From contig JAFYNH010000092.1 in assembly GCA_017549815.1 (NCBI GenBank), forward strand, positions 1 through 64,000: DNA of 64,000 bases. The letters run 5' to 3'. Below, one piece after another: positions 1 to 64,000 of the stretch. The DNA is from Selenomonadaceae bacterium. GTDB taxonomy: Bacteria > Bacillota > Negativicutes > Selenomonadales > Selenomonadaceae. The position numbers and the translations under genes were made by a program. The notes under the pieces were generated by a model. That model did not search any database and was not told where the DNA came from. It saw nothing but the letters and a program-made list of their open reading frames with translations. How positions within the stretch are numbered: position 1 is the stretch's first letter; the number at the start of each line of letters is the position of its first letter.

Positions 1-122
1 CACATAACTGGTCGAAACAACATGTTATCGGGCGATTCTTTCCCTTATTATTTCCCTTATCAGCAGTCACAACCAAGGGTAAGGCATTATAACACGATAC
101 AACATTCTATGAATTATTTTTT

Positions 123-143
123 CCATTCCTAATTCCTAATTGC
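123..143. repeat. Heptamer array H1 (AATTCC family)
   Basis: Three 7-bp units of the TAATTCC type end just before the yvcK start. The rest of the 147-bp leader has no recognisable gene. No clear Shine-Dalgarno site precedes yvcK. Confidence 0.5.
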
Positions 144-147
144 AGTT

Positions 148-1437
148 ATGATTCATCTGTTGAAGTGGCTTTATCCCGGCATGAAGTTGAAACGCTGGCT
201 GTTACTGTTCGCAATCGGCGTTATACTTTTCAGTTTCGGCGGCGCACTCGCGATTAATTATGAATATCTCGGACGCGCAGAGGAAGAAATTTTCATGTTC
301 GTCTATTGGGCGGTCGGCAGTTATAATTACATGGTCACGGCGGTTATCGGCTTTATAATCGTGATAATCGGTTCGTGCCTTATGCTGTATTCGACGCGCT
401 CAATAATTCGTTCGATAATCGCGGTGCTTATCCCCGACCGTTCGGAAAATCTTGTCGATATGATTTATCAAGAGCGGAAACTTGGACGCGGCCCGGCAGT
501 TACGGTTATCGGCGGCGGGCACGGCTTATCAGTTTTACTGCGCGGGATAAAATCTGCTACAAGTAATGTTTCGGCGGTCGTGACGGTTGCTGATGACGGC
601 GGGAGTTCTGGACGCCTGCGCGAGGAACTGGGAATAATTCCGCCGGGCGATTTACGAAATTGCTTGGTTGCACTTGCCGACACTGAACCGCTTATGGAAA
701 AACTTTTTCAATATCGATTTGAAGGCGATACGACTTTGGCGGGGCACAGTTTCGGAAATTTATTTATCGCGGCAATGAATGAAGTTACCGGCGACATGGA
801 AACTGCGTTAAAGGAGTCGTCAAAAGTTTTGGCGGTTAAGGGGCGCGTCATACCCGCGAGCAAGGAACACGTTCGGCTTGATGCGATTATGACGGACGGC
901 ACAGTTGTTGAGGGCGAATCACAAATCCCTGAAGCGCATAAAAAAATTCGGCGCGTCCAACTCTTCCCTAAAAAAGTTCAAGCAGTCCCCGCCGCGATTG
1001 AGGCGATTGAATCAGCCGACGCGATTATTCTTGGTCCCGGCAGTCTTTATACAAGCATTATGCCGAATCTTTTGGTTGACGGCGTTGCCCGCGCTCTGAA
1101 AAAGTCTAAGGCGATTAAAATTTATATCTGCAACGTCTTGACGCAACCGGGCGAGACCGATAAATATACTGCCGCGCAACACGCCAAAGCTATTCTCGAC
1201 CATACGGGGCAAGGCGCGATTGATTATGTGCTTGTGAATTCGACGCCGATACCCGAAGAAATGTGGCGCGGGACGGGTGCAACGCCTGTTGAGATTGATG
1301 AGGATAAAGTTAATGCGCTGGGCATGGGGCTAATTAAAGCCGACTTGATGAGCGAAAAGGAAATTGGGCGGCACGACCCCGATAAACTCTGCGCGGCTGT
1401 CATGAAAATTATTTATAGCTTAGGAACTAGGAACTAG
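148..1437 (+). CDS. yvcK: YvcK/CofD-like gluconeogenesis factor with N-terminal membrane anchor
   Basis: YvcK-family UDP-sugar-binding protein, known in Firmicutes for a role in carbon partitioning and cell-wall homeostasis. The 429-residue protein starts with two hydrophobic segments (about residues 17-37 and 58-84). The CofD-like Rossmann core begins at VTVIGGGHGLSVLLRG near residue 118, followed by TVADDGGSSGRLREE and the PPGDLRNCL motif. The membrane anchor is the longer form of the family; B. subtilis YvcK lacks it. It is followed 18 bp later by whiA, the usual partner; rapZ, if present, lies left of the window. The start ATG has no good ribosome site, and an ATG at 181 is possible. The last four residues (GTRN) are written by heptamer repeat H2. 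Confidence 0.93.
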   Translation: MIHLLKWLYPGMKLKRWLLLFAIGVILFSFGGALAINYEYLGRAEEEIFMFVYWAVGSYNYMVTAVIGFIIVIIGSCLMLYSTRSIIRSIIAVLIPDRSENLVDMIYQERKLGRGPAVTVIGGGHGLSVLLRGIKSATSNVSAVVTVADDGGSSGRLREELGIIPPGDLRNCLVALADTEPLMEKLFQYRFEGDTTLAGHSFGNLFIAAMNEVTGDMETALKESSKVLAVKGRVIPASKEHVRLDAIMTDGTVVEGESQIPEAHKKIRRVQLFPKKVQAVPAAIEAIESADAIILGPGSLYTSIMPNLLVDGVARALKKSKAIKIYICNVLTQPGETDKYTAAQHAKAILDHTGQGAIDYVLVNSTPIPEEMWRGTGATPVEIDEDKVNALGMGLIKADLMSEKEIGRHDPDKLCAAVMKIIYSLGTRN

Positions 1438-1448
1438 GGACTGGGGAT
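1421..1448. repeat. Heptamer array H2 (TAGGAAC family)
   Basis: Four 7-bp units (TAGGAAC, TAGGAAC, TAGGGAC, TGGGGAT) overlap the yvcK stop codon and reach the whiA start region. Confidence 0.65.
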
Positions 1449-1455
1449 TAGATTT

Positions 1456-2337
1456 ATGGCGTCATATGCACAAGATGTTAAGAATGAATTGGCTAGGATT
1501 TTCGACGACGATAAAGAATGCCTTCGCGCTGAATTGCTCGCGCTGTTGACTGTCGGAACTAGAAAAATCGACGGGCGCATTGAGTTTTCAAGTACGAACG
1601 CCGCCGCCGCCCGCAAGATTATAATTCTTACAAAAAAAATTTTTCCGAACGTCAAGCCCGAAGTTATCGCTCGGCGTAGAAAAAAATTGCTCAAAGATTT
1701 AACCTATGTCGTAAGAATTTTTCTGACGGACGAAATACAAAATTTTTTAGCCGAAGTCGATTCGCCCGAATTCCTTAAGCGGACGCGATATAAAGTTGCT
1801 TATCTGCGCGGAACCTTCTTGTCAACGGGTAGCGTTAATCGTCCCGAAGGTCAATACTTTTTGGAAATGTCTTCAAAGAATGCGGCGATTACAAATTTTA
1901 TCCGCGAACTCCTTGAGAAATTAGAATTCCGCGCAGGCTTTTATCAGCGTAAAAAATTTTTCGTCGTGTGGCTCCGCGAGGCTGATTCTATCTGCGACTT
2001 TTTGGGCATGCTCGGCGCGAATAATGCTGTCGAGCGTTTTGAAATCGCCCGCAACGTCAAGGAAGTCCGCAAGCAAGTTACCTGCATTGTCAACCTTGAA
2101 ACCGCCGCCCTCAATAGAGCCGTCGACGCCGCGCAGAGACAAATCGCTAACATAAAAATTTTAATTAACAAAAATGCGCCAGTTAGTGATAGAATACGGG
2201 CGACAATGCAAATGCGCTTGGATAATCCCTCGTGCACAATAGAGGAGCTAGCAGAAAAACTCTGCATAAGCCGCGACGGGCTGAAGTATCGCTTTAAAAT
2301 AATTCGTAAGCTCGCCAAAAAATTCAGCAAAAGATAA
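1456..2337 (+). CDS. whiA: DNA-binding protein WhiA
   Basis: WhiA homologue of 293 residues. The family has a degenerate LAGLIDADG homing-endonuclease fold at the N-terminus and a C-terminal helix-turn-helix. It controls sporulation septation in actinomycetes and affects cell division and chromosome segregation in Firmicutes. The N-terminus (SYAQDVKNELARI) and the C-terminal HTH segment (CTIEELAEKLCISRDGLKYR) are typical. It sits directly after yvcK, as in most Firmicutes. The ATG at 1456 lies just behind heptamer repeat H2, whose GGGGATTAG may serve as a weak ribosome site. Confidence 0.95.
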   Translation: MASYAQDVKNELARIFDDDKECLRAELLALLTVGTRKIDGRIEFSSTNAAAARKIIILTKKIFPNVKPEVIARRRKKLLKDLTYVVRIFLTDEIQNFLAEVDSPEFLKRTRYKVAYLRGTFLSTGSVNRPEGQYFLEMSSKNAAITNFIRELLEKLEFRAGFYQRKKFFVVWLREADSICDFLGMLGANNAVERFEIARNVKEVRKQVTCIVNLETAALNRAVDAAQRQIANIKILINKNAPVSDRIRATMQMRLDNPSCTIEELAEKLCISRDGLKYRFKIIRKLAKKFSKR

Positions 2338-2352
2338 TCGGGAGGTTTAAAC

Positions 2353-2865
2353 ATGGGTGGCTTGAGTGCCGCATTTACAACAGATTTTTTAGTTTCATTC
2401 GCGCTTGTCGCAACAATTTTTATAATGCTCGGCTTGATATTGAATTTGTATTCGGAGCTGTCATCGATAAAAAAACGTTATAAGCAGATGATGGCGAATT
2501 CCGAAGGGCAGAGCGTTGAGCAAATGCTGGCGTCGCATACTTCGACCGTTAATGAAGTCGCCGAAGGTCAACAGAAAATGCAAAATAGAATTTCGACGCT
2601 TGAAGAGCTGATAAGGAGTTCGTTGTCTCGCGTTTCGGTCGTGCATTTCGACGCCTTTGAAAAAACGGGGCAAGGTTTAAGTTATTGCGTCGCCATACTC
2701 GATAGGAATAATAACGGCGTTATCTTTTCGTCGATTTGCGGGCAGGAGAGCGAACGCAGTTACGTCAAGCCGATTGAGGAAGGACGAGTTGCAGATAAAT
2801 ATAAACTCACCAAAGAAGAAGAGCAGGCACTTCGTCAAGCCGTTGGACGAGGAATTAGAGACTAG
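2353..2865 (+). CDS. DUF4446 family membrane-anchored protein
   Basis: A 170-residue protein with one N-terminal membrane helix (about residues 12-35), a coiled-coil stretch (about 37-95) and a compact C-terminal domain beginning VSVVHFDAFEKTGQGLSYCVAILD, typical of DUF4446. Function is not established for the family. A strong Shine-Dalgarno site (GGGAGG) lies 8 bases before the ATG, and the gene follows whiA by 15 bp, so it is likely in the same operon. Its last residues (GIRD) come from heptamer repeat H3, so the ancestral end was probably different. Confidence 0.8.
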   Translation: MGGLSAAFTTDFLVSFALVATIFIMLGLILNLYSELSSIKKRYKQMMANSEGQSVEQMLASHTSTVNEVAEGQQKMQNRISTLEELIRSSLSRVSVVHFDAFEKTGQGLSYCVAILDRNNNGVIFSSICGQESERSYVKPIEEGRVADKYKLTKEEEQALRQAVGRGIRD

Positions 2866-2949
2866 GGGCTAGGGACTAGGATTTAGGAATTTGGGACTAG
2901 TAGGGATTAGAGACTAGTTCCCAGTTCCTAGTTCCTAATAACTAGTTCC
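2852..2949. repeat. Heptamer array H3, 14 units, inverted arms
   Basis: Fourteen consecutive 7-bp units in one register. The left half is GGACTAG-type and the right half is the reverse complement TAGTTCC-type, so the array can fold into a long imperfect hairpin. It covers the end of the DUF4446 gene and almost all of the gap to the M23 peptidase gene. Confidence 0.8.
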
Positions 2950-2970
2950 CAAGAAGGAGATTTTTTTACA

Positions 2971-4242
2971 TTGACAGAAACAGATTCAAAGCCGTCAGAA
3001 AAAATCGCATTCTATACGATAAGCATAAAAGGCGGCGATAAGGAAAGAACTATTCGCCTGTCGTCGGGCTTATTCAGATTCGGCGTGGCGTCCGTCATAC
3101 TCTGCGGACTCCTGCTTATCGCAACAGGCGCGTATTCTTTCTACAGTACAATGAAAATGCAACGCGACGCCTTAACGATTCAAGAAATCGAACAGGCGGC
3201 TGAGCTTAGACAAGAACAACTTTTAACGCTGTCGAAAAAGGCGGCAATGTTAAGCGAAACTATTCAAAACTTAGCGCAACAGGAACAGGAACTCCGAATT
3301 CAAGCGGGACTTAATCCGCCTAAAGAGGATAAGCCGCCCGAATCCGCGCCCGTCGAAAATGCCGAGACACCAGCAGAAGTTCCCGTTCCATTGACGCCCG
3401 AAGAAAAAATCCGCGCAGTAATAAATTCTGCTAAAGGAAAAGTCGCGACTCCGTCTCAAGCTCCTGCCGTCGTTCAAACGCCCGAAGAACAAAGAATTCG
3501 CGCAATAATCGACGAGTTCAGAGACGAAGATTATACGGGGCAAGGTGGACCTCTCGGCGAACTCGATATTGCGGAAGTTTCGGAGGCATTGGACATGTTG
3601 GAGGCTAAAGTCAGCACGCGCAAGGAAAGCCTTAACGGTTTCCAAACCGAACTTAAACAGCAACGCGAGCAGTTGGCAGTCGGCGCGGCTATTGCTAGCG
3701 GTTATTCGCCGAACTTTCAAGGTTATTCGTCACCACTGCCGGGCGGTTCAGTTCAATTCGATTTCGCGAACGGCTTGCCGATTATTCCTTCGGCTGGTTC
3801 GATACCTGCGCCGGGTTCATTCCCATTTGATCCAAGTCTTGTCGGCGGTAGCGGTGCGGCGGATTCTCATATTCCGTCGATTTGGCCTACTACGGGCGTT
3901 GTCTCTTCGCCTTATGGCTTGCGTTGGGGCGGCACTGATTTTCATCCCGGCATGGATATTGCAAACGATATGGGTACGCCGATTGTCGCGACGGCTGACG
4001 GCATTGTCGAATACGCTGGTTGGAATTCGGGCGGCTACGGCAACATGGTTGATATTAATCACGGCAACGGTATCATGACGCGCTACGGTCACGCGGCTCA
4101 AGTCGTCGTCTCGGCAGGTCAGCACGTCAAACGCGGTCAGCTTATCGCTTACATGGGCAGTACAGGTTTCAGCACAGGGCCTCACGTCCACTACGAAGTT
4201 CACGTAAACGGCAACCGCGTCAATCCTATCAGCTATCTCTAA
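2971..4242 (+). CDS. M23 family metallopeptidase (LytM-type murein hydrolase)
   Basis: Probable envelope peptidoglycan endopeptidase of 423 residues. It has a short cytoplasmic tail, one membrane helix (about residues 34-54), a coiled coil (about 60-110), a Pro/Glu-rich spacer with a second coiled region (about 205-235), then a C-terminal peptidase M23 domain. The zinc-site motifs are visible: HPGMD (H and D ligands) and HVHYE (HxH) near the C-terminus. Full-length domain spacing suggests an active enzyme rather than an EnvC-like activator. The start is a TTG at 2971 with a strong site (AAGGAGA) about 10 bases upstream. Confidence 0.92.
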   Translation: MTETDSKPSEKIAFYTISIKGGDKERTIRLSSGLFRFGVASVILCGLLLIATGAYSFYSTMKMQRDALTIQEIEQAAELRQEQLLTLSKKAAMLSETIQNLAQQEQELRIQAGLNPPKEDKPPESAPVENAETPAEVPVPLTPEEKIRAVINSAKGKVATPSQAPAVVQTPEEQRIRAIIDEFRDEDYTGQGGPLGELDIAEVSEALDMLEAKVSTRKESLNGFQTELKQQREQLAVGAAIASGYSPNFQGYSSPLPGGSVQFDFANGLPIIPSAGSIPAPGSFPFDPSLVGGSGAADSHIPSIWPTTGVVSSPYGLRWGGTDFHPGMDIANDMGTPIVATADGIVEYAGWNSGGYGNMVDINHGNGIMTRYGHAAQVVVSAGQHVKRGQLIAYMGSTGFSTGPHVHYEVHVNGNRVNPISYL

Positions 4243-4264
4243 ACGATTTATACAAAAAAAAATT

Positions 4265-4290
4265 ATCCCGTCGTGTAGGCGGGATTTTTT
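4265..4290. terminator. Bidirectional rho-independent terminator
   Basis: A 6-bp stem (ATCCCG/CGGGAT) is followed by a T run on the + strand and preceded by an A run (4254-4262) that acts as the T run for the - strand. It sits between the convergent M23 peptidase and cysE genes. Confidence 0.75.
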
Positions 4291-4291
4291 G

Positions 4292-5137
4292 TTAAGATTT
4301 TTTCAAGTTGACTTTTTTATTTTCGGTCAAGACGAACTCCAATGAAGACGTTCGCATTGATTCTGTTGAAATTTCTGCGCGGGTAGCGGCAAGCTCCGTT
4401 TCTAATTCATTAACGCGCTGTTCCAAACGCTGAATTTGTCGAAGTGCAACCTCAATCATTTCGCGTTCGGGGTCGGGCAAAATATCATGATTTAAATCAA
4501 CGTCGATTTCCTCTAAAATTTCTGCGCGGGTATTCGGATTATTCGTGTCGTAGCCGCGAGCCCTGCAAAGTTCCATAAAAGCTTCGCGATATTCTTCTTC
4601 GTTATGAACTCGCGTGCCGTGAAGGACGACAACTCTTCCCGGAATTCCTACAACCGTCGCATGGGGTGGAACTTCTTTTAGGACGACAGAACCCGCGCCG
4701 ATTTTGGCATGGTCGCCGACTTTGAAGGAGCCTAAAACTTTTGCGCCCGTCGCCACGACAACATTATTGCCGATTGTCGGGTGCCGTTTGCCCTTTTCCT
4801 TGCCAGTGCCGCCGAGCGTCACGCCCTGATAAAGCGTCACATTTTTTCCGATTTCCGCAGTTTCGCCGATAACAATTCCCGTGCCGTGATCTATAAAAAG
4901 TCCGTCGCCAATAGTCGCGCCCGGGTGAATTTCAATCCCCGTCAGAAAGCGGCAAAAATTCGAGACAAGCCGCGCAGATACTATCCAGCCGCGTTTGAAG
5001 AGCGCATGAGAAATTCTGTGCAACCAAATCGCGTGAAGTCCCGAATAACAAAGGACGACTTCCAAAACACTCTTTGCCGCAGGGTCGCGCTCAAAGACGA
5101 CTCGTATATCTTTCTTTATGCGCGAAAAAAATTTCAT
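4292..5137 (-). CDS. cysE: Serine O-acetyltransferase
   Basis: CysE makes O-acetylserine from serine and acetyl-CoA, the first step of cysteine synthesis. The N-terminal helical region is followed by the left-handed beta-helix with hexapeptide repeats and the signature [24 protein letters not shown]. The C-terminus is extended by about 70 residues with a coiled coil ([20 protein letters not shown]), longer than usual. I place the start at the ATG at 5137 because an AGGTGG site lies 5 bases upstream, overlapping the ispF stop; a GTG at 5146 would add three residues but has no usable site. It forms an operon with ispD and ispF. Confidence 0.95.
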
Positions 5138-5146
5138 CGCCGCCAC

Positions 5147-5617
5147 CTATTTTTCCAAGCCCGCAACCGCATACGCCGAAATTCCCTGCTCCGTGCCCGT
5201 AAAACCGAGCTTTTCTTCCGTCGTAGCTTTAACGCTCACCGCGTCAACGTCAATCTGCATAACTTCCGCCAAACGTTCCCGCATTTGCAAAATATATGGC
5301 GCGAGTTTCGGTTTCTCCGCAACGACTATCGAATCAATGTTGCCGATTGAATAGCCCTTTTCCTTAATCAACGCGCAGACCCGCTTTAAAAGTTCGACGC
5401 TCGAAATATCTTTGAACTCCGCCGTCATCGGGAAATAATATCCTATGTCGCCCAATGCCGCCGCGCCTAATAAAGCGTCCATTATCGCATGAATCAAAAC
5501 GTCGCCGTCCGAATGTGCCTCAAGCCCTAACGTGTGCGGAATTTCCACGCCACCTAAAATTAATTTCCTGCCCTGCGCGAGTTTGTGAACATCATAGCCA
5601 ATACCGAATCTAGTCAT
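5147..5617 (-). CDS. ispF: 2-C-methyl-D-erythritol 2,4-cyclodiphosphate synthase
   Basis: IspF cyclises CDP-methylerythritol 2-phosphate in the MEP isoprenoid pathway. The 156-residue length is normal. The metal-site motif GYDVHKL near the start (D and H ligands), the HSDGD motif and the C-terminal TTEEKLGFTG segment are all present. The ATG overlaps the ispD stop by 4 bases (ATGA), so translation is probably coupled. Confidence 0.97.
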   Translation of the reverse strand: MTRFGIGYDVHKLAQGRKLILGGVEIPHTLGLEAHSDGDVLIHAIMDALLGAAALGDIGYYFPMTAEFKDISSVELLKRVCALIKEKGYSIGNIDSIVVAEKPKLAPYILQMRERLAEVMQIDVDAVSVKATTEEKLGFTGTEQGISAYAVAGLEK

Positions 5618-6309
5618 CGCTCACCATTCCTTTGCAAAAAAGTTTCCGCGACGTGAATATCTTCGGGCGTCGTGATTTTTATATTCTCGTAGCTTCCCGC
5701 CACGATTTTTATTTTTAAGTCAAGTTGCTCGACCAAGCTCGCGTCGTCCGTGCCCAAAAATTCTTCTTCGGCGGCTCGTTCGTAAGCTTTTAATAAAATT
5801 TCTTTGCGAAAGCCTTGCGGCGTCTGAACTGCGACAAGTTGCGCTCGCGGCGGCGTATATCTTACAAAGCCTTCTTCGTCGACAACTTTTATCGTATTCT
5901 TTTCGGGAACAGCCGCTATCGCACTGCCGAATTTTTCTGCCGCGTCTATAACTTCGTTAATCGTCCGCACGCTAACCAACGGACGCGCCGCATCGTGCAC
6001 CAAAACTATTTCCGTATCGGTGGGCAAACATTTTAAGCCGTTCGCAATGGAATATTGCCGCTCACTGCCGCCAATCGTAATAATCCAAGGCTTAAGCCCT
6101 TCCGTTTTCTTTAAAAGATTTTCAACCGTCTCGACTTCATGCGCACCCACGATCACGACTAAAAAATTTACGCGCTCGACTTTGGAAAACGTCCTCAAGC
6201 TCCGAATCAAAATCGGTACGCCTCTAAGCTCCAACAAATTTTTATTTATGCCGCAGAAATTGCCCATGCGTTTGCTCGCGCCAGCGGCAGGAAAAACTGC
6301 AGTTACCAT
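5614..6309 (-). CDS. ispD: 2-C-methyl-D-erythritol 4-phosphate cytidylyltransferase
   Basis: IspD transfers CMP to methylerythritol 4-phosphate in the MEP pathway. The nucleotide-binding loop is seen as FPAAGASKRMG at the N-terminus, followed by LVHDAARPLVS and QTPQGFR motifs. The 231-residue length is standard. A GGAGGT site lies 6 bases before the ATG. It leads the ispD-ispF-cysE unit. Confidence 0.97.
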   Translation of the reverse strand: MVTAVFPAAGASKRMGNFCGINKNLLELRGVPILIRSLRTFSKVERVNFLVVIVGAHEVETVENLLKKTEGLKPWIITIGGSERQYSIANGLKCLPTDTEIVLVHDAARPLVSVRTINEVIDAAEKFGSAIAAVPEKNTIKVVDEEGFVRYTPPRAQLVAVQTPQGFRKEILLKAYERAAEEEFLGTDDASLVEQLDLKIKIVAGSYENIKITTPEDIHVAETFLQRNGER

Positions 6310-6333
6310 TCAATGACCTCCAAAAATTTTTTA

Positions 6334-7137
6334 TTAAATGAGTCTCTCAAACATAAGCCTACGAATTCCCGCAAGAACTCCGCCCATATCGTTGCTTAAC
6401 GTCTCGAACTTCGCGAATTTCTTCAAATCGGGATGAGCATTCGCCATTGCAAAACCGTAGCCGACCGACTGCATCATTTCACAATCGTTAAGATAATCGC
6501 CGAAAGCCGCGCACTCGTCAGGTCTAAAGCCCATAACGCGCTGAATATTTTTAATCGCCTCGCCCTTGCTAACAACCGGCGACATAACATCAACCCAATA
6601 ATCGGAGCTTAAGACGACTTGCAACGAACTTTTAAACGGCTCAAGCTTAGGATAAATATTTTCAGCCGCGTGGGCAGTCGGGTCGAAGAACGCAACTTTC
6701 AACGGCACGTCCTTAATATCGCTGAAATTGTCGACGACGCGGCTACGGGTGTAATATTTTTCAAGCTCGGCGCGGAATTCGGGAATATCTTGTTCGCGGC
6801 GAAGATAAGCGTCCTTTTTGCCGCACCAGACGCGGAAGATATTATCAACGCCCTCAGTCGCCTCCAAAACTTGCTTGGTTGCCTCGACGTTCAAAGGACT
6901 GCTGAAAACTTCCTTGCCATTTTTCACGACAAAGGCACCGTTCTCGGCGAGGAACAAGAAATCGTCGCTATACTTTTTAAACGAACGGAGCAACGAAAAA
7001 TATTGACGACCGCTAGCAGGGGCAAAGGTGACGCCTCTGCGGTGAAGCTCGGTTATCATTTCGTCGAAACCTTCGGGCAATTTATTTTCACTTGTCAAAA
7101 GGGTACCGTCCATATCCGAAAAAATTATCCTAATCAT
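6334..7137 (-). CDS. Cof-type HAD-IIB family phosphatase
   Basis: A 267-residue haloacid-dehalogenase hydrolase acting on an unknown phosphorylated metabolite, in the cytoplasm. Motif I is IIFSDMDGTLLTS at the N-terminus (nucleophile and acid/base Asp). Motif II lies near FAPASGRQ, the Lys near VVSKGEAI, and motif IV is FGDYLNDCEMM. The start is the ATG at 7137, 7 bases after GGAGGT; the open frame extends 15 codons further upstream without a ribosome site. It lies 24 bp before ispD and may be cotranscribed with it. Confidence 0.9.
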   Translation of the reverse strand: MIRIIFSDMDGTLLTSENKLPEGFDEMITELHRRGVTFAPASGRQYFSLLRSFKKYSDDFLFLAENGAFVVKNGKEVFSSPLNVEATKQVLEATEGVDNIFRVWCGKKDAYLRREQDIPEFRAELEKYYTRSRVVDNFSDIKDVPLKVAFFDPTAHAAENIYPKLEPFKSSLQVVLSSDYWVDVMSPVVSKGEAIKNIQRVMGFRPDECAAFGDYLNDCEMMQSVGYGFAMANAHPDLKKFAKFETLSNDMGGVLAGIRRLMFERLI

Positions 7138-7166
7138 CAAAAAGACCTCCGCCAAAATTTTTAAAG

Positions 7167-7195
7167 ATTGTATCACGCGCAAGATATAATTGCAA
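7167..7195 (-). promoter_or_regulatory. Promoter for the HAD phosphatase gene
   Basis: On the - strand TTGCAA and TACAAT are 17 bp apart, about 30 bp before the start codon. The same stretch carries a perfect TATAAT on the + strand (7185-7190), a likely -10 for rlmN though its -35 is poor, so the divergent promoters would overlap. Confidence 0.5.
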
Positions 7196-7235
7196 AATTC
7201 GCGGGCAGATTTTAGAATTCCTACGGGGTGATTAA

Positions 7236-8324
7236 ATGATTAGAAAAAATTTATTCGGATTAACGCTCGCGGAGTTGGAAAAGGAGCTTGCGCCCTTGCC
7301 AAAGTTCAGAGCAAAACAAATCGCCGCGCAGATTTACAAACACGGCGTAAAAAATTTCGACGACATGAACGAATTGCCTAAAACATTGCGGGCAGAATTT
7401 TCTTCGCGCTACGAGATTAAAATTGCCGACGTTTTAAAGCGTTTGGATTCTGCCGACGGCTTGACGACAAAATTTTTATTAGGCTTATCGGACGGCGCGG
7501 CGGTTGAGATTGTCTTGATGAAACACGATTACGGCAACAGCGTCTGCATTTCAAGCCAAGTCGGTTGCCAAATGGGTTGCAAATTCTGCGCGTCGACGCT
7601 TAAAGGTTTGGAAAGAAATTTGACGGCGGCTGAAATGCTCGGCGAAATATTTTTTGCGGAAGAAGTTCTGCGCGGCGCGGGCAGTAAGCTTGATTCGGTT
7701 GTCGTCATGGGCACGGGCGAACCGCTTATGAATTACGACGAATTGATTAAAATGTTGCGGCTCCTGCACGAGGATTATTGTTTAGGCATGAGCTACAGAA
7801 AGATTACGATTTCGACTTGCGGCCTTGTCCCCGCGATAAAAAAATTGCGCGACGAGAAAATTCCCGTTACGCTGTCGATTTCTCTACACGCGCCCGACGA
7901 TAACCTTCGTTCCGCGCTTATGCCGATTAATTCTGCCTTTGGTTTGAAAAGTTTGCTTGCCGCTGGTGAAGATTATGCACAAGTTACGGGGCGGCGCGTT
8001 ACTTATGAATATATTTTGCTTGGCGGCGTCAACGATACCGAAGAACACGCCCGACGCCTCGCGAAAATTTTAAGCGGTCAGCTCGCCAACGTGAATTTGA
8101 TTCCGTTTAATCCTGTCGTTGAAAGGAGTTTCAGCCCGCCGAGTAATGCCGCCGTTAAAAAATTTTTCCACTTCCTGAATACGCACGGAGTCGGCGCGAC
8201 GATTCGCAAAGAAATGGGCGCAGATGTCAATGCGGCTTGCGGACAACTTAGAATAATGAGGAATGTGGAATTAGGAATGAGGAATGCAAAAAACAATTCA
8301 CAATTCCTAATTCATAATTCCTAA
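7236..8324 (+). CDS. rlmN: Dual-specificity 23S rRNA/tRNA adenine-C2 methyltransferase RlmN
   Basis: Radical-SAM enzyme that methylates A2503 of 23S rRNA and A37 of some tRNAs. The CxxxCxxC cluster motif is seen as CQMGCKFC near residue 110, with the GTGEPLMNYD motif and the C-terminal GADVNAACGQLR that ends normal RlmN proteins. Here the protein continues about 25 residues beyond that point; this tail is entirely encoded by heptamer repeat H8 and is probably a recent addition. The stop overlaps that of ctpA, which is convergent. Confidence 0.96.
   Translation: MIRKNLFGLTLAELEKELAPLPKFRAKQIAAQIYKHGVKNFDDMNELPKTLRAEFSSRYEIKIADVLKRLDSADGLTTKFLLGLSDGAAVEIVLMKHDYGNSVCISSQVGCQMGCKFCASTLKGLERNLTAAEMLGEIFFAEEVLRGAGSKLDSVVVMGTGEPLMNYDELIKMLRLLHEDYCLGMSYRKITISTCGLVPAIKKLRDEKIPVTLSISLHAPDDNLRSALMPINSAFGLKSLLAAGEDYAQVTGRRVTYEYILLGGVNDTEEHARRLAKILSGQLANVNLIPFNPVVERSFSPPSNAAVKKFFHFLNTHGVGATIRKEMGADVNAACGQLRIMRNVELGMRNAKNNSQFLIHNS
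8255..8324. repeat. Heptamer array H8 (AATGAGG/TTCCTAA), coding
   Basis: Ten 7-bp units in one register. Five are AATGAGG/AATTAGG-type and the rest are mainly the complementary TTCCTAA-type. It lies inside the rlmN reading frame and supplies both the rlmN and the ctpA stop codons. Confidence 0.8.
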
Positions 8325-9532
8325 TTGCTTTTCCAAGAGTCGTCGTCGAATAAAATTTTTCCCGCGTCAACTTGATGTCTTAAAAGTTCTTCCGCCTTTG
8401 CAAGTTGCTGGTCAACTTCCACGTCAAGTTCCAAATCATACATTTGCTGAGGCGGCGCGGACAAAGGAACTTCCACGTCGGGAGTAATTCCCTCGCCGTC
8501 AATACTGCGTCCGTTCGGCGTGTAATATTTTGCGATTGTAAGTTTCAAACCGTCTTCATGCATCATCGGAATAAGCGTCTGCACAGAGCCTTTGCCGTAA
8601 GACTTTTCGCCGACAACTAACGCAACCTTTGTATCCTGCAACGCGCCCGATAAAAGTTCGGCGGCACTCGCGCTATTCTTATCAAGCAAAATGATTATCG
8701 GGAACTTCGCCGCTGGCAACTCCGAAGTATAAACTTCTTTTTCGCCGTCGCGCTGAACTACAGAGGCAATCGTCCCCGCTGGAACAATCTCCTGCGCAAT
8801 TTCAACGCAACTGGTTATGACGCCGCCGGGGTTTTGCCGCATATCAAGGACAAAGCCTTTCATACCCGCATTTTCCAATTCGCCGAGCGCGGTTTTAAAT
8901 TCTTCGCCCGTGTTCTCGCTGAAATTGGAAATTTTTATGTAGCCGAGCTTATCGTCAATCATCTTGTCGGCGACCGTTTTGACTTTGATATTGTCCCGCG
9001 TTATGTCGTAAACGGTATCCTCCACGCCCTCGCGACGAATCAAAAGTTCTACGTTCGTACCGATTTCGCCGCGAATTTTAACCGCAACTTCACCGGGGGA
9101 AATTTCTTCAACGGACTTGCCGTCAACCGCTAAAATTTCGTCGCCCGCCTCAAGTCCTGCTTTGTAGCCGGGGCCGTCGGGGATAACGTTCATGATTTGG
9201 ACGCCGCCATTTTTGAAACTCATATAGACGCCGATACCGCCAAAAGCTCCAGTCGTCTCTGCGCGGAGTTGGCTGTAAAGTTGCGGCGCGAGATAAATTG
9301 AATGCGGATCGCCAAGAGAATTCACCATGCCGCCGATTGCCCCGTCAATTAATTTGCCGCGCTCCACTTCCTGAACGTAATAACCTTCTATAAACCGCAT
9401 GGCGGCGAAAAACCTTCCAAGCTCGACGGCGTTTGTAGAATTAATGTCGAGTATGAAACACACCAAACCTAACGTCAACGCTGAACTTATTAATGAGACC
9501 ACAAATATTCCCGCCAAAATTTTTTTCTTCAA
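8321..9532 (-). CDS. S41 family C-terminal processing peptidase (CtpA-like)
   Basis: Exported serine protease of 403 residues. It has an N-terminal membrane or signal helix, a PDZ domain (about residues 85-170, with GAFGGIG at its start) and an S41 core. The catalytic Ser is in KNSASAAELLSGAL and the Lys in GEKSYGKGSVQ. The family trims envelope proteins and activates murein hydrolases or regulators. I use the TTG at 9532 because AAGGAGGT lies 6 bases upstream; the open frame extends seven codons further. The last two residues and stop come from heptamer repeat H8. Confidence 0.93.
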   Translation of the reverse strand: MKKKILAGIFVVSLISSALTLGLVCFILDINSTNAVELGRFFAAMRFIEGYYVQEVERGKLIDGAIGGMVNSLGDPHSIYLAPQLYSQLRAETTGAFGGIGVYMSFKNGGVQIMNVIPDGPGYKAGLEAGDEILAVDGKSVEEISPGEVAVKIRGEIGTNVELLIRREGVEDTVYDITRDNIKVKTVADKMIDDKLGYIKISNFSENTGEEFKTALGELENAGMKGFVLDMRQNPGGVITSCVEIAQEIVPAGTIASVVQRDGEKEVYTSELPAAKFPIIILLDKNSASAAELLSGALQDTKVALVVGEKSYGKGSVQTLIPMMHEDGLKLTIAKYYTPNGRSIDGEGITPDVEVPLSAPPQQMYDLELDVEVDQQLAKAEELLRHQVDAGKILFDDDSWKSN

Positions 9533-9562
9533 GGCACGACCTCCTTCGCCCAAATTTCTAGT

Positions 9563-9591
9563 ACTATATCAATTTTTTCTGAAAATGTCAT
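9563..9591 (-). promoter_or_regulatory. Promoter for ctpA
   Basis: On the - strand ATGACA and TATAGT are separated by 17 bp, about 30 bp upstream of the TTG start. Confidence 0.45.
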
Positions 9592-9618
9592 TAAAGCGGT
9601 TATTCGGCGCGGCAATCC

Positions 9619-9647
9619 TTGACAGGGTTATTAAATTATTTTAAGCT
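9619..9647 (+). promoter_or_regulatory. Promoter for prfC
   Basis: TTGACA and a weak -10 (TAAGCT) are 17 bp apart, about 34 bp before the start codon. It is divergent from the ctpA promoter. Confidence 0.4.
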
Positions 9648-9680
9648 TACCGCAGATTTTTGGAGAGGAGCAAATAAATT

Positions 9681-11279
9681 TTGGCACTGATTGAGGAAAT
9701 AAGCAAGCGGCGGACGTTCGCGATAATTTCACACCCCGACGCGGGCAAGACAACTTTGACGGAAAAACTTTTACTTTACGGCGGCGCGATACATTTAGCA
9801 GGCTCGATAAAGTCGCGTAAAACTCAACGCCACGCGGTTTCAGATTGGATGGAGATTGAAAAGCAACGCGGCATTTCGGTAACGAGTTCGGTTTTGCAAT
9901 TCGACTATGCGGGCTGTCGGATAAATATTTTGGACACGCCCGGTCACCAAGATTTTTCGGAGGATACTTATCGAACGTTAATGGCGGTAGACAGCGCGGT
10001 TATGATTCTCGACGCGGCAAAAGGCGTTGAGGCGCAGACTAAAAAGCTGTTCAAAGTTTGTCGCGAACGCCGCATACCGATTTTTACATTTATCAACAAG
10101 CTCGACCGTTACGGCAAAGTTCCGCTCGATTTGCTTGACGAGATTGAAAAAGTTTTGGGCATTCCGACTTACCCGATGAACTTTCCGATTGGCACTGACG
10201 GCAAATATCTGGGCGTCTTCGACAGGCAAAAGAATCAGATTGAACTTTTCGCGGAAGATACTACGCACGGGCAAAAGGAGCGAGTATCAGAAATTTTTGC
10301 GGCTGATGATTCCGAAGTTATAAAGCGAGTTGGGCAAGAAAATTTTGACGCGCTTCAAGATGATTTAATGTTATTGGACGAGGCGGGCGAAACTTTTAAT
10401 AAAGCTAAGATTAACGCGGGCGAATTAACTCCAACGTTTTTTGGCTCGGCAATGACAAATTTTGGCGTACAGAATTTTTTGGAAGAATATCTAAGGTTGG
10501 CACCGCCACCGGCTCCGCGCCTTTCTAGCGACGGAATTATTGAGCCGGAAGACGAAAAATTTTCAGCGTTCGTATTTAAAATTCAGGCGAATATGAATCC
10601 CGCGCACAGAGACCGCTTGGCGTTTATAAGAATTTGTTCGGGGAAATTTGAACGAAACATGAACGTTTGGCACGCGGCGAGCGATAAACTTATTAAGCTT
10701 GCGCAACCTCAACAATTTCTCGCGCAGGACAGGCAGATTATTGACGAGGCATTTCCGGGAGATATTGTCGGGTTGTTCGATCCAGGTATTTTCGGTATCG
10801 GCGACACCTTGACTGACGCCGCGCATAAATTTAAGTTTGAAGATTTTCCGACGTTCCCGCCCGAAAAATTCGCTCGCGTACAAGCTAAGGACACTATGAA
10901 ACGCAAGCAATTTGCCAAAGGCATTGACCAACTGACGCAAGAAGGCGCGATTCAACTTTTTAATCAAGTCGGGGCGGGCACTGAGTCTTACGTCGTGGGG
11001 ACTGTCGGCACTTTGCAATTTGAAGTTCTGCAATATCGTTTGAAGTCGGAATACGGCGTGGATATTTTGATGACAATGTTGCCGTTTGAAGTAGCGCGTT
11101 GGCTGAAATTTAATGACGGCACGAAAATTTCTCCAACAAACCTGCGCGGAATTGATAGGGGAATGTTTGTGCTTGACCGCGCAGAGAATCCTGTTTTGCT
11201 TGTCGAAAATGAATGGGCTTTGGGCTGGATAAGCGATAACAATCCGAAACTCGAAATGAGCGCGAAACCATTTGTTTAG
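9681..11279 (+). CDS. prfC: Peptide chain release factor 3
   Basis: GTPase that recycles RF1/RF2 from the ribosome after termination. The 532-residue protein has the G1 loop HPDAGKTTLTE, the G3 DTPGHQDFS and the G4 NKLD, followed by the RF3-specific C-terminal half. Start is a TTG at 9681 behind a GAGAGGAG site. The gene stands alone between the divergent ctpA and the flagellar block. Confidence 0.97.
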   Translation: MALIEEISKRRTFAIISHPDAGKTTLTEKLLLYGGAIHLAGSIKSRKTQRHAVSDWMEIEKQRGISVTSSVLQFDYAGCRINILDTPGHQDFSEDTYRTLMAVDSAVMILDAAKGVEAQTKKLFKVCRERRIPIFTFINKLDRYGKVPLDLLDEIEKVLGIPTYPMNFPIGTDGKYLGVFDRQKNQIELFAEDTTHGQKERVSEIFAADDSEVIKRVGQENFDALQDDLMLLDEAGETFNKAKINAGELTPTFFGSAMTNFGVQNFLEEYLRLAPPPAPRLSSDGIIEPEDEKFSAFVFKIQANMNPAHRDRLAFIRICSGKFERNMNVWHAASDKLIKLAQPQQFLAQDRQIIDEAFPGDIVGLFDPGIFGIGDTLTDAAHKFKFEDFPTFPPEKFARVQAKDTMKRKQFAKGIDQLTQEGAIQLFNQVGAGTESYVVGTVGTLQFEVLQYRLKSEYGVDILMTMLPFEVARWLKFNDGTKISPTNLRGIDRGMFVLDRAENPVLLVENEWALGWISDNNPKLEMSAKPFV

Positions 11280-11344
11280 GAACTAGGAGCGAGTTTTTAG
11301 GAACTAGTCCCTACTAGTTCCCAGTTCCTATTTACTAGTTCCTA
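11275..11344. repeat. Heptamer array H4, 10 units
   Basis: Ten in-register 7-bp units, with TTTAGGA/ACTAGGA on the left and GTTCCTA on the right, forming inverted arms directly after prfC. Confidence 0.8.
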
Positions 11345-11348
11345 AATT

Positions 11349-11376
11349 TAAGTAGGAAAAATTTTTAATCGATATA
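11349..11376 (+). promoter_or_regulatory. Possible sigma-28 promoter for flgM
   Basis: TAAG and TCGATATA are 16 bp apart, close to the flagellar sigma consensus (TAAA-N15/16-CCGATAT). It lies about 70 bp before flgM. Confidence 0.4.
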
Positions 11377-11445
11377 TAGGCAAACAGGGAAGAAATACTG
11401 AAAAAAATTCAGCAAGGATAGCAATCAACACAGGTGGTGAAAGTC

Positions 11446-11724
11446 ATGTTTGTAAACAAAGTCAGCTCGACCGCGAATTACTATTCAAATGTGGCGGCGT
11501 CAAGGTACACAAACGCGGCAAGTTCTGTGCGCGGCGTACAAAAGAGCGAGGCATTTACTCCTTCCAAAGAGGCACAAAGTTTCAGCGCAATGTTGAGTAA
11601 ACTTAAGGGCACTTCGGAAGTTCGCGAGGACAAAGTCAACGAGCTTAGAGAAAAAATTTCTTCGGGACAATATTTCGTCTCGGCAGACGCTATCGCGCAA
11701 AGTCTTTTGACGAATCGTTATTGA
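11446..11724 (+). CDS. flgM: Anti-sigma-28 factor FlgM
   Basis: Small (92 residues) inhibitor of the flagellar sigma factor, released on completion of the hook. The C-terminal half (VREDKVNELREKISSGQYFV, then AIAQSLL) matches the conserved sigma-binding helices of FlgM, and the N-terminal half is Ser/Ala-rich and likely disordered. The ATG at 11446 has an AGGTGG site 8 bases upstream; a GTG at 11434 is less likely. It leads the flagellar block. Confidence 0.9.
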   Translation: MFVNKVSSTANYYSNVAASRYTNAASSVRGVQKSEAFTPSKEAQSFSAMLSKLKGTSEVREDKVNELREKISSGQYFVSADAIAQSLLTNRY

Positions 11725-11734
11725 GGCGTAGAAC

Positions 11735-12217
11735 ATGTGGCAAAAGTTGATTGAAACGCTCGACCAGCTCGGCGAAGTTTATAACGATTTGGCTGAACTC
11801 GGCGAGAAAAAACGCGAAGCCCTTGTAAGCGTCGATATGAAAAAACTTTCCGAAATTCTCGACGCGGAAAAGCTTATAACGGCGAAAATTCAAACGCTCG
11901 AACAAAATCGCATAGAACTTTTTAAAGACTTGTCGAAATTGAATATAAATCTTAGTGAGTCGCCGACGGCAGAAAATTTTTATCGGTCGGCTCCTTCGCA
12001 TTTAGAAGAGAAATTGCTTGCGTTGCATGAGCGGCTTGTCAAAAATGTTCAACGTGCACTGAAAATCCGCGACGATAATCAAGTTCTTGCGCAAGTTTCT
12101 TTGGACATCGCGCAAATGAAATTGAATAAAATCAGCGGCGCAATGGTTGAGCCGAATTATTCGGGCAAAGGCTCGGACATCGTCACTCATCAGAAAAATT
12201 TTGACTTTATGGCTTGA
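11735..12217 (+). CDS. flgN: Flagellar export chaperone FlgN-family protein
   Basis: A 160-residue, almost entirely helical protein lying between flgM and flgK, the usual place for the FlgK/FlgL export chaperone. The N-terminal helical hairpin (LIETLDQLGEVYNDLAELGE) and the central KKREALVSVDMKKLSEI stretch fit the FlgN fold. It follows flgM by 10 bp. The assignment rests on position and general character as well as sequence. Confidence 0.8.
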   Translation: MWQKLIETLDQLGEVYNDLAELGEKKREALVSVDMKKLSEILDAEKLITAKIQTLEQNRIELFKDLSKLNINLSESPTAENFYRSAPSHLEEKLLALHERLVKNVQRALKIRDDNQVLAQVSLDIAQMKLNKISGAMVEPNYSGKGSDIVTHQKNFDFMA

Positions 12218-12227
12218 GGATTGAGCT

Positions 12228-12686
12228 ATGGACGAAACGATTAAAATTCTGCGCGAACAAATAATTCTTTGCTCCCGTCTTCCGGAACTTTTGGACGAGT
12301 TGATAAAAATCATGCGCGAAAATTCGCCCGAAGTTCAAGAGCCGATTCGCAAAATCGAAACGGTAATGCGCGAGTTGTCCGAGAATGAGAAAAAGGCACA
12401 GACTTTTTTAAAGCGCGTAAAGGCAAAGAATTTTTCTGAATATCTCGCCGCGCAGAAAAAAAATATTCAACGAGACATGGCGGAGAAACTTTTAAAAAAA
12501 TCCGCCGAAGTACAGTCGCGAATTAAGACGCAGTCGGAAGAACTTAAAATGCTTTTGCAGAACGGCAAGAAATTCGTTGAATTCAACTTGAACATATTAT
12601 CAAAGACATCGGCGAGCGAAACTTACGGCAACCGTGCTCAACGGGATTCACAGCGAACGCGGCGCATTTTTGACGCAAATGTTTAA
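12228..12686 (+). CDS. Uncharacterised coiled-coil protein of the flagellar operon
   Basis: A 152-residue, highly charged helical protein, with no recognised family, 10 bp after flgN and before flgK. Likely coiled coils lie around residues 1-65 and 85-125; there is no signal peptide or membrane segment. Its size and helix content resemble secretion chaperones, so a second FlgN-like chaperone is possible but unproven. A GAGGA site precedes the ATG. The stop is followed at once by heptamer repeat H5. Confidence 0.7.
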   Translation: MDETIKILREQIILCSRLPELLDELIKIMRENSPEVQEPIRKIETVMRELSENEKKAQTFLKRVKAKNFSEYLAAQKKNIQRDMAEKLLKKSAEVQSRIKTQSEELKMLLQNGKKFVEFNLNILSKTSASETYGNRAQRDSQRTRRIFDANV

Positions 12687-12748
12687 GGTAGAGACTAGGG
12701 GCGAGGAACTAAAAACTACTAGTTCCTAAAAACTAATTCCTAGTTCCA
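12686..12748. repeat. Heptamer array H5, 9 units
   Basis: Nine in-register 7-bp units (GACTAGG-type left arm, AGTTCCT-type right arm) fill the gap before flgK. Confidence 0.75.
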
Positions 12749-12769
12749 TAAGAAAGAAGGGAAAGGGAT

Positions 12770-14704
12770 ATGAGGGGAACCTTTGCAGGACTAAATACAA
12801 TGGTGCGCGGCATTATGGCAAACCAGCTGTCACTCGACACCACAGGACATAACATAACCAACGCGGGTACCGAAGGTTATTCCCGTCAAGTAGTAACTTT
12901 GGCAACGACCAACGCCGAACAACGTCCATCGGCTCACGGAACTGTTATGGTTGGTTCGGGCGTCGACGCTCTTGCAGTCAATAGGGCACGCGACGTTTAT
13001 GCCGATATTCAATATTGGAATGAAAATCCCACTCAACAATATTATAAAACTATGGCTGTTAATTATGACAGACTCGAAACCATTTTCGACGACAGCAGAA
13101 ATTTAGGCATTGAAAAATCAATAAATAAATTCTACCAAACATGGGTTGATCTCTCGACATCTGCGTCCAATTCGTCATCGCGTACCCAAGTTATCGAGCA
13201 AGGTAGAGAATTAAGCGACCGTATTCAGGCTGCAACTGCCGACCTTCAAGAACAAATTCGCTCTGAATATACCGACCTCACCGCCGAACTCGGTCAGATT
13301 GACGACATTCTTGAACAAATTTCTATCTTTAACAAGCAAATTCTTGCGCAGGAAGTCACTGGCGCACAGGCAAACGATCTACGCGATAAACGCGATTATC
13401 TTGTCGACCAACTTTCCAATTATCTGAATATCAACGTCACGGAAACCGAAAAAGGCTCTTATCAAATTACTTCGGGCGGCGTCACTCTGGTAAACGGTGT
13501 TGCGCGGACGCATCTCATCATCAGCGAGGGCGTTTCCTCAAGCGTTTATGGTGTCGATTACGGCGTCACTGACTATAATATCAAGGTCAAGGAAAGCAAT
13601 ATCGTCTTTATTCCTCAAAGCGGCATTCTCAAAGCTCGCTTAGACGCTATCGCCGAAGATAAAGAATACATTGATAAATTGGCGAATATGGCAAGTTTCT
13701 TGCTCTCAACCTTCAACGACCAACATAAACAGGGCTGGGATATTGACGGGCGTTATAAATTTGTTGACGAAAATGGCAAAGATTATACGGGCAGTACTGA
13801 TGATTTAGAAGCTGTCCAATATCGTCTCAAAACGAGCGATGAGCCATATTATTTATCCGAGTTTGAGGCAAGTAATGTTGTCTTTAAGGACGGCAAATAT
13901 TATCTCGGCGAAGATGAAGTTGTTAAGCTTAACGATGATACTGTCTATAAGACTTCCGACGGCAATTATATAAGCAAAGTTCCTGATACGATTAATTTTT
14001 ACGGACAAAGTAATCTTGGTTACGAATATCGCTACGACTTCGACAGCGACTCCAACTATCTTTATGTTTACGAGCCTTCCAATTATTACAACGGCGAACT
14101 CTTGAGCGGTGTACAGATTATTCGGGCTTTAGAAATCAATTCAAAGTTCAATGAGAATCAAGGCAATCGTTATCTCGCGGCAGCAACAAGCAAGCAATAC
14201 AATGATGGCTCCGAAGATTGGGAAGATATGGGGTGGGGTAGCCGCACGGGTGACGGTACCAACGCCGTTTACATGAGCGAACTTTTCAACATTTCTATGG
14301 AGACGATTATTAGCGATAATAAAGCCAATGCCGCCGTTTATAAAAAATGTTTCCTGCGCGATAAGGAAGGCTATTTAATAGACGAAAAAGGCAAGCGCGT
14401 CGGTGATGAAAATGCTGTTTATGCTACAGCAATGTCGAAACTCAGCATTAACTCCTATTATCAACAATCTATGTCGCATCTCGGAATAAATGCTTATTCT
14501 GTCGACACGAACTTTGAGGCAATGGAAAATATCATGACGCAGATACAAAATTGGCGCGATTCAACGGCAGGCGTCGATTGGAACGAAGAACTTACTAATA
14601 TGATTAAGTTTCAAAAAGGTTTTAGTTCCTGTTCGCGTTGCCTCAATGCTATGGATGAAATGCTGGATCGTCTCGTCAATTCTACTGGCGTAGTTGGAAG
14701 GTAG
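12770..14704 (+). CDS. flgK: Flagellar hook-associated protein 1
   Basis: HAP1, which joins the hook to the filament outside the cell. The N-terminal rod/hook signature is clear (TFAGLNTMVRGIMANQLSLD, then NITNAGTEGYSRQVV). The C-terminal helix ends with the conserved heptad region (NMIKFQKGFSSCSRCLNAMDEM). The 644-residue length is within the family range; the central region is variable. A purine-rich ribosome site (GAAGGGAAAGGG) precedes the ATG. flgL follows after repeat H6. Confidence 0.96.
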   Translation: MRGTFAGLNTMVRGIMANQLSLDTTGHNITNAGTEGYSRQVVTLATTNAEQRPSAHGTVMVGSGVDALAVNRARDVYADIQYWNENPTQQYYKTMAVNYDRLETIFDDSRNLGIEKSINKFYQTWVDLSTSASNSSSRTQVIEQGRELSDRIQAATADLQEQIRSEYTDLTAELGQIDDILEQISIFNKQILAQEVTGAQANDLRDKRDYLVDQLSNYLNINVTETEKGSYQITSGGVTLVNGVARTHLIISEGVSSSVYGVDYGVTDYNIKVKESNIVFIPQSGILKARLDAIAEDKEYIDKLANMASFLLSTFNDQHKQGWDIDGRYKFVDENGKDYTGSTDDLEAVQYRLKTSDEPYYLSEFEASNVVFKDGKYYLGEDEVVKLNDDTVYKTSDGNYISKVPDTINFYGQSNLGYEYRYDFDSDSNYLYVYEPSNYYNGELLSGVQIIRALEINSKFNENQGNRYLAAATSKQYNDGSEDWEDMGWGSRTGDGTNAVYMSELFNISMETIISDNKANAAVYKKCFLRDKEGYLIDEKGKRVGDENAVYATAMSKLSINSYYQQSMSHLGINAYSVDTNFEAMENIMTQIQNWRDSTAGVDWNEELTNMIKFQKGFSSCSRCLNAMDEMLDRLVNSTGVVGR

Positions 14705-14706
14705 GC

Positions 14707-14839
14707 TTTTAGGGACTAGGGACTAGGAGTTAGGAACTAGTAGGGATTAGGGATTAGTTCCTAGAAACTCGCTCCTAGTTCCTAATTTAGGGACTAGAGT
14801 TTTCCTGAAAGCTTAAAGCTCCAAGCTGAAAGCTAGAAA
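14707..14839. repeat. Heptamer array H6, 19 units, two word families in one register
   Basis: Nineteen consecutive 7-bp units. The first fourteen are TAGGGAC-type, with inverted copies; the last five are AAAGCT-type. The switch keeps the 7-bp phase exactly. It fills the gap between flgK and flgL. Confidence 0.85.
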
Positions 14840-14853
14840 TTGGAGGTATTAAC

Positions 14854-16170
14854 ATGGGCATGAGAATGGGCAGTACGCATTTCATGTATAACTACCAAGT
14901 TTCTCTTAACAATGCATATCAAAAACAAGCTAAACTTTTCGAGCAGGCGGACGGCTCCAGTCTTCACCGCGCCAGCGATAACCCTATGAATTATTACAAG
15001 CTCCTGCGCTACAACATTAGCGAAACCGAAAATACTCAATATCGCGACAACATTAAGACGGCGTCCAACTGGATGAAAAATTCCGATAGCGTTATGGTTC
15101 ACATGACGGGCATGATGCAGACTATGAAAGAAAAATCCGTTGAGGCGGCAAACTCACCCAACTCCGAAGACGATTACGCCGCGATTTATAAAGAAATGAA
15201 TGCTTGTATGCAAGAATTGGTTGCCGTCGCGAATACTCAAGTCGGCGACAGATATTTATTTTCTGGTCAAAAAGATTTGGTTAAGCCCTTTGAAATGTCT
15301 ACTCAAACTTACGAACGCGGCTTAGCAAAAAATCTTGACACCGCGCAGGCGACCTTCTTCAAGGGGAGCAACGCCGATTATAATACGGAACTCTTTCAAA
15401 TGTTGGAACTTGAAATGGACGGTGAAACTTATTACCTCGACACCGAGAGCGGCAACCTTTTCACGAAAGATTTTGTCGACAACGGTTATAAAAAGCTCGT
15501 TGCACAAGGCTATTCAACTCTTGAGAAAGCTGGAGATTTAGGCGAAGAAAATATTGTTAGCACTGCGGATTCCAACTTCAAAGTTTCCGACTACTTTACA
15601 AATCAAGGGCTTCTGCGCGATGAAAATGAAAATTATATCAATATCGGCGGTTACATGTACAACTTCAAAACGATTAAGCAAAACATTGTCACCTACAAGG
15701 GCGACGAGAATTTAATTTCAATGGTTAAGCTTAATGGCGCGACCGACCCGACTTCCGATACGGTTAATTCGACTGGCGGCAGAATGTTCGGCAGAGATAT
15801 TTTTGACAACGAGGCTTCGGGCAACGAACCTTCAGGAACGGCTATGCTTAACAATCTTTTCTGCGTCTGCGCGAAGGTTGAAGGTTGCGATACTGCTTGG
15901 ATGTCTTCCGACGGTGTTACGGTTGCCGACGTTGCACACGCAACTTTAATCGTAGAAGAAACCAGAGTTGGCTCACGTCAACAACTTTATCAAAGCGTCG
16001 AATCAATGTTGGAAGTACAAGGCGATAATATCACCGAAGATATAACCAATGTCAGCGGCACAGATATTGCTCAACTCGCAACGCAACTCATGCAGATGAC
16101 GACGCTTTACAATTTATCGCTGTCAATGGGCGGGAGAATTCTGCCGCAATCGCTTGCTGATTATCTGTAA
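14854..16170 (+). CDS. flgL: Flagellar hook-associated protein 3
   Basis: HAP3, the second hook-filament junction protein. The flagellin-like N-terminus is present, with the LHRASDNPMNYYKLLRY motif, and the C-terminal helices end near LATQLMQMTTLYNLSLSMG. At 438 residues it is longer than the roughly 300 residues of E. coli FlgL because of a larger central domain. A TGGAGG site lies 8 bases before the ATG. Confidence 0.94.
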   Translation: MGMRMGSTHFMYNYQVSLNNAYQKQAKLFEQADGSSLHRASDNPMNYYKLLRYNISETENTQYRDNIKTASNWMKNSDSVMVHMTGMMQTMKEKSVEAANSPNSEDDYAAIYKEMNACMQELVAVANTQVGDRYLFSGQKDLVKPFEMSTQTYERGLAKNLDTAQATFFKGSNADYNTELFQMLELEMDGETYYLDTESGNLFTKDFVDNGYKKLVAQGYSTLEKAGDLGEENIVSTADSNFKVSDYFTNQGLLRDENENYINIGGYMYNFKTIKQNIVTYKGDENLISMVKLNGATDPTSDTVNSTGGRMFGRDIFDNEASGNEPSGTAMLNNLFCVCAKVEGCDTAWMSSDGVTVADVAHATLIVEETRVGSRQQLYQSVESMLEVQGDNITEDITNVSGTDIAQLATQLMQMTTLYNLSLSMGGRILPQSLADYL

Positions 16171-16181
16171 GCAAAGAATTT

Positions 16182-16217
16182 GTGCGCAGTATTTTGGGCA
16201 ATGCGGCGCATTTTTTT
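16182..16217 (+). terminator. Putative terminator after flgL
   Basis: A TGCGC/GCGCA stem with a long loop is followed by a run of Ts (16210-16217). The remaining gap to the next gene shows no other clear signal. Confidence 0.45.
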
Positions 16218-16404
16218 CCTTTACAATATTGGGTTCGCTTGCTAAAATTATTTTTAGGTACTTGAAAAGTTAAGAGAGGCTGTAAAACTTTCAGGCGTCA
16301 ATGAGATTTTTCGTTGTCGTCTGTTGGTGTTTTCGGGATTTGGCGAATCTCGATAAAAAGTTTGGCATTAAAGCAGGAAACTTTAACGAAAGGGGGGAAA
16401 TATC

Positions 16405-16986
16405 ATGATGGTGAGGTTAAATACTCGACATGAATTGCCGCAATTAGGCTTCCGGCAAACACAAGGTCGGCTCGATGAAACGGGAATAATTCAGCCGCGT
16501 TCGCAAGGCACAAACCGTCAGGCGCGCTCGAATAAAACCGTCACTCAGTCCGAATTGGATATTAACAGCTACCCAAGCCGCCGAGCCTATGGGCATAGGA
16601 CAATGGACGATTTGACTGCCGAATTGCAACAACGCGGTATCTCTTCCGCTAAGTCCGCAACAGCACGGCATACGCAAAAAGGTTGGTCAAGTGCTACTAA
16701 TGCGGCAAAACGAGGCGACGACATTTCTCAAAACGCCAAAGCAGAAATGTTTTCCAATTATCAAGCGCGGACGATTTTCAATCTTGATTTCGTTCCAAAT
16801 CCGCAGATTAAAGGACATCCTTCGCAGGTTATAGGCGAACCCGATCTCGGTGATATTTCGGTCGATATTGAAACCGCGCCAAGCGCAAAGATTCACTACA
16901 CGCCGGGCAGTGTGGAAACTTATCTCAAAAACGAAGGCTTTATCCGCCATTGGGTTTCGTACGATAAATACGACATCTATGCCTGA
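16405..16986 (+). CDS. DUF6470 (YviE-like) protein
   Basis: A 193-residue protein in the position of B. subtilis YviE: between flgL and fliW-csrA, and of nearly the same length. Visible features are an N-terminal RLNTRHELPQLGFRQTQGRL segment and a C-terminal beta-rich region (DISVDIETAPSAKIHYTPGS). There is no signal or membrane segment. The molecular role is unknown; context points to flagellar assembly. A strong AAGGGGGG site precedes the ATG. Confidence 0.75.
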   Translation: MMVRLNTRHELPQLGFRQTQGRLDETGIIQPRSQGTNRQARSNKTVTQSELDINSYPSRRAYGHRTMDDLTAELQQRGISSAKSATARHTQKGWSSATNAAKRGDDISQNAKAEMFSNYQARTIFNLDFVPNPQIKGHPSQVIGEPDLGDISVDIETAPSAKIHYTPGSVETYLKNEGFIRHWVSYDKYDIYA

Positions 16987-17043
16987 GCCTGCTTGCGAAA
17001 GTATTTTCATTCTGTCGGGAAAAGTTAAAAGGAGGAAAGATGT

Positions 17044-17493
17044 ATGCGTAAAGTTAGTACCAGCAGATTTGGTGAGATTGAGGTTGACGAAAAGAAAATT
17101 GTTCATTTTAAGGACGGCATACCCGCATTTGAGGAAGAGCATGAATTTGTTATCCTGCCCTACGAAGAGGACAGCCCGTATTACTTCATGCAGTCCGTAA
17201 ATTCGCCGGATTTGGCTTTCTTGCTGACGATTCCGTTCCTGTTCTTCCCCGACTACACGTTCGAGATTGACGAATCGACGGTTGATGAACTCGAAATTAA
17301 AAATTCCGACGCCGTTTTCTATTACTCGATGATTACGATCCCGAACGGCTCAATTCGCTACATGACGGCTAACCTTTTGGCTCCGATCGTCCTCAATAGC
17401 GATAACATGCAAGCTAAACAAGTCGTCCTTGAAAATACTAATTACACTACGAAGCATCGCCTCTTCCCCGAACCTGCCAAAAGGGAGGGATGA
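17044..17493 (+). CDS. fliW: Flagellar assembly factor FliW
   Basis: FliW binds and antagonises CsrA and is itself sequestered by flagellin, coupling flagellin translation to secretion. The 149-residue protein shows the family pattern (FGEIEVDEKKIVHFKDGIPA, then FVILPYEED and LLAPIVLN). GGAGGA lies 8 bases before the ATG. csrA begins 4 bp after its stop, the usual pairing. Confidence 0.95.
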   Translation: MRKVSTSRFGEIEVDEKKIVHFKDGIPAFEEEHEFVILPYEEDSPYYFMQSVNSPDLAFLLTIPFLFFPDYTFEIDESTVDELEIKNSDAVFYYSMITIPNGSIRYMTANLLAPIVLNSDNMQAKQVVLENTNYTTKHRLFPEPAKREG

Positions 17494-17497
17494 GCGA

Positions 17498-17731
17498 ATG
17501 TTGGTTTTGACGAGAAAACCTCGTCAGCAAATAATGATTGGCGACAACATTGTTATCAACGTCGTTGAAGTGCAAGGCGAAAACGTGCGCATAGCAATCG
17601 ATGCCCCTCGCGACATCAAAATTTATCGCGGCGAAATCTATCGTTCGATTCAAGAGGAAAATCAAAAGGCGGCGCAAGCGCAAAATACGGACGTTGATTT
17701 ACATGAAGCGTTGCCGGGAAAAGGAATTTAG
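17498..17731 (+). CDS. csrA: Translational regulator CsrA
   Basis: RNA-binding homodimer that represses translation, chiefly of flagellin mRNA in Firmicutes. The start MLVLTRKPRQQIMIGDNI is canonical, and the RNA-binding region (VRIAIDAPRDIKIYR) is intact. It has 77 residues. The ATG at 17498 follows a GGGAGGG site. Open frame upstream of it is just the fliW region in another phase. Confidence 0.97.
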   Translation: MLVLTRKPRQQIMIGDNIVINVVEVQGENVRIAIDAPRDIKIYRGEIYRSIQEENQKAAQAQNTDVDLHEALPGKGI

Positions 17732-17775
17732 ACGTTGGAATTAATCCCGACGCCTAGACAAAGGAGTGTTTTTTA

Positions 17776-18207
17776 ATGGCAGTAGAAAAGTTGAATGATA
17801 TGTTCGCGGCAGCAATGATTGCATATTCGGCGAGCAAAACGAGCAATTCAAGTTCTTCGCAAGCGCAAGCTGACTCGAAATCTTCTACCGAAAAAGTCAA
17901 TAACGTTCAAGATGTTCAAATGACCAAGGACGAAGAGCAAGATAAAAAGGAACAAGAAGAACACCTTGAGCTGGGCACAATGACAGAAGAATCCGTCAAC
18001 GAAATGTTGGATACCTTCAATAAGCTCATGGAAAAGATTAATTGCAATATCGAGTTCAGCTACAACAAGGAAGCCGACGTGCTCAACGTCAAGATGATCG
18101 ACAAGGAAACTAAAGAAGTTATCAAGGAATTTCCGCCCGAAGAAATGATTGAGAATATGATCAAAGCTAAGGATTGGCTCGGCGCGTTCATAGACAGAGC
18201 GATTTGA
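17776..18207 (+). CDS. flaG: FlaG family flagellar protein
   Basis: FlaG homologue of 143 residues; in other bacteria FlaG affects filament length. The C-terminal FlaG core is clear (NCNIEFSYNKEADVLNVKMI, then VIKEFPPEEMI). The N-terminal 65 residues are Ser/Gln/Glu-rich and probably disordered. It lies between csrA and fliD, its usual place. Confidence 0.88.
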   Translation: MAVEKLNDMFAAAMIAYSASKTSNSSSSQAQADSKSSTEKVNNVQDVQMTKDEEQDKKEQEEHLELGTMTEESVNEMLDTFNKLMEKINCNIEFSYNKEADVLNVKMIDKETKEVIKEFPPEEMIENMIKAKDWLGAFIDRAI

Positions 18208-18234
18208 AATTGCGCCTCCTAAGGAGGGATTATT

Positions 18235-21192
18235 ATGGGCGTCAACGGAATTTACGGCTTGTCAGGTTCGGGGATTGATGTCGAGTCGATGGTTAAAGTC
18301 GGCATGATGAGCAAGCAAAACGAATATGACAAGATGGCGCAGAAGTACACCAAGAACGAGTGGACAAAGACCGAACTTATCGAAATTAATAATACGATTA
18401 CCACGTTCAATTTGTCCACGCTCTCGGATTACAAAATGTCGGCAAGTATGAACGCCAGAACAGCGGAAAGCTCAAACGAGTCGGCAGTCAAAGTCACGGC
18501 AAACGCAACGGCGGCTCTCATGCCTCATCGCGTCGATGTCGACAAGCTCAGCACCAACGCTTATCTTATCAGTAATAAAAAAATCTCGGAGATAAACTCC
18601 AACAGCAATGCGCAAGAAAAAGCTAAAAATTATCTCAAGGACATATTCTTTAGTGATCTTTCTTCTTCAAAGGCGGTTAAGTCCGTCTACAACTCCGCAA
18701 CACTAAGTAATAGTGACAAAACAATCACCTATTCCAGTACTGAAGGCGTAAACACAAAAACAGCCTTAACCAGAGATGGCAGCGGAGCCATAACCAAGAT
18801 TGAATACAAAGGTACAGCAAGTAACGCCACATTAGAACCTAAGTATGACTTTTCGGAAATATTGGCAACAGACAAAATAACTTCCAAAACAATCGCCGCT
18901 ACATATGCAAGCAGTAATGTGAATACATCTGGTCCGACTTCATCATCTTCTGAATCAACTAAAACTACTTACTTATATGATGATGGCGAAGGAAATCTTG
19001 TCGAAAAAGATAATTTTGATGATTACGAAGGACTAACTTACTCAGGTAGTAAAACTACAACCACAACTACGAACACCAACACAACAACCGAAACTATCAC
19101 ACTTAACGGCGGACAAACGATAACTTTAACGACGGATGAAATTTCCCAAACTATCTCTGATATGGAAGGTGCTACAAGTACAACAAATTCAACCAATGTA
19201 AGTGTCGACTTTAGCGGTTCCTCCACAAATTATTCGAATGGAACAATAAGCGACCCTGACGAAAACGGGACAAGAACAATTACGTTTGCAGGCACCAGCG
19301 CACCGACAATAAAATTAACTACAACCGCCAGTGGTGGCTACACAGCCGAAATAATCTATTCAGCTACGAGCAACGCGGATGCAAATTTATTAAACCCAGA
19401 TACAAACGGCGCAAGCAGTGTCACGACCACGACCGAATACAATCAAGCTACGAAAACGGAAACCGCTACATACGACGCAACAACTAACTCACTCACAAAT
19501 AAAGAAACAAGTATCATAAAATACACCGACAGCAACAAAAATAAAGAACAAACAAACTTGGTAACAACAACTACAGTCGAAACCGACGCTTCCAATAATA
19601 AAACAATAACGGACAAAACTGCAGTTTATGGTTACTACAACAACGGAAACGGCGACCGTGTGCGTAATGGCTATACCTCAATGGAGATAACCGAAACAAC
19701 GAAGAAAGACTCTTCTGGAACCATCATAACACGGGAAGCAACGACTGATAGAGCTTATGAATCGGGAGTTAGCGGTAAAACAAAAACCGGACAATCTCTC
19801 AACGATGCCAATGGTGATGCTTTTGCAAATGGTAAAGGTGAGTCCACTGTCAAAACCAGTGACGTAGCAATAAGTTTTAAGATCGGCGACGGCACAGGTA
19901 ACGAGACGGGAGTAATAGAATATACCTATGCGCAACTCCTTAACGATGAGCTCAGTATTTACGATTTAGTTTCCAAAATCAACACAGAGACGAGTAACAA
20001 TAACGTCAACATCAGGGCTTCCTACGACGAACAAAGCGGCAGATTTTTCCTCTACAACTCCAAGAGCGGTGCGGAAGATAAAATCGTATTGACGGCAACA
20101 GGGGACGATTCAAACGGCAATTACACTAAGACGGCAACGGTAGACTTCTTTAATGCCTTAAATCTTGCTCAATCCTCCGGTGGCGATCTTGTCAATTCCG
20201 GCTTGACTTTCAACAAAACCGATAGTAATGGTAAAACTTATGCGGAAGTCGCGGGTTCATACGGAAGTGTCAGAATTGACGGTGTGCGCTATGACAATAT
20301 TAAAGATAACAAGCTCACCGTTTTTGGCGTGACTTACAATTTTACCAATACGACAACTACAAATCCCTATGATAGTAGCGGTAATTTAAATGACGCCAGC
20401 ATAAGGGGCGATAATCCTGTCACTGTCTCTGCAACTCAAGACGTTGAGGCGATTGTCGATAAGGTTAAATCTTTTGTCGAGAGTTACAACAAGATTCTTT
20501 CGAGTCTTTACGAGAAATATGATGAAAAACCCGATTCGGGCTATAAGCCGCTCACGCAAGCTCAGAAAGACGCAATGAAAGAAGACCAAATCGAGAAGTG
20601 GGAAAATAAGGCGAAACAAGGTTTGCTTTATCATGATCAGACGCTTGGCAAGATTATCGGACAAATGCGCGAGTCGATTACTGCAACTGTTGAAGGTATC
20701 GATACCAAATTCACTGATGCAAACGGCAACGAAGTTACTTACAACTCGATTTTCAGTATTGGTATTTCGACGACGGGCATTAAAGGGCAGCTGGTTCTTG
20801 ATGAAACAAAACTCAGAAGTGCTCTTTCGGTTGATGCGGATTCGGTTTACAATGTTTTTGCCCGACTCACCAAAGACACGGAGAAAAACGCAAAGGGCGA
20901 AGCCAAAAGCAAAGACAAAAACGGCATTGTTAAAACAGATGGTATTGCGCAGAGACTCGGCGATATTCTTACGAACGCTAACAAGCTCATAAAGAAAAAG
21001 GCAGGTTCCACTGCGGACGTTACTGAAGACAGCGATTTGAACAATCTTTTGCGCGAGTTGCAGACTAAGATGAGTAACTTCAAGAAGATGATGAATGCGT
21101 TCGAGGAAAGGCTTTATAAGAAATATGACGCTATGGAATCGGCACTGGTCAAGCTTGGTACGCAACTTAGCTTTATCACAGGCGGACAATAA
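18235..21192 (+). CDS. fliD: Flagellar filament cap protein FliD, unusually large
   Basis: HAP2 cap, needed for flagellin polymerisation. The N-terminus (GIYGLSGSGIDVESMVKVGM) and the C-terminal region (KLIKKKAGSTADV, then LRELQTKMSNFKKMMNAFEE) are typical. At 985 residues it is about twice the usual size. The excess is a Thr/Ser/Asn-rich low-complexity domain of roughly residues 150-560, with threonine runs, that would face outward in the cap. The ends fit the FliD family well; the middle is species-specific. Confidence 0.93.
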   Translation: MGVNGIYGLSGSGIDVESMVKVGMMSKQNEYDKMAQKYTKNEWTKTELIEINNTITTFNLSTLSDYKMSASMNARTAESSNESAVKVTANATAALMPHRVDVDKLSTNAYLISNKKISEINSNSNAQEKAKNYLKDIFFSDLSSSKAVKSVYNSATLSNSDKTITYSSTEGVNTKTALTRDGSGAITKIEYKGTASNATLEPKYDFSEILATDKITSKTIAATYASSNVNTSGPTSSSSESTKTTYLYDDGEGNLVEKDNFDDYEGLTYSGSKTTTTTTNTNTTTETITLNGGQTITLTTDEISQTISDMEGATSTTNSTNVSVDFSGSSTNYSNGTISDPDENGTRTITFAGTSAPTIKLTTTASGGYTAEIIYSATSNADANLLNPDTNGASSVTTTTEYNQATKTETATYDATTNSLTNKETSIIKYTDSNKNKEQTNLVTTTTVETDASNNKTITDKTAVYGYYNNGNGDRVRNGYTSMEITETTKKDSSGTIITREATTDRAYESGVSGKTKTGQSLNDANGDAFANGKGESTVKTSDVAISFKIGDGTGNETGVIEYTYAQLLNDELSIYDLVSKINTETSNNNVNIRASYDEQSGRFFLYNSKSGAEDKIVLTATGDDSNGNYTKTATVDFFNALNLAQSSGGDLVNSGLTFNKTDSNGKTYAEVAGSYGSVRIDGVRYDNIKDNKLTVFGVTYNFTNTTTTNPYDSSGNLNDASIRGDNPVTVSATQDVEAIVDKVKSFVESYNKILSSLYEKYDEKPDSGYKPLTQAQKDAMKEDQIEKWENKAKQGLLYHDQTLGKIIGQMRESITATVEGIDTKFTDANGNEVTYNSIFSIGISTTGIKGQLVLDETKLRSALSVDADSVYNVFARLTKDTEKNAKGEAKSKDKNGIVKTDGIAQRLGDILTNANKLIKKKAGSTADVTEDSDLNNLLRELQTKMSNFKKMMNAFEERLYKKYDAMESALVKLGTQLSFITGGQ

Positions 21193-21276
21193 AATTAGTA
21201 ATTAGGAACTAGGATTAAGGAGCTAGGAACTAAAAAACTAATCCCTACTAGTCCCTAACAACTAGTCCCTAAATTG
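21193..21276. repeat. Heptamer array H7, 12 units
   Basis: Twelve in-register 7-bp units with AACTAGG-type and inverted TAGTCCC-type arms, filling the fliD-fliS gap. Confidence 0.8.
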
Positions 21277-21292
21277 GAGGTTGGTTTTAAAT

Positions 21293-21697
21293 ATGGTAAA
21301 TCCGGCAGAGCAATACAGACGGCAACAAATATTAAACGCCCCAGCGGAACAGTTGACGCTTATGCTGTATAACGGTTGCCTGAAGTTCATCGACGACGGC
21401 AAGGCGGCTCTCGAAGAAAAGAATTACGAGGAATCTAATGTCAATTTGCAAAAGGCGCAAAGGATAATTTCGGAATTCCGCTTGACGTTGAACATGGACT
21501 ACGAAATTTCTCATCAACTTTTCCCGTTGTACAATTACATTTATGACAGGCTGGTTGAGGGGAATATTAAAAGCGACATAGCGCAGATTGACGAGGCTAA
21601 GGAGCTAATTACGGAATTGCGCGATGCTTGGGTTGAGGCAATGCGGAAAGCTCGTTTCGAGAAGGGTGACGGCAAGGGCGGCAACGGCTATGCTTAA
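21293..21697 (+). CDS. fliS: Flagellin-specific chaperone FliS
   Basis: Cytoplasmic chaperone that keeps flagellin unpolymerised before export. The 134-residue, all-helical protein begins NPAEQYRRQQILNAPAEQLT and has the MLYNGCLKFI segment typical of FliS. The ATG at 21293 is 12 bases after GGAGG; a TTG at 21281 would give a poorer site. It overlaps the next gene by 8 bases. Confidence 0.94.
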   Translation: MVNPAEQYRRQQILNAPAEQLTLMLYNGCLKFIDDGKAALEEKNYEESNVNLQKAQRIISEFRLTLNMDYEISHQLFPLYNYIYDRLVEGNIKSDIAQIDEAKELITELRDAWVEAMRKARFEKGDGKGGNGYA

Positions 21698-22082
21698 CAA
21701 CGACGAAGTCGCGGCGAATGTTTCTGAGGAAGTCAAGGCGGAAGACGTTTTAAAAGAGGCGCAGGCTCTCTGGCGAAGATATTTCGTATTGACGAATGAA
21801 CTCTTAAAGTTCAGTGACCAAAGGGACAGCGAAATGTTCATTGAACTCGTTGACCAGCGCGGACGACTTGTCGACAAGATAAAGGCGTTGCCCGAAAATA
21901 ATTATCGCGAGTCGGCGGAATGTCAGGCGTTGATTAAGCAGATAATTCCAATGGACAATCAGATAATGTATCGGGCGCGGTCGTGGTTGAATAAGTCGCG
22001 GCGGCAGACTAGCACAGTGCGTTCCTACGATTTGATAGACTCGGCGGAACTGCGCGGGACAATTTTTAACAGGAAATATTGA
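21690..22082 (+). CDS. Probable FliT-like flagellar chaperone
   Basis: A 130-residue helical protein whose ATG overlaps the fliS stop by 8 bases, so translation is likely coupled. A FliT-type chaperone for FliD usually follows fliS, and the helical pattern (WRRYFVLTNELLKFSDQRD, then LVDQRGRLVDKIKAL) fits, but sequence similarity is weak by eye. The gene ends the flagellar block at a strong terminator. Confidence 0.6.
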   Translation: MLNNDEVAANVSEEVKAEDVLKEAQALWRRYFVLTNELLKFSDQRDSEMFIELVDQRGRLVDKIKALPENNYRESAECQALIKQIIPMDNQIMYRARSWLNKSRRQTSTVRSYDLIDSAELRGTIFNRKY

Positions 22083-22089
22083 AAAACAA

Positions 22090-22123
22090 AAAGACCGTTG
22101 GAGAAATTCAGCGGTCTTTTTTT
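22090..22123 (+). terminator. Rho-independent terminator ending the flagellar block
   Basis: A perfect 8-bp stem (AAAGACCG/CGGTCTTT) with a 14-base loop runs into a T tract. Confidence 0.85.
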
Positions 22124-22208
22124 GCTTTCTTATTTCGGTTATGTTCAGTTAGCTTTGATTGTGTAAAGTAATTCTACTATAAATTTTTGCTCCTTAGTAT
22201 GATTTATA

Positions 22209-22304
22209 TTAATCAAGCAGATAATCTTCGTATACGCGGCGCAGTTCATTCAAATTGGCGGTGTTTAAATCTTTGTGGCAAGTCCACGCCGTAGAATTTA
22301 TCAT
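22209..22304 (-). other. Possible gene remnant of 31 codons
   Basis: Within the 300-bp gap between the flagellar terminator and the tnpB remnant, the - strand has an open frame from ATG at 22304 to TAA at 22209. It has protein-like composition (NTANLNELRRVYEDYLLD) but no ribosome site. It may be a fragment of an older gene beside the insertion. No family is recognised. Confidence 0.2.
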
Positions 22305-22341
22305 ATGCGCCGTAAGAGTATATAAGACGCATTTTTTTAAC

Positions 22342-22370
22342 TTGTATTAGTTGAAATTACATTGTATACT
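22342..22370 (+). promoter_or_regulatory. Promoter at the left end of the tnpB element
   Basis: TTGTAT and TATACT are 17 bp apart, about 57 bp before the tnpB start. The -10 lies inside the element, just after the TTAC at 22357-22360. Confidence 0.45.
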
Positions 22371-22426
22371 ATTAAAAATAAAGTAATACGTCTCCGCTCA
22401 AAAAACGTCACAAAGGAAGTGAAGAT

Positions 22427-23062
22427 ATGAAATACATAAGAGGCTATAAATTCCGCTTGTATCCGAATAAAGAGCAGAAGATTTTGCTGAATAAAACGCT
22501 GGGTTGTTGTAGGTTCGTGTTTAATCACTTTCTGAACGTACGGCGCGAAACTTTGGAAAACGAGAAAAAATCAGTTTCATATAACGACACAAGCGCATTG
22601 ATGACGCAATTAAAAACAGACGAAGAACGTAAGAATCGCAATCGGCAACGAATCCGATTAGCACGTATCCACGAAAAAATAGCCAACACTAGACGGGATT
22701 TTTTGCACAAACTAACAACGGAGCTGTGTCGCGAAAACCAAACGATAGCGGTTGAGACGTTAAATGAGCAATGAATGCTCAAGAATCACAAGTTAGCGAA
22801 GTCAATAGCGGACGCGAGTTGGGGTGAATTTTTCAGACAGTTGCAATACAAAGCGTTCTTGTATGGTTGTGATGTGATAAAAGTTCCGACGTTTTACCCC
22901 TCAAGCCAAACGTGTAGTAATTGCGGGTATAAAAATCCGATTACGAAAAATTTGGGAGTTCGGGAATGGGTTTGTCCAAAATGTGGGGTGAATCATGACC
23001 GTGACCAGAATGCGGCGATAAATATCTTGCTTAAAGCTTTGGAAATGAAAAATTCAGCTTAG
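22427..23062 (+). pseudogene. tnpB: tnpB RNA-guided nuclease, internally deleted with a premature stop
   Basis: The N-terminal segment (YIRGYKFRLYPNKEQKILLN) and the C-terminal segment ([18 protein letters not shown]) match TnpB. The frame breaks at LKTDEE, about residue 66, and resumes near KNRNRQRIRLARIHEKIAN, so roughly 150-200 central residues are lost, including the first RuvC aspartate. A TGA at 22772-22774 replaces the glycine that normally precedes MLKNHK. The RuvC-II glutamate, the zinc ribbon (CSNC, CPKC) and the Ruv[12 protein letters not shown] remain. It is not expected to cut DNA. Confidence 0.85.
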
Positions 23063-23186
23063 ATGTAAAAAAATCTACCGTGGGACACACGGGAAGTCAC
23101 GCTTGTGGAGACCATGTAAGACGCAACCACGGCGCAACGGTCGTTGAAGCAAGAATCCCTCTGGCTTTAGCCGTGGGGAGTGTCAA
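23063..23186 (+). ncRNA. Candidate omega (reRNA) guide RNA region with intact right end
   Basis: The segment after the tnpB stop carries structured sequence (GGGACACACGGGAAGTCACG, GAAGCAAGAATCCC) typical of the 3' part of TnpB elements. It ends in the right-end hairpin and TCAA. In working TnpB systems the guide is the roughly 16-20 bases downstream, here from 23187, the leader of the toxin-antitoxin genes. Confidence 0.5.
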
Positions 23187-23217
23187 AATTCTTGCGCTAA
23201 CAAAAGGAGTGTTCAAA

Positions 23218-23496
23218 ATGGAAACTAAAATGAAAACCATACGCAAGGAAATGAACGCGGGCGATTTGAAAGGAATAATCGACCTGCCGAATTACGACGA
23301 CAATCAGCGCGTGGAAATCATCGTCTCGCCTGCCGCGCCCGTCGTGGAACGTAAAAAAATGACGCCCGAAGAAATCGAGGCGGCACTCGGCAGGCTTACA
23401 GGTTGCTTGAAAGGTTTGGTAGACCCGACAAAAGATATGGCATATTGGCGCGGAGAAAGGTTGGCGGAAAAACATGGTCTTAAATTTGCTGATTGA
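23218..23496 (+). CDS. Putative antitoxin of a PIN-toxin pair
   Basis: A 92-residue acidic protein overlapping the downstream PIN-domain gene by 23 bases, the usual layout of VapBC-like modules. The N-terminal part (LKGIIDLPNYDDNQRVEIIV) looks like an antitoxin beta-rich DNA-binding region; the C-terminal part (MTPEEIEAALGRLTGCLKGL) is helical and would bind the toxin. The family is not certain. Start ATG 23218 follows an AAAGGAG site; longer open frame upstream runs into the IS right end and is not coding. Confidence 0.75.
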   Translation: METKMKTIRKEMNAGDLKGIIDLPNYDDNQRVEIIVSPAAPVVERKKMTPEEIEAALGRLTGCLKGLVDPTKDMAYWRGERLAEKHGLKFAD

Positions 23497-23914
23497 TTCA
23501 AACGTCGTCTTGGACATGTTCTTGGAACGTGCGCCTTTCTTCTCCATGAGTGTGCGGGCAATTTCCCTTGCAAAAATTTATGAGGGTAAAGTCAATTACT
23601 TTATCTCGGCGTCGTCCGTCACGGATATTTATTATCTTACTTACAAGAACTTGAAAAACCCTCAAGTTGTGCGCGAACTTTTCAAAATTCTTTTCGATTT
23701 CGTGGGCGTCGTCAAAGTTACTGCCGAAGATATTCACAAAGCCTTTGCCTTGAATTGGAAAGATTTTGAAGACTCGGTTCAATATGCGGTCGCCGCCAAC
23801 AATGAATTTGACGGAATAGTTACGCGCAACATGAAAGGCTTTGAGGATTCTGAAGTTAAAATTTTTACGCCCGAAGAAATTTGCGAATACGTCGAAGAAA
23901 ATTTAAAGGAGTGA
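23474..23914 (+). CDS. PIN domain RNase toxin (VapC-like)
   Basis: A 146-residue PIN-domain protein. Acidic residues fit the active site: D8 in LLIDSN, D51 in SSVTDIYY, D100 in FEDSVQYA and D113 in FDGIVTRN. Such proteins cleave RNA when their antitoxin is degraded. The start ATG lies inside the antitoxin gene. cysS follows after 7 bp, so readthrough into an essential gene is likely. Confidence 0.85.
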   Translation: MVLNLLIDSNVVLDMFLERAPFFSMSVRAISLAKIYEGKVNYFISASSVTDIYYLTYKNLKNPQVVRELFKILFDFVGVVKVTAEDIHKAFALNWKDFEDSVQYAVAANNEFDGIVTRNMKGFEDSEVKIFTPEEICEYVEENLKE

Positions 23915-23921
23915 TTGCTTA

Positions 23922-25451
23922 ATGATTAAAGTATTCAACACAATGAGTCGCTCGAAAGAAATTTTCAAGCCACTCAAGAAAGATGAGGTAAGTATTTATT
24001 GCTGTGGCGTCACGCCTTACAATGCGCCACATGTCGGCAACGCTCGCCCGTTCGTAATTTGGGATGCGATTCGCCGCTTTTTCAAAAAGCTCGGCTATAA
24101 AGTTCGTTACATTCAAAATTTCACGGACGTTGACGACAAAATTATCGCGGAGGCTAATGAGGCTGGCGTTACTTGGAAAGAAATTTCCGAAAAGAATATC
24201 GCCATTTATTTCAAGAGTATGGACGCGCTTAATGTTCGCCGCGCAGATTTTTATCCCAAAGTTTCCGAAACTATGGACGAGATTATCAATATGATTCAAG
24301 GGCTTGTCGACAAGGGCTTTGCCTACGTCTTGGATAACGGCGATGTTTTTTACAGCGTCGAACAAGATAAAAATTACGGCAAGTTGAGCGGTCGGCAACT
24401 TTCAGACATGATGGCTGGTGCTCGCGTCGAAGTCGATAAACGTAAACGCAATCCTATGGACTTTGCACTTTGGAAAGCGGCTAAGCCCGGCGAACCTTAT
24501 TGGGAAAGTCCTTTTGGAAAAGGTCGCCCCGGTTGGCATATTGAATGCTCCACTATGTCGCTGAAATATTTAGGCGAGAAATTTGACTTTCACGGCGGCG
24601 GCTCCGATTTGATTTTCCCGCACCATGAAAACGAAATCGCGCAGTCGCAAGCGTTTCTGGGCGATGAAAATTCTTTCGCGCAGTATTGGCTTCACAATGG
24701 TTTTATCACCAACGGCAACGAGAAAGTCAGCAAATCGAATAAAGAAATGGTCAAGAAAAATAAGGGCTTCTTTACGGTCGAGGAAGTTTTGGCGAAATAT
24801 CCCGGTGAAGTGATTCGATTGCTCCTTTTGCAGACGCATTACCGCAACCCGCTTGAATTCAATGAAACCAGAGCTATCGAGACGAAAGAATTTTATGGCA
24901 AACTCGCGAAGGCTTATTGGCAACTGGACGATTTAGCGCGGAAAGTTCATGCGGGCGAATTCGTAAAGGACACGGGCGATAAAAATTTTGCCATAACGGT
25001 CAGCAAAGCGGGCGGGCTTGTCGAAGTGGCGGAGCGTTTGCTTGCGAATTTTTATGCGGCAATGGAAGACGACTTCAACACCGCGCTTGCGATAACTCAC
25101 ATGTTCGAGTTGTCAAAGGAAATTGATAGCTACTACAGAGAATTTGTCGACGGAAAAATTTTGCCCGTAACAATCGACGGCGATATAATTCTGCGCGTCC
25201 AAGAAATTTATTTGGAAATGGCGGAGATAATCGGGATATTTGAACAGCCCGTGCCCGTCGAAAAGGAAGAGGAAAAATCCGACGGCGATTCCGAGTTGGT
25301 CGAAACACTTATGAAGATTATTATTTCGATTCGGCAAGAGGCTCGCGCCGCTAAAAATTGGGCAGTCGCAGATAAAATCCGTGACGAACTCAAAGCGGCG
25401 GGCATTGTCGTTGAAGATACTCCTCAAGGCGCGGTATGGAAGAAAGCTTGA
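23922..25451 (+). CDS. cysS: Cysteinyl-tRNA synthetase
   Basis: Class I synthetase charging tRNA-Cys. The HIGH-type motif is PHVGN at residues 36-40, zinc ligands include C28, WHIEC and HHENE, and the KMSKS-type motif is EKVSKSNKE. The 509-residue length is slightly above the usual 460-470, with an extra C-terminal segment. AAGGAG precedes the ATG by 10 bases. It leads the cysS-mrnC-rlmB-yacP block. Confidence 0.97.
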   Translation: MIKVFNTMSRSKEIFKPLKKDEVSIYCCGVTPYNAPHVGNARPFVIWDAIRRFFKKLGYKVRYIQNFTDVDDKIIAEANEAGVTWKEISEKNIAIYFKSMDALNVRRADFYPKVSETMDEIINMIQGLVDKGFAYVLDNGDVFYSVEQDKNYGKLSGRQLSDMMAGARVEVDKRKRNPMDFALWKAAKPGEPYWESPFGKGRPGWHIECSTMSLKYLGEKFDFHGGGSDLIFPHHENEIAQSQAFLGDENSFAQYWLHNGFITNGNEKVSKSNKEMVKKNKGFFTVEEVLAKYPGEVIRLLLLQTHYRNPLEFNETRAIETKEFYGKLAKAYWQLDDLARKVHAGEFVKDTGDKNFAITVSKAGGLVEVAERLLANFYAAMEDDFNTALAITHMFELSKEIDSYYREFVDGKILPVTIDGDIILRVQEIYLEMAEIIGIFEQPVPVEKEEEKSDGDSELVETLMKIIISIRQEARAAKNWAVADKIRDELKAAGIVVEDTPQGAVWKKA

Positions 25452-25828
25452 TTAAAACTTTGTCGCCGTTGATTTTGGCGCATGTCGGCGACGCTTATTT
25501 TCATTTGTATATTCGGACGCGGCTTTTGGACTTCACGCACAATATCACGCGACTCCACGACTTAAGCGCGGAAATAGTTTCGGCTCCCGCGCAGGCGAAA
25601 ATTTATTCTGAGATTGAAAACCTTTTAACCGACGACGAACGCGATATTTTCAGACGTGGAAGAAACGCTAAAAGCCACGCGCCGCGAAAGGCAACTGTCG
25701 CTGAATATCATGCAAGCACAGGCTTTGAGGCATTGCTCGGCGATTTATTTTTAAGAAAAAATTTTACAAGGCTAGATGAAATTTGCGAGTTGGCATTTGC
25801 CGCCGCGTTTAAGGAGAAAATTTTATGA
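25436..25828 (+). CDS. mrnC: Mini-ribonuclease III
   Basis: Small RNase III-like enzyme without a dsRNA-binding domain, which matures 23S rRNA in Firmicutes. The 130 residues contain the signature AHVGDAYFHLYIR near the start and the second acidic motif FEALLGDLFL. It overlaps cysS by 16 bases and is normally found next to it. Confidence 0.95.
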   Translation: MEESLIKTLSPLILAHVGDAYFHLYIRTRLLDFTHNITRLHDLSAEIVSAPAQAKIYSEIENLLTDDERDIFRRGRNAKSHAPRKATVAEYHASTGFEALLGDLFLRKNFTRLDEICELAFAAAFKEKIL

Positions 25829-26535
25829 AGAAAATTTTTGCCGCCGCGATTTTAACGACGGCTTTATTTATCGGTTGCGCGTCCGCCGAAGACGTTGAAT
25901 CATCGGGCGCGGCATCAGCTCCAAAAGAAATTAATCATGCCGATTCGATTTACTATCCGCAAATTGATTTTTACAACATGACTTCGACAGCCGACCGAAT
26001 TATTTTGCCGCATTACCCGACTTATCAGCAGACGACCGAATATAGTTGCGGAGCGGCGGCGGCTTTAACCGTTTTGAATTATTTCGGCGATAAAAGTTTT
26101 GACGAGCCGACGCTGATTAAACTTTTGAAGACTAAACCGAAAATCGGCACGAGCTTAGGCAACATGGTTAAATTTTTTAAAGGTATCGGCTGGGACGTTC
26201 AAAGCAGTCTCGACACGCCGCCCTTTGACGAATACGCTTTTCAAAAGTTCGTTATAGAAAATCTTTCTGCGGGCAAGCCGATTATAGTTGAGAATGTTGA
26301 CTGGGGCGGGCATTGGCGCGTTATAATCGGTTATGATTCGTTGGAAACGTCGGATTTGCTTTATGATGACGTTTTGATTTTCGCCGACCCTTACGACACG
26401 AGCGACCATAACCAAGACGGCTACGCGATTCAAAGTTTCGACAGATTTTTTTCTATGTGGTTTGATAATCATATTTTGCCCGAAAAAGAACGGAATCAAG
26501 CATGGCTTATCGCGACGCCTAAAGGGGATAATTAA
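25825..26535 (+). CDS. Exported C39-like cysteine peptidase
   Basis: A 236-residue secreted or lipoprotein-like protein, with a signal sequence ending around LFIGCASA. The papain-like C39_2 domain shows the catalytic Cys in TTEYSCGAAAALTVLNYFG, the His in GGHWRVIIGYD and an Asp in FADPYD. It overlaps mrnC by 4 bases (ATGA) and sits inside an otherwise RNA-related block, an uncommon place. The substrate is unknown. Confidence 0.8.
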   Translation: MKKIFAAAILTTALFIGCASAEDVESSGAASAPKEINHADSIYYPQIDFYNMTSTADRIILPHYPTYQQTTEYSCGAAAALTVLNYFGDKSFDEPTLIKLLKTKPKIGTSLGNMVKFFKGIGWDVQSSLDTPPFDEYAFQKFVIENLSAGKPIIVENVDWGGHWRVIIGYDSLETSDLLYDDVLIFADPYDTSDHNQDGYAIQSFDRFFSMWFDNHILPEKERNQAWLIATPKGDN

Positions 26536-27270
26536 ATGGACGATTTAATTTTCGGAAGGAATGCCGTCACGGAGCTTTTGAAGTCGGGGCGGAGCGTCAA
26601 TAAAATTTTTATGGCGGAGGGCGTCCGCGAAGGGTCGATACAAAAAATATTTTCACTTGCAAAAACAGCGGGAATTGTTGTAGAATTTACGAGCCGCGAC
26701 AAACTCGATAAACTTTGCAACGGACGACATCAAGGAGTTGCGGCGATAGCGGCGGCTGTGAATTATTCGACGGTCGAAGAAATACTGGAGCTTGCCGAGA
26801 GCAAAAACGAATCGCCATTTATAATTTTGCTTGACGAATTGGAAGACCCGCAAAATTTTGGCGCGATACTTCGGACGGCGGAGGCAGTTGGAGTTCACGG
26901 CGTGATAATTCCAAAGCGTCGGAGCGTTCAACTTAACGCGACAGTCTTTAAAACTTCGGCGGGCGCGGCGGAATATGTCAAAGTCGCGCAGGTCGTCAAC
27001 GTCGCTCAAACTCTCAAAAATCTGCGCGGGCTTGGATTAAAAATCGTCGGCTCGGACATGAGCGCGGAAATTAATTTTAATCGGGCGGATTTGACGGGCG
27101 GAATAGTTTTGATAATCGGGAGCGAAGGAAAGGGCATGAGACGTTTGACGCGGGAGAATTGCGACTTGCTGATAAAAATTCCGATGGTCGGCAAAATTAA
27201 TTCGCTCAATGCGTCGGCGGCGGGCGCAGTGCTTATGTACGAAATTTTTACGCAGAGACAATTAAAATGA
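26536..27270 (+). CDS. rlmB: 23S rRNA guanosine-2'-O-methyltransferase RlmB-type (SpoU family)
   Basis: SpoU/TrmD-knot methyltransferase with an N-terminal substrate-binding domain. The three SpoU motifs are visible: LDELEDPQNFGAILRTAEA, IVLIIGSEGKGM, and KIPMVGKINSLNASAAGAVL. The 244-residue length fits. It starts directly at the previous stop and overlaps yacP by 4 bases. Confidence 0.95.
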   Translation: MDDLIFGRNAVTELLKSGRSVNKIFMAEGVREGSIQKIFSLAKTAGIVVEFTSRDKLDKLCNGRHQGVAAIAAAVNYSTVEEILELAESKNESPFIILLDELEDPQNFGAILRTAEAVGVHGVIIPKRRSVQLNATVFKTSAGAAEYVKVAQVVNVAQTLKNLRGLGLKIVGSDMSAEINFNRADLTGGIVLIIGSEGKGMRRLTRENCDLLIKIPMVGKINSLNASAAGAVLMYEIFTQRQLK

Positions 27271-27788
27271 GCAAAAAGCGACCGCATTATCTGGTTGACG
27301 GTTATAATCTGCTTTACGTTTGGCAAGAAATTAACAGAGATGATTTGGCGACGGCGCGTGAAACTTTGATTCGCAACCTTCACGAGTACGGCGCATATGA
27401 GAAATTTGAAATAACTTTGGTCTTCGATGCCGCACGCAGCGAGGACGAGGAGCGCAAGGAAGTTTACGATGAATTTTTCCGAGTAATCTACAGCGGCTTT
27501 AACGAAACGGCGGACAGCGTGATTGAGCGCATTTCTTATGAGGAAGTACGCAAACGGCGTGAAGTACACGTTGTCAGCTCCGACGCGGCGATTGAGACTG
27601 TGATTTTGGGCGCAGGAGCTTATCGGCACCCCTCACAGGAATTTTATCGGGCAGTCAAGCGGGCTAAGCAACATTTGCGAAAAGAATATCTCGGCAATGT
27701 AACTTTGCCCGTGCAACGCAATGAAGTCGCTGACAGAATAGGCGCAGAGGTTTTTGCTAAGCTGGAAAAACTTCGGCGCGGAAAATAA
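27267..27788 (+). CDS. yacP: NYN domain ribonuclease YacP/Rae1
   Basis: YacP family protein of 173 residues. In B. subtilis the homologue Rae1 is a ribosome-associated endoribonuclease. The NYN core is seen in YLVDGYNLLYVWQEI, ITLVFDAARSEDEER and VVSSDAAIETVILG, including the expected aspartates. Coupled to rlmB by an ATGA overlap. Confidence 0.93.
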   Translation: MSKKRPHYLVDGYNLLYVWQEINRDDLATARETLIRNLHEYGAYEKFEITLVFDAARSEDEERKEVYDEFFRVIYSGFNETADSVIERISYEEVRKRREVHVVSSDAAIETVILGAGAYRHPSQEFYRAVKRAKQHLRKEYLGNVTLPVQRNEVADRIGAEVFAKLEKLRRGK

Positions 27789-27821
27789 CAAAAATTTTTT
27801 TTTGGGAGTGTGATTTTTTTT

Positions 27822-29294
27822 ATGGCAGCAAAAAGAATCTATCAGATCGCAAAGGAATTCGAATGCGAAGAGAAAAAAATCATCGATTTCTTGACGGGAC
27901 AGGGCATTAAGGTAGGAAATCGGCTCAGCGCGGTCAGCGAAGACACTTATAATCTTTTGAAAACAAAGCTCTTTGCGCCGCCGCCCGAACCTGTGCCGGA
28001 GCCTAAACCCGAACCCGTTGCAGAAAAACCCGCGCAGGTTGCCCCTGTCGCTGAAACTGCACCCGCAGGCGAAGTAGCTCCGCCAGCCGCGCCCGGTAAA
28101 AAGAAAAAGAAAAAGAAGAAAAAATCTCCGCAAGCCGACGGACAAGCCGAAGGCGAAGACGCTCAAGAGGAAGATGAATTTGTTCCGTCCGTTAATTTCG
28201 ACGCCGTCCACGCGGCAACTCAAGTAGTTATGGCGTCGTCGCTCGTCGCTGGTAACAATTTCCTCAGTCGCTACAGAGGCACTAAACGCCAGATAAAGGA
28301 GAGTAAATCTCACCTTAGCAGAAGTACGGACATTTGGGGACTCGTTGAGGATATTAAATTTGACGACCCCGACTCTTCGCCCATTCTCTATTGGCAAGCC
28401 GTCAACAAGCTCACGACTAAAGCTTATAAGCTCTTGCAGGAATTCGGCTTGAAAAATCGTGAACTTATGGCTGAAATGCGCGAGATGACTAAAAATGTCG
28501 GTAAAGAATACGTTCCGCAAGAAATTTTCACCGACGAAGAGAATCAGAAGTTCGCGGCGCAACAAAAAGTTATCTTCGAGGCGTTCGGACACGGCATGGG
28601 CAAAGTTAATGATAACCTTTACGAGCTGAAAATGTACGCCGAAGAACAAAAGCGTTACTGCGAGCATATGAGTTTCGTTGATTATATCAAAAATCCCGAA
28701 AGTAAATTGGAACGCCAAGTGCCGATGCCGTTCTTCACGCTTGCCGAGACGATTCTTTACAGCGTTCGTAGCGTCCCTTACCATGTCATGTTTTACGTTG
28801 AAAATAAGCCGCAAGTTCTTCGTGCCATTGAAAATTTCTTCGCATGGATTGACGGCTATAAAAAGCTCAAGGAGCAAGGAGCCGACCCCGCTAAAATTGA
28901 GAAATATCTTGATTTGGAAGAAAGATTTTTCAAGCTGGTCGAGTTCATGTCGTATGACAATCTGATTTATCTCCGTAAGAAGAAAACGATTATTCCGTTC
29001 GATTTATTGCTTGATTTGCTGAATGAATATCGCGACAACATGGACGACCCTGACGCCGAACGTAATTTCAAGTACAAAGCGCGTGGCATCAATTCTAACT
29101 TAATCTACAAGCCGAAGGAATACATTTTCATTTATAATTTTGCAGGTTTGGAGCCGTATAAAGATTATCGTACGCCCGAAATGATAGCCGAAGCCGAAGC
29201 TAGAAAAGCCGCCGCTAAAGCTGCCGCTGAAGCCGCTGCTAACGAAAACACCGAAGAACAAGAAAACCCCGCCGAACAATCCGACGAGGCTTGA
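27822..29294 (+). CDS. IF-2 N-terminal-like domain protein with unknown helical domain
   Basis: A 490-residue protein, not recognised as a whole. Residues 1-50 (RIYQIAKEFECEEKKIIDFL) resemble the IF2_N domain of translation initiation factor IF-2. A Pro/Glu/Ala linker (52-92), a run of nine lysines (93-101) and an acidic stretch (105-120) follow. Then comes a large helical domain (about 120-455) and an Ala/Glu-rich tail. No G domain is present, so it is not IF-2. It follows the yacP block. The ATG is 13 bases after GGGAG, with a GTG at 27810 as alternative. Confidence 0.75.
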   Translation: MAAKRIYQIAKEFECEEKKIIDFLTGQGIKVGNRLSAVSEDTYNLLKTKLFAPPPEPVPEPKPEPVAEKPAQVAPVAETAPAGEVAPPAAPGKKKKKKKKKSPQADGQAEGEDAQEEDEFVPSVNFDAVHAATQVVMASSLVAGNNFLSRYRGTKRQIKESKSHLSRSTDIWGLVEDIKFDDPDSSPILYWQAVNKLTTKAYKLLQEFGLKNRELMAEMREMTKNVGKEYVPQEIFTDEENQKFAAQQKVIFEAFGHGMGKVNDNLYELKMYAEEQKRYCEHMSFVDYIKNPESKLERQVPMPFFTLAETILYSVRSVPYHVMFYVENKPQVLRAIENFFAWIDGYKKLKEQGADPAKIEKYLDLEERFFKLVEFMSYDNLIYLRKKKTIIPFDLLLDLLNEYRDNMDDPDAERNFKYKARGINSNLIYKPKEYIFIYNFAGLEPYKDYRTPEMIAEAEARKAAAKAAAEAAANENTEEQENPAEQSDEA

Positions 29295-29304
29295 GAAAAA
29301 TTTT

Positions 29305-30264
29305 TTAACCCCAGAACATATGTTTTCGCCAAAAAACTATCGCCGCGACGATTGACGCCAGCAACGCTATAACAATGACGATTAAAAAACCGAAAGTATT
29401 TTCGGCGAGCGGCACGGGCACATTCATTCCGAAAAAGCTTGCTATAACCGTCGGCACCGCGATTATAATCGTCATGGCGGCAAGGAATTTCATAACCATA
29501 TTTTGATTGTTGGAGATTATCGACGAGAAAATATTTGCCATTTGCGAAAGAATTTGGCTGTACATTTCAACCATCTCGCGAGCTTGCTTGTTCTCGATTA
29601 TAACGTCTTCAAGTAAGTCTTCGTCCTCCTCAAAAATTTCCAGAATTCCTTCGACGGAGCGGCTATTTCTAAGGCGCAGTAGTTTTTCAAAGACCGCATC
29701 ATTGGAGCGGAGCGACGCATTAAAATAAGTCAAACCTTTTTGCAATTCCATTAGCCGCAAAATGTCCGAATTGTGCATTGAGCGGCGCAGTTGCTCTTCG
29801 ATTTCGTCGGAGAGCTTATTTATTTGCCGCAGGTAGCGCAGATAGAACGTCGCCGACCGATATAAAATTTCAAACAGAAATTGTGTGCGCTTGTAGGTGT
29901 GGAAAAGTCGCGCCGTTCGTTCGTTAAAACTCGACATGACGGGCGTTTCTTCAAGGCAAACGGTTATGATATATTGCTTTGTCAAGATGATTGACAGCGG
30001 CAACGTGTCGTAACTTTCTTCTTCGTAGACGATTGGGACGTTCGTTAAAATCATGACTGATTCGTTTTCGGTGTCCAAATGCGAGCGTTCTTCTTCGTCG
30101 AGTGCGGCGCGTAGGAAATCTGGTTCGACTTGCGTTAATGCGCTGACTTCGCGCAGTTCATACGGCGTTGGGTCGACGATATTTATCCACGCGCCCTTCT
30201 GCAAAGTCTTTAGCGTCAACTTTTCCAAGTGTCCTGACTCCTGCGATTTATAAATTTCTACCAA
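29305..30264 (-). CDS. corA: CorA family magnesium/divalent cation transporter
   Basis: Inner-membrane Mg2+ channel of 319 residues with a large cytoplasmic N-terminal funnel. Two C-terminal helices frame the signature FGMNVPVP (GMN pore motif). I use the TTG at 30264, because GGGGGTGAT lies 6 bases upstream; a GTG at 30273 would overlap that site. It is convergent with the IF2_N-like gene 10 bp away, with no clear terminator. Confidence 0.93.
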   Translation of the reverse strand: MVEIYKSQESGHLEKLTLKTLQKGAWINIVDPTPYELREVSALTQVEPDFLRAALDEEERSHLDTENESVMILTNVPIVYEEESYDTLPLSIILTKQYIITVCLEETPVMSSFNERTARLFHTYKRTQFLFEILYRSATFYLRYLRQINKLSDEIEEQLRRSMHNSDILRLMELQKGLTYFNASLRSNDAVFEKLLRLRNSRSVEGILEIFEEDEDLLEDVIIENKQAREMVEMYSQILSQMANIFSSIISNNQNMVMKFLAAMTIIIAVPTVIASFFGMNVPVPLAENTFGFLIVIVIALLASIVAAIVFWRKHMFWG

Positions 30265-30283
30265 CGGTATCACCCCCGAAAAG

Positions 30284-30325
30284 CAATTAGGAATTAGGAA
30301 TTAGGAATGCGTAATGCGCAATGAA
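30284..30325. repeat. Heptamer array H9 (AATTAGG to AATGCG)
   Basis: Six 7-bp units: three AATTAG-type pass in register into three AATGCG/CAATG-type units, upstream of corA. Confidence 0.7.
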
Positions 30326-30396
30326 AAAATTTCAAAATTTATTTTACTACAAAGCAGGATTTTTTTTAAGCCGTCCATTGAAGGAAAAAATTTTTT

Positions 30397-30414
30397 AGCG
30401 TTTAACTTAACGCT
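30397..30414 (-). terminator. Hairpin at the end of holA
   Basis: A 6-bp stem (AGCGTT/AACGCT) overlaps the holA stop and is followed on the - strand by A/T-rich sequence ending in Ts. Terminator function is likely but not certain. Confidence 0.4.
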
Positions 30415-31402
30415 TGCAAAGTTTGAGGAGGATTCTTTCCAAAACTTCGACGCCCGCTTTGCCCGTCTTCAATTTAAAATCTGCCTCTGACAATTCGATA
30501 AAAATTTCTTCCAAAAGTTCGGGGCGATAACTCTTGGCAGTCTCACCGAGTTTTTGGGCAATGTAAGGATTCATTTCTAGCGGTTCGCCGAGTCTTTTAC
30601 CCGTTATCCCTTGCTTAATAAAAAATTTGGCGCGAATAAGGCGGCGAATATGATTTACCAGCAACGTCATCACGAGCGGGATTTTGGCGGGGACGCGAGC
30701 TTGTTGTTTCAAAAGGTAAAGGGCTTTTTGGGCTTTCCTTTCGTCAACGGCGTCGGTTAGTGCGAAGTTTGAGACTTCGGGCGGCGCGAGCATATTTCTC
30801 CGCAAATCCTCAGCTGTTATCTCTTTGCCCGCGACATTCAACGCGACTTTATCCAATTCGTTTTCCAGATACCACAGCGAAATTTCGGGAAGAATTCCGA
30901 TTCGTTCATTGAAATATTTTCTAGCGTCGCCGCGCATATTTTTTCCGAGCGATTTAAGTTTTCCGTCAAGCCAACTGTCGACTTCCCACGAACGCAACGG
31001 TTCCGCCTCCAAAATCGCTCCGACTTGCGAAATTATTTTATAAAGCCGTTTCCGTTTATCAGCCGCCCGCGCAGTGAAGATTACAAAGTTTGTCGGTTGC
31101 ATATCTTTTAAAATGCTTTCGAGCCGCTCAATTTTTTTCTCCGCATTGAAAAACGCCGCGTTCTTGACGAGTACAACATTTTTTGAGCCGAAGAAAGGCG
31201 AACTGTCAATCGCGCTGATTAGGTCGCTGATTGCGGGTTTCGCGTCGCAGTCGAAAGTTACAAGCTCCGTTGCCTTGTCGACGTTAAGACGTTCCAAAAT
31301 TTTTTCGCGAGCCTTATCGATAAAAAAAATTTCTTCGCCGCACAGCAGATAAACATTTTTAATCCCGCCGTCGAGCGCGTTCATAAATTCCTTAAACTTC
31401 AT
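30407..31402 (-). CDS. holA: DNA polymerase III subunit delta
   Basis: Clamp-loader subunit that opens the sliding clamp. The 331-residue protein matches HolA in length and layout: an N-terminal VYLLCGEEIFFIDKAREKI, a central PLRSWEVDSWL and a helical C-terminal collar region. Heptamer array H10 lies directly upstream, and its AGGGATTAG may act as the ribosome site. It diverges from alr. Confidence 0.94.
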   Translation of the reverse strand: MKFKEFMNALDGGIKNVYLLCGEEIFFIDKAREKILERLNVDKATELVTFDCDAKPAISDLISAIDSSPFFGSKNVVLVKNAAFFNAEKKIERLESILKDMQPTNFVIFTARAADKRKRLYKIISQVGAILEAEPLRSWEVDSWLDGKLKSLGKNMRGDARKYFNERIGILPEISLWYLENELDKVALNVAGKEITAEDLRRNMLAPPEVSNFALTDAVDERKAQKALYLLKQQARVPAKIPLVMTLLVNHIRRLIRAKFFIKQGITGKRLGEPLEMNPYIAQKLGETAKSYRPELLEEIFIELSEADFKLKTGKAGVEVLERILLKLCKR

Positions 31403-31451
31403 CTAATCCCTACTCCCTACCAGTCCCCAGTTCCTAATTCCTAGTTCCTAA
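31403..31451. repeat. Heptamer array H10, 7 units
   Basis: Seven in-register units (CTAATCC to TTCCTAA) fill the space between the divergent holA and alr starts. Here the array lies at gene starts rather than ends. Confidence 0.75.
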
Positions 31452-31463
31452 GGAGGTTTTAAA

Positions 31464-32573
31464 ATGATTCTTAGAGACGTTTACGCCGAGATTGACCTCG
31501 ACGCTATCCGCCATAACTTAACCGAAGTCCGCCGCCACATTAACCCTGCGTCCAAACTCTGCGCGGTCGTCAAGGCTAATGCTTACGGGCACGGCGCGAT
31601 TGAAGTTTCTAAAGTCGCCGTCGAATGCGGAGCCGATTTTTTAGCAGTCGCTACCGTCGGTGAGGCTATCGAACTTCGCCGCGCAGGTTTCAACTTGCCG
31701 ATTTTGATTCTCGGCTTGATTCCGCAGAATACCGTTGACGCCGTTGTTGCAAACGATTTAACCCAAGCCGTCGCCGATTTTGAACTCGCCGAAAAAATTT
31801 CTGAGGCGGCGGAACGTCTTTATAAGATTGCCAAAGTCCATTTGAAAATCGAAACGGGCATGGGCAGAATCGGAGCTGACCCCGATAAAGCCGCTGAACT
31901 CGCCGTTAAAATTTCCAAACTGCCGGGCATTGAGCTTGAAGGAATGTTTTCGCATTTCGCCGACGCGGATTCAGCCGATAGAACTTTTACGAATCATCAA
32001 ATCGAAGTTTTTAGGGAGACGGCGCATAAAATTCGTTCGGCGGGCGTCACGATTAAAATTTTTCACCTTGCCGAATCAGCCGCCATTCTCGACATTCCAG
32101 AGGCGCATTTTGATATGGTTCGTTCGGGAATTATCAATTACGGGCTGTATCCGTCGGACAGCGTTCGCAAGACGATTGAACTTCGTCCCGCTATGAAACT
32201 CGTTACGCACATCGTCTATCTGAAAAAAGTTTCGGCGGGCGTGTCAATCGGCTACGGGCGCGAATTTGTTGCCGAGCGTGATTCGCTGATTGCGACGTTG
32301 CCGCTGGGTTATGCCGACGGTTATATTCGTGCTTATAAAAATTTCCACGTCGAAATTCGCGGGCAACTTGCGCCTGTTGCGGGTCGTGTCTGTATGGATC
32401 AAACTATGGTTGACGTTACCGATATTGACGGCGTGAAGGTCGGCGACGAAGTTATTCTTTTCGGCTCCGATTTAATTTCTGCCGACGATGCCGCTAAACA
32501 TTTGCACACGATTAATTACGAAATTACTTGCCTAATATCTGCGCGGGTTCCGAGAATTTTTAAAAGGCTTTGA
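31464..32573 (+). CDS. alr: Alanine racemase
   Basis: PLP enzyme that makes D-alanine for peptidoglycan. The PLP lysine is K37 in AVVKANAYGHG, and the catalytic tyrosine is in SIGYGREF. The 369-residue length is standard. The segment HLAESAAIL has Glu where many family members have Asn; this may be a lineage variant. A perfect AAGGAGG precedes the ATG. Confidence 0.96.
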   Translation: MILRDVYAEIDLDAIRHNLTEVRRHINPASKLCAVVKANAYGHGAIEVSKVAVECGADFLAVATVGEAIELRRAGFNLPILILGLIPQNTVDAVVANDLTQAVADFELAEKISEAAERLYKIAKVHLKIETGMGRIGADPDKAAELAVKISKLPGIELEGMFSHFADADSADRTFTNHQIEVFRETAHKIRSAGVTIKIFHLAESAAILDIPEAHFDMVRSGIINYGLYPSDSVRKTIELRPAMKLVTHIVYLKKVSAGVSIGYGREFVAERDSLIATLPLGYADGYIRAYKNFHVEIRGQLAPVAGRVCMDQTMVDVTDIDGVKVGDEVILFGSDLISADDAAKHLHTINYEITCLISARVPRIFKRL

Positions 32574-32655
32574 GCTTTAAGCTTTGAGCTTTAAGCTTTC
32601 AGCTTTAAGGTTTTCTCATTACGCATTGCTCATTCCTAATTCCTAATTGCTTTCC
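32572..32655. repeat. Heptamer array H11, three word families in one register
   Basis: Twelve consecutive units: GAGCTTT/AAGCTTT five times, then AAGGTTT, CATT-type (TCTCATT, ACGCATT, GCTCATT) and CCTAATT units, all in one 7-bp phase. It overlaps the stop of alr and the last residues of the deacetylase gene. Confidence 0.85.
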
Positions 32656-33406
32656 TAAGTTTGGCGAAAAACTTTGCCTTCCACAATCGAAATTTAAACT
32701 CCGTCAATCCGAAACGCGGCTTGCGAATATGGACGCGATAAAGTTCATAAGGATTCGTTTCAAGCGTATTCAAGCCCGCCTCGCCCGTGACAGCCGTTAA
32801 ATAATTTTCTTCGCGCAGAATTTCTTCAAGCTCCGAATCAAACGCGCCGTTCGGATAAGACAAACTACAAATCGGCTCAAGCCCGCTCCATTCCAAATAA
32901 ATTTTAGACTCGCGCAGTTGCCGACGTTGCGTAATTTTATCAAGCTCCGTCAGCGGCAAATGGTCAGCCGTATGCAATCCGATTTCAATACCGCGCTTTT
33001 CCATATCCTTAAGCTCGTCGAGTTTGAGGTAATTTTTTTGCCCCAGTTCGTTCGTTATGACGTAGATAACCGCCGTCATGCCGTGCGCCTCCAATATCGG
33101 CAACATTTCTTTATAATTATCCGCGTAGCCGTCGTCGAAAGTCAGCACAATCGGCTTTTCGGGCAATGTCCGATAACCGTTGACTGCATACATAAAATCC
33201 TTTAGCGTTATCGTTGTATAGCCTTCCGCTTGCAGATAATCCAACTGCGCGTTAAAATCGACGGGCGGCACGTTGTAAACTTCAAAATCGGGGTCAATAG
33301 GTTCGTCCGTAACTTGATGATATTCCAATATCGGAAAGCCTTCTGGCTCTGGCAATAAAAAAAATATCCCGAACATAATTAAAATCACGCCGCCGATAAT
33401 TCGCAA
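32636..33406 (-). CDS. Membrane-anchored polysaccharide deacetylase
   Basis: NodB-type deacetylase of 256 residues with one N-terminal membrane helix (RIIGGVILIMFGIFFLLP). The metal-site motifs are LTFDDGYADNY (motif 1) and HTADH (motif 2). It probably acts on extracellular glycan. The start is the TTG at 33406 with GGAGGT upstream; the open frame extends 31 codons further without a site. The final AIRN is written by heptamer array H11. Confidence 0.88.
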   Translation of the reverse strand: MRIIGGVILIMFGIFFLLPEPEGFPILEYHQVTDEPIDPDFEVYNVPPVDFNAQLDYLQAEGYTTITLKDFMYAVNGYRTLPEKPIVLTFDDGYADNYKEMLPILEAHGMTAVIYVITNELGQKNYLKLDELKDMEKRGIEIGLHTADHLPLTELDKITQRRQLRESKIYLEWSGLEPICSLSYPNGAFDSELEEILREENYLTAVTGEAGLNTLETNPYELYRVHIRKPRFGLTEFKFRLWKAKFFAKLRKAIRN

Positions 33407-33426
33407 GATTATCACCTCCAATTTTA

Positions 33427-33445
33427 TTTTATCACGGCGATAAAA
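33427..33445. promoter_or_regulatory. Palindrome between deacetylase and PTS gene
   Basis: A 7-bp inverted repeat (TTTTATC-N5-GATAAAA) in the 76-bp divergent gap. It could be an operator shared by the two genes; no regulator is visible nearby. Confidence 0.3.
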
Positions 33446-33482
33446 TGTTGCCAAAAATTTTTTTCCAAAGGAGATTTTCAAC

Positions 33483-34847
33483 TTGAAAGTATTCGACAAA
33501 CTTCAAAGTATCGGCAAGACGTTAATGTTGCCCGTAGCTGTCTTACCTGCGGCGGCGATACTTTTGCGTTTCGGCTCGCCCGACTTGCTTAATATTTCTC
33601 TCTTAGCGAAAGCTGGCGGGGCGGTTTTCGACAGCTTACCGATAATTTTTGCAATCGGTATCGCGTTCGGCTTGACGAAGGACACGAATAACAATGGCGC
33701 GGCGGGATTGGCGGGCTTTATCTGCTATGAAGTGTTTACTACGGCGGTTAAATCGCTCGACGAGGGAATTAATATGGGCGTATTCGCGGGCATTGTCAGC
33801 GGTCTGACGGCGGGATTTTTATACAATCGCTTTTACAAAACTCGTCTGCCCGAATTTCTAGGTTTCTTTAGCGGCAGGAAATTTGTCTTGATTTTAAATC
33901 TGTTAGCGGCGATTGTTCTTGCGTTTGTTTTTGGCTTTATCTGGTTGCCGATTCAAGCGGCGATTAATTCTTTAGGCGAAACGCTTATAGATTTTGGCGG
34001 CATTGGAACTTTTATTTACGGCGTGTTAAATCGTGCGCTGATACCTTTTGGACTTCATCACATTCTGAACAATTTAATTTGGTTTGTCTTTGGAACGTAC
34101 ACAGTTCCTGAGACGGGCGTTGTCGTGACGGGCGATTTAGCGAGATTTTTTGCGGGCGACCCGACGGCAGGATTTTTTATGTCGGGCGGTTTCCCGATAA
34201 TGATGTTCGGACTTCCGGCGGTTGCGTTGGCTATGTATCGTACTGCTAATCCCGAAAATCGTCCGAAAATCGCGGGCGTATTGGTTTCAATGGCGTTGAC
34301 TTCGTTTTTAACGGGCATCACCGAGCCGATTGAATTTTCGTTCTTATTCCTTGCGCCGGCACTTTATGCTATACATGCCCTTTTATATGGCGCGTCAATG
34401 TGGTTTTGTTACGAGTCGGGAATTTTAATCGGCTTTGGTTTTTCGCCGAGCCTCATCGATTTGATTTTGAATTGGGGAATATCGACGCGCCCCGAATTTA
34501 TTATTCTTATCGGCTTATTGTTCGGTGTGCTCTATTACCTGATTTTTAGTTGGACGATTGTAAACTTTGATTTACCGACGCTTGGTCGCTATGACGAAGA
34601 AATTTCTGTAGATGAAGGCGATTTTGCCGCGCAGATTGTCAAGGGCTTAGGCGGCAAGGAAAATTTGATTGAAATCGGCAACTGCGCGACGCGCCTCCGC
34701 TTGACTGTCAAGGACGCCTCTAAAGTCGACGAAAAAGCTTTAAAGGCTACGGGAGCTAAGGGCGTCTTAATAAGAAATAACGCCGTTCAAATTATTGTCG
34801 GGACGCAAGTTGAATTTGTCGCCGACGAAATTAGAGACCTGCAGTAG
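33483..34847 (+). CDS. PTS N-acetylglucosamine/glucose-type EIICB permease
   Basis: Sugar phosphotransferase permease of 454 residues. The EIIC domain (about residues 1-365) has the Glc-family pattern, including LMLPVAVLPAAAILLRFG and GITEPIEFSFLFLAP. The C-terminal EIIB domain (about 375-454) carries the phosphorylated cysteine in NCATRLRL. There is no EIIA domain, so EIIA must come from elsewhere. Best fit is the GlcNAc branch (NagE-like). Start is TTG with AAGGAGA upstream. Confidence 0.88.
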   Translation: MKVFDKLQSIGKTLMLPVAVLPAAAILLRFGSPDLLNISLLAKAGGAVFDSLPIIFAIGIAFGLTKDTNNNGAAGLAGFICYEVFTTAVKSLDEGINMGVFAGIVSGLTAGFLYNRFYKTRLPEFLGFFSGRKFVLILNLLAAIVLAFVFGFIWLPIQAAINSLGETLIDFGGIGTFIYGVLNRALIPFGLHHILNNLIWFVFGTYTVPETGVVVTGDLARFFAGDPTAGFFMSGGFPIMMFGLPAVALAMYRTANPENRPKIAGVLVSMALTSFLTGITEPIEFSFLFLAPALYAIHALLYGASMWFCYESGILIGFGFSPSLIDLILNWGISTRPEFIILIGLLFGVLYYLIFSWTIVNFDLPTLGRYDEEISVDEGDFAAQIVKGLGGKENLIEIGNCATRLRLTVKDASKVDEKALKATGAKGVLIRNNAVQIIVGTQVEFVADEIRDLQ

Positions 34848-34848
34848 C

Positions 34849-35589
34849 TCACAACAGAAAGTCGCGGATGAATTGCATAGATTTTAATTCGCCGCCTAAA
34901 ACAAAGCGGATATACTCCATTAAAAATTTTTCTGCAGTGTTTAGTTGCTTAGAATTAAAATTTAATCGTGTCTCCTCGCGCCAATCGAAACTTAGCAACG
35001 TCTCAAAAGTTTTCCTCAAGCCTTCGGGATAAGGGCGGCAGTATTCGACGTAGTCAACGCAATTCATGCAAACCGCGCCGCCTTCAAGCAAACTTATCGC
35101 CGCGTCGCCGTCAATCTTCGCCCCGCAATGAACGCAACGTTCAAAATTCAACTGGACGCCGCTAGTCTCCATAAATTGACAGGCTCCGATAAGCGCGGCA
35201 ACTTTAGGATTCCGTTTGCTCAACACGGGCAGAGAATTTTTAAGCAAATAAAAAGTCTCCAACGATTGTTCATGCGGCAAAGTCATTCGATTAACTATCT
35301 CAAAAAAAAGCGACGCATAAGCCAGCCGCTCCAAGTCCTTAGTCAAGGCGTCGTAGAAATTTAAAATGTCCGCCTCACGAATAGTATCAACTTGCGAGCC
35401 GCGACTAAGCTCCGCCGAAATATGATTGAACATTTGCATTGCGCCCGAAATAGGACTGCGCGACCGTCGGCAACCATAAGCGTTCGCCTCAAGCTTGCCA
35501 TATTCTTTGCTAAAAAGCGTCACAACTTTATTCGAGTCGCCGAAATTTTTTGTGTCAAGGACAATCGCTTCAACCGTGAAAGTTTCCAT
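34849..35589 (-). CDS. recO: DNA repair protein RecO
   Basis: RecF-pathway protein of 246 residues that loads RecA with RecR. The N-terminal OB fold (ETFTVEAIVLDTKNFGDSNK) and the four-cysteine zinc site (CVHCG, CMNC) are present. CGGAGA precedes the ATG. It is the last gene of the aminotransferase-DUF502-DUF4405-recO run. Confidence 0.93.
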   Translation of the reverse strand: METFTVEAIVLDTKNFGDSNKVVTLFSKEYGKLEANAYGCRRSRSPISGAMQMFNHISAELSRGSQVDTIREADILNFYDALTKDLERLAYASLFFEIVNRMTLPHEQSLETFYLLKNSLPVLSKRNPKVAALIGACQFMETSGVQLNFERCVHCGAKIDGDAAISLLEGGAVCMNCVDYVEYCRPYPEGLRKTFETLLSFDWREETRLNFNSKQLNTAEKFLMEYIRFVLGGELKSMQFIRDFLL

Positions 35590-35592
35590 TCA

Positions 35593-35823
35593 TTATCTCC
35601 GAAAAATCTTCTTAGCCGCACCCTTAATCCAATCCATATGCCAAGCCAAGTGAATCAAAATCCCGACCGTCATTATATAGCCGCTGTAAGTGTGCACAAG
35701 CCGATAAATTCTGCGTCCTTCGTGCCCGCCACTTATCAAGTGGAAGTCAAGCATTATCCCCGTAACGATACAAATTATCCCGCTCACAAATAAAATCACG
35801 TCAAGCCAAAAATTTTTCTTCAA
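35593..35823 (-). CDS. DUF4405-like small membrane protein
   Basis: A 76-residue protein with two membrane helices and several histidines (LDFHLISGGHE, RLVHTYSGY, HLAWHMDW), as in small cytochrome-b-like DUF4405 proteins that may bind haem. The start is a TTG whose first bases overlap the DUF502 stop (TTGA), with AAGGAG upstream. Confidence 0.7.
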   Translation of the reverse strand: MKKNFWLDVILFVSGIICIVTGIMLDFHLISGGHEGRRIYRLVHTYSGYIMTVGILIHLAWHMDWIKGAAKKIFRR

Positions 35824-36452
35824 TTATTTATCTCCTTGCTTTGGTTTTTGAGTTTGAGTAAATCTTTTGGTGAAATTGTCCCAGCCGTCAATATAAATTG
35901 GAAGGCGTCGGGCGGTGCCATATTCAAATAAATTACGTCTGAACTTTTTACGAATAAATTCATGCCCGCCGTCATGTTCATGCTCCACGGAACATAAATG
36001 CAAACATAGTCGTCGCCCAATTTCTCCCGCACTGGTTCGGGTATCGTCAAAATTAAAAAGCCTAAGATATACGAATTCCCATAGGGCACGAGTACGACAT
36101 TTTTGAACGCCGAATCTGATTCAAACAGTGCCTTTGTTACCTGCTTAACCGAGCCATAGATAAATTTTACGACTGGAATTTTATCAATCAGCGCGTCGAA
36201 CAATTCAATGATTTTTTCGGAAAGGTAATTGCCGCTCAAAATTCCGATAACCCAAATCGATAACACGACTATTACAAGCCCCGTGCCCGGTATATGCGCG
36301 GGAAAAACGGTTGATATTATTTGTTCGGTCAAGTCGAAGAGCCACATGACAACCAAAATTGTTATCGCGGGCGGCACGATGACAAGCAAGCCTTTTAAGA
36401 AACTGCTTGAAATTTTTTCCTTGAAAGATTGCGGCTGTTTATCCTCTTCCAT
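35820..36452 (-). CDS. DUF502 family membrane protein
   Basis: A 210-residue membrane protein with two N-terminal helices (GLLVIVPPAITILVVMWLF and the VIVVLSIWVIGILSG region) and the conserved IPVVKFIYGSVKQV and VPYGNSYILGFL segments of DUF502. Biochemical role is unknown. It overlaps the upstream aminotransferase gene by 14 bases. Confidence 0.82.
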   Translation of the reverse strand: MEEDKQPQSFKEKISSSFLKGLLVIVPPAITILVVMWLFDLTEQIISTVFPAHIPGTGLVIVVLSIWVIGILSGNYLSEKIIELFDALIDKIPVVKFIYGSVKQVTKALFESDSAFKNVVLVPYGNSYILGFLILTIPEPVREKLGDDYVCIYVPWSMNMTAGMNLFVKSSDVIYLNMAPPDAFQFILTAGTISPKDLLKLKNQSKEINN

Positions 36453-37737
36453 ACTTTTTCTCCAGAATCAATTCAATCGCGTTGAGCACGTCGTCAATAT
36501 CCTGCGCGGTGATGACAAGCGGCGGTTGGAAGGCAAGCACGTTGCGCCCGACACCGTTTTTGCCGACGATAAAGCCGCGATTCTTAAGCTCCTCCAAAAG
36601 TTCGTCAAGCTCTTTGAAGGCAGGCGATTTATCCGCATGAACAAATTCAGCTCCGACCATAAGCCCGATTCCGCGCACGTCGCCGATTATCGGGAATTTT
36701 TTTTGCAAATTTTTCAAGCCGCGCAGAAGTTGTTCGCCGCGAGCCTTAGCATTGTCCATAAGATTTTTTTCTTTAATGTAGTCAAGCACTGCAAGCCCCG
36801 CCGTCGAGGAAACAGGATTACCGCCCAAAGTCGATGCGCCCGGTCTGGTGTAGGTGTCGGCGATTTTTTTAGTCGAAATGAACGCGCTGATAGGTTGTCC
36901 GTTGCCCAAAGCCTTTGCCACGCTCATAATATCGGGCGTCACGTCGAAATTTTCTATTGCGAACATTTTCCCCGTCCGCGCAAAGCCCGTTTGAACTTCG
37001 TCAGCAATAAGCAACGCGCCGTATTTGTCTAAAATTTCTTTGACGCGCTTGAAATAATTTTTAGGCGGCACGACGATTCCCGCATTACCTTGAATAGGTT
37101 CAGCGATAAGAGCGGCAGGGCGTCCCGAAGTCGCGCTTTGAATAATCGTTTCAATTCTGTTAGCGCATTCCAAATCGCATTCGGGATAAGTTCTGTTAAG
37201 CGGGCAACGATAGCAATAGGGATTGGGCGCAAAATTAATTCCGCCGACGGGATTTGGGTCGGTACGCCACATGCCTATTCCCGTTAAGCTTAAAGTGAGT
37301 TTAGTCCGACCGTGCAAGCCGCTTTGCAACGCGAGGAACTCTGAACTTTTGGTATAAATCGACGCAAGCATTAGCGAACCTTCATTAGCCTCAGTGCCCG
37401 TTGAACAAAAGAAACATTTTTGCAAATCACCGGGCGTAATTTCCGCGAGACGTTCGGCGAGATTGACAAAGTTCTCCGTCAGATAAATGTTGCAGACGTG
37501 TTGGAGAGTTTTAATCTGTTCAATCATGCGTTCGGTTATGAACGGGTTGCAATGCCCGCAATTAATCACCGACACGCCCGCATAACAATCAAGATATTTT
37601 TTGCCCGTCGTGTCGAAGAGATATTGCATTTCGCCGCGCACAAATTGAGGCGGGTCGCTGTAAAAATGTCCGAGACAGGGCATAATGTATTCGCGTTTCT
37701 TTTCTAAAATTTTTTTCGCGCCGATATAGTCAGCCAA
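36439..37737 (-). CDS. Class III PLP-dependent aminotransferase
   Basis: Fold-type I aminotransferase of 432 residues. The PLP lysine lies in MSVAKALGNGQPISAF, and other motifs are FFCSTGTEANEGSLMLA and IADEVQTGFARTGKMFA. It resembles alanine-glyoxylate/4-aminobutyrate-type enzymes more than ArgD; a cysteine-rich insert (PYCYRCPLNRTYPECDLEC) typical of that branch is present. The exact amino donor is not determinable. TTG start, with GAGGAG upstream. Confidence 0.85.
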   Translation of the reverse strand: MADYIGAKKILEKKREYIMPCLGHFYSDPPQFVRGEMQYLFDTTGKKYLDCYAGVSVINCGHCNPFITERMIEQIKTLQHVCNIYLTENFVNLAERLAEITPGDLQKCFFCSTGTEANEGSLMLASIYTKSSEFLALQSGLHGRTKLTLSLTGIGMWRTDPNPVGGINFAPNPYCYRCPLNRTYPECDLECANRIETIIQSATSGRPAALIAEPIQGNAGIVVPPKNYFKRVKEILDKYGALLIADEVQTGFARTGKMFAIENFDVTPDIMSVAKALGNGQPISAFISTKKIADTYTRPGASTLGGNPVSSTAGLAVLDYIKEKNLMDNAKARGEQLLRGLKNLQKKFPIIGDVRGIGLMVGAEFVHADKSPAFKELDELLEELKNRGFIVGKNGVGRNVLAFQPPLVITAQDIDDVLNAIELILEKKYGRG

Positions 37738-37788
37738 ATTAAATCACTCCTCAAAAATTTTTTTAAGCCTAAAGCGTGTTGGCAAATC

Positions 37789-39108
37789 TTAAATCTTGAA
37801 CTTGGCAATGACTTCCTGCATATTCTGTGCTTCCAGCGATAACGATTTACTTGCGTTCGCTATCTCATCCATTGTTGCTGTCTGTTGCTCACTTGCCGCC
37901 GATACTGTTTCCGATTCTTTGGCAACTTCGCGACTTTTAACATTGATTTGACCAACTGACTTTGTTATAGCCTCCGTGCTACCGACCAAATTCGTCACTA
38001 TAGCTCCCATGCGCTCCGAACTCTTTTCAACATCAGTCACCATTATTGCTATCTCTTTAAAAGTTTTGCCTGCACTGTCCACTATGTCAACGCCGCTATG
38101 CGTTTGCCTAACGCTGTCTTGCATTGAGTGTACCGCATCGCGTGCCTTTTCTTGAATTGCGCCTATCAGAGTAGAAATTTCTTGCGTCGAAGTTTGCGAT
38201 TGCTCGGCAAGTTTTCTGACTTCATTAGCGACGACTGCAAAACCTCTGCCCTGTTCACCTGCGCGAGCCGCTTCAATCGCCGCGTTTAGTGCCAGCAAAT
38301 TTGTTTGATCTGCTATCGCCGCAATGGCATCAACTATCTTGCCGATTTTGTCGGATTCTTCGCCGAGTTGCGCAATAACCGTAGCGGCTTCATTTACGGA
38401 GGCTTCAATTATCTTCATTTGATTAACGGCATTTGAAATGCTATTAGCTCCCATTTCGGCGGCGTTGTTTGTCTCTTCAATCTTTTTTCTTGACGCCAAA
38501 ATCATATCGGAAAAAGTATTCATGTTGACGGTAAGTTGATTGGATTGTTTGGAAACACTCTCAACCTCCGAAAATTGTTCATTCGCGGCACTTGCAACCC
38601 TGACAATGGAATCGGCAATTTGATTGAGTGCTTTGGAGGACTGATTTGCGTTTGACGTCAAATGTTCAGAGGACGCCGCTACTTGTTTTGCCATTTCAGC
38701 GACTTTCTTAATCATGTCATTGACATTCTTGCGAAGATTTATTACAGCTTTCCCCATAATGCCAATTTCGTCGCCGCGCTCCGTGTCGATATTACTGCGA
38801 GTCGTTATTCTGAAGTCTCCACTTGCCAAAATATTAACCGTTTCCGTCAAAGCTCTAATCGGGCGAATCATTCTGCTGGATAACCACATTGACACCAGAA
38901 TCAAAACAAATTCCAACGTAATCATGACAGCCGCCGCAATCATCAACTTGGCTTTTAATTCTTCCTGGGAACCCGCTTGAATTTCGTTGAGTTTATTATC
39001 GATGTAGTCAATCCAAACGCCTGTTCCGATAACCCACTGATATGGCTCAAAAGCGACGGTATAATTTCTCTTCGGCAAAGGTTCGGTCTCACCGGGTTTA
39101 GCAAACAT
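37789..39108 (-). CDS. Methyl-accepting chemotaxis protein, C-terminal part (frameshifted gene)
   Basis: Main part of a chemoreceptor whose frame is broken at a G tract. It contains the end of the Cache sensor ([20 protein letters not shown]), the second membrane helix, a HAMP domain and the signalling hairpin with the conserved [18 protein letters not shown] segment. It has no start signal of its own: the ATG at 39108 is internal to the intact receptor. Adding one base to the G tract joins it to the upstream part and restores a gene from 39584 to 37789. Confidence 0.85.
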
Positions 39109-39584
39109 TAAATCAGTATACCCCCCCCCGATTTTTTGCCATTTTCCAACATTTCTTTAATAAATTGCTTACCTGTCGGGTCAGTTGCATTTATGCGGGA
39201 TTTGCCTTCGGTGTTTTCACGACCCAACAAAACGACGTTGACGCCTTCGTAAGTATCAACCCAAAAATATCCTGCGCCGTTGTCGTAGCGAAGATTGCGA
39301 ATCAAATTGGCGGCCTCTGTTTTGGCTTGTTCCTCAGTAAGTTCGCCTGCCTGCTGGCGTTTATAGACGATGTTGATAACGCTGATGGCAGTTTCAGTCT
39401 CGGTTTTTAATGTGCGCTCAACCTCGGCGATAAGCGTGTCGCGATACTTTTCTACCTCCGCTTCGGAAGTGGCAAGAATGCTTAAAAATATCGCACAGAT
39501 ACAAAACAGCGTTACCAGTGACGTTCCGATCATCATCGTCAAAAAATTTGTCCGCATAGATGATTTAGTTTTCAAACCTTCCAC
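39108..39584 (-). CDS. Methyl-accepting chemotaxis protein, N-terminal part (frameshifted gene)
   Basis: N-terminal portion of the same receptor: a membrane helix (about residues 13-40) and a single Cache sensor domain ([19 protein letters not shown]). The frame stops shortly after KKSGGG. Start GTG at 39584 has AGGAGA 10 bases upstream. A sigma-28-type promoter precedes it, tying the receptor to the flagellar regulon. Confidence 0.8.
39121..39129. repeat. Homopolymer C9 (G9 in the chemoreceptor mRNA)
   Basis: Nine cytosines on the + strand. With nine the chemoreceptor frame is broken; ten would restore Gly-Gly-Gly-Tyr-Thr-Asp and the full protein. It is either a slipped-strand phase switch or a sequencing error. 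Confidence 0.9.
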
Positions 39585-39677
39585 GATTAAAGCATCTCCT
39601 TATCCCTGCTACTGTCTTCTTTGGATTTTTCAACACACCTTAGCACATGCCGAATCAAATATCAAGCGCGGCATTTT

Positions 39678-39702
39678 TTATCGGCAAGTTGCAGGAATTT
39701 TA
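39678..39702 (-). promoter_or_regulatory. Sigma-28-type promoter for the chemoreceptor
   Basis: On the - strand the -10 is GCCGATAA, a perfect match to the flagellar sigma consensus, with TAAA upstream at a short 13-bp spacing. It is about 95 bp before the GTG start. Confidence 0.5.
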
Positions 39703-39780
39703 ATCGGCGCGGCAAATAAGCAAGGCAAGGTAAGGAAAAAATTTTTTGCGCCGTAAATTATATTTCAGGAGGGATTAACT

Positions 39781-40623
39781 TTGAGAGAGCTGGACGTTAA
39801 ACTCATAACCGAGAACGTCGCCGAAATGTGCAAAGAGGCGGCGTATTATCTGCCGGACGATGTTTATCGCGCACTTAAACGCGGTCGCGAAACTGAACAA
39901 TCGCCCGTCGGTCAGATAGTCCTCGACCAAATTATTAAGAACGCCGAAATTGCTAAGGCGGAAGATCGTCCCTATTGCCAAGATACCGGCATGACGATTG
40001 TATTCCTCGAAGTCGGGCAGGACTTGCATATTGTCGGCGGCAATCTCGAAGACGCTATTAACGCGGGCATTGCCAAAGGTTACACGGAAGGTTATCTGCG
40101 CAAATCGGTCGTCGGCGAGCCGTTATTTAATCGCGTCAACACCAAGAACAATACACCGGGCGTCATCTACACGCAGATTGTACCGGGCGACAAACTGAGC
40201 ATTACGGTTGCGCCTAAGGGCTTCGGTTCCGAGAATAAGTCGGGAATTAAAATGCTCGTGCCTGCCGACGGTGTTCGCGGCGTTAAAAAAGCCGTTATGG
40301 AAATTATTCTTCATGCGAGTATGAATCCTTGCCCGCCAATGGTTGTTGGTATCGGTATCGGCGGGACTATGGATAGAGCCGCGCTCCTTTCCAAAAAGGC
40401 TTTGACTCGTTCGATTGACGAAAGAAATCCTATGCCCGAATATGCACAACTTGAACAGGAACTTCTCGACCTTATTAACTCAACGGGCATAGGACCTCAA
40501 CTGGGCGGAACGACTTCCGCGCTTGCCGTCAATATCGAATGGGCACCTACACATATTGCGGGCTTGCCGGTTGCCGTAACTATTTGCTGTCATGCAATGC
40601 GTCATGCGCATAGGGAGCTTTGA
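39781..40623 (+). CDS. Fumarate hydratase class I, alpha subunit
   Basis: Iron-sulfur fumarase alpha (TtdA-type) subunit of 280 residues. Cluster cysteines are expected in PYCQDTGM, NPCPPMVVG and CCHAMRH. Together with the next gene it forms the two-subunit fumarase that interconverts fumarate and malate. TTG start behind CAGGAGGG. The stop lies in heptamer array H12. Confidence 0.94.
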   Translation: MRELDVKLITENVAEMCKEAAYYLPDDVYRALKRGRETEQSPVGQIVLDQIIKNAEIAKAEDRPYCQDTGMTIVFLEVGQDLHIVGGNLEDAINAGIAKGYTEGYLRKSVVGEPLFNRVNTKNNTPGVIYTQIVPGDKLSITVAPKGFGSENKSGIKMLVPADGVRGVKKAVMEIILHASMNPCPPMVVGIGIGGTMDRAALLSKKALTRSIDERNPMPEYAQLEQELLDLINSTGIGPQLGGTTSALAVNIEWAPTHIAGLPVAVTICCHAMRHAHREL

Positions 40624-40691
40624 GCTTTAAGCTTAGAGCTTTTAGGTTTTATCCTTAAAGCTTAAAGCTAACAGCTAAAAGCTAATATTGA
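40615..40691. repeat. Heptamer array H12 (AAGCTTT family), inverted arms
   Basis: Eleven in-register units: GAGCTTT/AAGCTTA on the left, AAAGCTT/AAAGCTA on the right, forming a hairpin in the gap between the two fumarase genes. Confidence 0.8.
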
Positions 40692-40707
40692 AAGGAGAGA
40701 TAAAAGA

Positions 40708-41280
40708 ATGGCTGAAAGTATCAGAATAACAACGCCGTTCACTGAGGAAATGTCGCGCAAACTCAAGGCGGGCGACAGCGTTCTCATAACCGGTACGATT
40801 ATCAGCGCACGCGACGCCGCCCATAAAGTCATGACGGAGGCATTGGCACGCGGCGAAAAATTGCCCGTCGATTGGACTAATCAAATAGTTTATTATCTGG
40901 GTCCGACACCCGCTAAACCCGGCGACCCGATTGGCTCTTGCGGACCGACGACTTCGGGCAGAATGGACGCTTATACTCCGACTATGCTTGAACAGGGTAT
41001 TAAAGGCATGGTCGGTAAAGGCTCGCGTACCAAAGAGGTTGTCGAGTCTATGAAGAAAAACGGCGCGACTTATTTTGCGGCAGTAGGCGGCGCGGCGGCT
41101 CTTATCGCCAAGTCCGTTAAAAGTTATACTGTGTTGGCTTATCCCGAACTCGGACCTGAAGCGGTGGCGGCTTTGGAAGTTGTCGATTTCCCCGCGATTG
41201 TTGTTATTGACTGCGAAGGAAATAATTTCTACGAGATTGGGCAGAAAGATTATCGTCACTTCGACATGAATCAAATCTAG
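40708..41280 (+). CDS. Fumarate hydratase class I, beta subunit
   Basis: Beta (TtdB-type) subunit of 190 residues. The conserved segments GDSVLITGTIISARDAAHK, GPTTSGRMDAYTP and KNGATYFAAVGGAAAL are present. AAGGAGAG precedes the ATG. It pairs with the upstream alpha subunit. Confidence 0.95.
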   Translation: MAESIRITTPFTEEMSRKLKAGDSVLITGTIISARDAAHKVMTEALARGEKLPVDWTNQIVYYLGPTPAKPGDPIGSCGPTTSGRMDAYTPTMLEQGIKGMVGKGSRTKEVVESMKKNGATYFAAVGGAAALIAKSVKSYTVLAYPELGPEAVAALEVVDFPAIVVIDCEGNNFYEIGQKDYRHFDMNQI

Positions 41281-41284
41281 GAAA

Positions 41285-41368
41285 TAGTTATTAGGAACTA
41301 GGGACTAGTAGTTGTTAGTAATTAGTTGTTAGTAATTAGTTCCTAGTTCCCAGCTCCTAATTCCTAAA
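41285..41368. repeat. Heptamer array H13, 12 units
   Basis: Twelve consecutive 7-bp units with no break: TAGGAAC/TAGGGAC on the left, TGTTAGT/AATTAGT in the centre, TCCTAGT/TCCTAAT on the right. It fills the fumarase-sdhC gap. Confidence 0.85.
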
Positions 41369-41384
41369 AAACAAGGAGGCAACA

Positions 41385-42008
41385 ATGGTTCACACAACTT
41401 TTTATGTGCGGCGTCTGCATTCACTGTGCGGCTTGCTCGTCTTGGGTATGGTGCTTTTCGAGCATATCTTTACAAACTCAATGGCGATGCTCGGACCCGA
41501 AGGACTTAACACCGCACTCGAAATGATGGAACTCATCCCCAAACCGATTTTCATGGGCTTGGAAATCGGCGGCATCGCAGTTCCGCTGTTGTTTCATGGC
41601 ATTTATGGTATTTACATTGCCCTGCAAGCGAAGAATAATCCCTGCAATTACGGCTATCTTCGCAACTGGAATTTTGCCCTTCAACGTTGGACGGCTTGGT
41701 TCTTGGTAGTATTTCTGATTTGGCACGTCGGCTATCTGCGTTTCTACGTCAAAGGCGTCACGGGCACTCCGATTTCCTTTGAACTTTTGCAGAATTTCTT
41801 CCAAAATCCCGTCGTCGTAGTTCTTTATGTTCTCGGCATGTGGGCGGCGATTTTCCATTTCTGCAACGGCATAACGACTTTCTGTATGACGTGGGGCATT
41901 ACCAAAGGTCCGCGTGCTCAAAAGGCTATCAGTCTTATCAGCATGGGACTCTGCGCGGCAATGTGTTTAATCACGGTCGCTTTCATGGGTAGCTATTTTG
42001 TCTACTAA
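41385..42008 (+). CDS. sdhC: Succinate dehydrogenase/fumarate reductase cytochrome b558 subunit
   Basis: Membrane anchor of 207 residues with five predicted helices. Histidines suited to bind two haems b lie in the helices (RRLHSL, LFEHIF, LFHGIYG, IWHVGY, IFHFCNG), as in the B. subtilis/Wolinella type. It exchanges electrons with the quinone pool. An AAGGAGG site precedes the ATG. Confidence 0.94.
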   Translation: MVHTTFYVRRLHSLCGLLVLGMVLFEHIFTNSMAMLGPEGLNTALEMMELIPKPIFMGLEIGGIAVPLLFHGIYGIYIALQAKNNPCNYGYLRNWNFALQRWTAWFLVVFLIWHVGYLRFYVKGVTGTPISFELLQNFFQNPVVVVLYVLGMWAAIFHFCNGITTFCMTWGITKGPRAQKAISLISMGLCAAMCLITVAFMGSYFVY

Positions 42009-42029
42009 AAATCTTTAGGAGATTTTGCT

Positions 42030-43841
42030 ATGGCGAAAGAATTAACTAAGAAACAAATAATAATCGTTGGCGGCGGCATATCGGGCTTGTTGGCGACGAT
42101 TAAAGTTTGCGAACTTGGCGGCGAGGTTTTATTATTCTCCTATTGCCCCGTCAAGCGTTCGCACTCCCTTTGCGCTCAAGGCGGCATGAATGCCTGTATG
42201 GACACTAAGGGCGAACACGACAGCATTTACGAGCATTTTGACGATACAGTTTACGGCGGCGACTTCCTTGCCGACCAAATTGCGGTTAAAGGCATGGTTG
42301 AGGCGGCTCCGAAACTTATTAAAATGCTTGACAGAATGGGCGTTACATTTACGCGCACGCCCGAAGGCAACCTTGACTTGCGCAACTTCGGCGGACAGAA
42401 AAATAAACGTACTTGCTTTTCTGGCTCGACGACAGGGCAACAAATTCTTTACGCGCTTGATGAACAAGTTCGTCGTTGGGAAGTCAAAGGCGCGGTTAAA
42501 AAGTATGAGTTCTGGGAATTCATTAAGATAATTAAAAATCGCGAGGGCATTTGTCGCGGTATCGTCGCGCAGAGTATGAATACTATGGAGATTAAATCCT
42601 TCCGCGCAGATACTGTTATCCTTGCTACGGGCGGTCCCGGTCAAGTGTTCGGACGTTGCACGGCGTCGACGATTTGTAACGGCTCGGCAGTCAGCGCGGT
42701 TTATCAGCAAGGCGCGGAGATTGCCAATCCCGAATTCATACAAATTCACCCGACGGCTATTCCCGGTACCGATAAAAATCGTTTAATGTCGGAAGCTTGT
42801 CGCGGCGAAGGCGGTCGTGTTTGGGTTTACAAAGACGGCAAGCCTTGGTACTTCTTGGAAGAAATGTATCCTGCCTATGGAAACTTGGTGCCGCGTGACG
42901 TTGCCAGCCGCGCTATCTTCAAAGTTTGCGTTCATATGGGTTTGGGCATTAACGGCGAGAACAGAGTTTATCTCGACCTGTCGCACATTGACGGCGATTA
43001 TTTACTCCGCAAGCTCGGCGGTATTTTGGAAATGTATTCGGAATTCGTCGGACAAGACCCGCGCAAAGTTCCTATGGAAATTTTCCCCAGCGTTCACTAT
43101 TCAATGGGCGGCATTTGGGTTGACAGACAACATTTCACGAACATTCCCGGCTTAATGGCTTCGGGAGAATGCGATTACCAATATCACGGCGCGAATCGTC
43201 TCGGCGCGAACTCATTGCTTAGCGCGGCTTATTCGGGCACGGTTTCGGGTCCAGAGGCTATGAAATGGGCGCGTAGTGGTAAGAACGGCTCCGAACTTAG
43301 CGACACTGAACTTGAGGCGGCGCGGCAGGAAGTTCAAAACGAATACGATAAAATTTTGCAGATGAACGGCTCCGAAAATGCTCATAAACTTCATCACGAA
43401 ATGGGCGACTTAATGTATAAGTATGTGGCGATTGAGCGCGACAACAACGGGCTTGACGCTTGCTTAGTTGAGCTTAAAAAGTTGCTTAAGCGTTGGGACG
43501 ATATAGGCGTCACCGACAGGGGCAACGTCGCCAATCAAGAGGCAATGTTCGTTCGTCAGCTCCGCAACATGATTCTTTATGCAATGGCTATCACGAAGGG
43601 CGCACGTTGTCGCGACGAATCTCGCGGTGCTCATGCGAAGATTGTCCTTGAAAATGGTCAACGCAAACACGACGAAAACGGCGACCTCGTCTTCATGGGG
43701 CGCGACGACAAAAACTTTATGTTTACTACGATTGTCAACTACGACAAGAAAACTGAAGAGCCGATTGTCACTTATCGCGAATTTGATCATTCCTTGATTA
43801 AACCGCGTGCCCGCAACTACGCCGTCGCTAAGAAAGAGTAA
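42030..43841 (+). CDS. sdhA: Succinate dehydrogenase/fumarate reductase flavoprotein subunit
   Basis: Catalytic FAD subunit of 603 residues. The dinucleotide fold is VGGGISGLLATI, the FAD-linked histidine is in RSHSLCAQGGMN, and active-site motifs include HPTAIPGTDKNRLMSEACRGE. In a fermentative anaerobe it would often run as fumarate reductase, using the fumarate made by the upstream fumarase. Confidence 0.96.
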   Translation: MAKELTKKQIIIVGGGISGLLATIKVCELGGEVLLFSYCPVKRSHSLCAQGGMNACMDTKGEHDSIYEHFDDTVYGGDFLADQIAVKGMVEAAPKLIKMLDRMGVTFTRTPEGNLDLRNFGGQKNKRTCFSGSTTGQQILYALDEQVRRWEVKGAVKKYEFWEFIKIIKNREGICRGIVAQSMNTMEIKSFRADTVILATGGPGQVFGRCTASTICNGSAVSAVYQQGAEIANPEFIQIHPTAIPGTDKNRLMSEACRGEGGRVWVYKDGKPWYFLEEMYPAYGNLVPRDVASRAIFKVCVHMGLGINGENRVYLDLSHIDGDYLLRKLGGILEMYSEFVGQDPRKVPMEIFPSVHYSMGGIWVDRQHFTNIPGLMASGECDYQYHGANRLGANSLLSAAYSGTVSGPEAMKWARSGKNGSELSDTELEAARQEVQNEYDKILQMNGSENAHKLHHEMGDLMYKYVAIERDNNGLDACLVELKKLLKRWDDIGVTDRGNVANQEAMFVRQLRNMILYAMAITKGARCRDESRGAHAKIVLENGQRKHDENGDLVFMGRDDKNFMFTTIVNYDKKTEEPIVTYREFDHSLIKPRARNYAVAKKE

Positions 43842-43847
43842 AGGATT

Positions 43848-45149
43848 ATGAAAAAGTTTTCCTTCACAACGATTGTTATCGCGATTATCTTTTGTCTGAT
43901 GTCGAATGCCTTCGCCGAAGACGACGCTTACAAGCGAATCGGAAATCAATTCGACCAGATAAGCAAAAATGTCGACCACAATAAACATTCAAAGTGGCTT
44001 GATCTCAACGGCAAAGGTTCCAAACATTTCGAGGCGGGTAACTACGACAAGGCGATTAAAACTCTCGACAAGGCTTTGAAGATTGCTCCGCGCAGTGCCG
44101 TTACTTTAACGAATATCGGCGCGGTTTATCTCAAGACGGGCGACCGCGACAAGGCGGCAAAATTTTTCGTGGAAGCCGTCGAAGCCAATCCCAATTACGC
44201 GAACGCTTGGAATATGCGCGGCGTCATGTACTTCAGAGAATCCGACTTCGATAAGGCGCGAGAAAATTTCCAAAAGGCTCATGAACTTTTCCCCGACAAT
44301 AAAACCATATTGAACAATCTTGCCGCCCTTTATGCTAAAGAAGATAATCGCAATGCAGAGGATTGGCGACAGCTTGGTGCGGCTTACGAAAAAATTCAAT
44401 TCAAAGGTTCCGATAAGGCGGCGGAATGTTACAGCAAAGCTTTGGAGCTTGCGCCTAACAACGCCGCCGCGTGGAACAGTCTTGCCACTCTTTATTACGG
44501 CATGGAAAATTATGACAAGGCGATTGAGTGTTACGACAAAGCTTTGCGCCTGTCGCCGACGGATTCCGTTATTCTTCAGAATCTCGCGTTCGTTTACCTT
44601 CGTGCAGAAAACTACGCTGAAGCGGCGAAATTCTTTGCTAAAGTTTTGGAGCTTGCGCCGAAAAAGGCGAACTCTCACTACGGGCTTGGTGTTGCTTATT
44701 ACAAGCTCGAAGACAACGAAAACGCGGAGATTTCGCTCAAAAAAGCTTTAGAACTTGCCCCGAACACGGCGAAGATTTGGCAGGTTTTAGGCGATGTTTA
44801 TTTCGCGAAGAAGGATTACGCTAAAGCGATTGAACACTTCAACAAGGTGGTGGAGCTTGATCCTGACAACGAGGAGATTTACACGAAACTTGCTGAAGTT
44901 TACGACGCCATGAGCAAAGTTTTCAAGGCGGCTTACGAAAAAGCAGCCGCAAGGGCAACTACACCCGAGGACGAACTTGAAGCGGCGAAACTTGAACTTG
45001 CGGCGTCAAAATGCAGAAACGCAGCGATGGATTTCAGGCATAAAGCTACGGTGGTTCGTTTTAAAAATTTCACACACAAAGGGGGATTGGTCATGTTTTC
45101 GCACCTCTTTGATTTTGGTTTTTACGAGATAAATTTTTTGGAGGATTAA
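43848..45149 (+). CDS. Exported tetratricopeptide-repeat protein within the SDH operon
   Basis: A 433-residue protein with a signal peptide (cleavage near SNAFA) and about eight TPR units (typical pattern AWNSLATLYYGMENYDKAIE) across residues 45-360. The C-terminal 60 residues are not TPR. It starts 6 bp after sdhA and ends 25 bp before sdhB, splitting genes that are normally adjacent. It would act outside the cytoplasmic membrane as a scaffold; partner unknown. Confidence 0.85.
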   Translation: MKKFSFTTIVIAIIFCLMSNAFAEDDAYKRIGNQFDQISKNVDHNKHSKWLDLNGKGSKHFEAGNYDKAIKTLDKALKIAPRSAVTLTNIGAVYLKTGDRDKAAKFFVEAVEANPNYANAWNMRGVMYFRESDFDKARENFQKAHELFPDNKTILNNLAALYAKEDNRNAEDWRQLGAAYEKIQFKGSDKAAECYSKALELAPNNAAAWNSLATLYYGMENYDKAIECYDKALRLSPTDSVILQNLAFVYLRAENYAEAAKFFAKVLELAPKKANSHYGLGVAYYKLEDNENAEISLKKALELAPNTAKIWQVLGDVYFAKKDYAKAIEHFNKVVELDPDNEEIYTKLAEVYDAMSKVFKAAYEKAAARATTPEDELEAAKLELAASKCRNAAMDFRHKATVVRFKNFTHKGGLVMFSHLFDFGFYEINFLED

Positions 45150-45174
45150 CCTGACTAACAGAGGAGTGTAACCT

Positions 45175-45921
45175 ATGGCTGAAAAAGTCAGATTTATAAT
45201 CGAGCGGCAGGATTCACCGAACGATAAGCCCTACACGCAAGAATTTGACGTGGACTATCGCCCCGGCTTAAACGTCGTTGCCTCGCTCATGGAAATACAA
45301 AAAAATCCCGTAACGGTTGACGGTAAAAGAGTGCCGCCGGTCGTGTGGGAGTGTAATTGTTTGGAAAAAGTTTGCGGCGCGTGCATGATGGTTATCAACG
45401 GCAAAGCTCAGCAAGCATGTTGCGCATTGGTTGACAATCTCACCAAGCCGATTAAGTTGCAACCTGCGCGGACGTTCCCTGTTATTCGCGACTTGCTGAT
45501 TGACCGCTCGCGCATGTTTGAAGCTCTTAAGCGGATTCAAGGTTGGGTTGAATTGGACGGCTCGTGGGAAGTCAAAGACGCTCCGATTCAAAATCCCTAC
45601 ACGGCTCGCACTGCTTACGAAATTTCGCGTTGCATGACTTGCGGCTGTTGCTTGGAGGCTTGCCCGAACGTCGGTCCTCAATCGGACTTCATTGGTCCTG
45701 CGCCGACTGTGCAAGCTTATCTGTTCAATCTTCACCCGCTCGGAAAGTTCGACGCGCCCAAGCGTTTGAACGTCTTAATGGAAAAGGGCGGCATAACCAG
45801 TTGCGGCAACAGTCAAAACTGCGTTGAAGTTTGCCCGAAGGCGATTAAGCTCACGACCTACCTCGCGCAACTCAATCGCGACGTAAACATTCAAGCTTTG
45901 AAAAATATCTTCGACAACTGA
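45175..45921 (+). CDS. sdhB: Succinate dehydrogenase/fumarate reductase iron-sulfur subunit
   Basis: Electron-transfer subunit of 248 residues. The N-terminal ferredoxin domain has the [2Fe-2S] cysteines (CNCLEKVCGACMM) and a later Cys; the C-terminal domain has CMTCGCCLEACP and CGNSQNCVEVCPK for the [4Fe-4S] and [3Fe-4S] clusters. AGAGGAG precedes the ATG, and a strong terminator follows. Confidence 0.96.
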   Translation: MAEKVRFIIERQDSPNDKPYTQEFDVDYRPGLNVVASLMEIQKNPVTVDGKRVPPVVWECNCLEKVCGACMMVINGKAQQACCALVDNLTKPIKLQPARTFPVIRDLLIDRSRMFEALKRIQGWVELDGSWEVKDAPIQNPYTARTAYEISRCMTCGCCLEACPNVGPQSDFIGPAPTVQAYLFNLHPLGKFDAPKRLNVLMEKGGITSCGNSQNCVEVCPKAIKLTTYLAQLNRDVNIQALKNIFDN

Positions 45922-45943
45922 ACGTAGCTTAACCAAAAAAATT

Positions 45944-45973
45944 TCCCGACAAAATTTCTGTCGGGATTTTTTT
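45944..45973 (+). terminator. Rho-independent terminator of the SDH operon
   Basis: A perfect 8-bp stem (TCCCGACA/TGTCGGGA) is followed by seven Ts. Confidence 0.9.
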
Positions 45974-45975
45974 AT

Positions 45976-47265
45976 TCAAAACTTTGTCGCAAATATAAAT
46001 GCCGTTACACCGTCAGTAGCAGTTTCGTCAACGTCGACTTGCAATAAACAACGCCAATCATCTGCAGGATACATGAGTTCATCCAAAAAAGTGGATGCTT
46101 CATTAGCTTCCAGCATATTAAGAAAGTCCACTCCTCCGATAAACACGAGCAGAGCTTTTTTGGCGTGCCGAATATCTTCAAGGAACAGCGGCGACTTCAA
46201 CGCATTTTTCACGGCTTGAATTGAATTATTTTCAGCGTCAAGACTTGTGCCGAACCCGATACACGCTCTGCCGAAATTTCCTATTGTTCTTGGAATCTCA
46301 GCAAAATCCATTCCGATAAGATTACCGCAATTTTTCTTAAGCGGAGCTATACTTGTCGCCATATTCACGACTCGATATATCGCCTCGTCGTTCGTCAAAC
46401 CAATCGCGTCGATTTTATCTTTCGGCAAGACTACCCACGTGCCAAAGTTGTCGGGAATATCGGCAAGGCGAACATCATCGGCGGTCGGACACAAAATCAG
46501 AGACGTTATCAGCAGATTTGACTGCTCAACAATTTTTGTGACCTTCTTGGCAAGTTCCAAATCCTCAACGTCCATAATCACAAACAGCCAGCTTGTTCCG
46601 ATAACAAAATGTAAAATTGGTGCTAAGAGGGCAAACGGGTTTTTCAAGTTGGCAATACTGTCTTGGGCAGAAACAACCAAGCGGTTAGGGAAAATATCAT
46701 CGGCGACCTTACCAAAATAATTCAAGGCACTTGCTCCCGTCTCGCCTATTCCCACAATCTTTACCCCCGAAAAGAATTTGTCGCGGAATTCATCTTCCCC
46801 ATTACAAAAATCAAAATTCGTAGCAAGCACAAACGCTGTCACGCCGTCACCGTAAGTTTCGTCAATAAGTACTTGCCGTAAAATATCCAAATAATCATCA
46901 GGATCAGGGTTAAAAAGTTCATCTAAAAAATTGGCGGCTTCATTTATCTTCATCATATCAACAAATTCACGACGGATCTTCATGACAAAAACAAGTAAAA
47001 CTTTTCTGGCACGTCGAATGTCCTCAACAAACAGCGGCGACTGCAACGCATTTTTCACGGCGGCAAGAGGGGCATTTTCAGCGTCAAGACTTTCGCCGAA
47101 CCCGATACATGCGCGTCCGCCATTTCCTATCGTCCTAACAACATCATCAAAATCCATGCCAGCAACATAGTTTCTTTCACGACGACTCAGTGAGACAATC
47201 CTGTTTACATCTGCGGGTGAGTGAATTTTGCTCATATTTACAGTCATAACTAGACTTACATTCAC
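45976..47265 (-). CDS. FtsZ-like protein with two C-terminal FtsZ domains and a degenerate GTPase domain
   Basis: A divergent FtsZ-superfamily protein of 429 residues (from GTG 47265). Residues about 37-151 and 319-429 are tandem copies similar to the FtsZ C-terminal domain (GMDFDDVVRTIGNGGRACIG and GMDFAEIPRTIGNFGRACIG). Residues about 168-310 resemble the FtsZ GTPase domain (GVKIVGIGETGASALNYF), but the GGGTGTG loop is missing (LFVIMDVEDLELAKK). GTP hydrolysis is therefore unlikely. The GTG start uses a GGGGAG site lying in the IS-type end upstream; ATGs at 47247 and 47235 lack sites. The first copy looks truncated at its N-terminus. Confidence 0.75.
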   Translation of the reverse strand: MNVSLVMTVNMSKIHSPADVNRIVSLSRRERNYVAGMDFDDVVRTIGNGGRACIGFGESLDAENAPLAAVKNALQSPLFVEDIRRARKVLLVFVMKIRREFVDMMKINEAANFLDELFNPDPDDYLDILRQVLIDETYGDGVTAFVLATNFDFCNGEDEFRDKFFSGVKIVGIGETGASALNYFGKVADDIFPNRLVVSAQDSIANLKNPFALLAPILHFVIGTSWLFVIMDVEDLELAKKVTKIVEQSNLLITSLILCPTADDVRLADIPDNFGTWVVLPKDKIDAIGLTNDEAIYRVVNMATSIAPLKKNCGNLIGMDFAEIPRTIGNFGRACIGFGTSLDAENNSIQAVKNALKSPLFLEDIRHAKKALLVFIGGVDFLNMLEANEASTFLDELMYPADDWRCLLQVDVDETATDGVTAFIFATKF

Positions 47266-47269
47266 GCTT

Positions 47270-47600
47270 TTGACACTCCCCAAAGGGGATTCTTGAGAAC
47301 ATAAATGCTCAAAGGCTGAGCCAAACAACCACTACACTGTCACCTTTCGGCTTCAGCTTACTTTTACTTATTTGTACCGTCCTTTCGTAGTATTTGCAAA
47401 ACACTTCTTTACACCCGTCACGATTCACTCAGTCTGGCGAATTAATCGCTAAGTGTCGCGCTGCGATGCGGGTGAGTGTATGGGGTGACCCCACTCCTAA
47501 ACAACTTCACTGTTTGCAACACACGAGCCGTTGATATTTTTCACGTTTTTGTTAAAGCGGAAGGCTAACCGCTATTTGTAGTTTAAATGATATGTTTTGA
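47270..47600 (-). mobile_element. Non-coding IS200/IS605-type element, possible omega-RNA
   Basis: On the - strand this gene-free stretch holds several hairpins (for example GAGTG-GGGT-C-ACCC near 47490, and AGTGTTT/AAATACT). It ends in CCCC-TTT-GGGG followed by AGTGTCAA, the same end as the tnpB element at 23186. No ORF lies inside. It resembles a transposase-dependent non-autonomous element or a free-standing guide-RNA locus; the distal boundary near 47600 is a guess. Confidence 0.45.
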
Positions 47601-47624
47601 AAAGTCAATTCTGCGCCTTATATC

Positions 47625-47659
47625 CACTAGTTGTTAGTTGCTAGCTACTAGCTAGGGGT
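47625..47659. repeat. Heptamer array H14, 5 units
   Basis: Five in-register units (CACTAGT, TGTTAGT, TGCTAGC, TACTAGC, TAGGGGT). It overlaps the end of the small ORF after fhs. Confidence 0.6.
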
Positions 47660-47712
47660 TTTACGCCGCTTTCGATAAAATCGTCGAGATATTCATCATC
47701 GTAAATTTCCAT
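47641..47712 (-). CDS. Tiny acidic ORF after fhs
   Basis: A 23-codon frame starting MEIYDDEYLDDFIESGVK, with a perfect AAGGAGG site 7-8 bases upstream, 18 bp after fhs. Its last residues and stop lie in heptamer array H14, so it may be a truncated small protein gene. No family is recognised. Confidence 0.4.
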   Translation of the reverse strand: MEIYDDEYLDDFIESGVKPLASS

Positions 47713-47730
47713 CGTGACGACCTCCTTTAT

Positions 47731-49398
47731 TCAGAACAAGCCGCTGATAATTCCTTCGGGCGTTATGTCGATTTTCTCGGCGGCGGGACGTTTAGGAAGT
47801 CCGGGCATCGTCATAATATTTCCGGCAAGCACGACGATAAAGCCCGCGCCCGCAGAAATTTTAACTTCGCGAACAGTGACGTTGAAATTTTTAGGGCGAC
47901 CAAGTTTAGCCGCATCATCAGATAAGGAATACTGCGTCTTAGCAATGCAAACGGGCATGTTCCCAAAGCCGCGTTGTTCAATTTCGGCGAGTTGTTTCTT
48001 AGCCGCAGGAGCAAAGTTAACGCCGTTCGCACCGTAAATCTTCTGCGCGACTGCCAAGATTTTATCGGCAATGCTCATTTCATCCGCGTAGGTGAACTTG
48101 AAATCCTTAGCGTCATTGAAACTGTCTTCAACAGCTTTGGCAAGTTCAATGCCGCCTGTGCCGCCTTCTGCAAATACTTTCGAGCGAGCAAATCGAACGC
48201 CCTTAGCCGCGCAGATTTTTTCTACAGCCGCAATTTCTTCGTCGGTATCAGTCGGGAAATCATTCAGCGCAACAACGGCGGGCAACTCGAAACCTTGAAT
48301 ATTCTCAATATGCTTTTCAAGGTTGGCAAGCCCGATTTTTACCGCCTCAACGTTCGGAGTTGCGAGATTTTTTTTGTCAACGCCGCCATGCATTTTCAAA
48401 GCCCGAATCGTCGCAACTATTACTACCGCGTCGGGACGTAAACCGCTCATGCGACACTTAATATCCAAAAATTTCTCCGCGCCTAAATCTGCGCCAAAAC
48501 CTGCCTCCGTTACAACAATATCAGCAAGTTTCAAGGCGTATTTCGTCGCCGTGACAGAGTTGCAACCGTGCGCAATATTCGCGAAAGGTCCGCCGTGTAT
48601 CAATGCGGGCGTTCCTTCCAACGTCTGAACGAGGTTAGGTTTAATCGCGTCCTTCATAAGCAATGCCAGCGACCCCGTAACTTTTAAGTCGTTCGCAGTG
48701 ACAATTTCGCCGTCAACCGTGTACGCTACGATAATTTTTCCAAGCCGCTCCTTTAAGTCGGCAAAGTCTTTAGCAAGGCACAAAATCGCCATCATTTCAG
48801 AGGCAACAGTTATATCAAAGCCACTTTCGCGAGGGACTCCGTTAATCTTGCCGCCCAAGCCGACGATTACATTTCTCAAAGCGCGGTCGTTCAAATCCAA
48901 AACTCTTTTCCAAACTACGCGCCGAACGTCGATTTTAAGCTCGTTGCCCTGTTGTAAGTGATTATCCACTACCGCCGCCAAAAGATTATGCGCCGTCGTT
49001 ATCGCGTGAAAATCGCCCGTGAAGTGTAAATTTATATCCTCCATAGGAACGACTTGCGCATAACCGCCGCCCGCCGCGCCGCCTTTTATTCCAAAGCAAG
49101 GTCCGAGACTCGGCTCGCGCAATGCCACACAAATTTTCTTGCCGAGTTTCGCAAAGGCGTCCGCCAAGCCGATTGAGGTTGTAGTTTTGCCTTCGCCCGC
49201 AGGTGTCGGAGTTATCGCCGTAACTAAAATCAATTTGCCGTCGGGATTTTTCTCAATGCGTTTCCAAACGTCGGGAGAAATTTTCGCCTTGAACTTCCCA
49301 TAAAATTCTAAATCGTCTTCCGTCAAGCCGAGCTTTTCTGCCGCCACCGTAATTTTTTCAATCTGCGCGGCTTGTGCAATTTCAACGTCGCTCAACAT
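47731..49398 (-). CDS. fhs: Formate-tetrahydrofolate ligase
   Basis: Makes 10-formyl-THF from formate, THF and ATP for one-carbon metabolism. The 555-residue protein has the ATP loop [16 protein letters not shown] and the family segments [20 protein letters not shown] and [20 protein letters not shown] lies 8 bases before the ATG. It follows the tubulin-like gene but has its own promoter-like site. Confidence 0.97.
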
Positions 49399-49423
49399 AA
49401 AATCGCCTCCAAAATTTTTCCTA

Positions 49424-49432
49424 ATTATAACA
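49424..49432 (-). promoter_or_regulatory. Extended -10 promoter for fhs
   Basis: On the - strand TGTTATAAT is a perfect extended -10, about 26 bp before the fhs start. The -35 region is poor. Confidence 0.45.
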
Positions 49433-49458
49433 AAAAAGTCCTCCGCGTCATAAATTTT

Positions 49459-50844
49459 TTACACCGCGCAGGCGTCATAGAGTTTTCTGAGAAATTTTCC
49501 GAACCCTTTAACCGTCGAATCGTATTTAAAAGGCTCCGTTAATCGATAAAATATTTCGTGAAGTGTCAACGTAGATTTATTGCCGTCAAGCGTCGCGAAT
49601 AATTTTTTATCTGTCAATCGCGCAGGATTAGCCTCGAAAAGCGCAGGATTTATCAAAAAAACTTCTCTACCGTTCAAAGTTTCGATTTGTTTAAGCCAAG
49701 CCGCGAACGCCTCAGCATAAAAATTAAAATTCACAATATCGGGCGCGGTAACGTCGATTCCGTCCAAAAAATCCACGAACCAAGGATATTTATAGGCTTT
49801 TGCATTGCCAGAAACTAAATCGGCGAGTACTGGCTTTATTAAGTGAACATACGCAAAAATAAATCGAGCAAATTGTACAAATAACTCACTCCGCGCAGGA
49901 AAGTCGCTCCAAGAAAATTTATTTTGCTCGTGACGGCAAATATATTTAAAGATTTTGGGAGATTTTATCGGTCGGGCAAAAAAATCTATCGCCGCCAATG
50001 CCGCATATAATTCTACAATGTGCGCCTCGTTTCGCTGATTAGCCGAACCTACAGAAAATTCTTTTACCGCCGTCATCACAGAATCTCCAACAAAATACGT
50101 CGCGTCGAAAAGATTTTCTTTCTCGGAATAATATTTCAATGCCGCCTTTGTGTTCGGCAAGAAATTTTCACTTCGCGCAAAGAGTTCATCTTGAATATTG
50201 GTCGGCGTGAAACTGAAATAAGGCAAAATCAACACCGCGCCGATAGAAATTCTGTCCGCATAATCCACTAAATTATTTTTCAGCAAACGGGCAATAGTAG
50301 GAAGTCCCGCCGCGCCCGTGCCACCAAAGACTGAACCAGCTAAAAAAATTTTAACGGAATCGCCCTCGCTAATGATTTTTTCAATCTGCGCGGTTAATTT
50401 TGAGCCTTCATCAAATTTTTTAGCCAAAACCGCCGCGCCTATCGACGGGTGCCCGCGAAATCCTTCATTTAAAGTTGTCTCGCGCTCCTTTTTAGTGTAA
50501 AGAACTTCGTAAAGCTTGCCGACTGCCGTATTGTTATGATGATAAAACTCAATCAAATCATCAAGCGTCTTGTCGTGCCCCGTCGGATTAAAAGGAAACG
50601 GACGAACGATTGAAATTTTATTCTTGAAAAGCGTCGTATCATTTCCAACAGAAAAATTCTGGAAAACGGCAAAATTATTCAGCGCAGTCGCCGTTCGTTC
50701 CAAATTTCCATTTCCAACGTCGGGATCTATCGCAGAAATAAAAAGTCGCTCATTTTCGGGCAAAAGTCCTGCTATGCAAAGGTGCGTTAAGCTCTCCATA
50801 ACCTTCGCGCCCGTCCCGCCGATTGAAATAAAATAAAAACTCAT
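49459..50844 (-). CDS. Tubulin-like GTPase family protein
   Basis: A 461-residue protein with tubulin-superfamily features. The N-terminal nucleotide loop is FISIGGTGAKVMESL (GGTG at residues 9-12), and a GGTGAAG signature at residues 174-180 (FLAGSVFGGTGAAGLPTI) matches the tubulin/FtsZ GTP-binding loop. The C-terminal half is helical and not recognised. It resembles the bacterial 'tubulin-like' (Tubulin_2) group, whose roles are largely unknown. It overlaps the preceding membrane-protein gene by 4 bases, the last member of a coupled cassette. Confidence 0.75.
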   Translation of the reverse strand: MSFYFISIGGTGAKVMESLTHLCIAGLLPENERLFISAIDPDVGNGNLERTATALNNFAVFQNFSVGNDTTLFKNKISIVRPFPFNPTGHDKTLDDLIEFYHHNNTAVGKLYEVLYTKKERETTLNEGFRGHPSIGAAVLAKKFDEGSKLTAQIEKIISEGDSVKIFLAGSVFGGTGAAGLPTIARLLKNNLVDYADRISIGAVLILPYFSFTPTNIQDELFARSENFLPNTKAALKYYSEKENLFDATYFVGDSVMTAVKEFSVGSANQRNEAHIVELYAALAAIDFFARPIKSPKIFKYICRHEQNKFSWSDFPARSELFVQFARFIFAYVHLIKPVLADLVSGNAKAYKYPWFVDFLDGIDVTAPDIVNFNFYAEAFAAWLKQIETLNGREVFLINPALFEANPARLTDKKLFATLDGNKSTLTLHEIFYRLTEPFKYDSTVKGFGKFLRKLYDACAV

Positions 50845-51329
50845 AATCTCCTCCCGAAAAGTTGCGCTCCAAGCGGCGTGTACTTAAAAGCAAGCGGCGT
50901 CGTGAAAATCGTCAGCAACCAATAGCCTATTCCGCTAAAAATCACTAAAAACAGCCCAAAAATTATCCCGTTCAGCTTTATTCCGAGAATCGGCGCGTAA
51001 AAATGCGGAATTCCTAAACTTATCGCCATTGACGCCATTAATAAAGCAAGCCAACAAATTCTTTTACCCGCCCCAGCAACGTCATCAATTTTAAATAAAA
51101 ATCTCGCCGCTAAAAACCAAATCAGCGCACAAAGTCCATTAAGCAAGCCCGTCGCCCGCGTCAATATAAAATATTTCTCCAGCCAACGCGAATAATTCAT
51201 ATTATCTGACGCCGTAGCTAGCGAATGCCCAGTTACGTTCGAGCCGAGATAATAAGCCGCCGCCGTGCAGAAAATTGTTACCGCCGCGATTAAAATTATT
51301 TTTATGATAGTCCGCGTCGTTCGATTCAT
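50841..51329 (-). CDS. Membrane protein of the tubulin-like cassette
   Basis: A 162-residue protein with about four membrane helices (near residues 8-28, 56-80, 88-108 and 115-145). No family is recognised. Its ATG overlaps the kinase-like gene stop (TAATG) and its stop overlaps the tubulin-like start (ATGA), so the three products are probably made in fixed proportion. It could anchor the cassette at the membrane. Confidence 0.7.
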   Translation of the reverse strand: MNRTTRTIIKIILIAAVTIFCTAAAYYLGSNVTGHSLATASDNMNYSRWLEKYFILTRATGLLNGLCALIWFLAARFLFKIDDVAGAGKRICWLALLMASMAISLGIPHFYAPILGIKLNGIIFGLFLVIFSGIGYWLLTIFTTPLAFKYTPLGAQLFGRRL

Positions 51330-51937
51330 TAAATTTCAGCCAACTTTCTTAGAAATTCTTCCGAAAATACACTTTTATAATCCGAACGCATTAAATCGAC
51401 AAATCGCGCCCAATATTTTCTTAGCCGCTTTAAAGTAAAGAAGTCAAAGTAATAGGGTAAAGGAATTGTCGACGCGCAACCGATATTGTCAATAATTCTT
51501 ACTCTGCGTTCGGTCGGAGAAATTTTTTGCACAAGATAATTTTCGAGGTCGACGCCCGCTAATAAAAATTTCTCGTCAAAGTAAGTTTTCTTGAAGTCTA
51601 ATAAGAGTTTCTCGGTTTCGGGCAAATTTTTTTTATCGGCAACGGTATCTTCAAGAATATCAAGCATTGTCTTAGAAATTTTGCCGTCAAAATCCAAAAC
51701 ACGTTCAAAAAGATAGCCTTTGCCCTTTGAAGTATCAACTTCGCCGAAATATTTTGTCAGGAGCGTCATTTTCTCTGCGCGGTCGCCAAGTGCTTTTCTA
51801 TAACGAAATTCCTTTTCCAAATCGGAATCGGGCATGGTGTGCAAAATTTTTATGCATAAATTTTTATCAGTCGGGTGCGCATAAACAGTTTTGTGATTTC
51901 CACTGCCCAAAAATAAATCGTCCGTCAAAATAATCAC
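51329..51937 (-). CDS. YrbL-like protein kinase-fold protein
   Basis: A 202-residue protein resembling the YrbL family of small kinase-like proteins. Features include the glycine-rich LGSGNHKTVYAHP, the lysine in CIKI, a catalytic-loop-like GVDLENYLV and the metal-binding-like RIIDN. These residues suggest phosphotransfer ability. The GTG at 51937 follows GAGGT and sits 1 base after the LCP stop; the longer open frame overlaps the LCP gene and has no site. Confidence 0.72.
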   Translation of the reverse strand: MIILTDDLFLGSGNHKTVYAHPTDKNLCIKILHTMPDSDLEKEFRYRKALGDRAEKMTLLTKYFGEVDTSKGKGYLFERVLDFDGKISKTMLDILEDTVADKKNLPETEKLLLDFKKTYFDEKFLLAGVDLENYLVQKISPTERRVRIIDNIGCASTIPLPYYFDFFTLKRLRKYWARFVDLMRSDYKSVFSEEFLRKLAEI

Positions 51938-51938
51938 G

Positions 51939-53387
51939 TTAATACCTCGTTTTCGGAGCTTCATCGCGTGTCGGCTCGTCAAAAGCTTCATCTACTTCGG
52001 GAAGCGTTCGCCGTTCAATGCGAGGTTCTTCATAATTACGCCTATCATTTGAACTTGTGCGTTCATCATCATAATTGCGCTTGTCATTTGAACTGGAGCG
52101 TTCGTCATCATAACTACGCCTGTCGTTTAAACTAGAGCGTTCATCATCATAACTGCGCCTGTCATTTGAACTGGAGCGTTCGTCATCATAACTGCGCCTA
52201 TCGTTTGAACTAGTGCGTTCGTCATCATAATTGCGCCTGTCATTTGAATTTGTGCGTTCATCATAACTGCGCCTGTCGCGGTCGTCATCTTGAACAATGC
52301 GGTCTCTGAAAGTCGAACGTTCTTCAACTGTGCGGCGTTGTTCGCGACTTTCTCGGACAGGTCTGCCAATATAATCCTCGCCGTCTGGAATATCTTTGGC
52401 ACCAGTCGGAATTGAATCGTTATATTCGCGGGCGTCACGTTCAAAACGTTCTCTTAAATATGGGTCAACGGCAATTCCCAGCGCATCGGCAACAGAAATT
52501 CGCAAAAGTTCAACATCAGGTATCCAATAACTGATTTCGTCAATGTAAAGCGGATAGCCGGGAACCATATCGGTTTCAAGCCCGTTTTGTTGCGCCGCTT
52601 TAAGCGAACCCGCTAACTCCAAAAGCTGCCGGAGCGACATATCGGTTTCAACGGCGTCAATAACTTCACGGACAATCTTAGGAATGCGCGGAACTATTTC
52701 GGGCGAAGTCACTTTATCCATACACGCCGCCATAAATGCCTGTTGACGTTTGACGCGCCCAATATCGCCTTCCGAATCACGATAACGGACATAAGTCACG
52801 GCAGTTTTACCGTCCATATGCTGTTCGCCGGGATATAAATCAATCACAAGTCCGCCGTCGTCATCCCAAGGGTCTTCGTAAAACATGCGCTTTTCAACAT
52901 CAATATCCACGCCGCCTATCGCATCAATAATCTTGACAAAACTGTTCGTGTTAATCAAAACGTAGTGATCAATGTCAATTCCAAGAAAATTTTCAACTGT
53001 CGACTCCGAAAGACTGACTCCGCCATAAGCAAACGCCGCATTAATTTTATCGTAGCCACGCCCGCGAATTTTGACGCGAGTATCACGCGGAATAGATAAA
53101 AGCGTCGCTTGGTCGAGGCGCGGGTCAATCGTCGCTATCATCATAGTATCAGAGCGTCCAACGTCATCTTCGCGCTTGTCGACGCCCATTATCAGAACAA
53201 TCGATTTATCTTTGGCTTTTATAAGCTCGGTTGTATCGTCTTTTCCGAAGATTTTCCCGTCGGGATTTCTTATGTCGAAAAAATCGGACGAGGCGAACAT
53301 TGCGCCCGCGACTGCCGAACCTATAAAGCACAGCATAAGAAAAATCATCGGCAAAATATTTCGTTTGGGTTTACCATTATTGTCCAA
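51939..53387 (-). CDS. LytR-CpsA-Psr (LCP) family protein with C-terminal repeat tail
   Basis: Membrane-anchored LCP phosphotransferase of 482 residues; the family links glycopolymers to the cell wall. After one N-terminal helix the LCP core shows GVDKREDDVGRSDTMMI, SIPRDTRVKI and VRYRDSEGDIGRVKRQQ, with the expected Asp and Arg residues. Residues 372-448 are six near-identical 12-13-residue repeats of the RRSYDDERSSSND type, highly charged. TTG start behind GAGGGTG. It leads the coupled cassette. Confidence 0.92.
   Translation of the reverse strand: MDNNGKPKRNILPMIFLMLCFIGSAVAGAMFASSDFFDIRNPDGKIFGKDDTTELIKAKDKSIVLIMGVDKREDDVGRSDTMMIATIDPRLDQATLLSIPRDTRVKIRGRGYDKINAAFAYGGVSLSESTVENFLGIDIDHYVLINTNSFVKIIDAIGGVDIDVEKRMFYEDPWDDDGGLVIDLYPGEQHMDGKTAVTYVRYRDSEGDIGRVKRQQAFMAACMDKVTSPEIVPRIPKIVREVIDAVETDMSLRQLLELAGSLKAAQQNGLETDMVPGYPLYIDEISYWIPDVELLRISVADALGIAVDPYLRERFERDAREYNDSIPTGAKDIPDGEDYIGRPVRESREQRRTVEERSTFRDRIVQDDDRDRRSYDERTNSNDRRNYDDERTSSNDRRSYDDERSSSNDRRSYDDERSSLNDRRSYDDERSSSNDKRNYDDERTSSNDRRNYEEPRIERRTLPEVDEAFDEPTRDEAPKTRY
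52044..52274. repeat. Coding 39-bp tandem repeat, about 6 copies
   Basis: Six tandem units (one of 36 bp, five of 39 bp) in the LCP gene encode the Arg/Asp/Ser-rich tail. High identity between copies suggests copy-number variation. Confidence 0.9.
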
Positions 53388-53458
53388 CGCAACACCCTCT
53401 AAAAAATTTTTTAAGCATGAAAATTTTCTGCGTATAGAAAAAAAATCCTGCCTATGTT

Positions 53459-53616
53459 TAGTTATTAGGATTTAGGAACTAGGGGGCTGTTGGTAAAAGC
53501 AAGTAAAGAAAAACACATTAGCTATCTGCTTTCTCAACTTCGTTTTACTTGCCTTTTTTACTATTCATCTTTAATTTACCAACTATCCCTAGTTTCTAGT
53601 CCTCAGTCCCTAATTT
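53459..53616. repeat. Composite inverted repeat H15 with heptamer arms
   Basis: Nested palindromes: outer arms of heptamer words (AACTAGG; TAGTTTC), then GTTGGTAAA (53489-53497) with TTTACCAAC (53575-53583), then GCAAGTAAA (53499-53507) with TTTACTTGC (53544-53552). It occupies half of the 291-bp gap between the divergent LCP and mutS genes. Confidence 0.7.
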
Positions 53617-53619
53617 TGA

Positions 53620-53648
53620 TTGACGGAAATAAAGTTGGTTGTTAAACT
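53620..53648 (+). promoter_or_regulatory. Promoter for mutS
   Basis: TTGACG and TAAACT are 17 bp apart, about 30 bp before the start codon. Confidence 0.5.
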
Positions 53649-53678
53649 GCGATTGAAAATTTTCCTAGAGGTGAGAAC

Positions 53679-56243
53679 TTGAACGACAAAAATTTAACGC
53701 CAATGATGGAGCAATATCAGGCGCAAAAATCGCAACACCCGAACGAACTTTTATTCTTTCGGCTCGGAGATTTCTTTGAAATGTTCAATGAGGACGCAGT
53801 TACAGCCTCTCAAGAACTCGGCTTGACTTTGACGCACCGTCAACAAGTCCCAATGTGCGGCGTGCCCGCTCAAGCCATTGAAAGTTATCTGCAAAAGCTC
53901 GTTGCCAAAAATTATCGCGTGGCAATCGTCGACCAAATCGGCGACCCGAAGGCTAAAGGCTTAACCGAACGCGCCCTAACTAAAATCGTTACGCCCGGTA
54001 CGATTCTGACTGAAGACGCCTTAACCGACGCCAATAATAATTATCTCGTGCTGGTTTTCGAGAGCGGAAACGAAATTTCTTTGGCTGGCGCGGATATTTC
54101 TACGGGCGAAATTTTCTATTCGCTTTACGACGGCGATAATCGCGAACAAAATCTTTTCGATGAACTTTATCGCCTCAATCCACATGAAATTTTACTTGCG
54201 GGCGAGCCGACTTTCCTAAAGCGGCTTAAAAGTTTCGCCGAGCTTAAGTTGGATAAATGCTCCTTTACTAAGCTTGACGACGTAAATATTTCCGATAAAA
54301 ATTTCTCCGCCCAACACTTTAGCGAAAATGACTTGCCCGCCGCTGAATCTGCCGCCGTCGCAGTAGAAAATCTTCTGCAGTATATTCACGCGACAGTCCG
54401 AACAGATTTAAATCATCTTTCCAAACTCACGCGTCTTGATTTGCGCAATCACTTAACCTTAGACGCCACTGCCTTAAAAAATCTCGAAGTCGTCCGAAAT
54501 CTGCGCGACGGCTCCAAGAAAGATACTCTCTTCGACGTGCTTGACTTTACTAAAACTCCGCTCGGTAATCGGCTCCTGCGTCGTTGGCTTGAAAGTCCGC
54601 TTATTGACGTTGCCGCCATAAATCGCCGCCTTGACGCTGTGGAGGAGCTTTTTAAAAATTTCACGACCCGTAAAAATCTGCGCGAGGCTCTTAAAAATAT
54701 TCGCGACTTTGAACGCCTTATGACTAAAATCGAAGTCGGCTCCGCCAATGCCCGCGACTTAATCGCCATAAAAGTTTCCATGTTCGCCCTGCCGACGATT
54801 GCCGAAACTCTTAAAGATGTCACTAGCGATATTTTAAAAGCTTGCCGCGACGGACTGGGCGATTTCTCCGCAGAGGCTGAACTTATCGATAAAGCTATCA
54901 GCGAAGACGCCTCCTTGTCCTTGCGCGACGGCGGACTTATTAAAAGCGGCTACAATGAGGAACTCGACAATCTCCGCCGCATTTCCACAGACCATAGCAC
55001 CTACCTGCAAGACTTTGAGGCAACGGAAAAAGCGCGGACGGGTATTCGTGCGCTTAAGGTCGGGTTTAATAAAGTTTTCGGTTACTATATAGAAATCGGC
55101 AAGAGCGGCGCGAGTAAAGTCCCCGATAATTATATTCGCAAGCAAACCCTTGTTAATGGCGAACGTTACATTACGTCAGAATTAAAAGATTTTGAAGTCA
55201 AAGTTCTCGGCTCGCAGGAAAGGCTTGTCAATCTCGAATATAATCTTTTTTGCGAAGTCCGCGACCGAATCAAGCAACGTCTGCCGCAAATTCAGGATAC
55301 CGCTAAAAGAATCGCGCTTATTGACGTTATCGCGAGTTTTGCCGAAGCCGCGCAGGTTCACAATTACACGCGCCCCGACCTTAACATTGACGGCAACATT
55401 GATATTCGCGACGGGCGGCATCCGCTGGTTGAGAGGATTTTGACGAGCAGTTTATTTGTTCCGAACGACACGAGCCTTGCGCCGAATCGTTGCGCCATGA
55501 TGATTATTACCGGGCCAAATATGGCGGGCAAGTCAACTTATATGCGGCAAGTTGCGCTGTTGACGTTGATGACGCAGGCGGGCAGTTTTATTCCGGCGTC
55601 GAGCGCGAATATTTCTCCTGTCGACAGGATTTTTACACGAATCGGCGCGAGTGATGACTTAGTAAGCGGGCAATCAACTTTTATGGTTGAAATGAACGAA
55701 GTCGCGCAGATTTTAAAATTCGCAACCGATAAGAGCTTGATTATTCTTGATGAAGTCGGGCGCGGCACTTCGACCTTCGACGGCATGAGCATTGCCCGCG
55801 CAGTTATCGAATACATTGATAAAAAAATTCGCGCCAAAACTCTTTTCGCCACGCATTATCATGAGCTGACCGATTTAGCCGATACATCTGCGCGGATAGA
55901 AAATTTTTGCGTCGCAGTCAAGGAGCGCGGGAGCGAAGTAATTTTTTTACGGCGAATCAAGCAAGGCGGCGCGGATAAATCATACGGAATACAAGTTGCC
56001 AAGCTTGCAGGGTTGCCAAAGTCGGTTATGAAACGCGCCGAAGAAATTTTAAAGTCAATGGAAAATGCCGAGCCTGTGCGCCCCGTAGTAAGCAAAAAAA
56101 ATTCCTCGCAATCGCCAGACTTATTCGCAATGCAGGGAATGAAAGATTTACTTGCTTTGGACGTGCCGAGCTTGACGCCGATTGAGGCAATGGCTAAACT
56201 TTACGAGTTGCAACAACGCGCTCGAAAGGAACTCGGCGAATGA
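53679..56243 (+). CDS. mutS: DNA mismatch repair protein MutS
   Basis: Mismatch recognition ATPase of 854 residues. The mismatch-binding motif is FFRLGDFFEMF near residue 26, the Walker A is TGPNMAGKSTYMRQ and the Walker B is LIILDEVGRGTSTFDG. Start is a TTG with AGAGGTGAG upstream. The stop overlaps the next ORF (ATGA). mutL is not in the window. Confidence 0.97.
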   Translation: MNDKNLTPMMEQYQAQKSQHPNELLFFRLGDFFEMFNEDAVTASQELGLTLTHRQQVPMCGVPAQAIESYLQKLVAKNYRVAIVDQIGDPKAKGLTERALTKIVTPGTILTEDALTDANNNYLVLVFESGNEISLAGADISTGEIFYSLYDGDNREQNLFDELYRLNPHEILLAGEPTFLKRLKSFAELKLDKCSFTKLDDVNISDKNFSAQHFSENDLPAAESAAVAVENLLQYIHATVRTDLNHLSKLTRLDLRNHLTLDATALKNLEVVRNLRDGSKKDTLFDVLDFTKTPLGNRLLRRWLESPLIDVAAINRRLDAVEELFKNFTTRKNLREALKNIRDFERLMTKIEVGSANARDLIAIKVSMFALPTIAETLKDVTSDILKACRDGLGDFSAEAELIDKAISEDASLSLRDGGLIKSGYNEELDNLRRISTDHSTYLQDFEATEKARTGIRALKVGFNKVFGYYIEIGKSGASKVPDNYIRKQTLVNGERYITSELKDFEVKVLGSQERLVNLEYNLFCEVRDRIKQRLPQIQDTAKRIALIDVIASFAEAAQVHNYTRPDLNIDGNIDIRDGRHPLVERILTSSLFVPNDTSLAPNRCAMMIITGPNMAGKSTYMRQVALLTLMTQAGSFIPASSANISPVDRIFTRIGASDDLVSGQSTFMVEMNEVAQILKFATDKSLIILDEVGRGTSTFDGMSIARAVIEYIDKKIRAKTLFATHYHELTDLADTSARIENFCVAVKERGSEVIFLRRIKQGGADKSYGIQVAKLAGLPKSVMKRAEEILKSMENAEPVRPVVSKKNSSQSPDLFAMQGMKDLLALDVPSLTPIEAMAKLYELQQRARKELGE

Positions 56244-57052
56244 TTAGAATTTTAAAAGGTTTACTCGGTTTGATTCGCGACCTCATTGTCAACAGAAATC
56301 TTTTATGGCAGATGACGCGCCGCGACTTCAAGCAACGATATATCAGCTCCTATCTAGGGATTTTGTGGGCGTTTATTCAACCGACCGTCACGATTTTTAT
56401 TTTCTGGTTCGTCTTCCAAGTCGGCTTTAAATCGGTGCCCGTCAACAATTTCCCGTTTATCCTGTGGCTGGTTTGCGGAATGTTCCCTTGGTTTTTCCTC
56501 AGCGAAAGTATTTTAAGCGCGACGAATTCGGTTATCGAAAGTTCCTTCCTCGTCAAGAAAATCGTCTTCCGCGTAGAACTCCTGCCCATTGTAAAAATTA
56601 TGTCCGCGCTAGTCGTGCACAGCTTTTTTATCGTCGTGTTGTTCGCAATGTTCGCGGCTTATGGTTATCCACCTTCGATTTACAACCTGCAAATAATTTA
56701 TTATCTGTTCGCGATGATTTGCTTATCATTGGGGCTGGGCTGGCTGACGAGTTCGCTAACGGTTTTTATGCGCGACATTGGGCAATTCGTCGCTATGATG
56801 TTGCAATTCGGCTTTTGGGGTACGCCGATTTTCTGGAACTTGAAATCAATCCCCGAACAATTTCACGCCGTGATAAAATTAAATCCTGCTTATTATTTAG
56901 TTGAAGGCTATCGGCAGAGTTTTATTTTTAAGGAATGGTTTTGGGAGCATATGCCGTTGACGATTTATTTTTGGCTGGTGACGGCGGCGATTATGATTCT
57001 TGGTGCGTGGTGTTTTAAAAAGTTGCGCCCGCATTTCGCCGACGTGTTATGA
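56240..57052 (+). CDS. ABC-2 type polysaccharide exporter permease
   Basis: A 270-residue permease with six predicted helices, similar to Wzm/TagG-type exporters of O-antigen or teichoic acids (QMTRRDFKQRYISSYLGILW at the N-terminus and FWGTPIFWNL later). Such permeases need an ATPase (Wzt/TagH), normally the next gene, but here a terminator follows. It overlaps mutS by 4 bases, an unusual pairing. Confidence 0.88.
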   Translation: MIRILKGLLGLIRDLIVNRNLLWQMTRRDFKQRYISSYLGILWAFIQPTVTIFIFWFVFQVGFKSVPVNNFPFILWLVCGMFPWFFLSESILSATNSVIESSFLVKKIVFRVELLPIVKIMSALVVHSFFIVVLFAMFAAYGYPPSIYNLQIIYYLFAMICLSLGLGWLTSSLTVFMRDIGQFVAMMLQFGFWGTPIFWNLKSIPEQFHAVIKLNPAYYLVEGYRQSFIFKEWFWEHMPLTIYFWLVTAAIMILGAWCFKKLRPHFADVL

Positions 57053-57059
57053 AAACGAA

Positions 57060-57089
57060 AAAGCCCTCGTACTCGGCGGGGGCTTTTTT
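57060..57089 (+). terminator. Rho-independent terminator
   Basis: AAAGCCC/GGGCTTT stem, with additional pairing in the loop, followed by Ts, directly after the ABC permease gene. Confidence 0.85.
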
Positions 57090-57108
57090 GTATTGCAAAG
57101 CTAAAAAA

Positions 57109-57471
57109 TTATTCTTCGGTGTAGAAGGAAATGACGTTGCCGAAACGCAGACGGGGCGGACGAATGCCTTTGACAGCGATTTGACCGGGCATAGTTGCTT
57201 CACCGTTGACGACGATTGTGCAATGCCCTTCAGAACGAATATTCTTGTTGACCGCGTCGCCAACAAAGACAACCTCGAATTCGCTCTTGCCGACTTTGAG
57301 CTTATCACCGACAGCGATGTCAGCCGCCAATTCTGCGACCGTGTGTTCGACAACCATATCTTTCAGAGCCGGACGAATTTTTTCGTTCATGATGATGAAA
57401 CTGCTGTTGCTCTCAAGATAGGTCACGGCGTCTTTGCCGATGTCCGTCATTTTTACTTCGTATTTAATCAT
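57109..57471 (-). CDS. PTS glucitol/sorbitol-type EIIA protein
   Basis: A 120-residue protein matching the EIIA-Gut (SrlB) family over its length: VEHTVAEL with a candidate phospho-histidine, VVFVGDAVNKNIRSEGHCTI and ISF near the end. In a sorbitol PTS it carries phosphate to EIIB-Gut, but no EIIB/EIIC-Gut gene is nearby. It may serve a distant locus or a regulatory role. AAGGAGGT precedes the ATG. Confidence 0.78.
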   Translation of the reverse strand: MIKYEVKMTDIGKDAVTYLESNSSFIIMNEKIRPALKDMVVEHTVAELAADIAVGDKLKVGKSEFEVVFVGDAVNKNIRSEGHCTIVVNGEATMPGQIAVKGIRPPRLRFGNVISFYTEE

Positions 57472-57493
57472 TTAAATCGACCTCCTTGCGCGA

Positions 57494-57522
57494 ATAATAT
57501 CAAACTGCGTCGAAATATTCAA
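57494..57522 (-). promoter_or_regulatory. Promoter for the EIIA gene
   Basis: On the - strand TTGAAT and TATTAT are 17 bp apart, about 23 bp before the ATG. Confidence 0.55.
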
Positions 57523-57534
57523 GAAAAATTTGCT

Positions 57535-57563
57535 TTGACATTGAGATTTGCGCGTTATAAAAT
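57535..57563 (+). promoter_or_regulatory. Promoter for hisG
   Basis: TTGACA and TAAAAT are 17 bp apart, 28 bp before the start. It is divergent from the EIIA promoter. Confidence 0.6.
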
Positions 57564-57590
57564 CTGCGCATTTGAACGGAGGGAAATAAT

Positions 57591-58241
57591 TTGGACGAAA
57601 AAGATTTTATAACGATAGCCTTGCCGAAGGGAAAACTTTTCGGATTATCGGCGGAGCTTTTAAAGAAAGTCGGCTGGACAGCTGAAGGACTTCATGAAAA
57701 GTCACGCAAACTGATAATCACGAACGAAGAGGCGCGGCTGAAATTCATCATAACGAAAACTGCTGACGTTCCTACTTACGTTGAATATGGCGCGGCGGAC
57801 ATTGGCATTATCGGCAAGGACGTTATCCTTGAGTCGGGCAAGGACGTTTACGAACTTTTAGATTTGGGCTTTGGCAAATGTCATTTGATGATGGCAGTTC
57901 CTAAGGATAAGCGTCGCCCGCGCTTTGAAGATTATAACTATACTCGCGTAGCCACGAAATTTCCGCGCATTGCCGAACAATTTTTTGCCGCGCAGGGAAT
58001 GCAAATGGAATATATCAAGCTGAACGGCTCGATTGAACTTGCGCCGATAATCGGCATGTCGGAGAGTATCGTTGACATTGTGGAGACGGGCACGACGCTC
58101 CGCGAAAATAATCTTGTAGAAATTGTTACGATAATGGACGCGACGGCTCGCCTTATCGCAAATCGTGTAAGTTATAAATTGAAGTTCGATCGGATAAATT
58201 CTCTCGTCGAAGAGCTTTCAAAGTTAGTCGCGCTTAAATAA
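57591..58241 (+). CDS. hisG: ATP phosphoribosyltransferase, short form
   Basis: First enzyme of histidine synthesis. At 216 residues it is the HisG-S form lacking the C-terminal regulatory domain, which needs HisZ for activity. Motifs: [42 protein letters not shown] with [14 protein letters not shown] start behind GGAGGG. No other his gene is in the window. Its 3' end overlaps ugd by 18 bases. Confidence 0.94.
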
Positions 58242-59462
58242 ATCTCGCGTGTAAACTTTATCCTTAACGTCATCAAGGGCGGGTTCATAGCGATTGGCGA
58301 TAATGCAACGGCTTAAGCGTTTGAATTCGTCGGGGTTATTGACGATGCGACTTCCAAAGAAAGTTGAACCGTCGGGAAGCGAAGGCTCATAGACGATAAC
58401 AGTTGCGCCCTTCGCCTTGATTCGTTTCATAATCCCTTGAATCGACGATTGGCGGAAATTGTCGCTACCAGTTTTCATAGCGAGTCGCCACACGCCGATA
58501 ATAACTTCTCCTTCGCGCTTGGCAGAAAAATTTTCACTGCCCGTATAAGCTCCCGAAATTTCAAGGACGCGCTCGGCGATAAAGTCTTTGCGGGTGCGGT
58601 TGCTGTTGACGATAGCCTCAATCAGATTTTCGGGCACGTCTTGATAATTCGCCAAAAGTTGTTTGGTATCTTTGGGCAAGCAGTAGCCGCCGTAGCCGAA
58701 AGACGGATTGTTATACTGGTCACCGATTCGCGGGTCGTAGCAAACGCCTTTGATAATGTCCTGCGCGTTGAGATTTTTAATTTCGGCGTAGGTGTCGAGT
58801 TCGTTGAAGTAGGCGACGCGCAACGCAAGATAAGTATTGGCGAAGAGCTTAACCGCCTCCGCCTCAGTCGTTCCCATGATAAGCGTGGGAATATTTTTTT
58901 TGACTGCGCCCTCCTGCAAAAGTTTTGCGAATTCATTAGCGGCGGCAACCTGCGCGGGTTCGTCAAGATTTGTACCGACAATAATACGCGACGGATAAAG
59001 ATTATCGTAAAGGGCTTTGGATTCGCGCAGGAATTCTGGACTGAATAAAATTTTATCGGTGGAATAAGTTTCCCGCGCAGATTTGACAAAGCCGACAGGA
59101 ATTGTACTTTTGATAACCATGAACGCCTTAGAGTCGCTAGCCAAAACATTTTCGATAACGGCTTTAACGGCGGAGGTATCAAAAAAATTTTTCTTCGGGT
59201 CGTAATTGGTCGGGACGGCGATAATCACGAAGTCAGCCGCCGCATAAGCAGATTTAGCGTCGGTTGTCGCCGTAAGGTCAAGTTCGCGTTCGGCAAAAAA
59301 TTTCTCAATGTATTCGTCGCGAATGGGCGATTGGCGATTATTGACTGCCGCAACTCTTTCTTCCGAGATGTCGACAGCGAACACTTTATTATTTTGCGCG
59401 AGCAAAGTCGCCATAGAAAGTCCGACGTAACCAAGTCCCGCGACCGCTATTGTTTTTTTCAA
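58224..59462 (-). CDS. ugd: UDP-glucose 6-dehydrogenase
   Basis: NAD-dependent oxidation of UDP-glucose to UDP-glucuronate, an envelope-polymer precursor. The 412-residue protein starts [20 protein letters not shown], and the catalytic cysteine is in [14 protein letters not shown]; the [15 protein letters not shown] segment fits the short Ugd/HasB group. A related UDP-sugar dehydrogenase activity cannot be excluded. TTG start with AGGAGGAG upstream. Confidence 0.9.
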
Positions 59463-59487
59463 AATTTATCTCCTCCTTAATGCGGCA

Positions 59488-59516
59488 AGGTTAGCAAAAA
59501 ATTTTTCGTCTGTCAA
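59488..59516 (-). promoter_or_regulatory. Promoter for ugd
   Basis: On the - strand a perfect TTGACA is 17 bp from a weak -10 (TAACCT), about 26 bp before the start. Confidence 0.45.
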
Positions 59517-59550
59517 AAAAAGTAGTACAATCTGCGCGGGAGTGATGATA

Positions 59551-59997
59551 ATGATTAAGCAGAAAAAAACTGCGCTGGCAAAGGCGACGGAGTTATTGGC
59601 GAATCAAGAGCAAAGTTCGGCGGTTTTGAAAAGAAAATTACTCGCCCGAAAATATGACGCGAACGAAGTCGACGCCGCGATTGATAAGCTTAAACAGTAC
59701 AATTACCTTGACGACGAGGAAATTTGCCGACAACAGTTTGAAAATTTTTATGCGGAGGGCAAGCTTAGCCTTCGGCAGATTTTAGTTAAATTGATTCAGC
59801 GCGGCTTTGACAAAGATTTTATCGAACAGCTTATCCCTGACGATTGCGAAGAACACGATTTAAGCATTGCGGAGAAATTGCTTGCTAAAAAATTTACTCA
59901 AAAAAATTTCGACAAGGCTAAGGCGTGGCAATTCTTATCGTCGCGGGGCTTTGACGGCGAAATTATTTCTGCGGCGATTGAAAGATTTTTGTCGTAA
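59551..59997 (+). CDS. recX: Regulatory protein RecX
   Basis: RecA-modulating protein of 148 residues made of three-helix repeats: ATELLANQEQSSAVLKRKLL, then YNYLDDEEICRQQFENF, and the C-terminal KAWQFLSSRGFDGEIISAAI. The ATG at 59551 lies 8 bases after GGGAG; a GTG at 59542 and an ATG at 59545 are in frame. A TACAAT at 59525 could be its -10. recA is not in the window. Confidence 0.9.
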   Translation: MIKQKKTALAKATELLANQEQSSAVLKRKLLARKYDANEVDAAIDKLKQYNYLDDEEICRQQFENFYAEGKLSLRQILVKLIQRGFDKDFIEQLIPDDCEEHDLSIAEKLLAKKFTQKNFDKAKAWQFLSSRGFDGEIISAAIERFLS

Positions 59998-60030
59998 AGA
60001 TATAATTGTCAACAGAAAGGTGGTGACGAT

Positions 60031-61842
60031 TTGAATCGACAATTTTACGACAACGAACGCGAGATTGACCTTGCCGAACAAAAAATGTTGCATAACCGCG
60101 AGAAAAGAATTGTTATCGCCCGCTCGGTAATTTTCTTGGCGGCGGTTGCAAGCTTTGCGCTCGGCTGGGATTTCAACGTCCATTACTGCTACATAATCGC
60201 GGCAATCTTGGTGATGATTTTTATTCGGCTCATGAATTATCACGACTACTTGAAGCACAGGAAAAAATTTTTGAAGAGCCGCCTCGCCGTAGTGAATTCC
60301 TATATTGCGCGGGCTAAGGGCACGTGGCGCAAACGTTCCAACGACGGCAGTATTTATCTCAAGAACGGTCGCCCGCAAGACGTTGACTTACACATTTTCG
60401 GCGAAGGCTCAATCTTCCAATATATCTGCGCGGCTCGAACTAAACGCGGAAGGGATTTATTGGCGGAGGCTTTCAATCCCGAACCGCCAGACTTTAACGC
60501 CGTCATGAATCGTCAACGTGTTAGGAATCGGCAACGCGGAGTAGCAGAACTTTTACAACGACCGCGACTTTCACTTGACCTTGAAGCTTATGCGCGGCTC
60601 ATGCCCGATAATCACGACACTAGCGAATTAATCGTCAGCGTGGAAGAAGAATTGCCGCCGCTCGGAAAAGTTTATTATCTGCGCTTTATCATGCCGGCAA
60701 TCTTGATTTTGTCGTGCGTCTTGGCGTGGTTCGGGATTGTAGATGAACTCGCGCCGCTGTTCGTCATAATGTTTTCGCTGATAATCTCAATCGCCGCCAT
60801 GCCCGCCATAAATGAATTGCTCGCGCCGCTCAAAATCATTTCAAAAGAACTTAGACTTTATCGCGCAATCTTCGAGCGGATTGAATCAACAAATTTTATG
60901 TCGATAAGATTAACAACCATTCGCGATATTTTAACTGACGAAATGTCCGCCGCGCAGAAATTGAAGGAATTGGCTTTATTGGTCGACGCGGCAGACGGCA
61001 GACATAATCCGATATTTTTTATCTTTGGCAACGGAATATTCTTGGCAGATTTCTTTTTGGCGACTTCGTTCATGAAGTGGCGGAACGACGCGGCAGGGCA
61101 TTTAAGAACGTGGCTTGATGTCTTCGCGGAGATGGAAGTTTTAATTTCGCTGGCGTCAATCGGTCAAACGCGCACGACTTATTGTTTCCCGACTTTTTAC
61201 GAGGAAGAAGAGCCGCATATAAAGATTGAGGGCTTAAAGAGTTTGCTTGTTGCGGAAGATAAAGCCGTTCCAAACGACGTTGAGTTATGGGCGGGCACAA
61301 CGATAATCACGGGCGCGAACATGTCGGGCAAGACGACTTGGATTAGGACACTTGCCGCCGCCGTGATTTTGGCTTATACGGGTGCTCCAGTTTGCGCCAA
61401 GAGTTTTTCGGTAAGTCTGTTAGCGGTGATGACTTCGATTAGGGTTAATGACGACCTAAGTCAAGGCGTCTCGACTTTTTACGCGGAACTTTTGCGGATT
61501 AAATCTATGATTGAATACACGGAAAAGAAATTGCCTATGCTCGCCTGTATCGACGAAATTTTTAAGGGGACGAATGTCAATGACCGCGTTATCGGCGCGA
61601 AAGAGGCTATTCGCCGCTTGACTAACGACAGGAGCATTACGATTGTAACGACGCATGACTTCCAACTTTGCGATATGGTTTCCGAGAGTAGCAAAATTTC
61701 TAATGCGCACTTTGAAGAATATTACGAGAACGACGAGATTAAATTTGATTTCAAACTGCGCAAGGGCAGGACGCATACGACGAACGCGAAATATCTTTTA
61801 CGAATGGCGGGTATCTTGCCGCCCGAGGAAGTTCAGAAATAA
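60031..61842 (+). CDS. Membrane-bound MutS-family ATPase
   Basis: A 603-residue protein with two N-terminal helices (about residues 27-67), another pair (about 215-265), a MutS-like helical core and a C-terminal ATPase domain. Walker A is TGANMSGKTTWIRTLA, the signature region is DDLSQGVSTFYAEL, and Walker B is LACIDEIFKGTN. It lacks the MutS mismatch-binding domain and the MutS2 Smr domain. Its role is unknown. TTG start behind AAAGGTGGTGA. Confidence 0.85.
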   Translation: MNRQFYDNEREIDLAEQKMLHNREKRIVIARSVIFLAAVASFALGWDFNVHYCYIIAAILVMIFIRLMNYHDYLKHRKKFLKSRLAVVNSYIARAKGTWRKRSNDGSIYLKNGRPQDVDLHIFGEGSIFQYICAARTKRGRDLLAEAFNPEPPDFNAVMNRQRVRNRQRGVAELLQRPRLSLDLEAYARLMPDNHDTSELIVSVEEELPPLGKVYYLRFIMPAILILSCVLAWFGIVDELAPLFVIMFSLIISIAAMPAINELLAPLKIISKELRLYRAIFERIESTNFMSIRLTTIRDILTDEMSAAQKLKELALLVDAADGRHNPIFFIFGNGIFLADFFLATSFMKWRNDAAGHLRTWLDVFAEMEVLISLASIGQTRTTYCFPTFYEEEEPHIKIEGLKSLLVAEDKAVPNDVELWAGTTIITGANMSGKTTWIRTLAAAVILAYTGAPVCAKSFSVSLLAVMTSIRVNDDLSQGVSTFYAELLRIKSMIEYTEKKLPMLACIDEIFKGTNVNDRVIGAKEAIRRLTNDRSITIVTTHDFQLCDMVSESSKISNAHFEEYYENDEIKFDFKLRKGRTHTTNAKYLLRMAGILPPEEVQK

Positions 61843-61848
61843 AAAAAC

Positions 61849-61875
61849 CGCTCGGCTTACGTCGGGCGATTTTCT
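61849..61875 (+). terminator. Weak terminator after the MutS-like gene
   Basis: A 6-bp stem (CGCTCG/CGGGCG, one G-T pair) is followed by a T-rich stretch, between convergent genes. Confidence 0.5.
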
Positions 61876-61889
61876 TTGATAAATAAAAT

Positions 61890-63290
61890 TCATTTGTCTT
61901 TATTAAGTATTTTAGCCACAATAATAATCCCAGTAATTAAACCAATAGGACCGAATAATATTGTACCTGCAATAATCGTCAGAATGATAAATAACCATTC
62001 TGTGAAATTTATTTTTGGCTTGTCAATAATTTTTTCCCATTCATCTAATCTTTTTCTAGCAAAAGCAATCAATTCGGGATCGTCGGATTTTTTGGCAAAA
62101 TACAAAGCAGCTTGGAAAAATTCATATGATTTTTGAGGATATTCCGTCCATGTTGTCGCTACAGCAATTCTGAGATAAATGATAGCACATAAACCATTTA
62201 AAATTTTTTGCTCGTCAGATGTATAACCTTTAAGATTAAGAACTCGTTTCAAAGTTTTCTCGTGTACGTCCCTAAATTGTTCATGATAAAATTTTAAATT
62301 TGATTTCTCAAAACCTTTTTCAAAATGAATTTCGTTGTCTATTGAATTTATAATCGATTCCAATGTTCTTTTTGTTTCGAGGAATTTTTTATTCGGGTGG
62401 CGTGTCTTTTCTTCCTCCAAAAGTCTATTTTGTTTTTCAAGAAAATTTATGTCCTCATGAATTTTTTCTGCGAGCGTCGGCAGGTATGAAAAATTTTCTT
62501 CAAGAATTTTAGCGATTTTAAGTGGATAATCGATTAAATTTTTCTCGTTGAATATTTTTATTGCCACGCTACGGACTTCATAGAATATTCTTTCGGTTTC
62601 ATGAAAATTTGCTGTTCCTATTACAAGCGACATTTTATCCAAAGGTTTTCTCGCCGCGCAGAAATTTTTAATTATCGGCTCCGCCTCATAAAGAAATTGA
62701 GAAAATTCTCCCTTGAACTGGAATTTAATTTTGCCAAGTTCCACGATCTTTTTATCCGCTTCATCGAAGAGCGTATTCATTTCTAATCGATAACCCTCGA
62801 AAAAATCTTCAACAATTACCCCGAAGTCACCATTAAGATTATCGGCAATATCGGTAGCAAGCCTTATTCTACCGTCGCGAGTCATATCATTTAGAATGCC
62901 TTGTATTTTTTCGCGAATGTCATAGCGAATATCTTTCAGCTCGGATTTTACCGCAGTGGTGTCTTGGACAATTGGAAATTTCGACTTAGCCCGCGCAGAA
63001 TTAATTTGTTCGCAAATAATTTTGGGATTTTGAGCCGAAAATTTTTCGTCAATCCTTGAGAGATTATAAATATTAAAATCATTGAAAATATCATCGCCGA
63101 CAATTTTCCAAACCTCCGCCGCAATTCTTTTCTTTGGATTGAGTAAAATCGTCCGCGCTTGTTCAAAAATTTCTTCGCGGTCGGGATTCTCGAAGGATAA
63201 TTCGTCAGTCTGTTCGTTAATAGTTTCCTTCGTGTCGTAAATAGAAACTTTCAGGACGTGGAAAGGATTTTCTTCAAAAGTCAAAGTCAT
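61890..63290 (-). CDS. J-domain-like protein with C-terminal membrane helices
   Basis: A 466-residue protein. The N-terminus (ENPFHVLKVSIYDTKETI, then EQARTILLNPKKRIAAEVWK) resembles a degenerate J domain without the HPD motif. A long charged helical region (about 110-420) includes a coiled coil (about 290-330), and two membrane helices end the protein (TEWLFIILTIIAGTILFG and the next). It starts 10 bp after the partial gene upstream, so the two are likely one operon. A chaperone-linked role is inferred only. Confidence 0.6.
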   Translation of the reverse strand: MTLTFEENPFHVLKVSIYDTKETINEQTDELSFENPDREEIFEQARTILLNPKKRIAAEVWKIVGDDIFNDFNIYNLSRIDEKFSAQNPKIICEQINSARAKSKFPIVQDTTAVKSELKDIRYDIREKIQGILNDMTRDGRIRLATDIADNLNGDFGVIVEDFFEGYRLEMNTLFDEADKKIVELGKIKFQFKGEFSQFLYEAEPIIKNFCAARKPLDKMSLVIGTANFHETERIFYEVRSVAIKIFNEKNLIDYPLKIAKILEENFSYLPTLAEKIHEDINFLEKQNRLLEEEKTRHPNKKFLETKRTLESIINSIDNEIHFEKGFEKSNLKFYHEQFRDVHEKTLKRVLNLKGYTSDEQKILNGLCAIIYLRIAVATTWTEYPQKSYEFFQAALYFAKKSDDPELIAFARKRLDEWEKIIDKPKINFTEWLFIILTIIAGTILFGPIGLITGIIIVAKILNKDK

Positions 63291-63299
63291 TCCACCGCC

Positions 63300-64000
63300 T
63301 CAAGCTTTTATTATATTTACAGTCAAAAGTTCATCGCCCTTGCATCTGCTGATAGAATAAAGCCCACTGACGATTTTGCGAAGTTCGACGTAATTTCTTT
63401 GTGCAATGGCATTTTTGCCCGCCGCCGCCAAGCGATAAAAAGTCGCTTTATCGTCGAAGTCATCAGGATTTTTCATCAGCGAATTAAAAGTACCAACTAC
63501 AAATTCATTGTCGCGAATCGCTATTCCGTAACTTACGCCGATAATTTCGCTTATTGTATCCTCAAAGGCGGAATCCTCGCGCTCGATTAACATTTCCGCT
63601 CTGTCAAAAAGATTTTCTATCTGAGTTGTTTCCGAAGGTTTGGCAAATCTTTTTAAATTAGTCTCGAAATAATCGCGCCAGCCGTCCAAATTTTCGCGGC
63701 GAATATTTTTACGATTTCTTTCACGAATGTCAGCCAAAATTTTCTTAGCTGCCTGCAAATCCTCTTCAATGTGCTTGAGTTCTTCGCGGTCGCTATTGGA
63801 TTGAGTCGCATTTATTGCCGTGCTCGCAATTTCGCCTGCCTGTTGAAGTTTTTCATAGTCGCTGTCGTCTTTAATTGCCTTGCCAATGTCGCGAACCTGT
63901 TCAAGTAAATTTTTCCCGTCGGAATTAATTTTATCCGCTGCTTTGTCGAAATTAACTTGCCCTTCCTCACGTGAATAAAAATTTTTGTAGAATGATTCAT
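63300..64000 (-). CDS. C-terminal part of a gene running off the window, possibly Hsp70-family
   Basis: On the - strand the frame is open from the window edge to the stop at 63300, giving the last 232 residues. The sequence is charged and mostly helical (NFDKAADKINSDGKNLLEQV, then YEKLQQAGEIASTAI and LQAAKKILADIRERN). The start lies outside the window; a TTG at 63758 is only an internal codon. The helical C-terminus next to a J-domain-like gene suggests an Hsp70-family protein, but the diagnostic ATPase domain is not visible. Confidence 0.6.
   Translation of the reverse strand, partial: ESFYKNFYSREEGQVNFDKAADKINSDGKNLLEQVRDIGKAIKDDSDYEKLQQAGEIASTAINATQSNSDREELKHIEEDLQAAKKILADIRERNRKNIRRENLDGWRDYFETNLKRFAKPSETTQIENLFDRAEMLIEREDSAFEDTISEIIGVSYGIAIRDNEFVVGTFNSLMKNPDDFDDKATFYRLAAAGKNAIAQRNYVELRKIVSGLYSISRCKGDELLTVNIIKA

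Follow-up and report, generated by a model that had tools for sequence, protein, structure and literature searches.

A four-gene block in a probable Quinella genome

The window that we analyzed is a 64,000-nucleotide stretch from a 2.77-Mb draft genome, which appears to belong to the genus Quinella. Members of this genus are large, oval inhabitants of the rumen and have a Gram-negative envelope (PMC9585023). All four open reading frames considered here were confirmed on the minus strand of the window, in the order LCP, YrbL, TM, and TUB (Table 1). The three matches to Pfam all lie above the curated cutoffs (24.6 bits for PF03816, 31.5 bits for PF10707, and 27 bits for PF13809). No Pfam family was assigned to TM, which by hydropathy has four to five hydrophobic segments (near residues 7-25, 55-84, 91-109, and 121-139) and which ends in a conserved tail, (F)KYTPxGA. 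The C-terminal tail of LCP is rich in repeats, with a 39-bp tandem repeat at 52030-52277. In YrbL, the positions GxGxHK, CxK, DxxN, and DNIG are conserved among 26 relatives.

Table 1. Features of the four-gene block (coordinates within the window)
Feature	Position	Strand	Basis
LCP (LytR-CpsA-Psr) glycopolymer transferase	51939..53387	-	PF03816, 159 bits
YrbL-family kinase-fold protein	51329..51937 (GTG start)	-	PF10707, 125 bits
Possible alternative start of YrbL (ATG)	51991	-	
TM, small multi-spanning membrane protein, 162 aa	50841..51329	-	Hydropathy
TUB, Tubulin_2 / FtsZl1-family GTPase, 461 aa	49459..50844	-	PF13809, 36 bits

A sequence-only reading of this DNA had proposed that these nearly fused genes form a filament-guided, phosphorylation-controlled system for envelope assembly, or perhaps a defense module, and that no such system had been described. 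The junctions are as it claimed: TAATG between YrbL and TM, ATGA between TM and TUB, and a single base between LCP and YrbL, provided that YrbL begins with the GTG codon at 51937. However, gaps of 4 nucleotides or less separate 17 of the 44 pairs of codirectional neighbors in the window and 26 of 61 such pairs elsewhere in the genome (about 40%). Because such junctions are common in this genome, tight spacing by itself is weak evidence, and we rejected it as a sign of function. The reading was also right to see a tubulin-superfamily protein, LCP, a YrbL kinase fold, and a membrane protein, and conservation is better evidence for the block than spacing. The four genes are neighbors in other genomes of the genus, and in most close relatives the stop-to-stop distances hardly vary. 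Purifying selection acts on both TUB and TM (dN/dS of about 0.04 to 0.16).

TUB is predicted to have a tubulin-type fold

An AlphaFold2 model of TUB that was built from 47 homologues (pLDDT 88.5, pTM 0.91) has FtsZ, CetZ, and tubulins as its best matches in the PDB (Foldseek). VIA-align superimposes it on FtsZ with Z of about 18 and an rmsd of 3.0 to 3.4 over about 195 residues, all within positions 1-324; on a global scale the TM-scores are low, and the structural matches scarcely extend into the C-terminal third. When we sought a solved relative of TUB by sequence, a weak match to CetZ was the only one. Both a T1-like motif (GGTGAK) and the T4 motif (FGGTGAAG) are kept across phyla, and nearly all of the homologues have the T4 signature loop S[VI]FGGTGA[AS]G. 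Thus, the model indicates that the N-terminal part of TUB has the GTPase fold of the tubulin/FtsZ superfamily. Neither of the two outcomes that the sequence-only reading had named as refuting it was seen: the genes do lie side by side in relatives of the same genus, and the model does show a tubulin fold.

We did not recognize the T7 catalytic loop, NxDxx(D/E), by eye in either the alignment or the model of TUB, so TUB may not be a cytomotive GTPase. Nor does TUB match the FtsZ_C domain (PF12327) of canonical FtsZ. Separate FtsZ genes exist besides TUB.

The lasting partners of TUB are an actin-type ATPase and a lipoprotein

For comparison, we used 61 named TUB loci from outside the window's clade. 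These are from other Selenomonadaceae, Phascolarctobacterium, Poribacteria, Nitrospirae, Acidobacteriota, Aminicenantes, Cyanobacteria, Pelagibacteraceae, Cloacimonadota, Clostridia, and one euryarchaeal metagenome-assembled genome. The gene order in these distant loci is a von Willebrand factor A (vWA)-type lipoprotein, TM, TUB, an ATPase of about 1,100 amino acids with an actin/HSP70 fold, and an accessory protein. In 59 of the 61 loci, TUB is directly followed by the ATPase gene; of the remaining two, one is at the end of a contig and the other has an insertion. A vWA gene is present in 45 of the loci, and TM was recognized directly upstream of TUB in 44. The gene content of the module is constant across phyla.

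Profile searches with the ATPase match MreB and FtsA. In its structural model (pLDDT 81), the region at about 576-1000 matches MreB, MamK, FtsA, and HSP70, with Z of 17 to 19. The motifs DFGTSxT, DIGxGT(T/S)D, and GGNG are conserved. With phosphate 1, phosphate 2, and adenosine motifs and a predicted actin fold, the ATPase can be placed in the actin superfamily, so the module pairs a tubulin-type NTPase with an actin-type one. The vWA protein has no Pfam annotation and was identified solely by its conserved MIDAS-type motif: most members have DxSxS or DxTxS, and many have a lipobox-like cysteine. In some loci, the module is followed by genes of the MotA/ExbB type and the OmpA type; in the Phascolarctobacterium version, these match ZorA weakly and ZorB clearly.

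TUB belongs to an ancient bacterial gene set that pairs a tubulin-like protein with an actin-like protein. The view of the sequence-only reading that the four genes of the block define the system is not supported: the lasting partners of TUB are the actin-fold ATPase and the vWA lipoprotein, whose genes are on contigs other than that of the window and so were out of its view.

The module is split in Quinella but is inherited together

We considered whether the ATPase and the vWA lipoprotein had been lost from the window's genome, but both are present. The ATPase gene is on contig C39, where its product is a fusion with the accessory domain, which other loci encode as a protein of its own. The vWA gene is on contig C33 and overlaps ilvN by 4 bp, which shows that close coupling to unrelated genes occurs in this genome.

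Across 37 genomes of the same genus, 25 contain both TUB and the ATPase, 10 contain neither, and just 1 has each of them singly (P = 3e-7, ignoring shared ancestry). Similarly, 24 contain both TUB and the vWA gene, 10 contain neither, and 2 and 1 have a single one of the pair (P = 2e-6, again ignoring shared ancestry). In other words, the ATPase agrees with TUB in 35 of 37 genomes and the vWA gene agrees in 34 of 37, and the mismatches fall in incomplete genomes. Physical linkage does not explain this pattern, because the loci are unlinked in the clade and the ATPase gene has different flanks in different genomes. The three separated loci are co-inherited within the genus, and this co-inheritance despite the split is an independent line of evidence for joint function.

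The link to LCP and YrbL is limited to one clade

In a tree of TUB, every row that is linked to LCP falls in a single clade of 28 rows (support 100/100), and this clade is nested among lineages that are linked to the ATPase. The LCP-YrbL-TM-TUB block is thus a derived arrangement in one clade of Quinella. Most members of the clade have retained the block through several flanking contexts, which is why a functional link between TM-TUB and LCP-YrbL is possible. Others have TUB without YrbL, without TM, or alone (L057, L059, L072, L079, L151, and L156). Given that LCP and YrbL are joined to TM and TUB in one clade only and that some of its members have TUB with no YrbL or LCP next to it, the proposed phosphorylation-controlled LCP system is unsupported.

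A paralogue of YrbL adjoins a PIG-L deacetylase and an O-antigen ligase (Wzy_C), which suggests that YrbL serves envelope glycan work rather than the control of TUB. In one genome outside the clade (G032), a YrbL gene adjoins the module on the opposite strand (L066).

Proposed function and alternatives

We think it probable that TM and TUB are subunits of a conserved envelope module (vWA lipoprotein, TM, GTPase, giant ATPase, and accessory protein), the genes of which are dispersed in one clade of Quinella. TUB and the actin-fold ATPase would form an NTP-driven scaffold or polymer in the cytoplasm. TM would hold this scaffold to the inner membrane, perhaps via its conserved C-terminal tail, and a coupling through the envelope would connect the scaffold with the vWA lipoprotein. 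Its role could be to position or to drive a surface machine that spans the envelope, for which the type IV pilus is the best candidate, because of the mutant and cofractionation data from Synechocystis that are described below. The window's genome does contain a pilT-family gene, but pilT is nearly universal in the genus, with or without TUB, so its presence is permissive for a link to the pilus, and co-occurrence is uninformative. LCP and YrbL would most simply be an envelope-glycan pair that shares transcription with TM and TUB in this clade.

More broadly, and tentatively, we suggest a bacterial machine that is shared across phyla and drives or positions trans-envelope structures. TM would anchor its two core parts, a GTPase of the tubulin type and an ATPase of the actin type, which would be linked to the vWA lipoprotein and, in some lineages, accompanied by ZorAB-like stators. 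In Quinella, this machine would be split and coupled to surface-glycan genes.

We also considered whether the four genes are a functional unit after all, with TUB filaments guiding the attachment of glycopolymers by LCP and YrbL as a regulator. If so, the tubulin-actin module was recruited to the assembly of surface glycans in Quinella. The persistence of the block at nearly constant spacing while its flanks changed is consistent with this idea, as are the envelope-glycan contexts of both LCP and the YrbL paralogue and the position of YrbL beside the module in G032. However, the arrangement is confined to one clade, in the six loci listed above TUB lacks either YrbL or all of the other genes as neighbors, and the ATPase and the vWA gene are still present elsewhere in the genome, so the original function probably persists. 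We consider a four-gene unit to be unlikely.

It also seems quite unlikely that the adjacency of LCP-YrbL and TM-TUB reflects a shared promoter with no functional meaning, with TUB as a nonpolymerizing regulatory GTPase. The high base rate of tight junctions, the coupling of the module's own vWA gene to ilvBN, and the failure to recognize T7 in TUB would fit, but the block has been retained for a long time despite changes in its flanks.

Finally, an anti-phage or conflict module is very improbable: tubulin and HSP70 proteins are linked with DO-GTPase conflict systems (Kaur et al. 2020, PMC7159879) and the Phascolarctobacterium version has genes of the ZorA/ZorB type, but PADLOC profiles did not match any of the four proteins from the window or the tubulin, ATPase, and vWA homologues that we tested, which led us to reject the suggestion of a defense module; across phyla, the set of genes stays the same instead of varying; and the phenotype of the Synechocystis mutants is in motility.

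The reading that we prefer, an envelope module dispersed in Quinella, changes the boundary of the system: it is not the four-gene block, and its tubulin part is from a family that is already known, although the conserved module of that family is little known. Operons of tubulin- and actin-superfamily NTPases are unusual outside of cell division. This one is spread over many phyla, and the open literature contains one phenotype for it, cyanobacterial phototaxis. With the split in Quinella comes a defined gene set in which interaction and polymerization can be tested.

Comparison with known systems

In conflict systems with DO-GTPase and GAP1, tubulin, HSP70-type, and vWA proteins are also combined (PMC7159879). 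However, DO-GTPase and GAP1 define those systems, and neither was identified by inspection of the recurrent clusters of neighbors; also, the module described here is constant in gene content. The likeness to Zorya is in ZorA and ZorB: in Phascolarctobacterium, the module comes with proteins of the MotA/ExbB type and the OmpA/MotB type, and related clusters recur in Poribacteria and others. In contrast, the Quinella loci lack stator genes, and no other genes of Zorya were identified.

The cluster sll0443-sll0449 of Synechocystis PCC 6803, which has been treated as one predicted transcription unit (PMC2633013), is probably orthologous to this module, judging from annotation and gene order. As in the module, a Tubulin_2 gene is followed by an FtsA/actin-type gene. 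In Synechocystis salina (L224), the order is vWA, TM, TUB, and ATPase, with two extra open reading frames before the ATPase. Disruption of sll0445 (Tubulin_2), sll0446 (FtsA-type), or sll0447 impairs phototaxis, and the three proteins cofractionate with assembly proteins of the type IV pilus (PMC9880817). Unlike the Quinella block, the cyanobacterial cluster is contiguous and lacks LCP and YrbL, and phototaxis is its phenotype in that host.

TUB itself falls in the family FtsZl1 / Tubulin_2 (PF13809), whose operons were described in 2010 by Makarova and Koonin (PMC2875224). That paper likewise reports that T7 is not recognizable. Shared features are the Tubulin_2 domain with T4, the vWA partner, membrane proteins, and, in some operons, OmpA proteins; a vWA-domain gene, as in those operons, is present in 45 of our 61 distant loci, and the window's genome carries it apart from TUB. 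There are three differences. Most of the members described in 2010 have an extended coiled coil and a helical C-terminal domain, whereas the 461-residue model of TUB has no long coiled coil. The actin/HSP70-fold ATPase is not mentioned in the available portion of the paper. And in Quinella, the module is split and joined to LCP and YrbL. Within the open-licence literature, we found no paper beyond those cited that joins tubulin, actin, and vWA proteins in one system. The claim that no such system had been described does not hold for the TUB part, given FtsZl1 (2010) and Synechocystis sll0443-sll0449. The family of TUB was already known; what is new here is the splitting of the module and its coupling to LCP and YrbL.

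FtsZ-like genes

The genome that contains the window belongs to a giant-celled bacterium and has an enlarged FtsZ set (loci L258, L259, L260 and L261, on contigs C17 and C56): three full-length genes with GGGTG loops, one of which is adjoined by shorter FtsZ-like open reading frames. Within the window, a degenerate FtsZ-like gene lies 2.1 kb from the gene for the Tubulin_2/FtsZl1-family GTPase. Its product lacks the GGGTGTG loop, and it was not kept next to the GTPase gene in the relatives examined.

Variation around the tubulin-actin module

In the LCP gene, the charged tail of RRSYDDERSSSND type is the product of a tandem repeat. At locus L086, the window's genome has the actin-fold ATPase and the accessory domain joined in one protein, a fusion that related genomes also carry. 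At L066, which is from a genome outside the LCP-linked clade, a YrbL gene adjoins the module.

Coordinates of the features discussed
Feature	Location	Strand	Remarks
Degenerate FtsZ-like protein, 450 aa	window 45976-47328	-	two FtsZ_C matches
Tandem repeat, 39-bp unit	window 52030-52277		6.4 copies; inside LCP gene
ATPase-accessory fusion	L086 9666-13382		window's genome
YrbL gene	L066 8137-8541	opposite to module	truncated by contig end
Stator-type genes	L071 13791-16246		downstream of module

The stator-type genes at locus L071 are of the MotA/ExbB and OmpA types, and they match the ZorA and ZorB profiles of Zorya.
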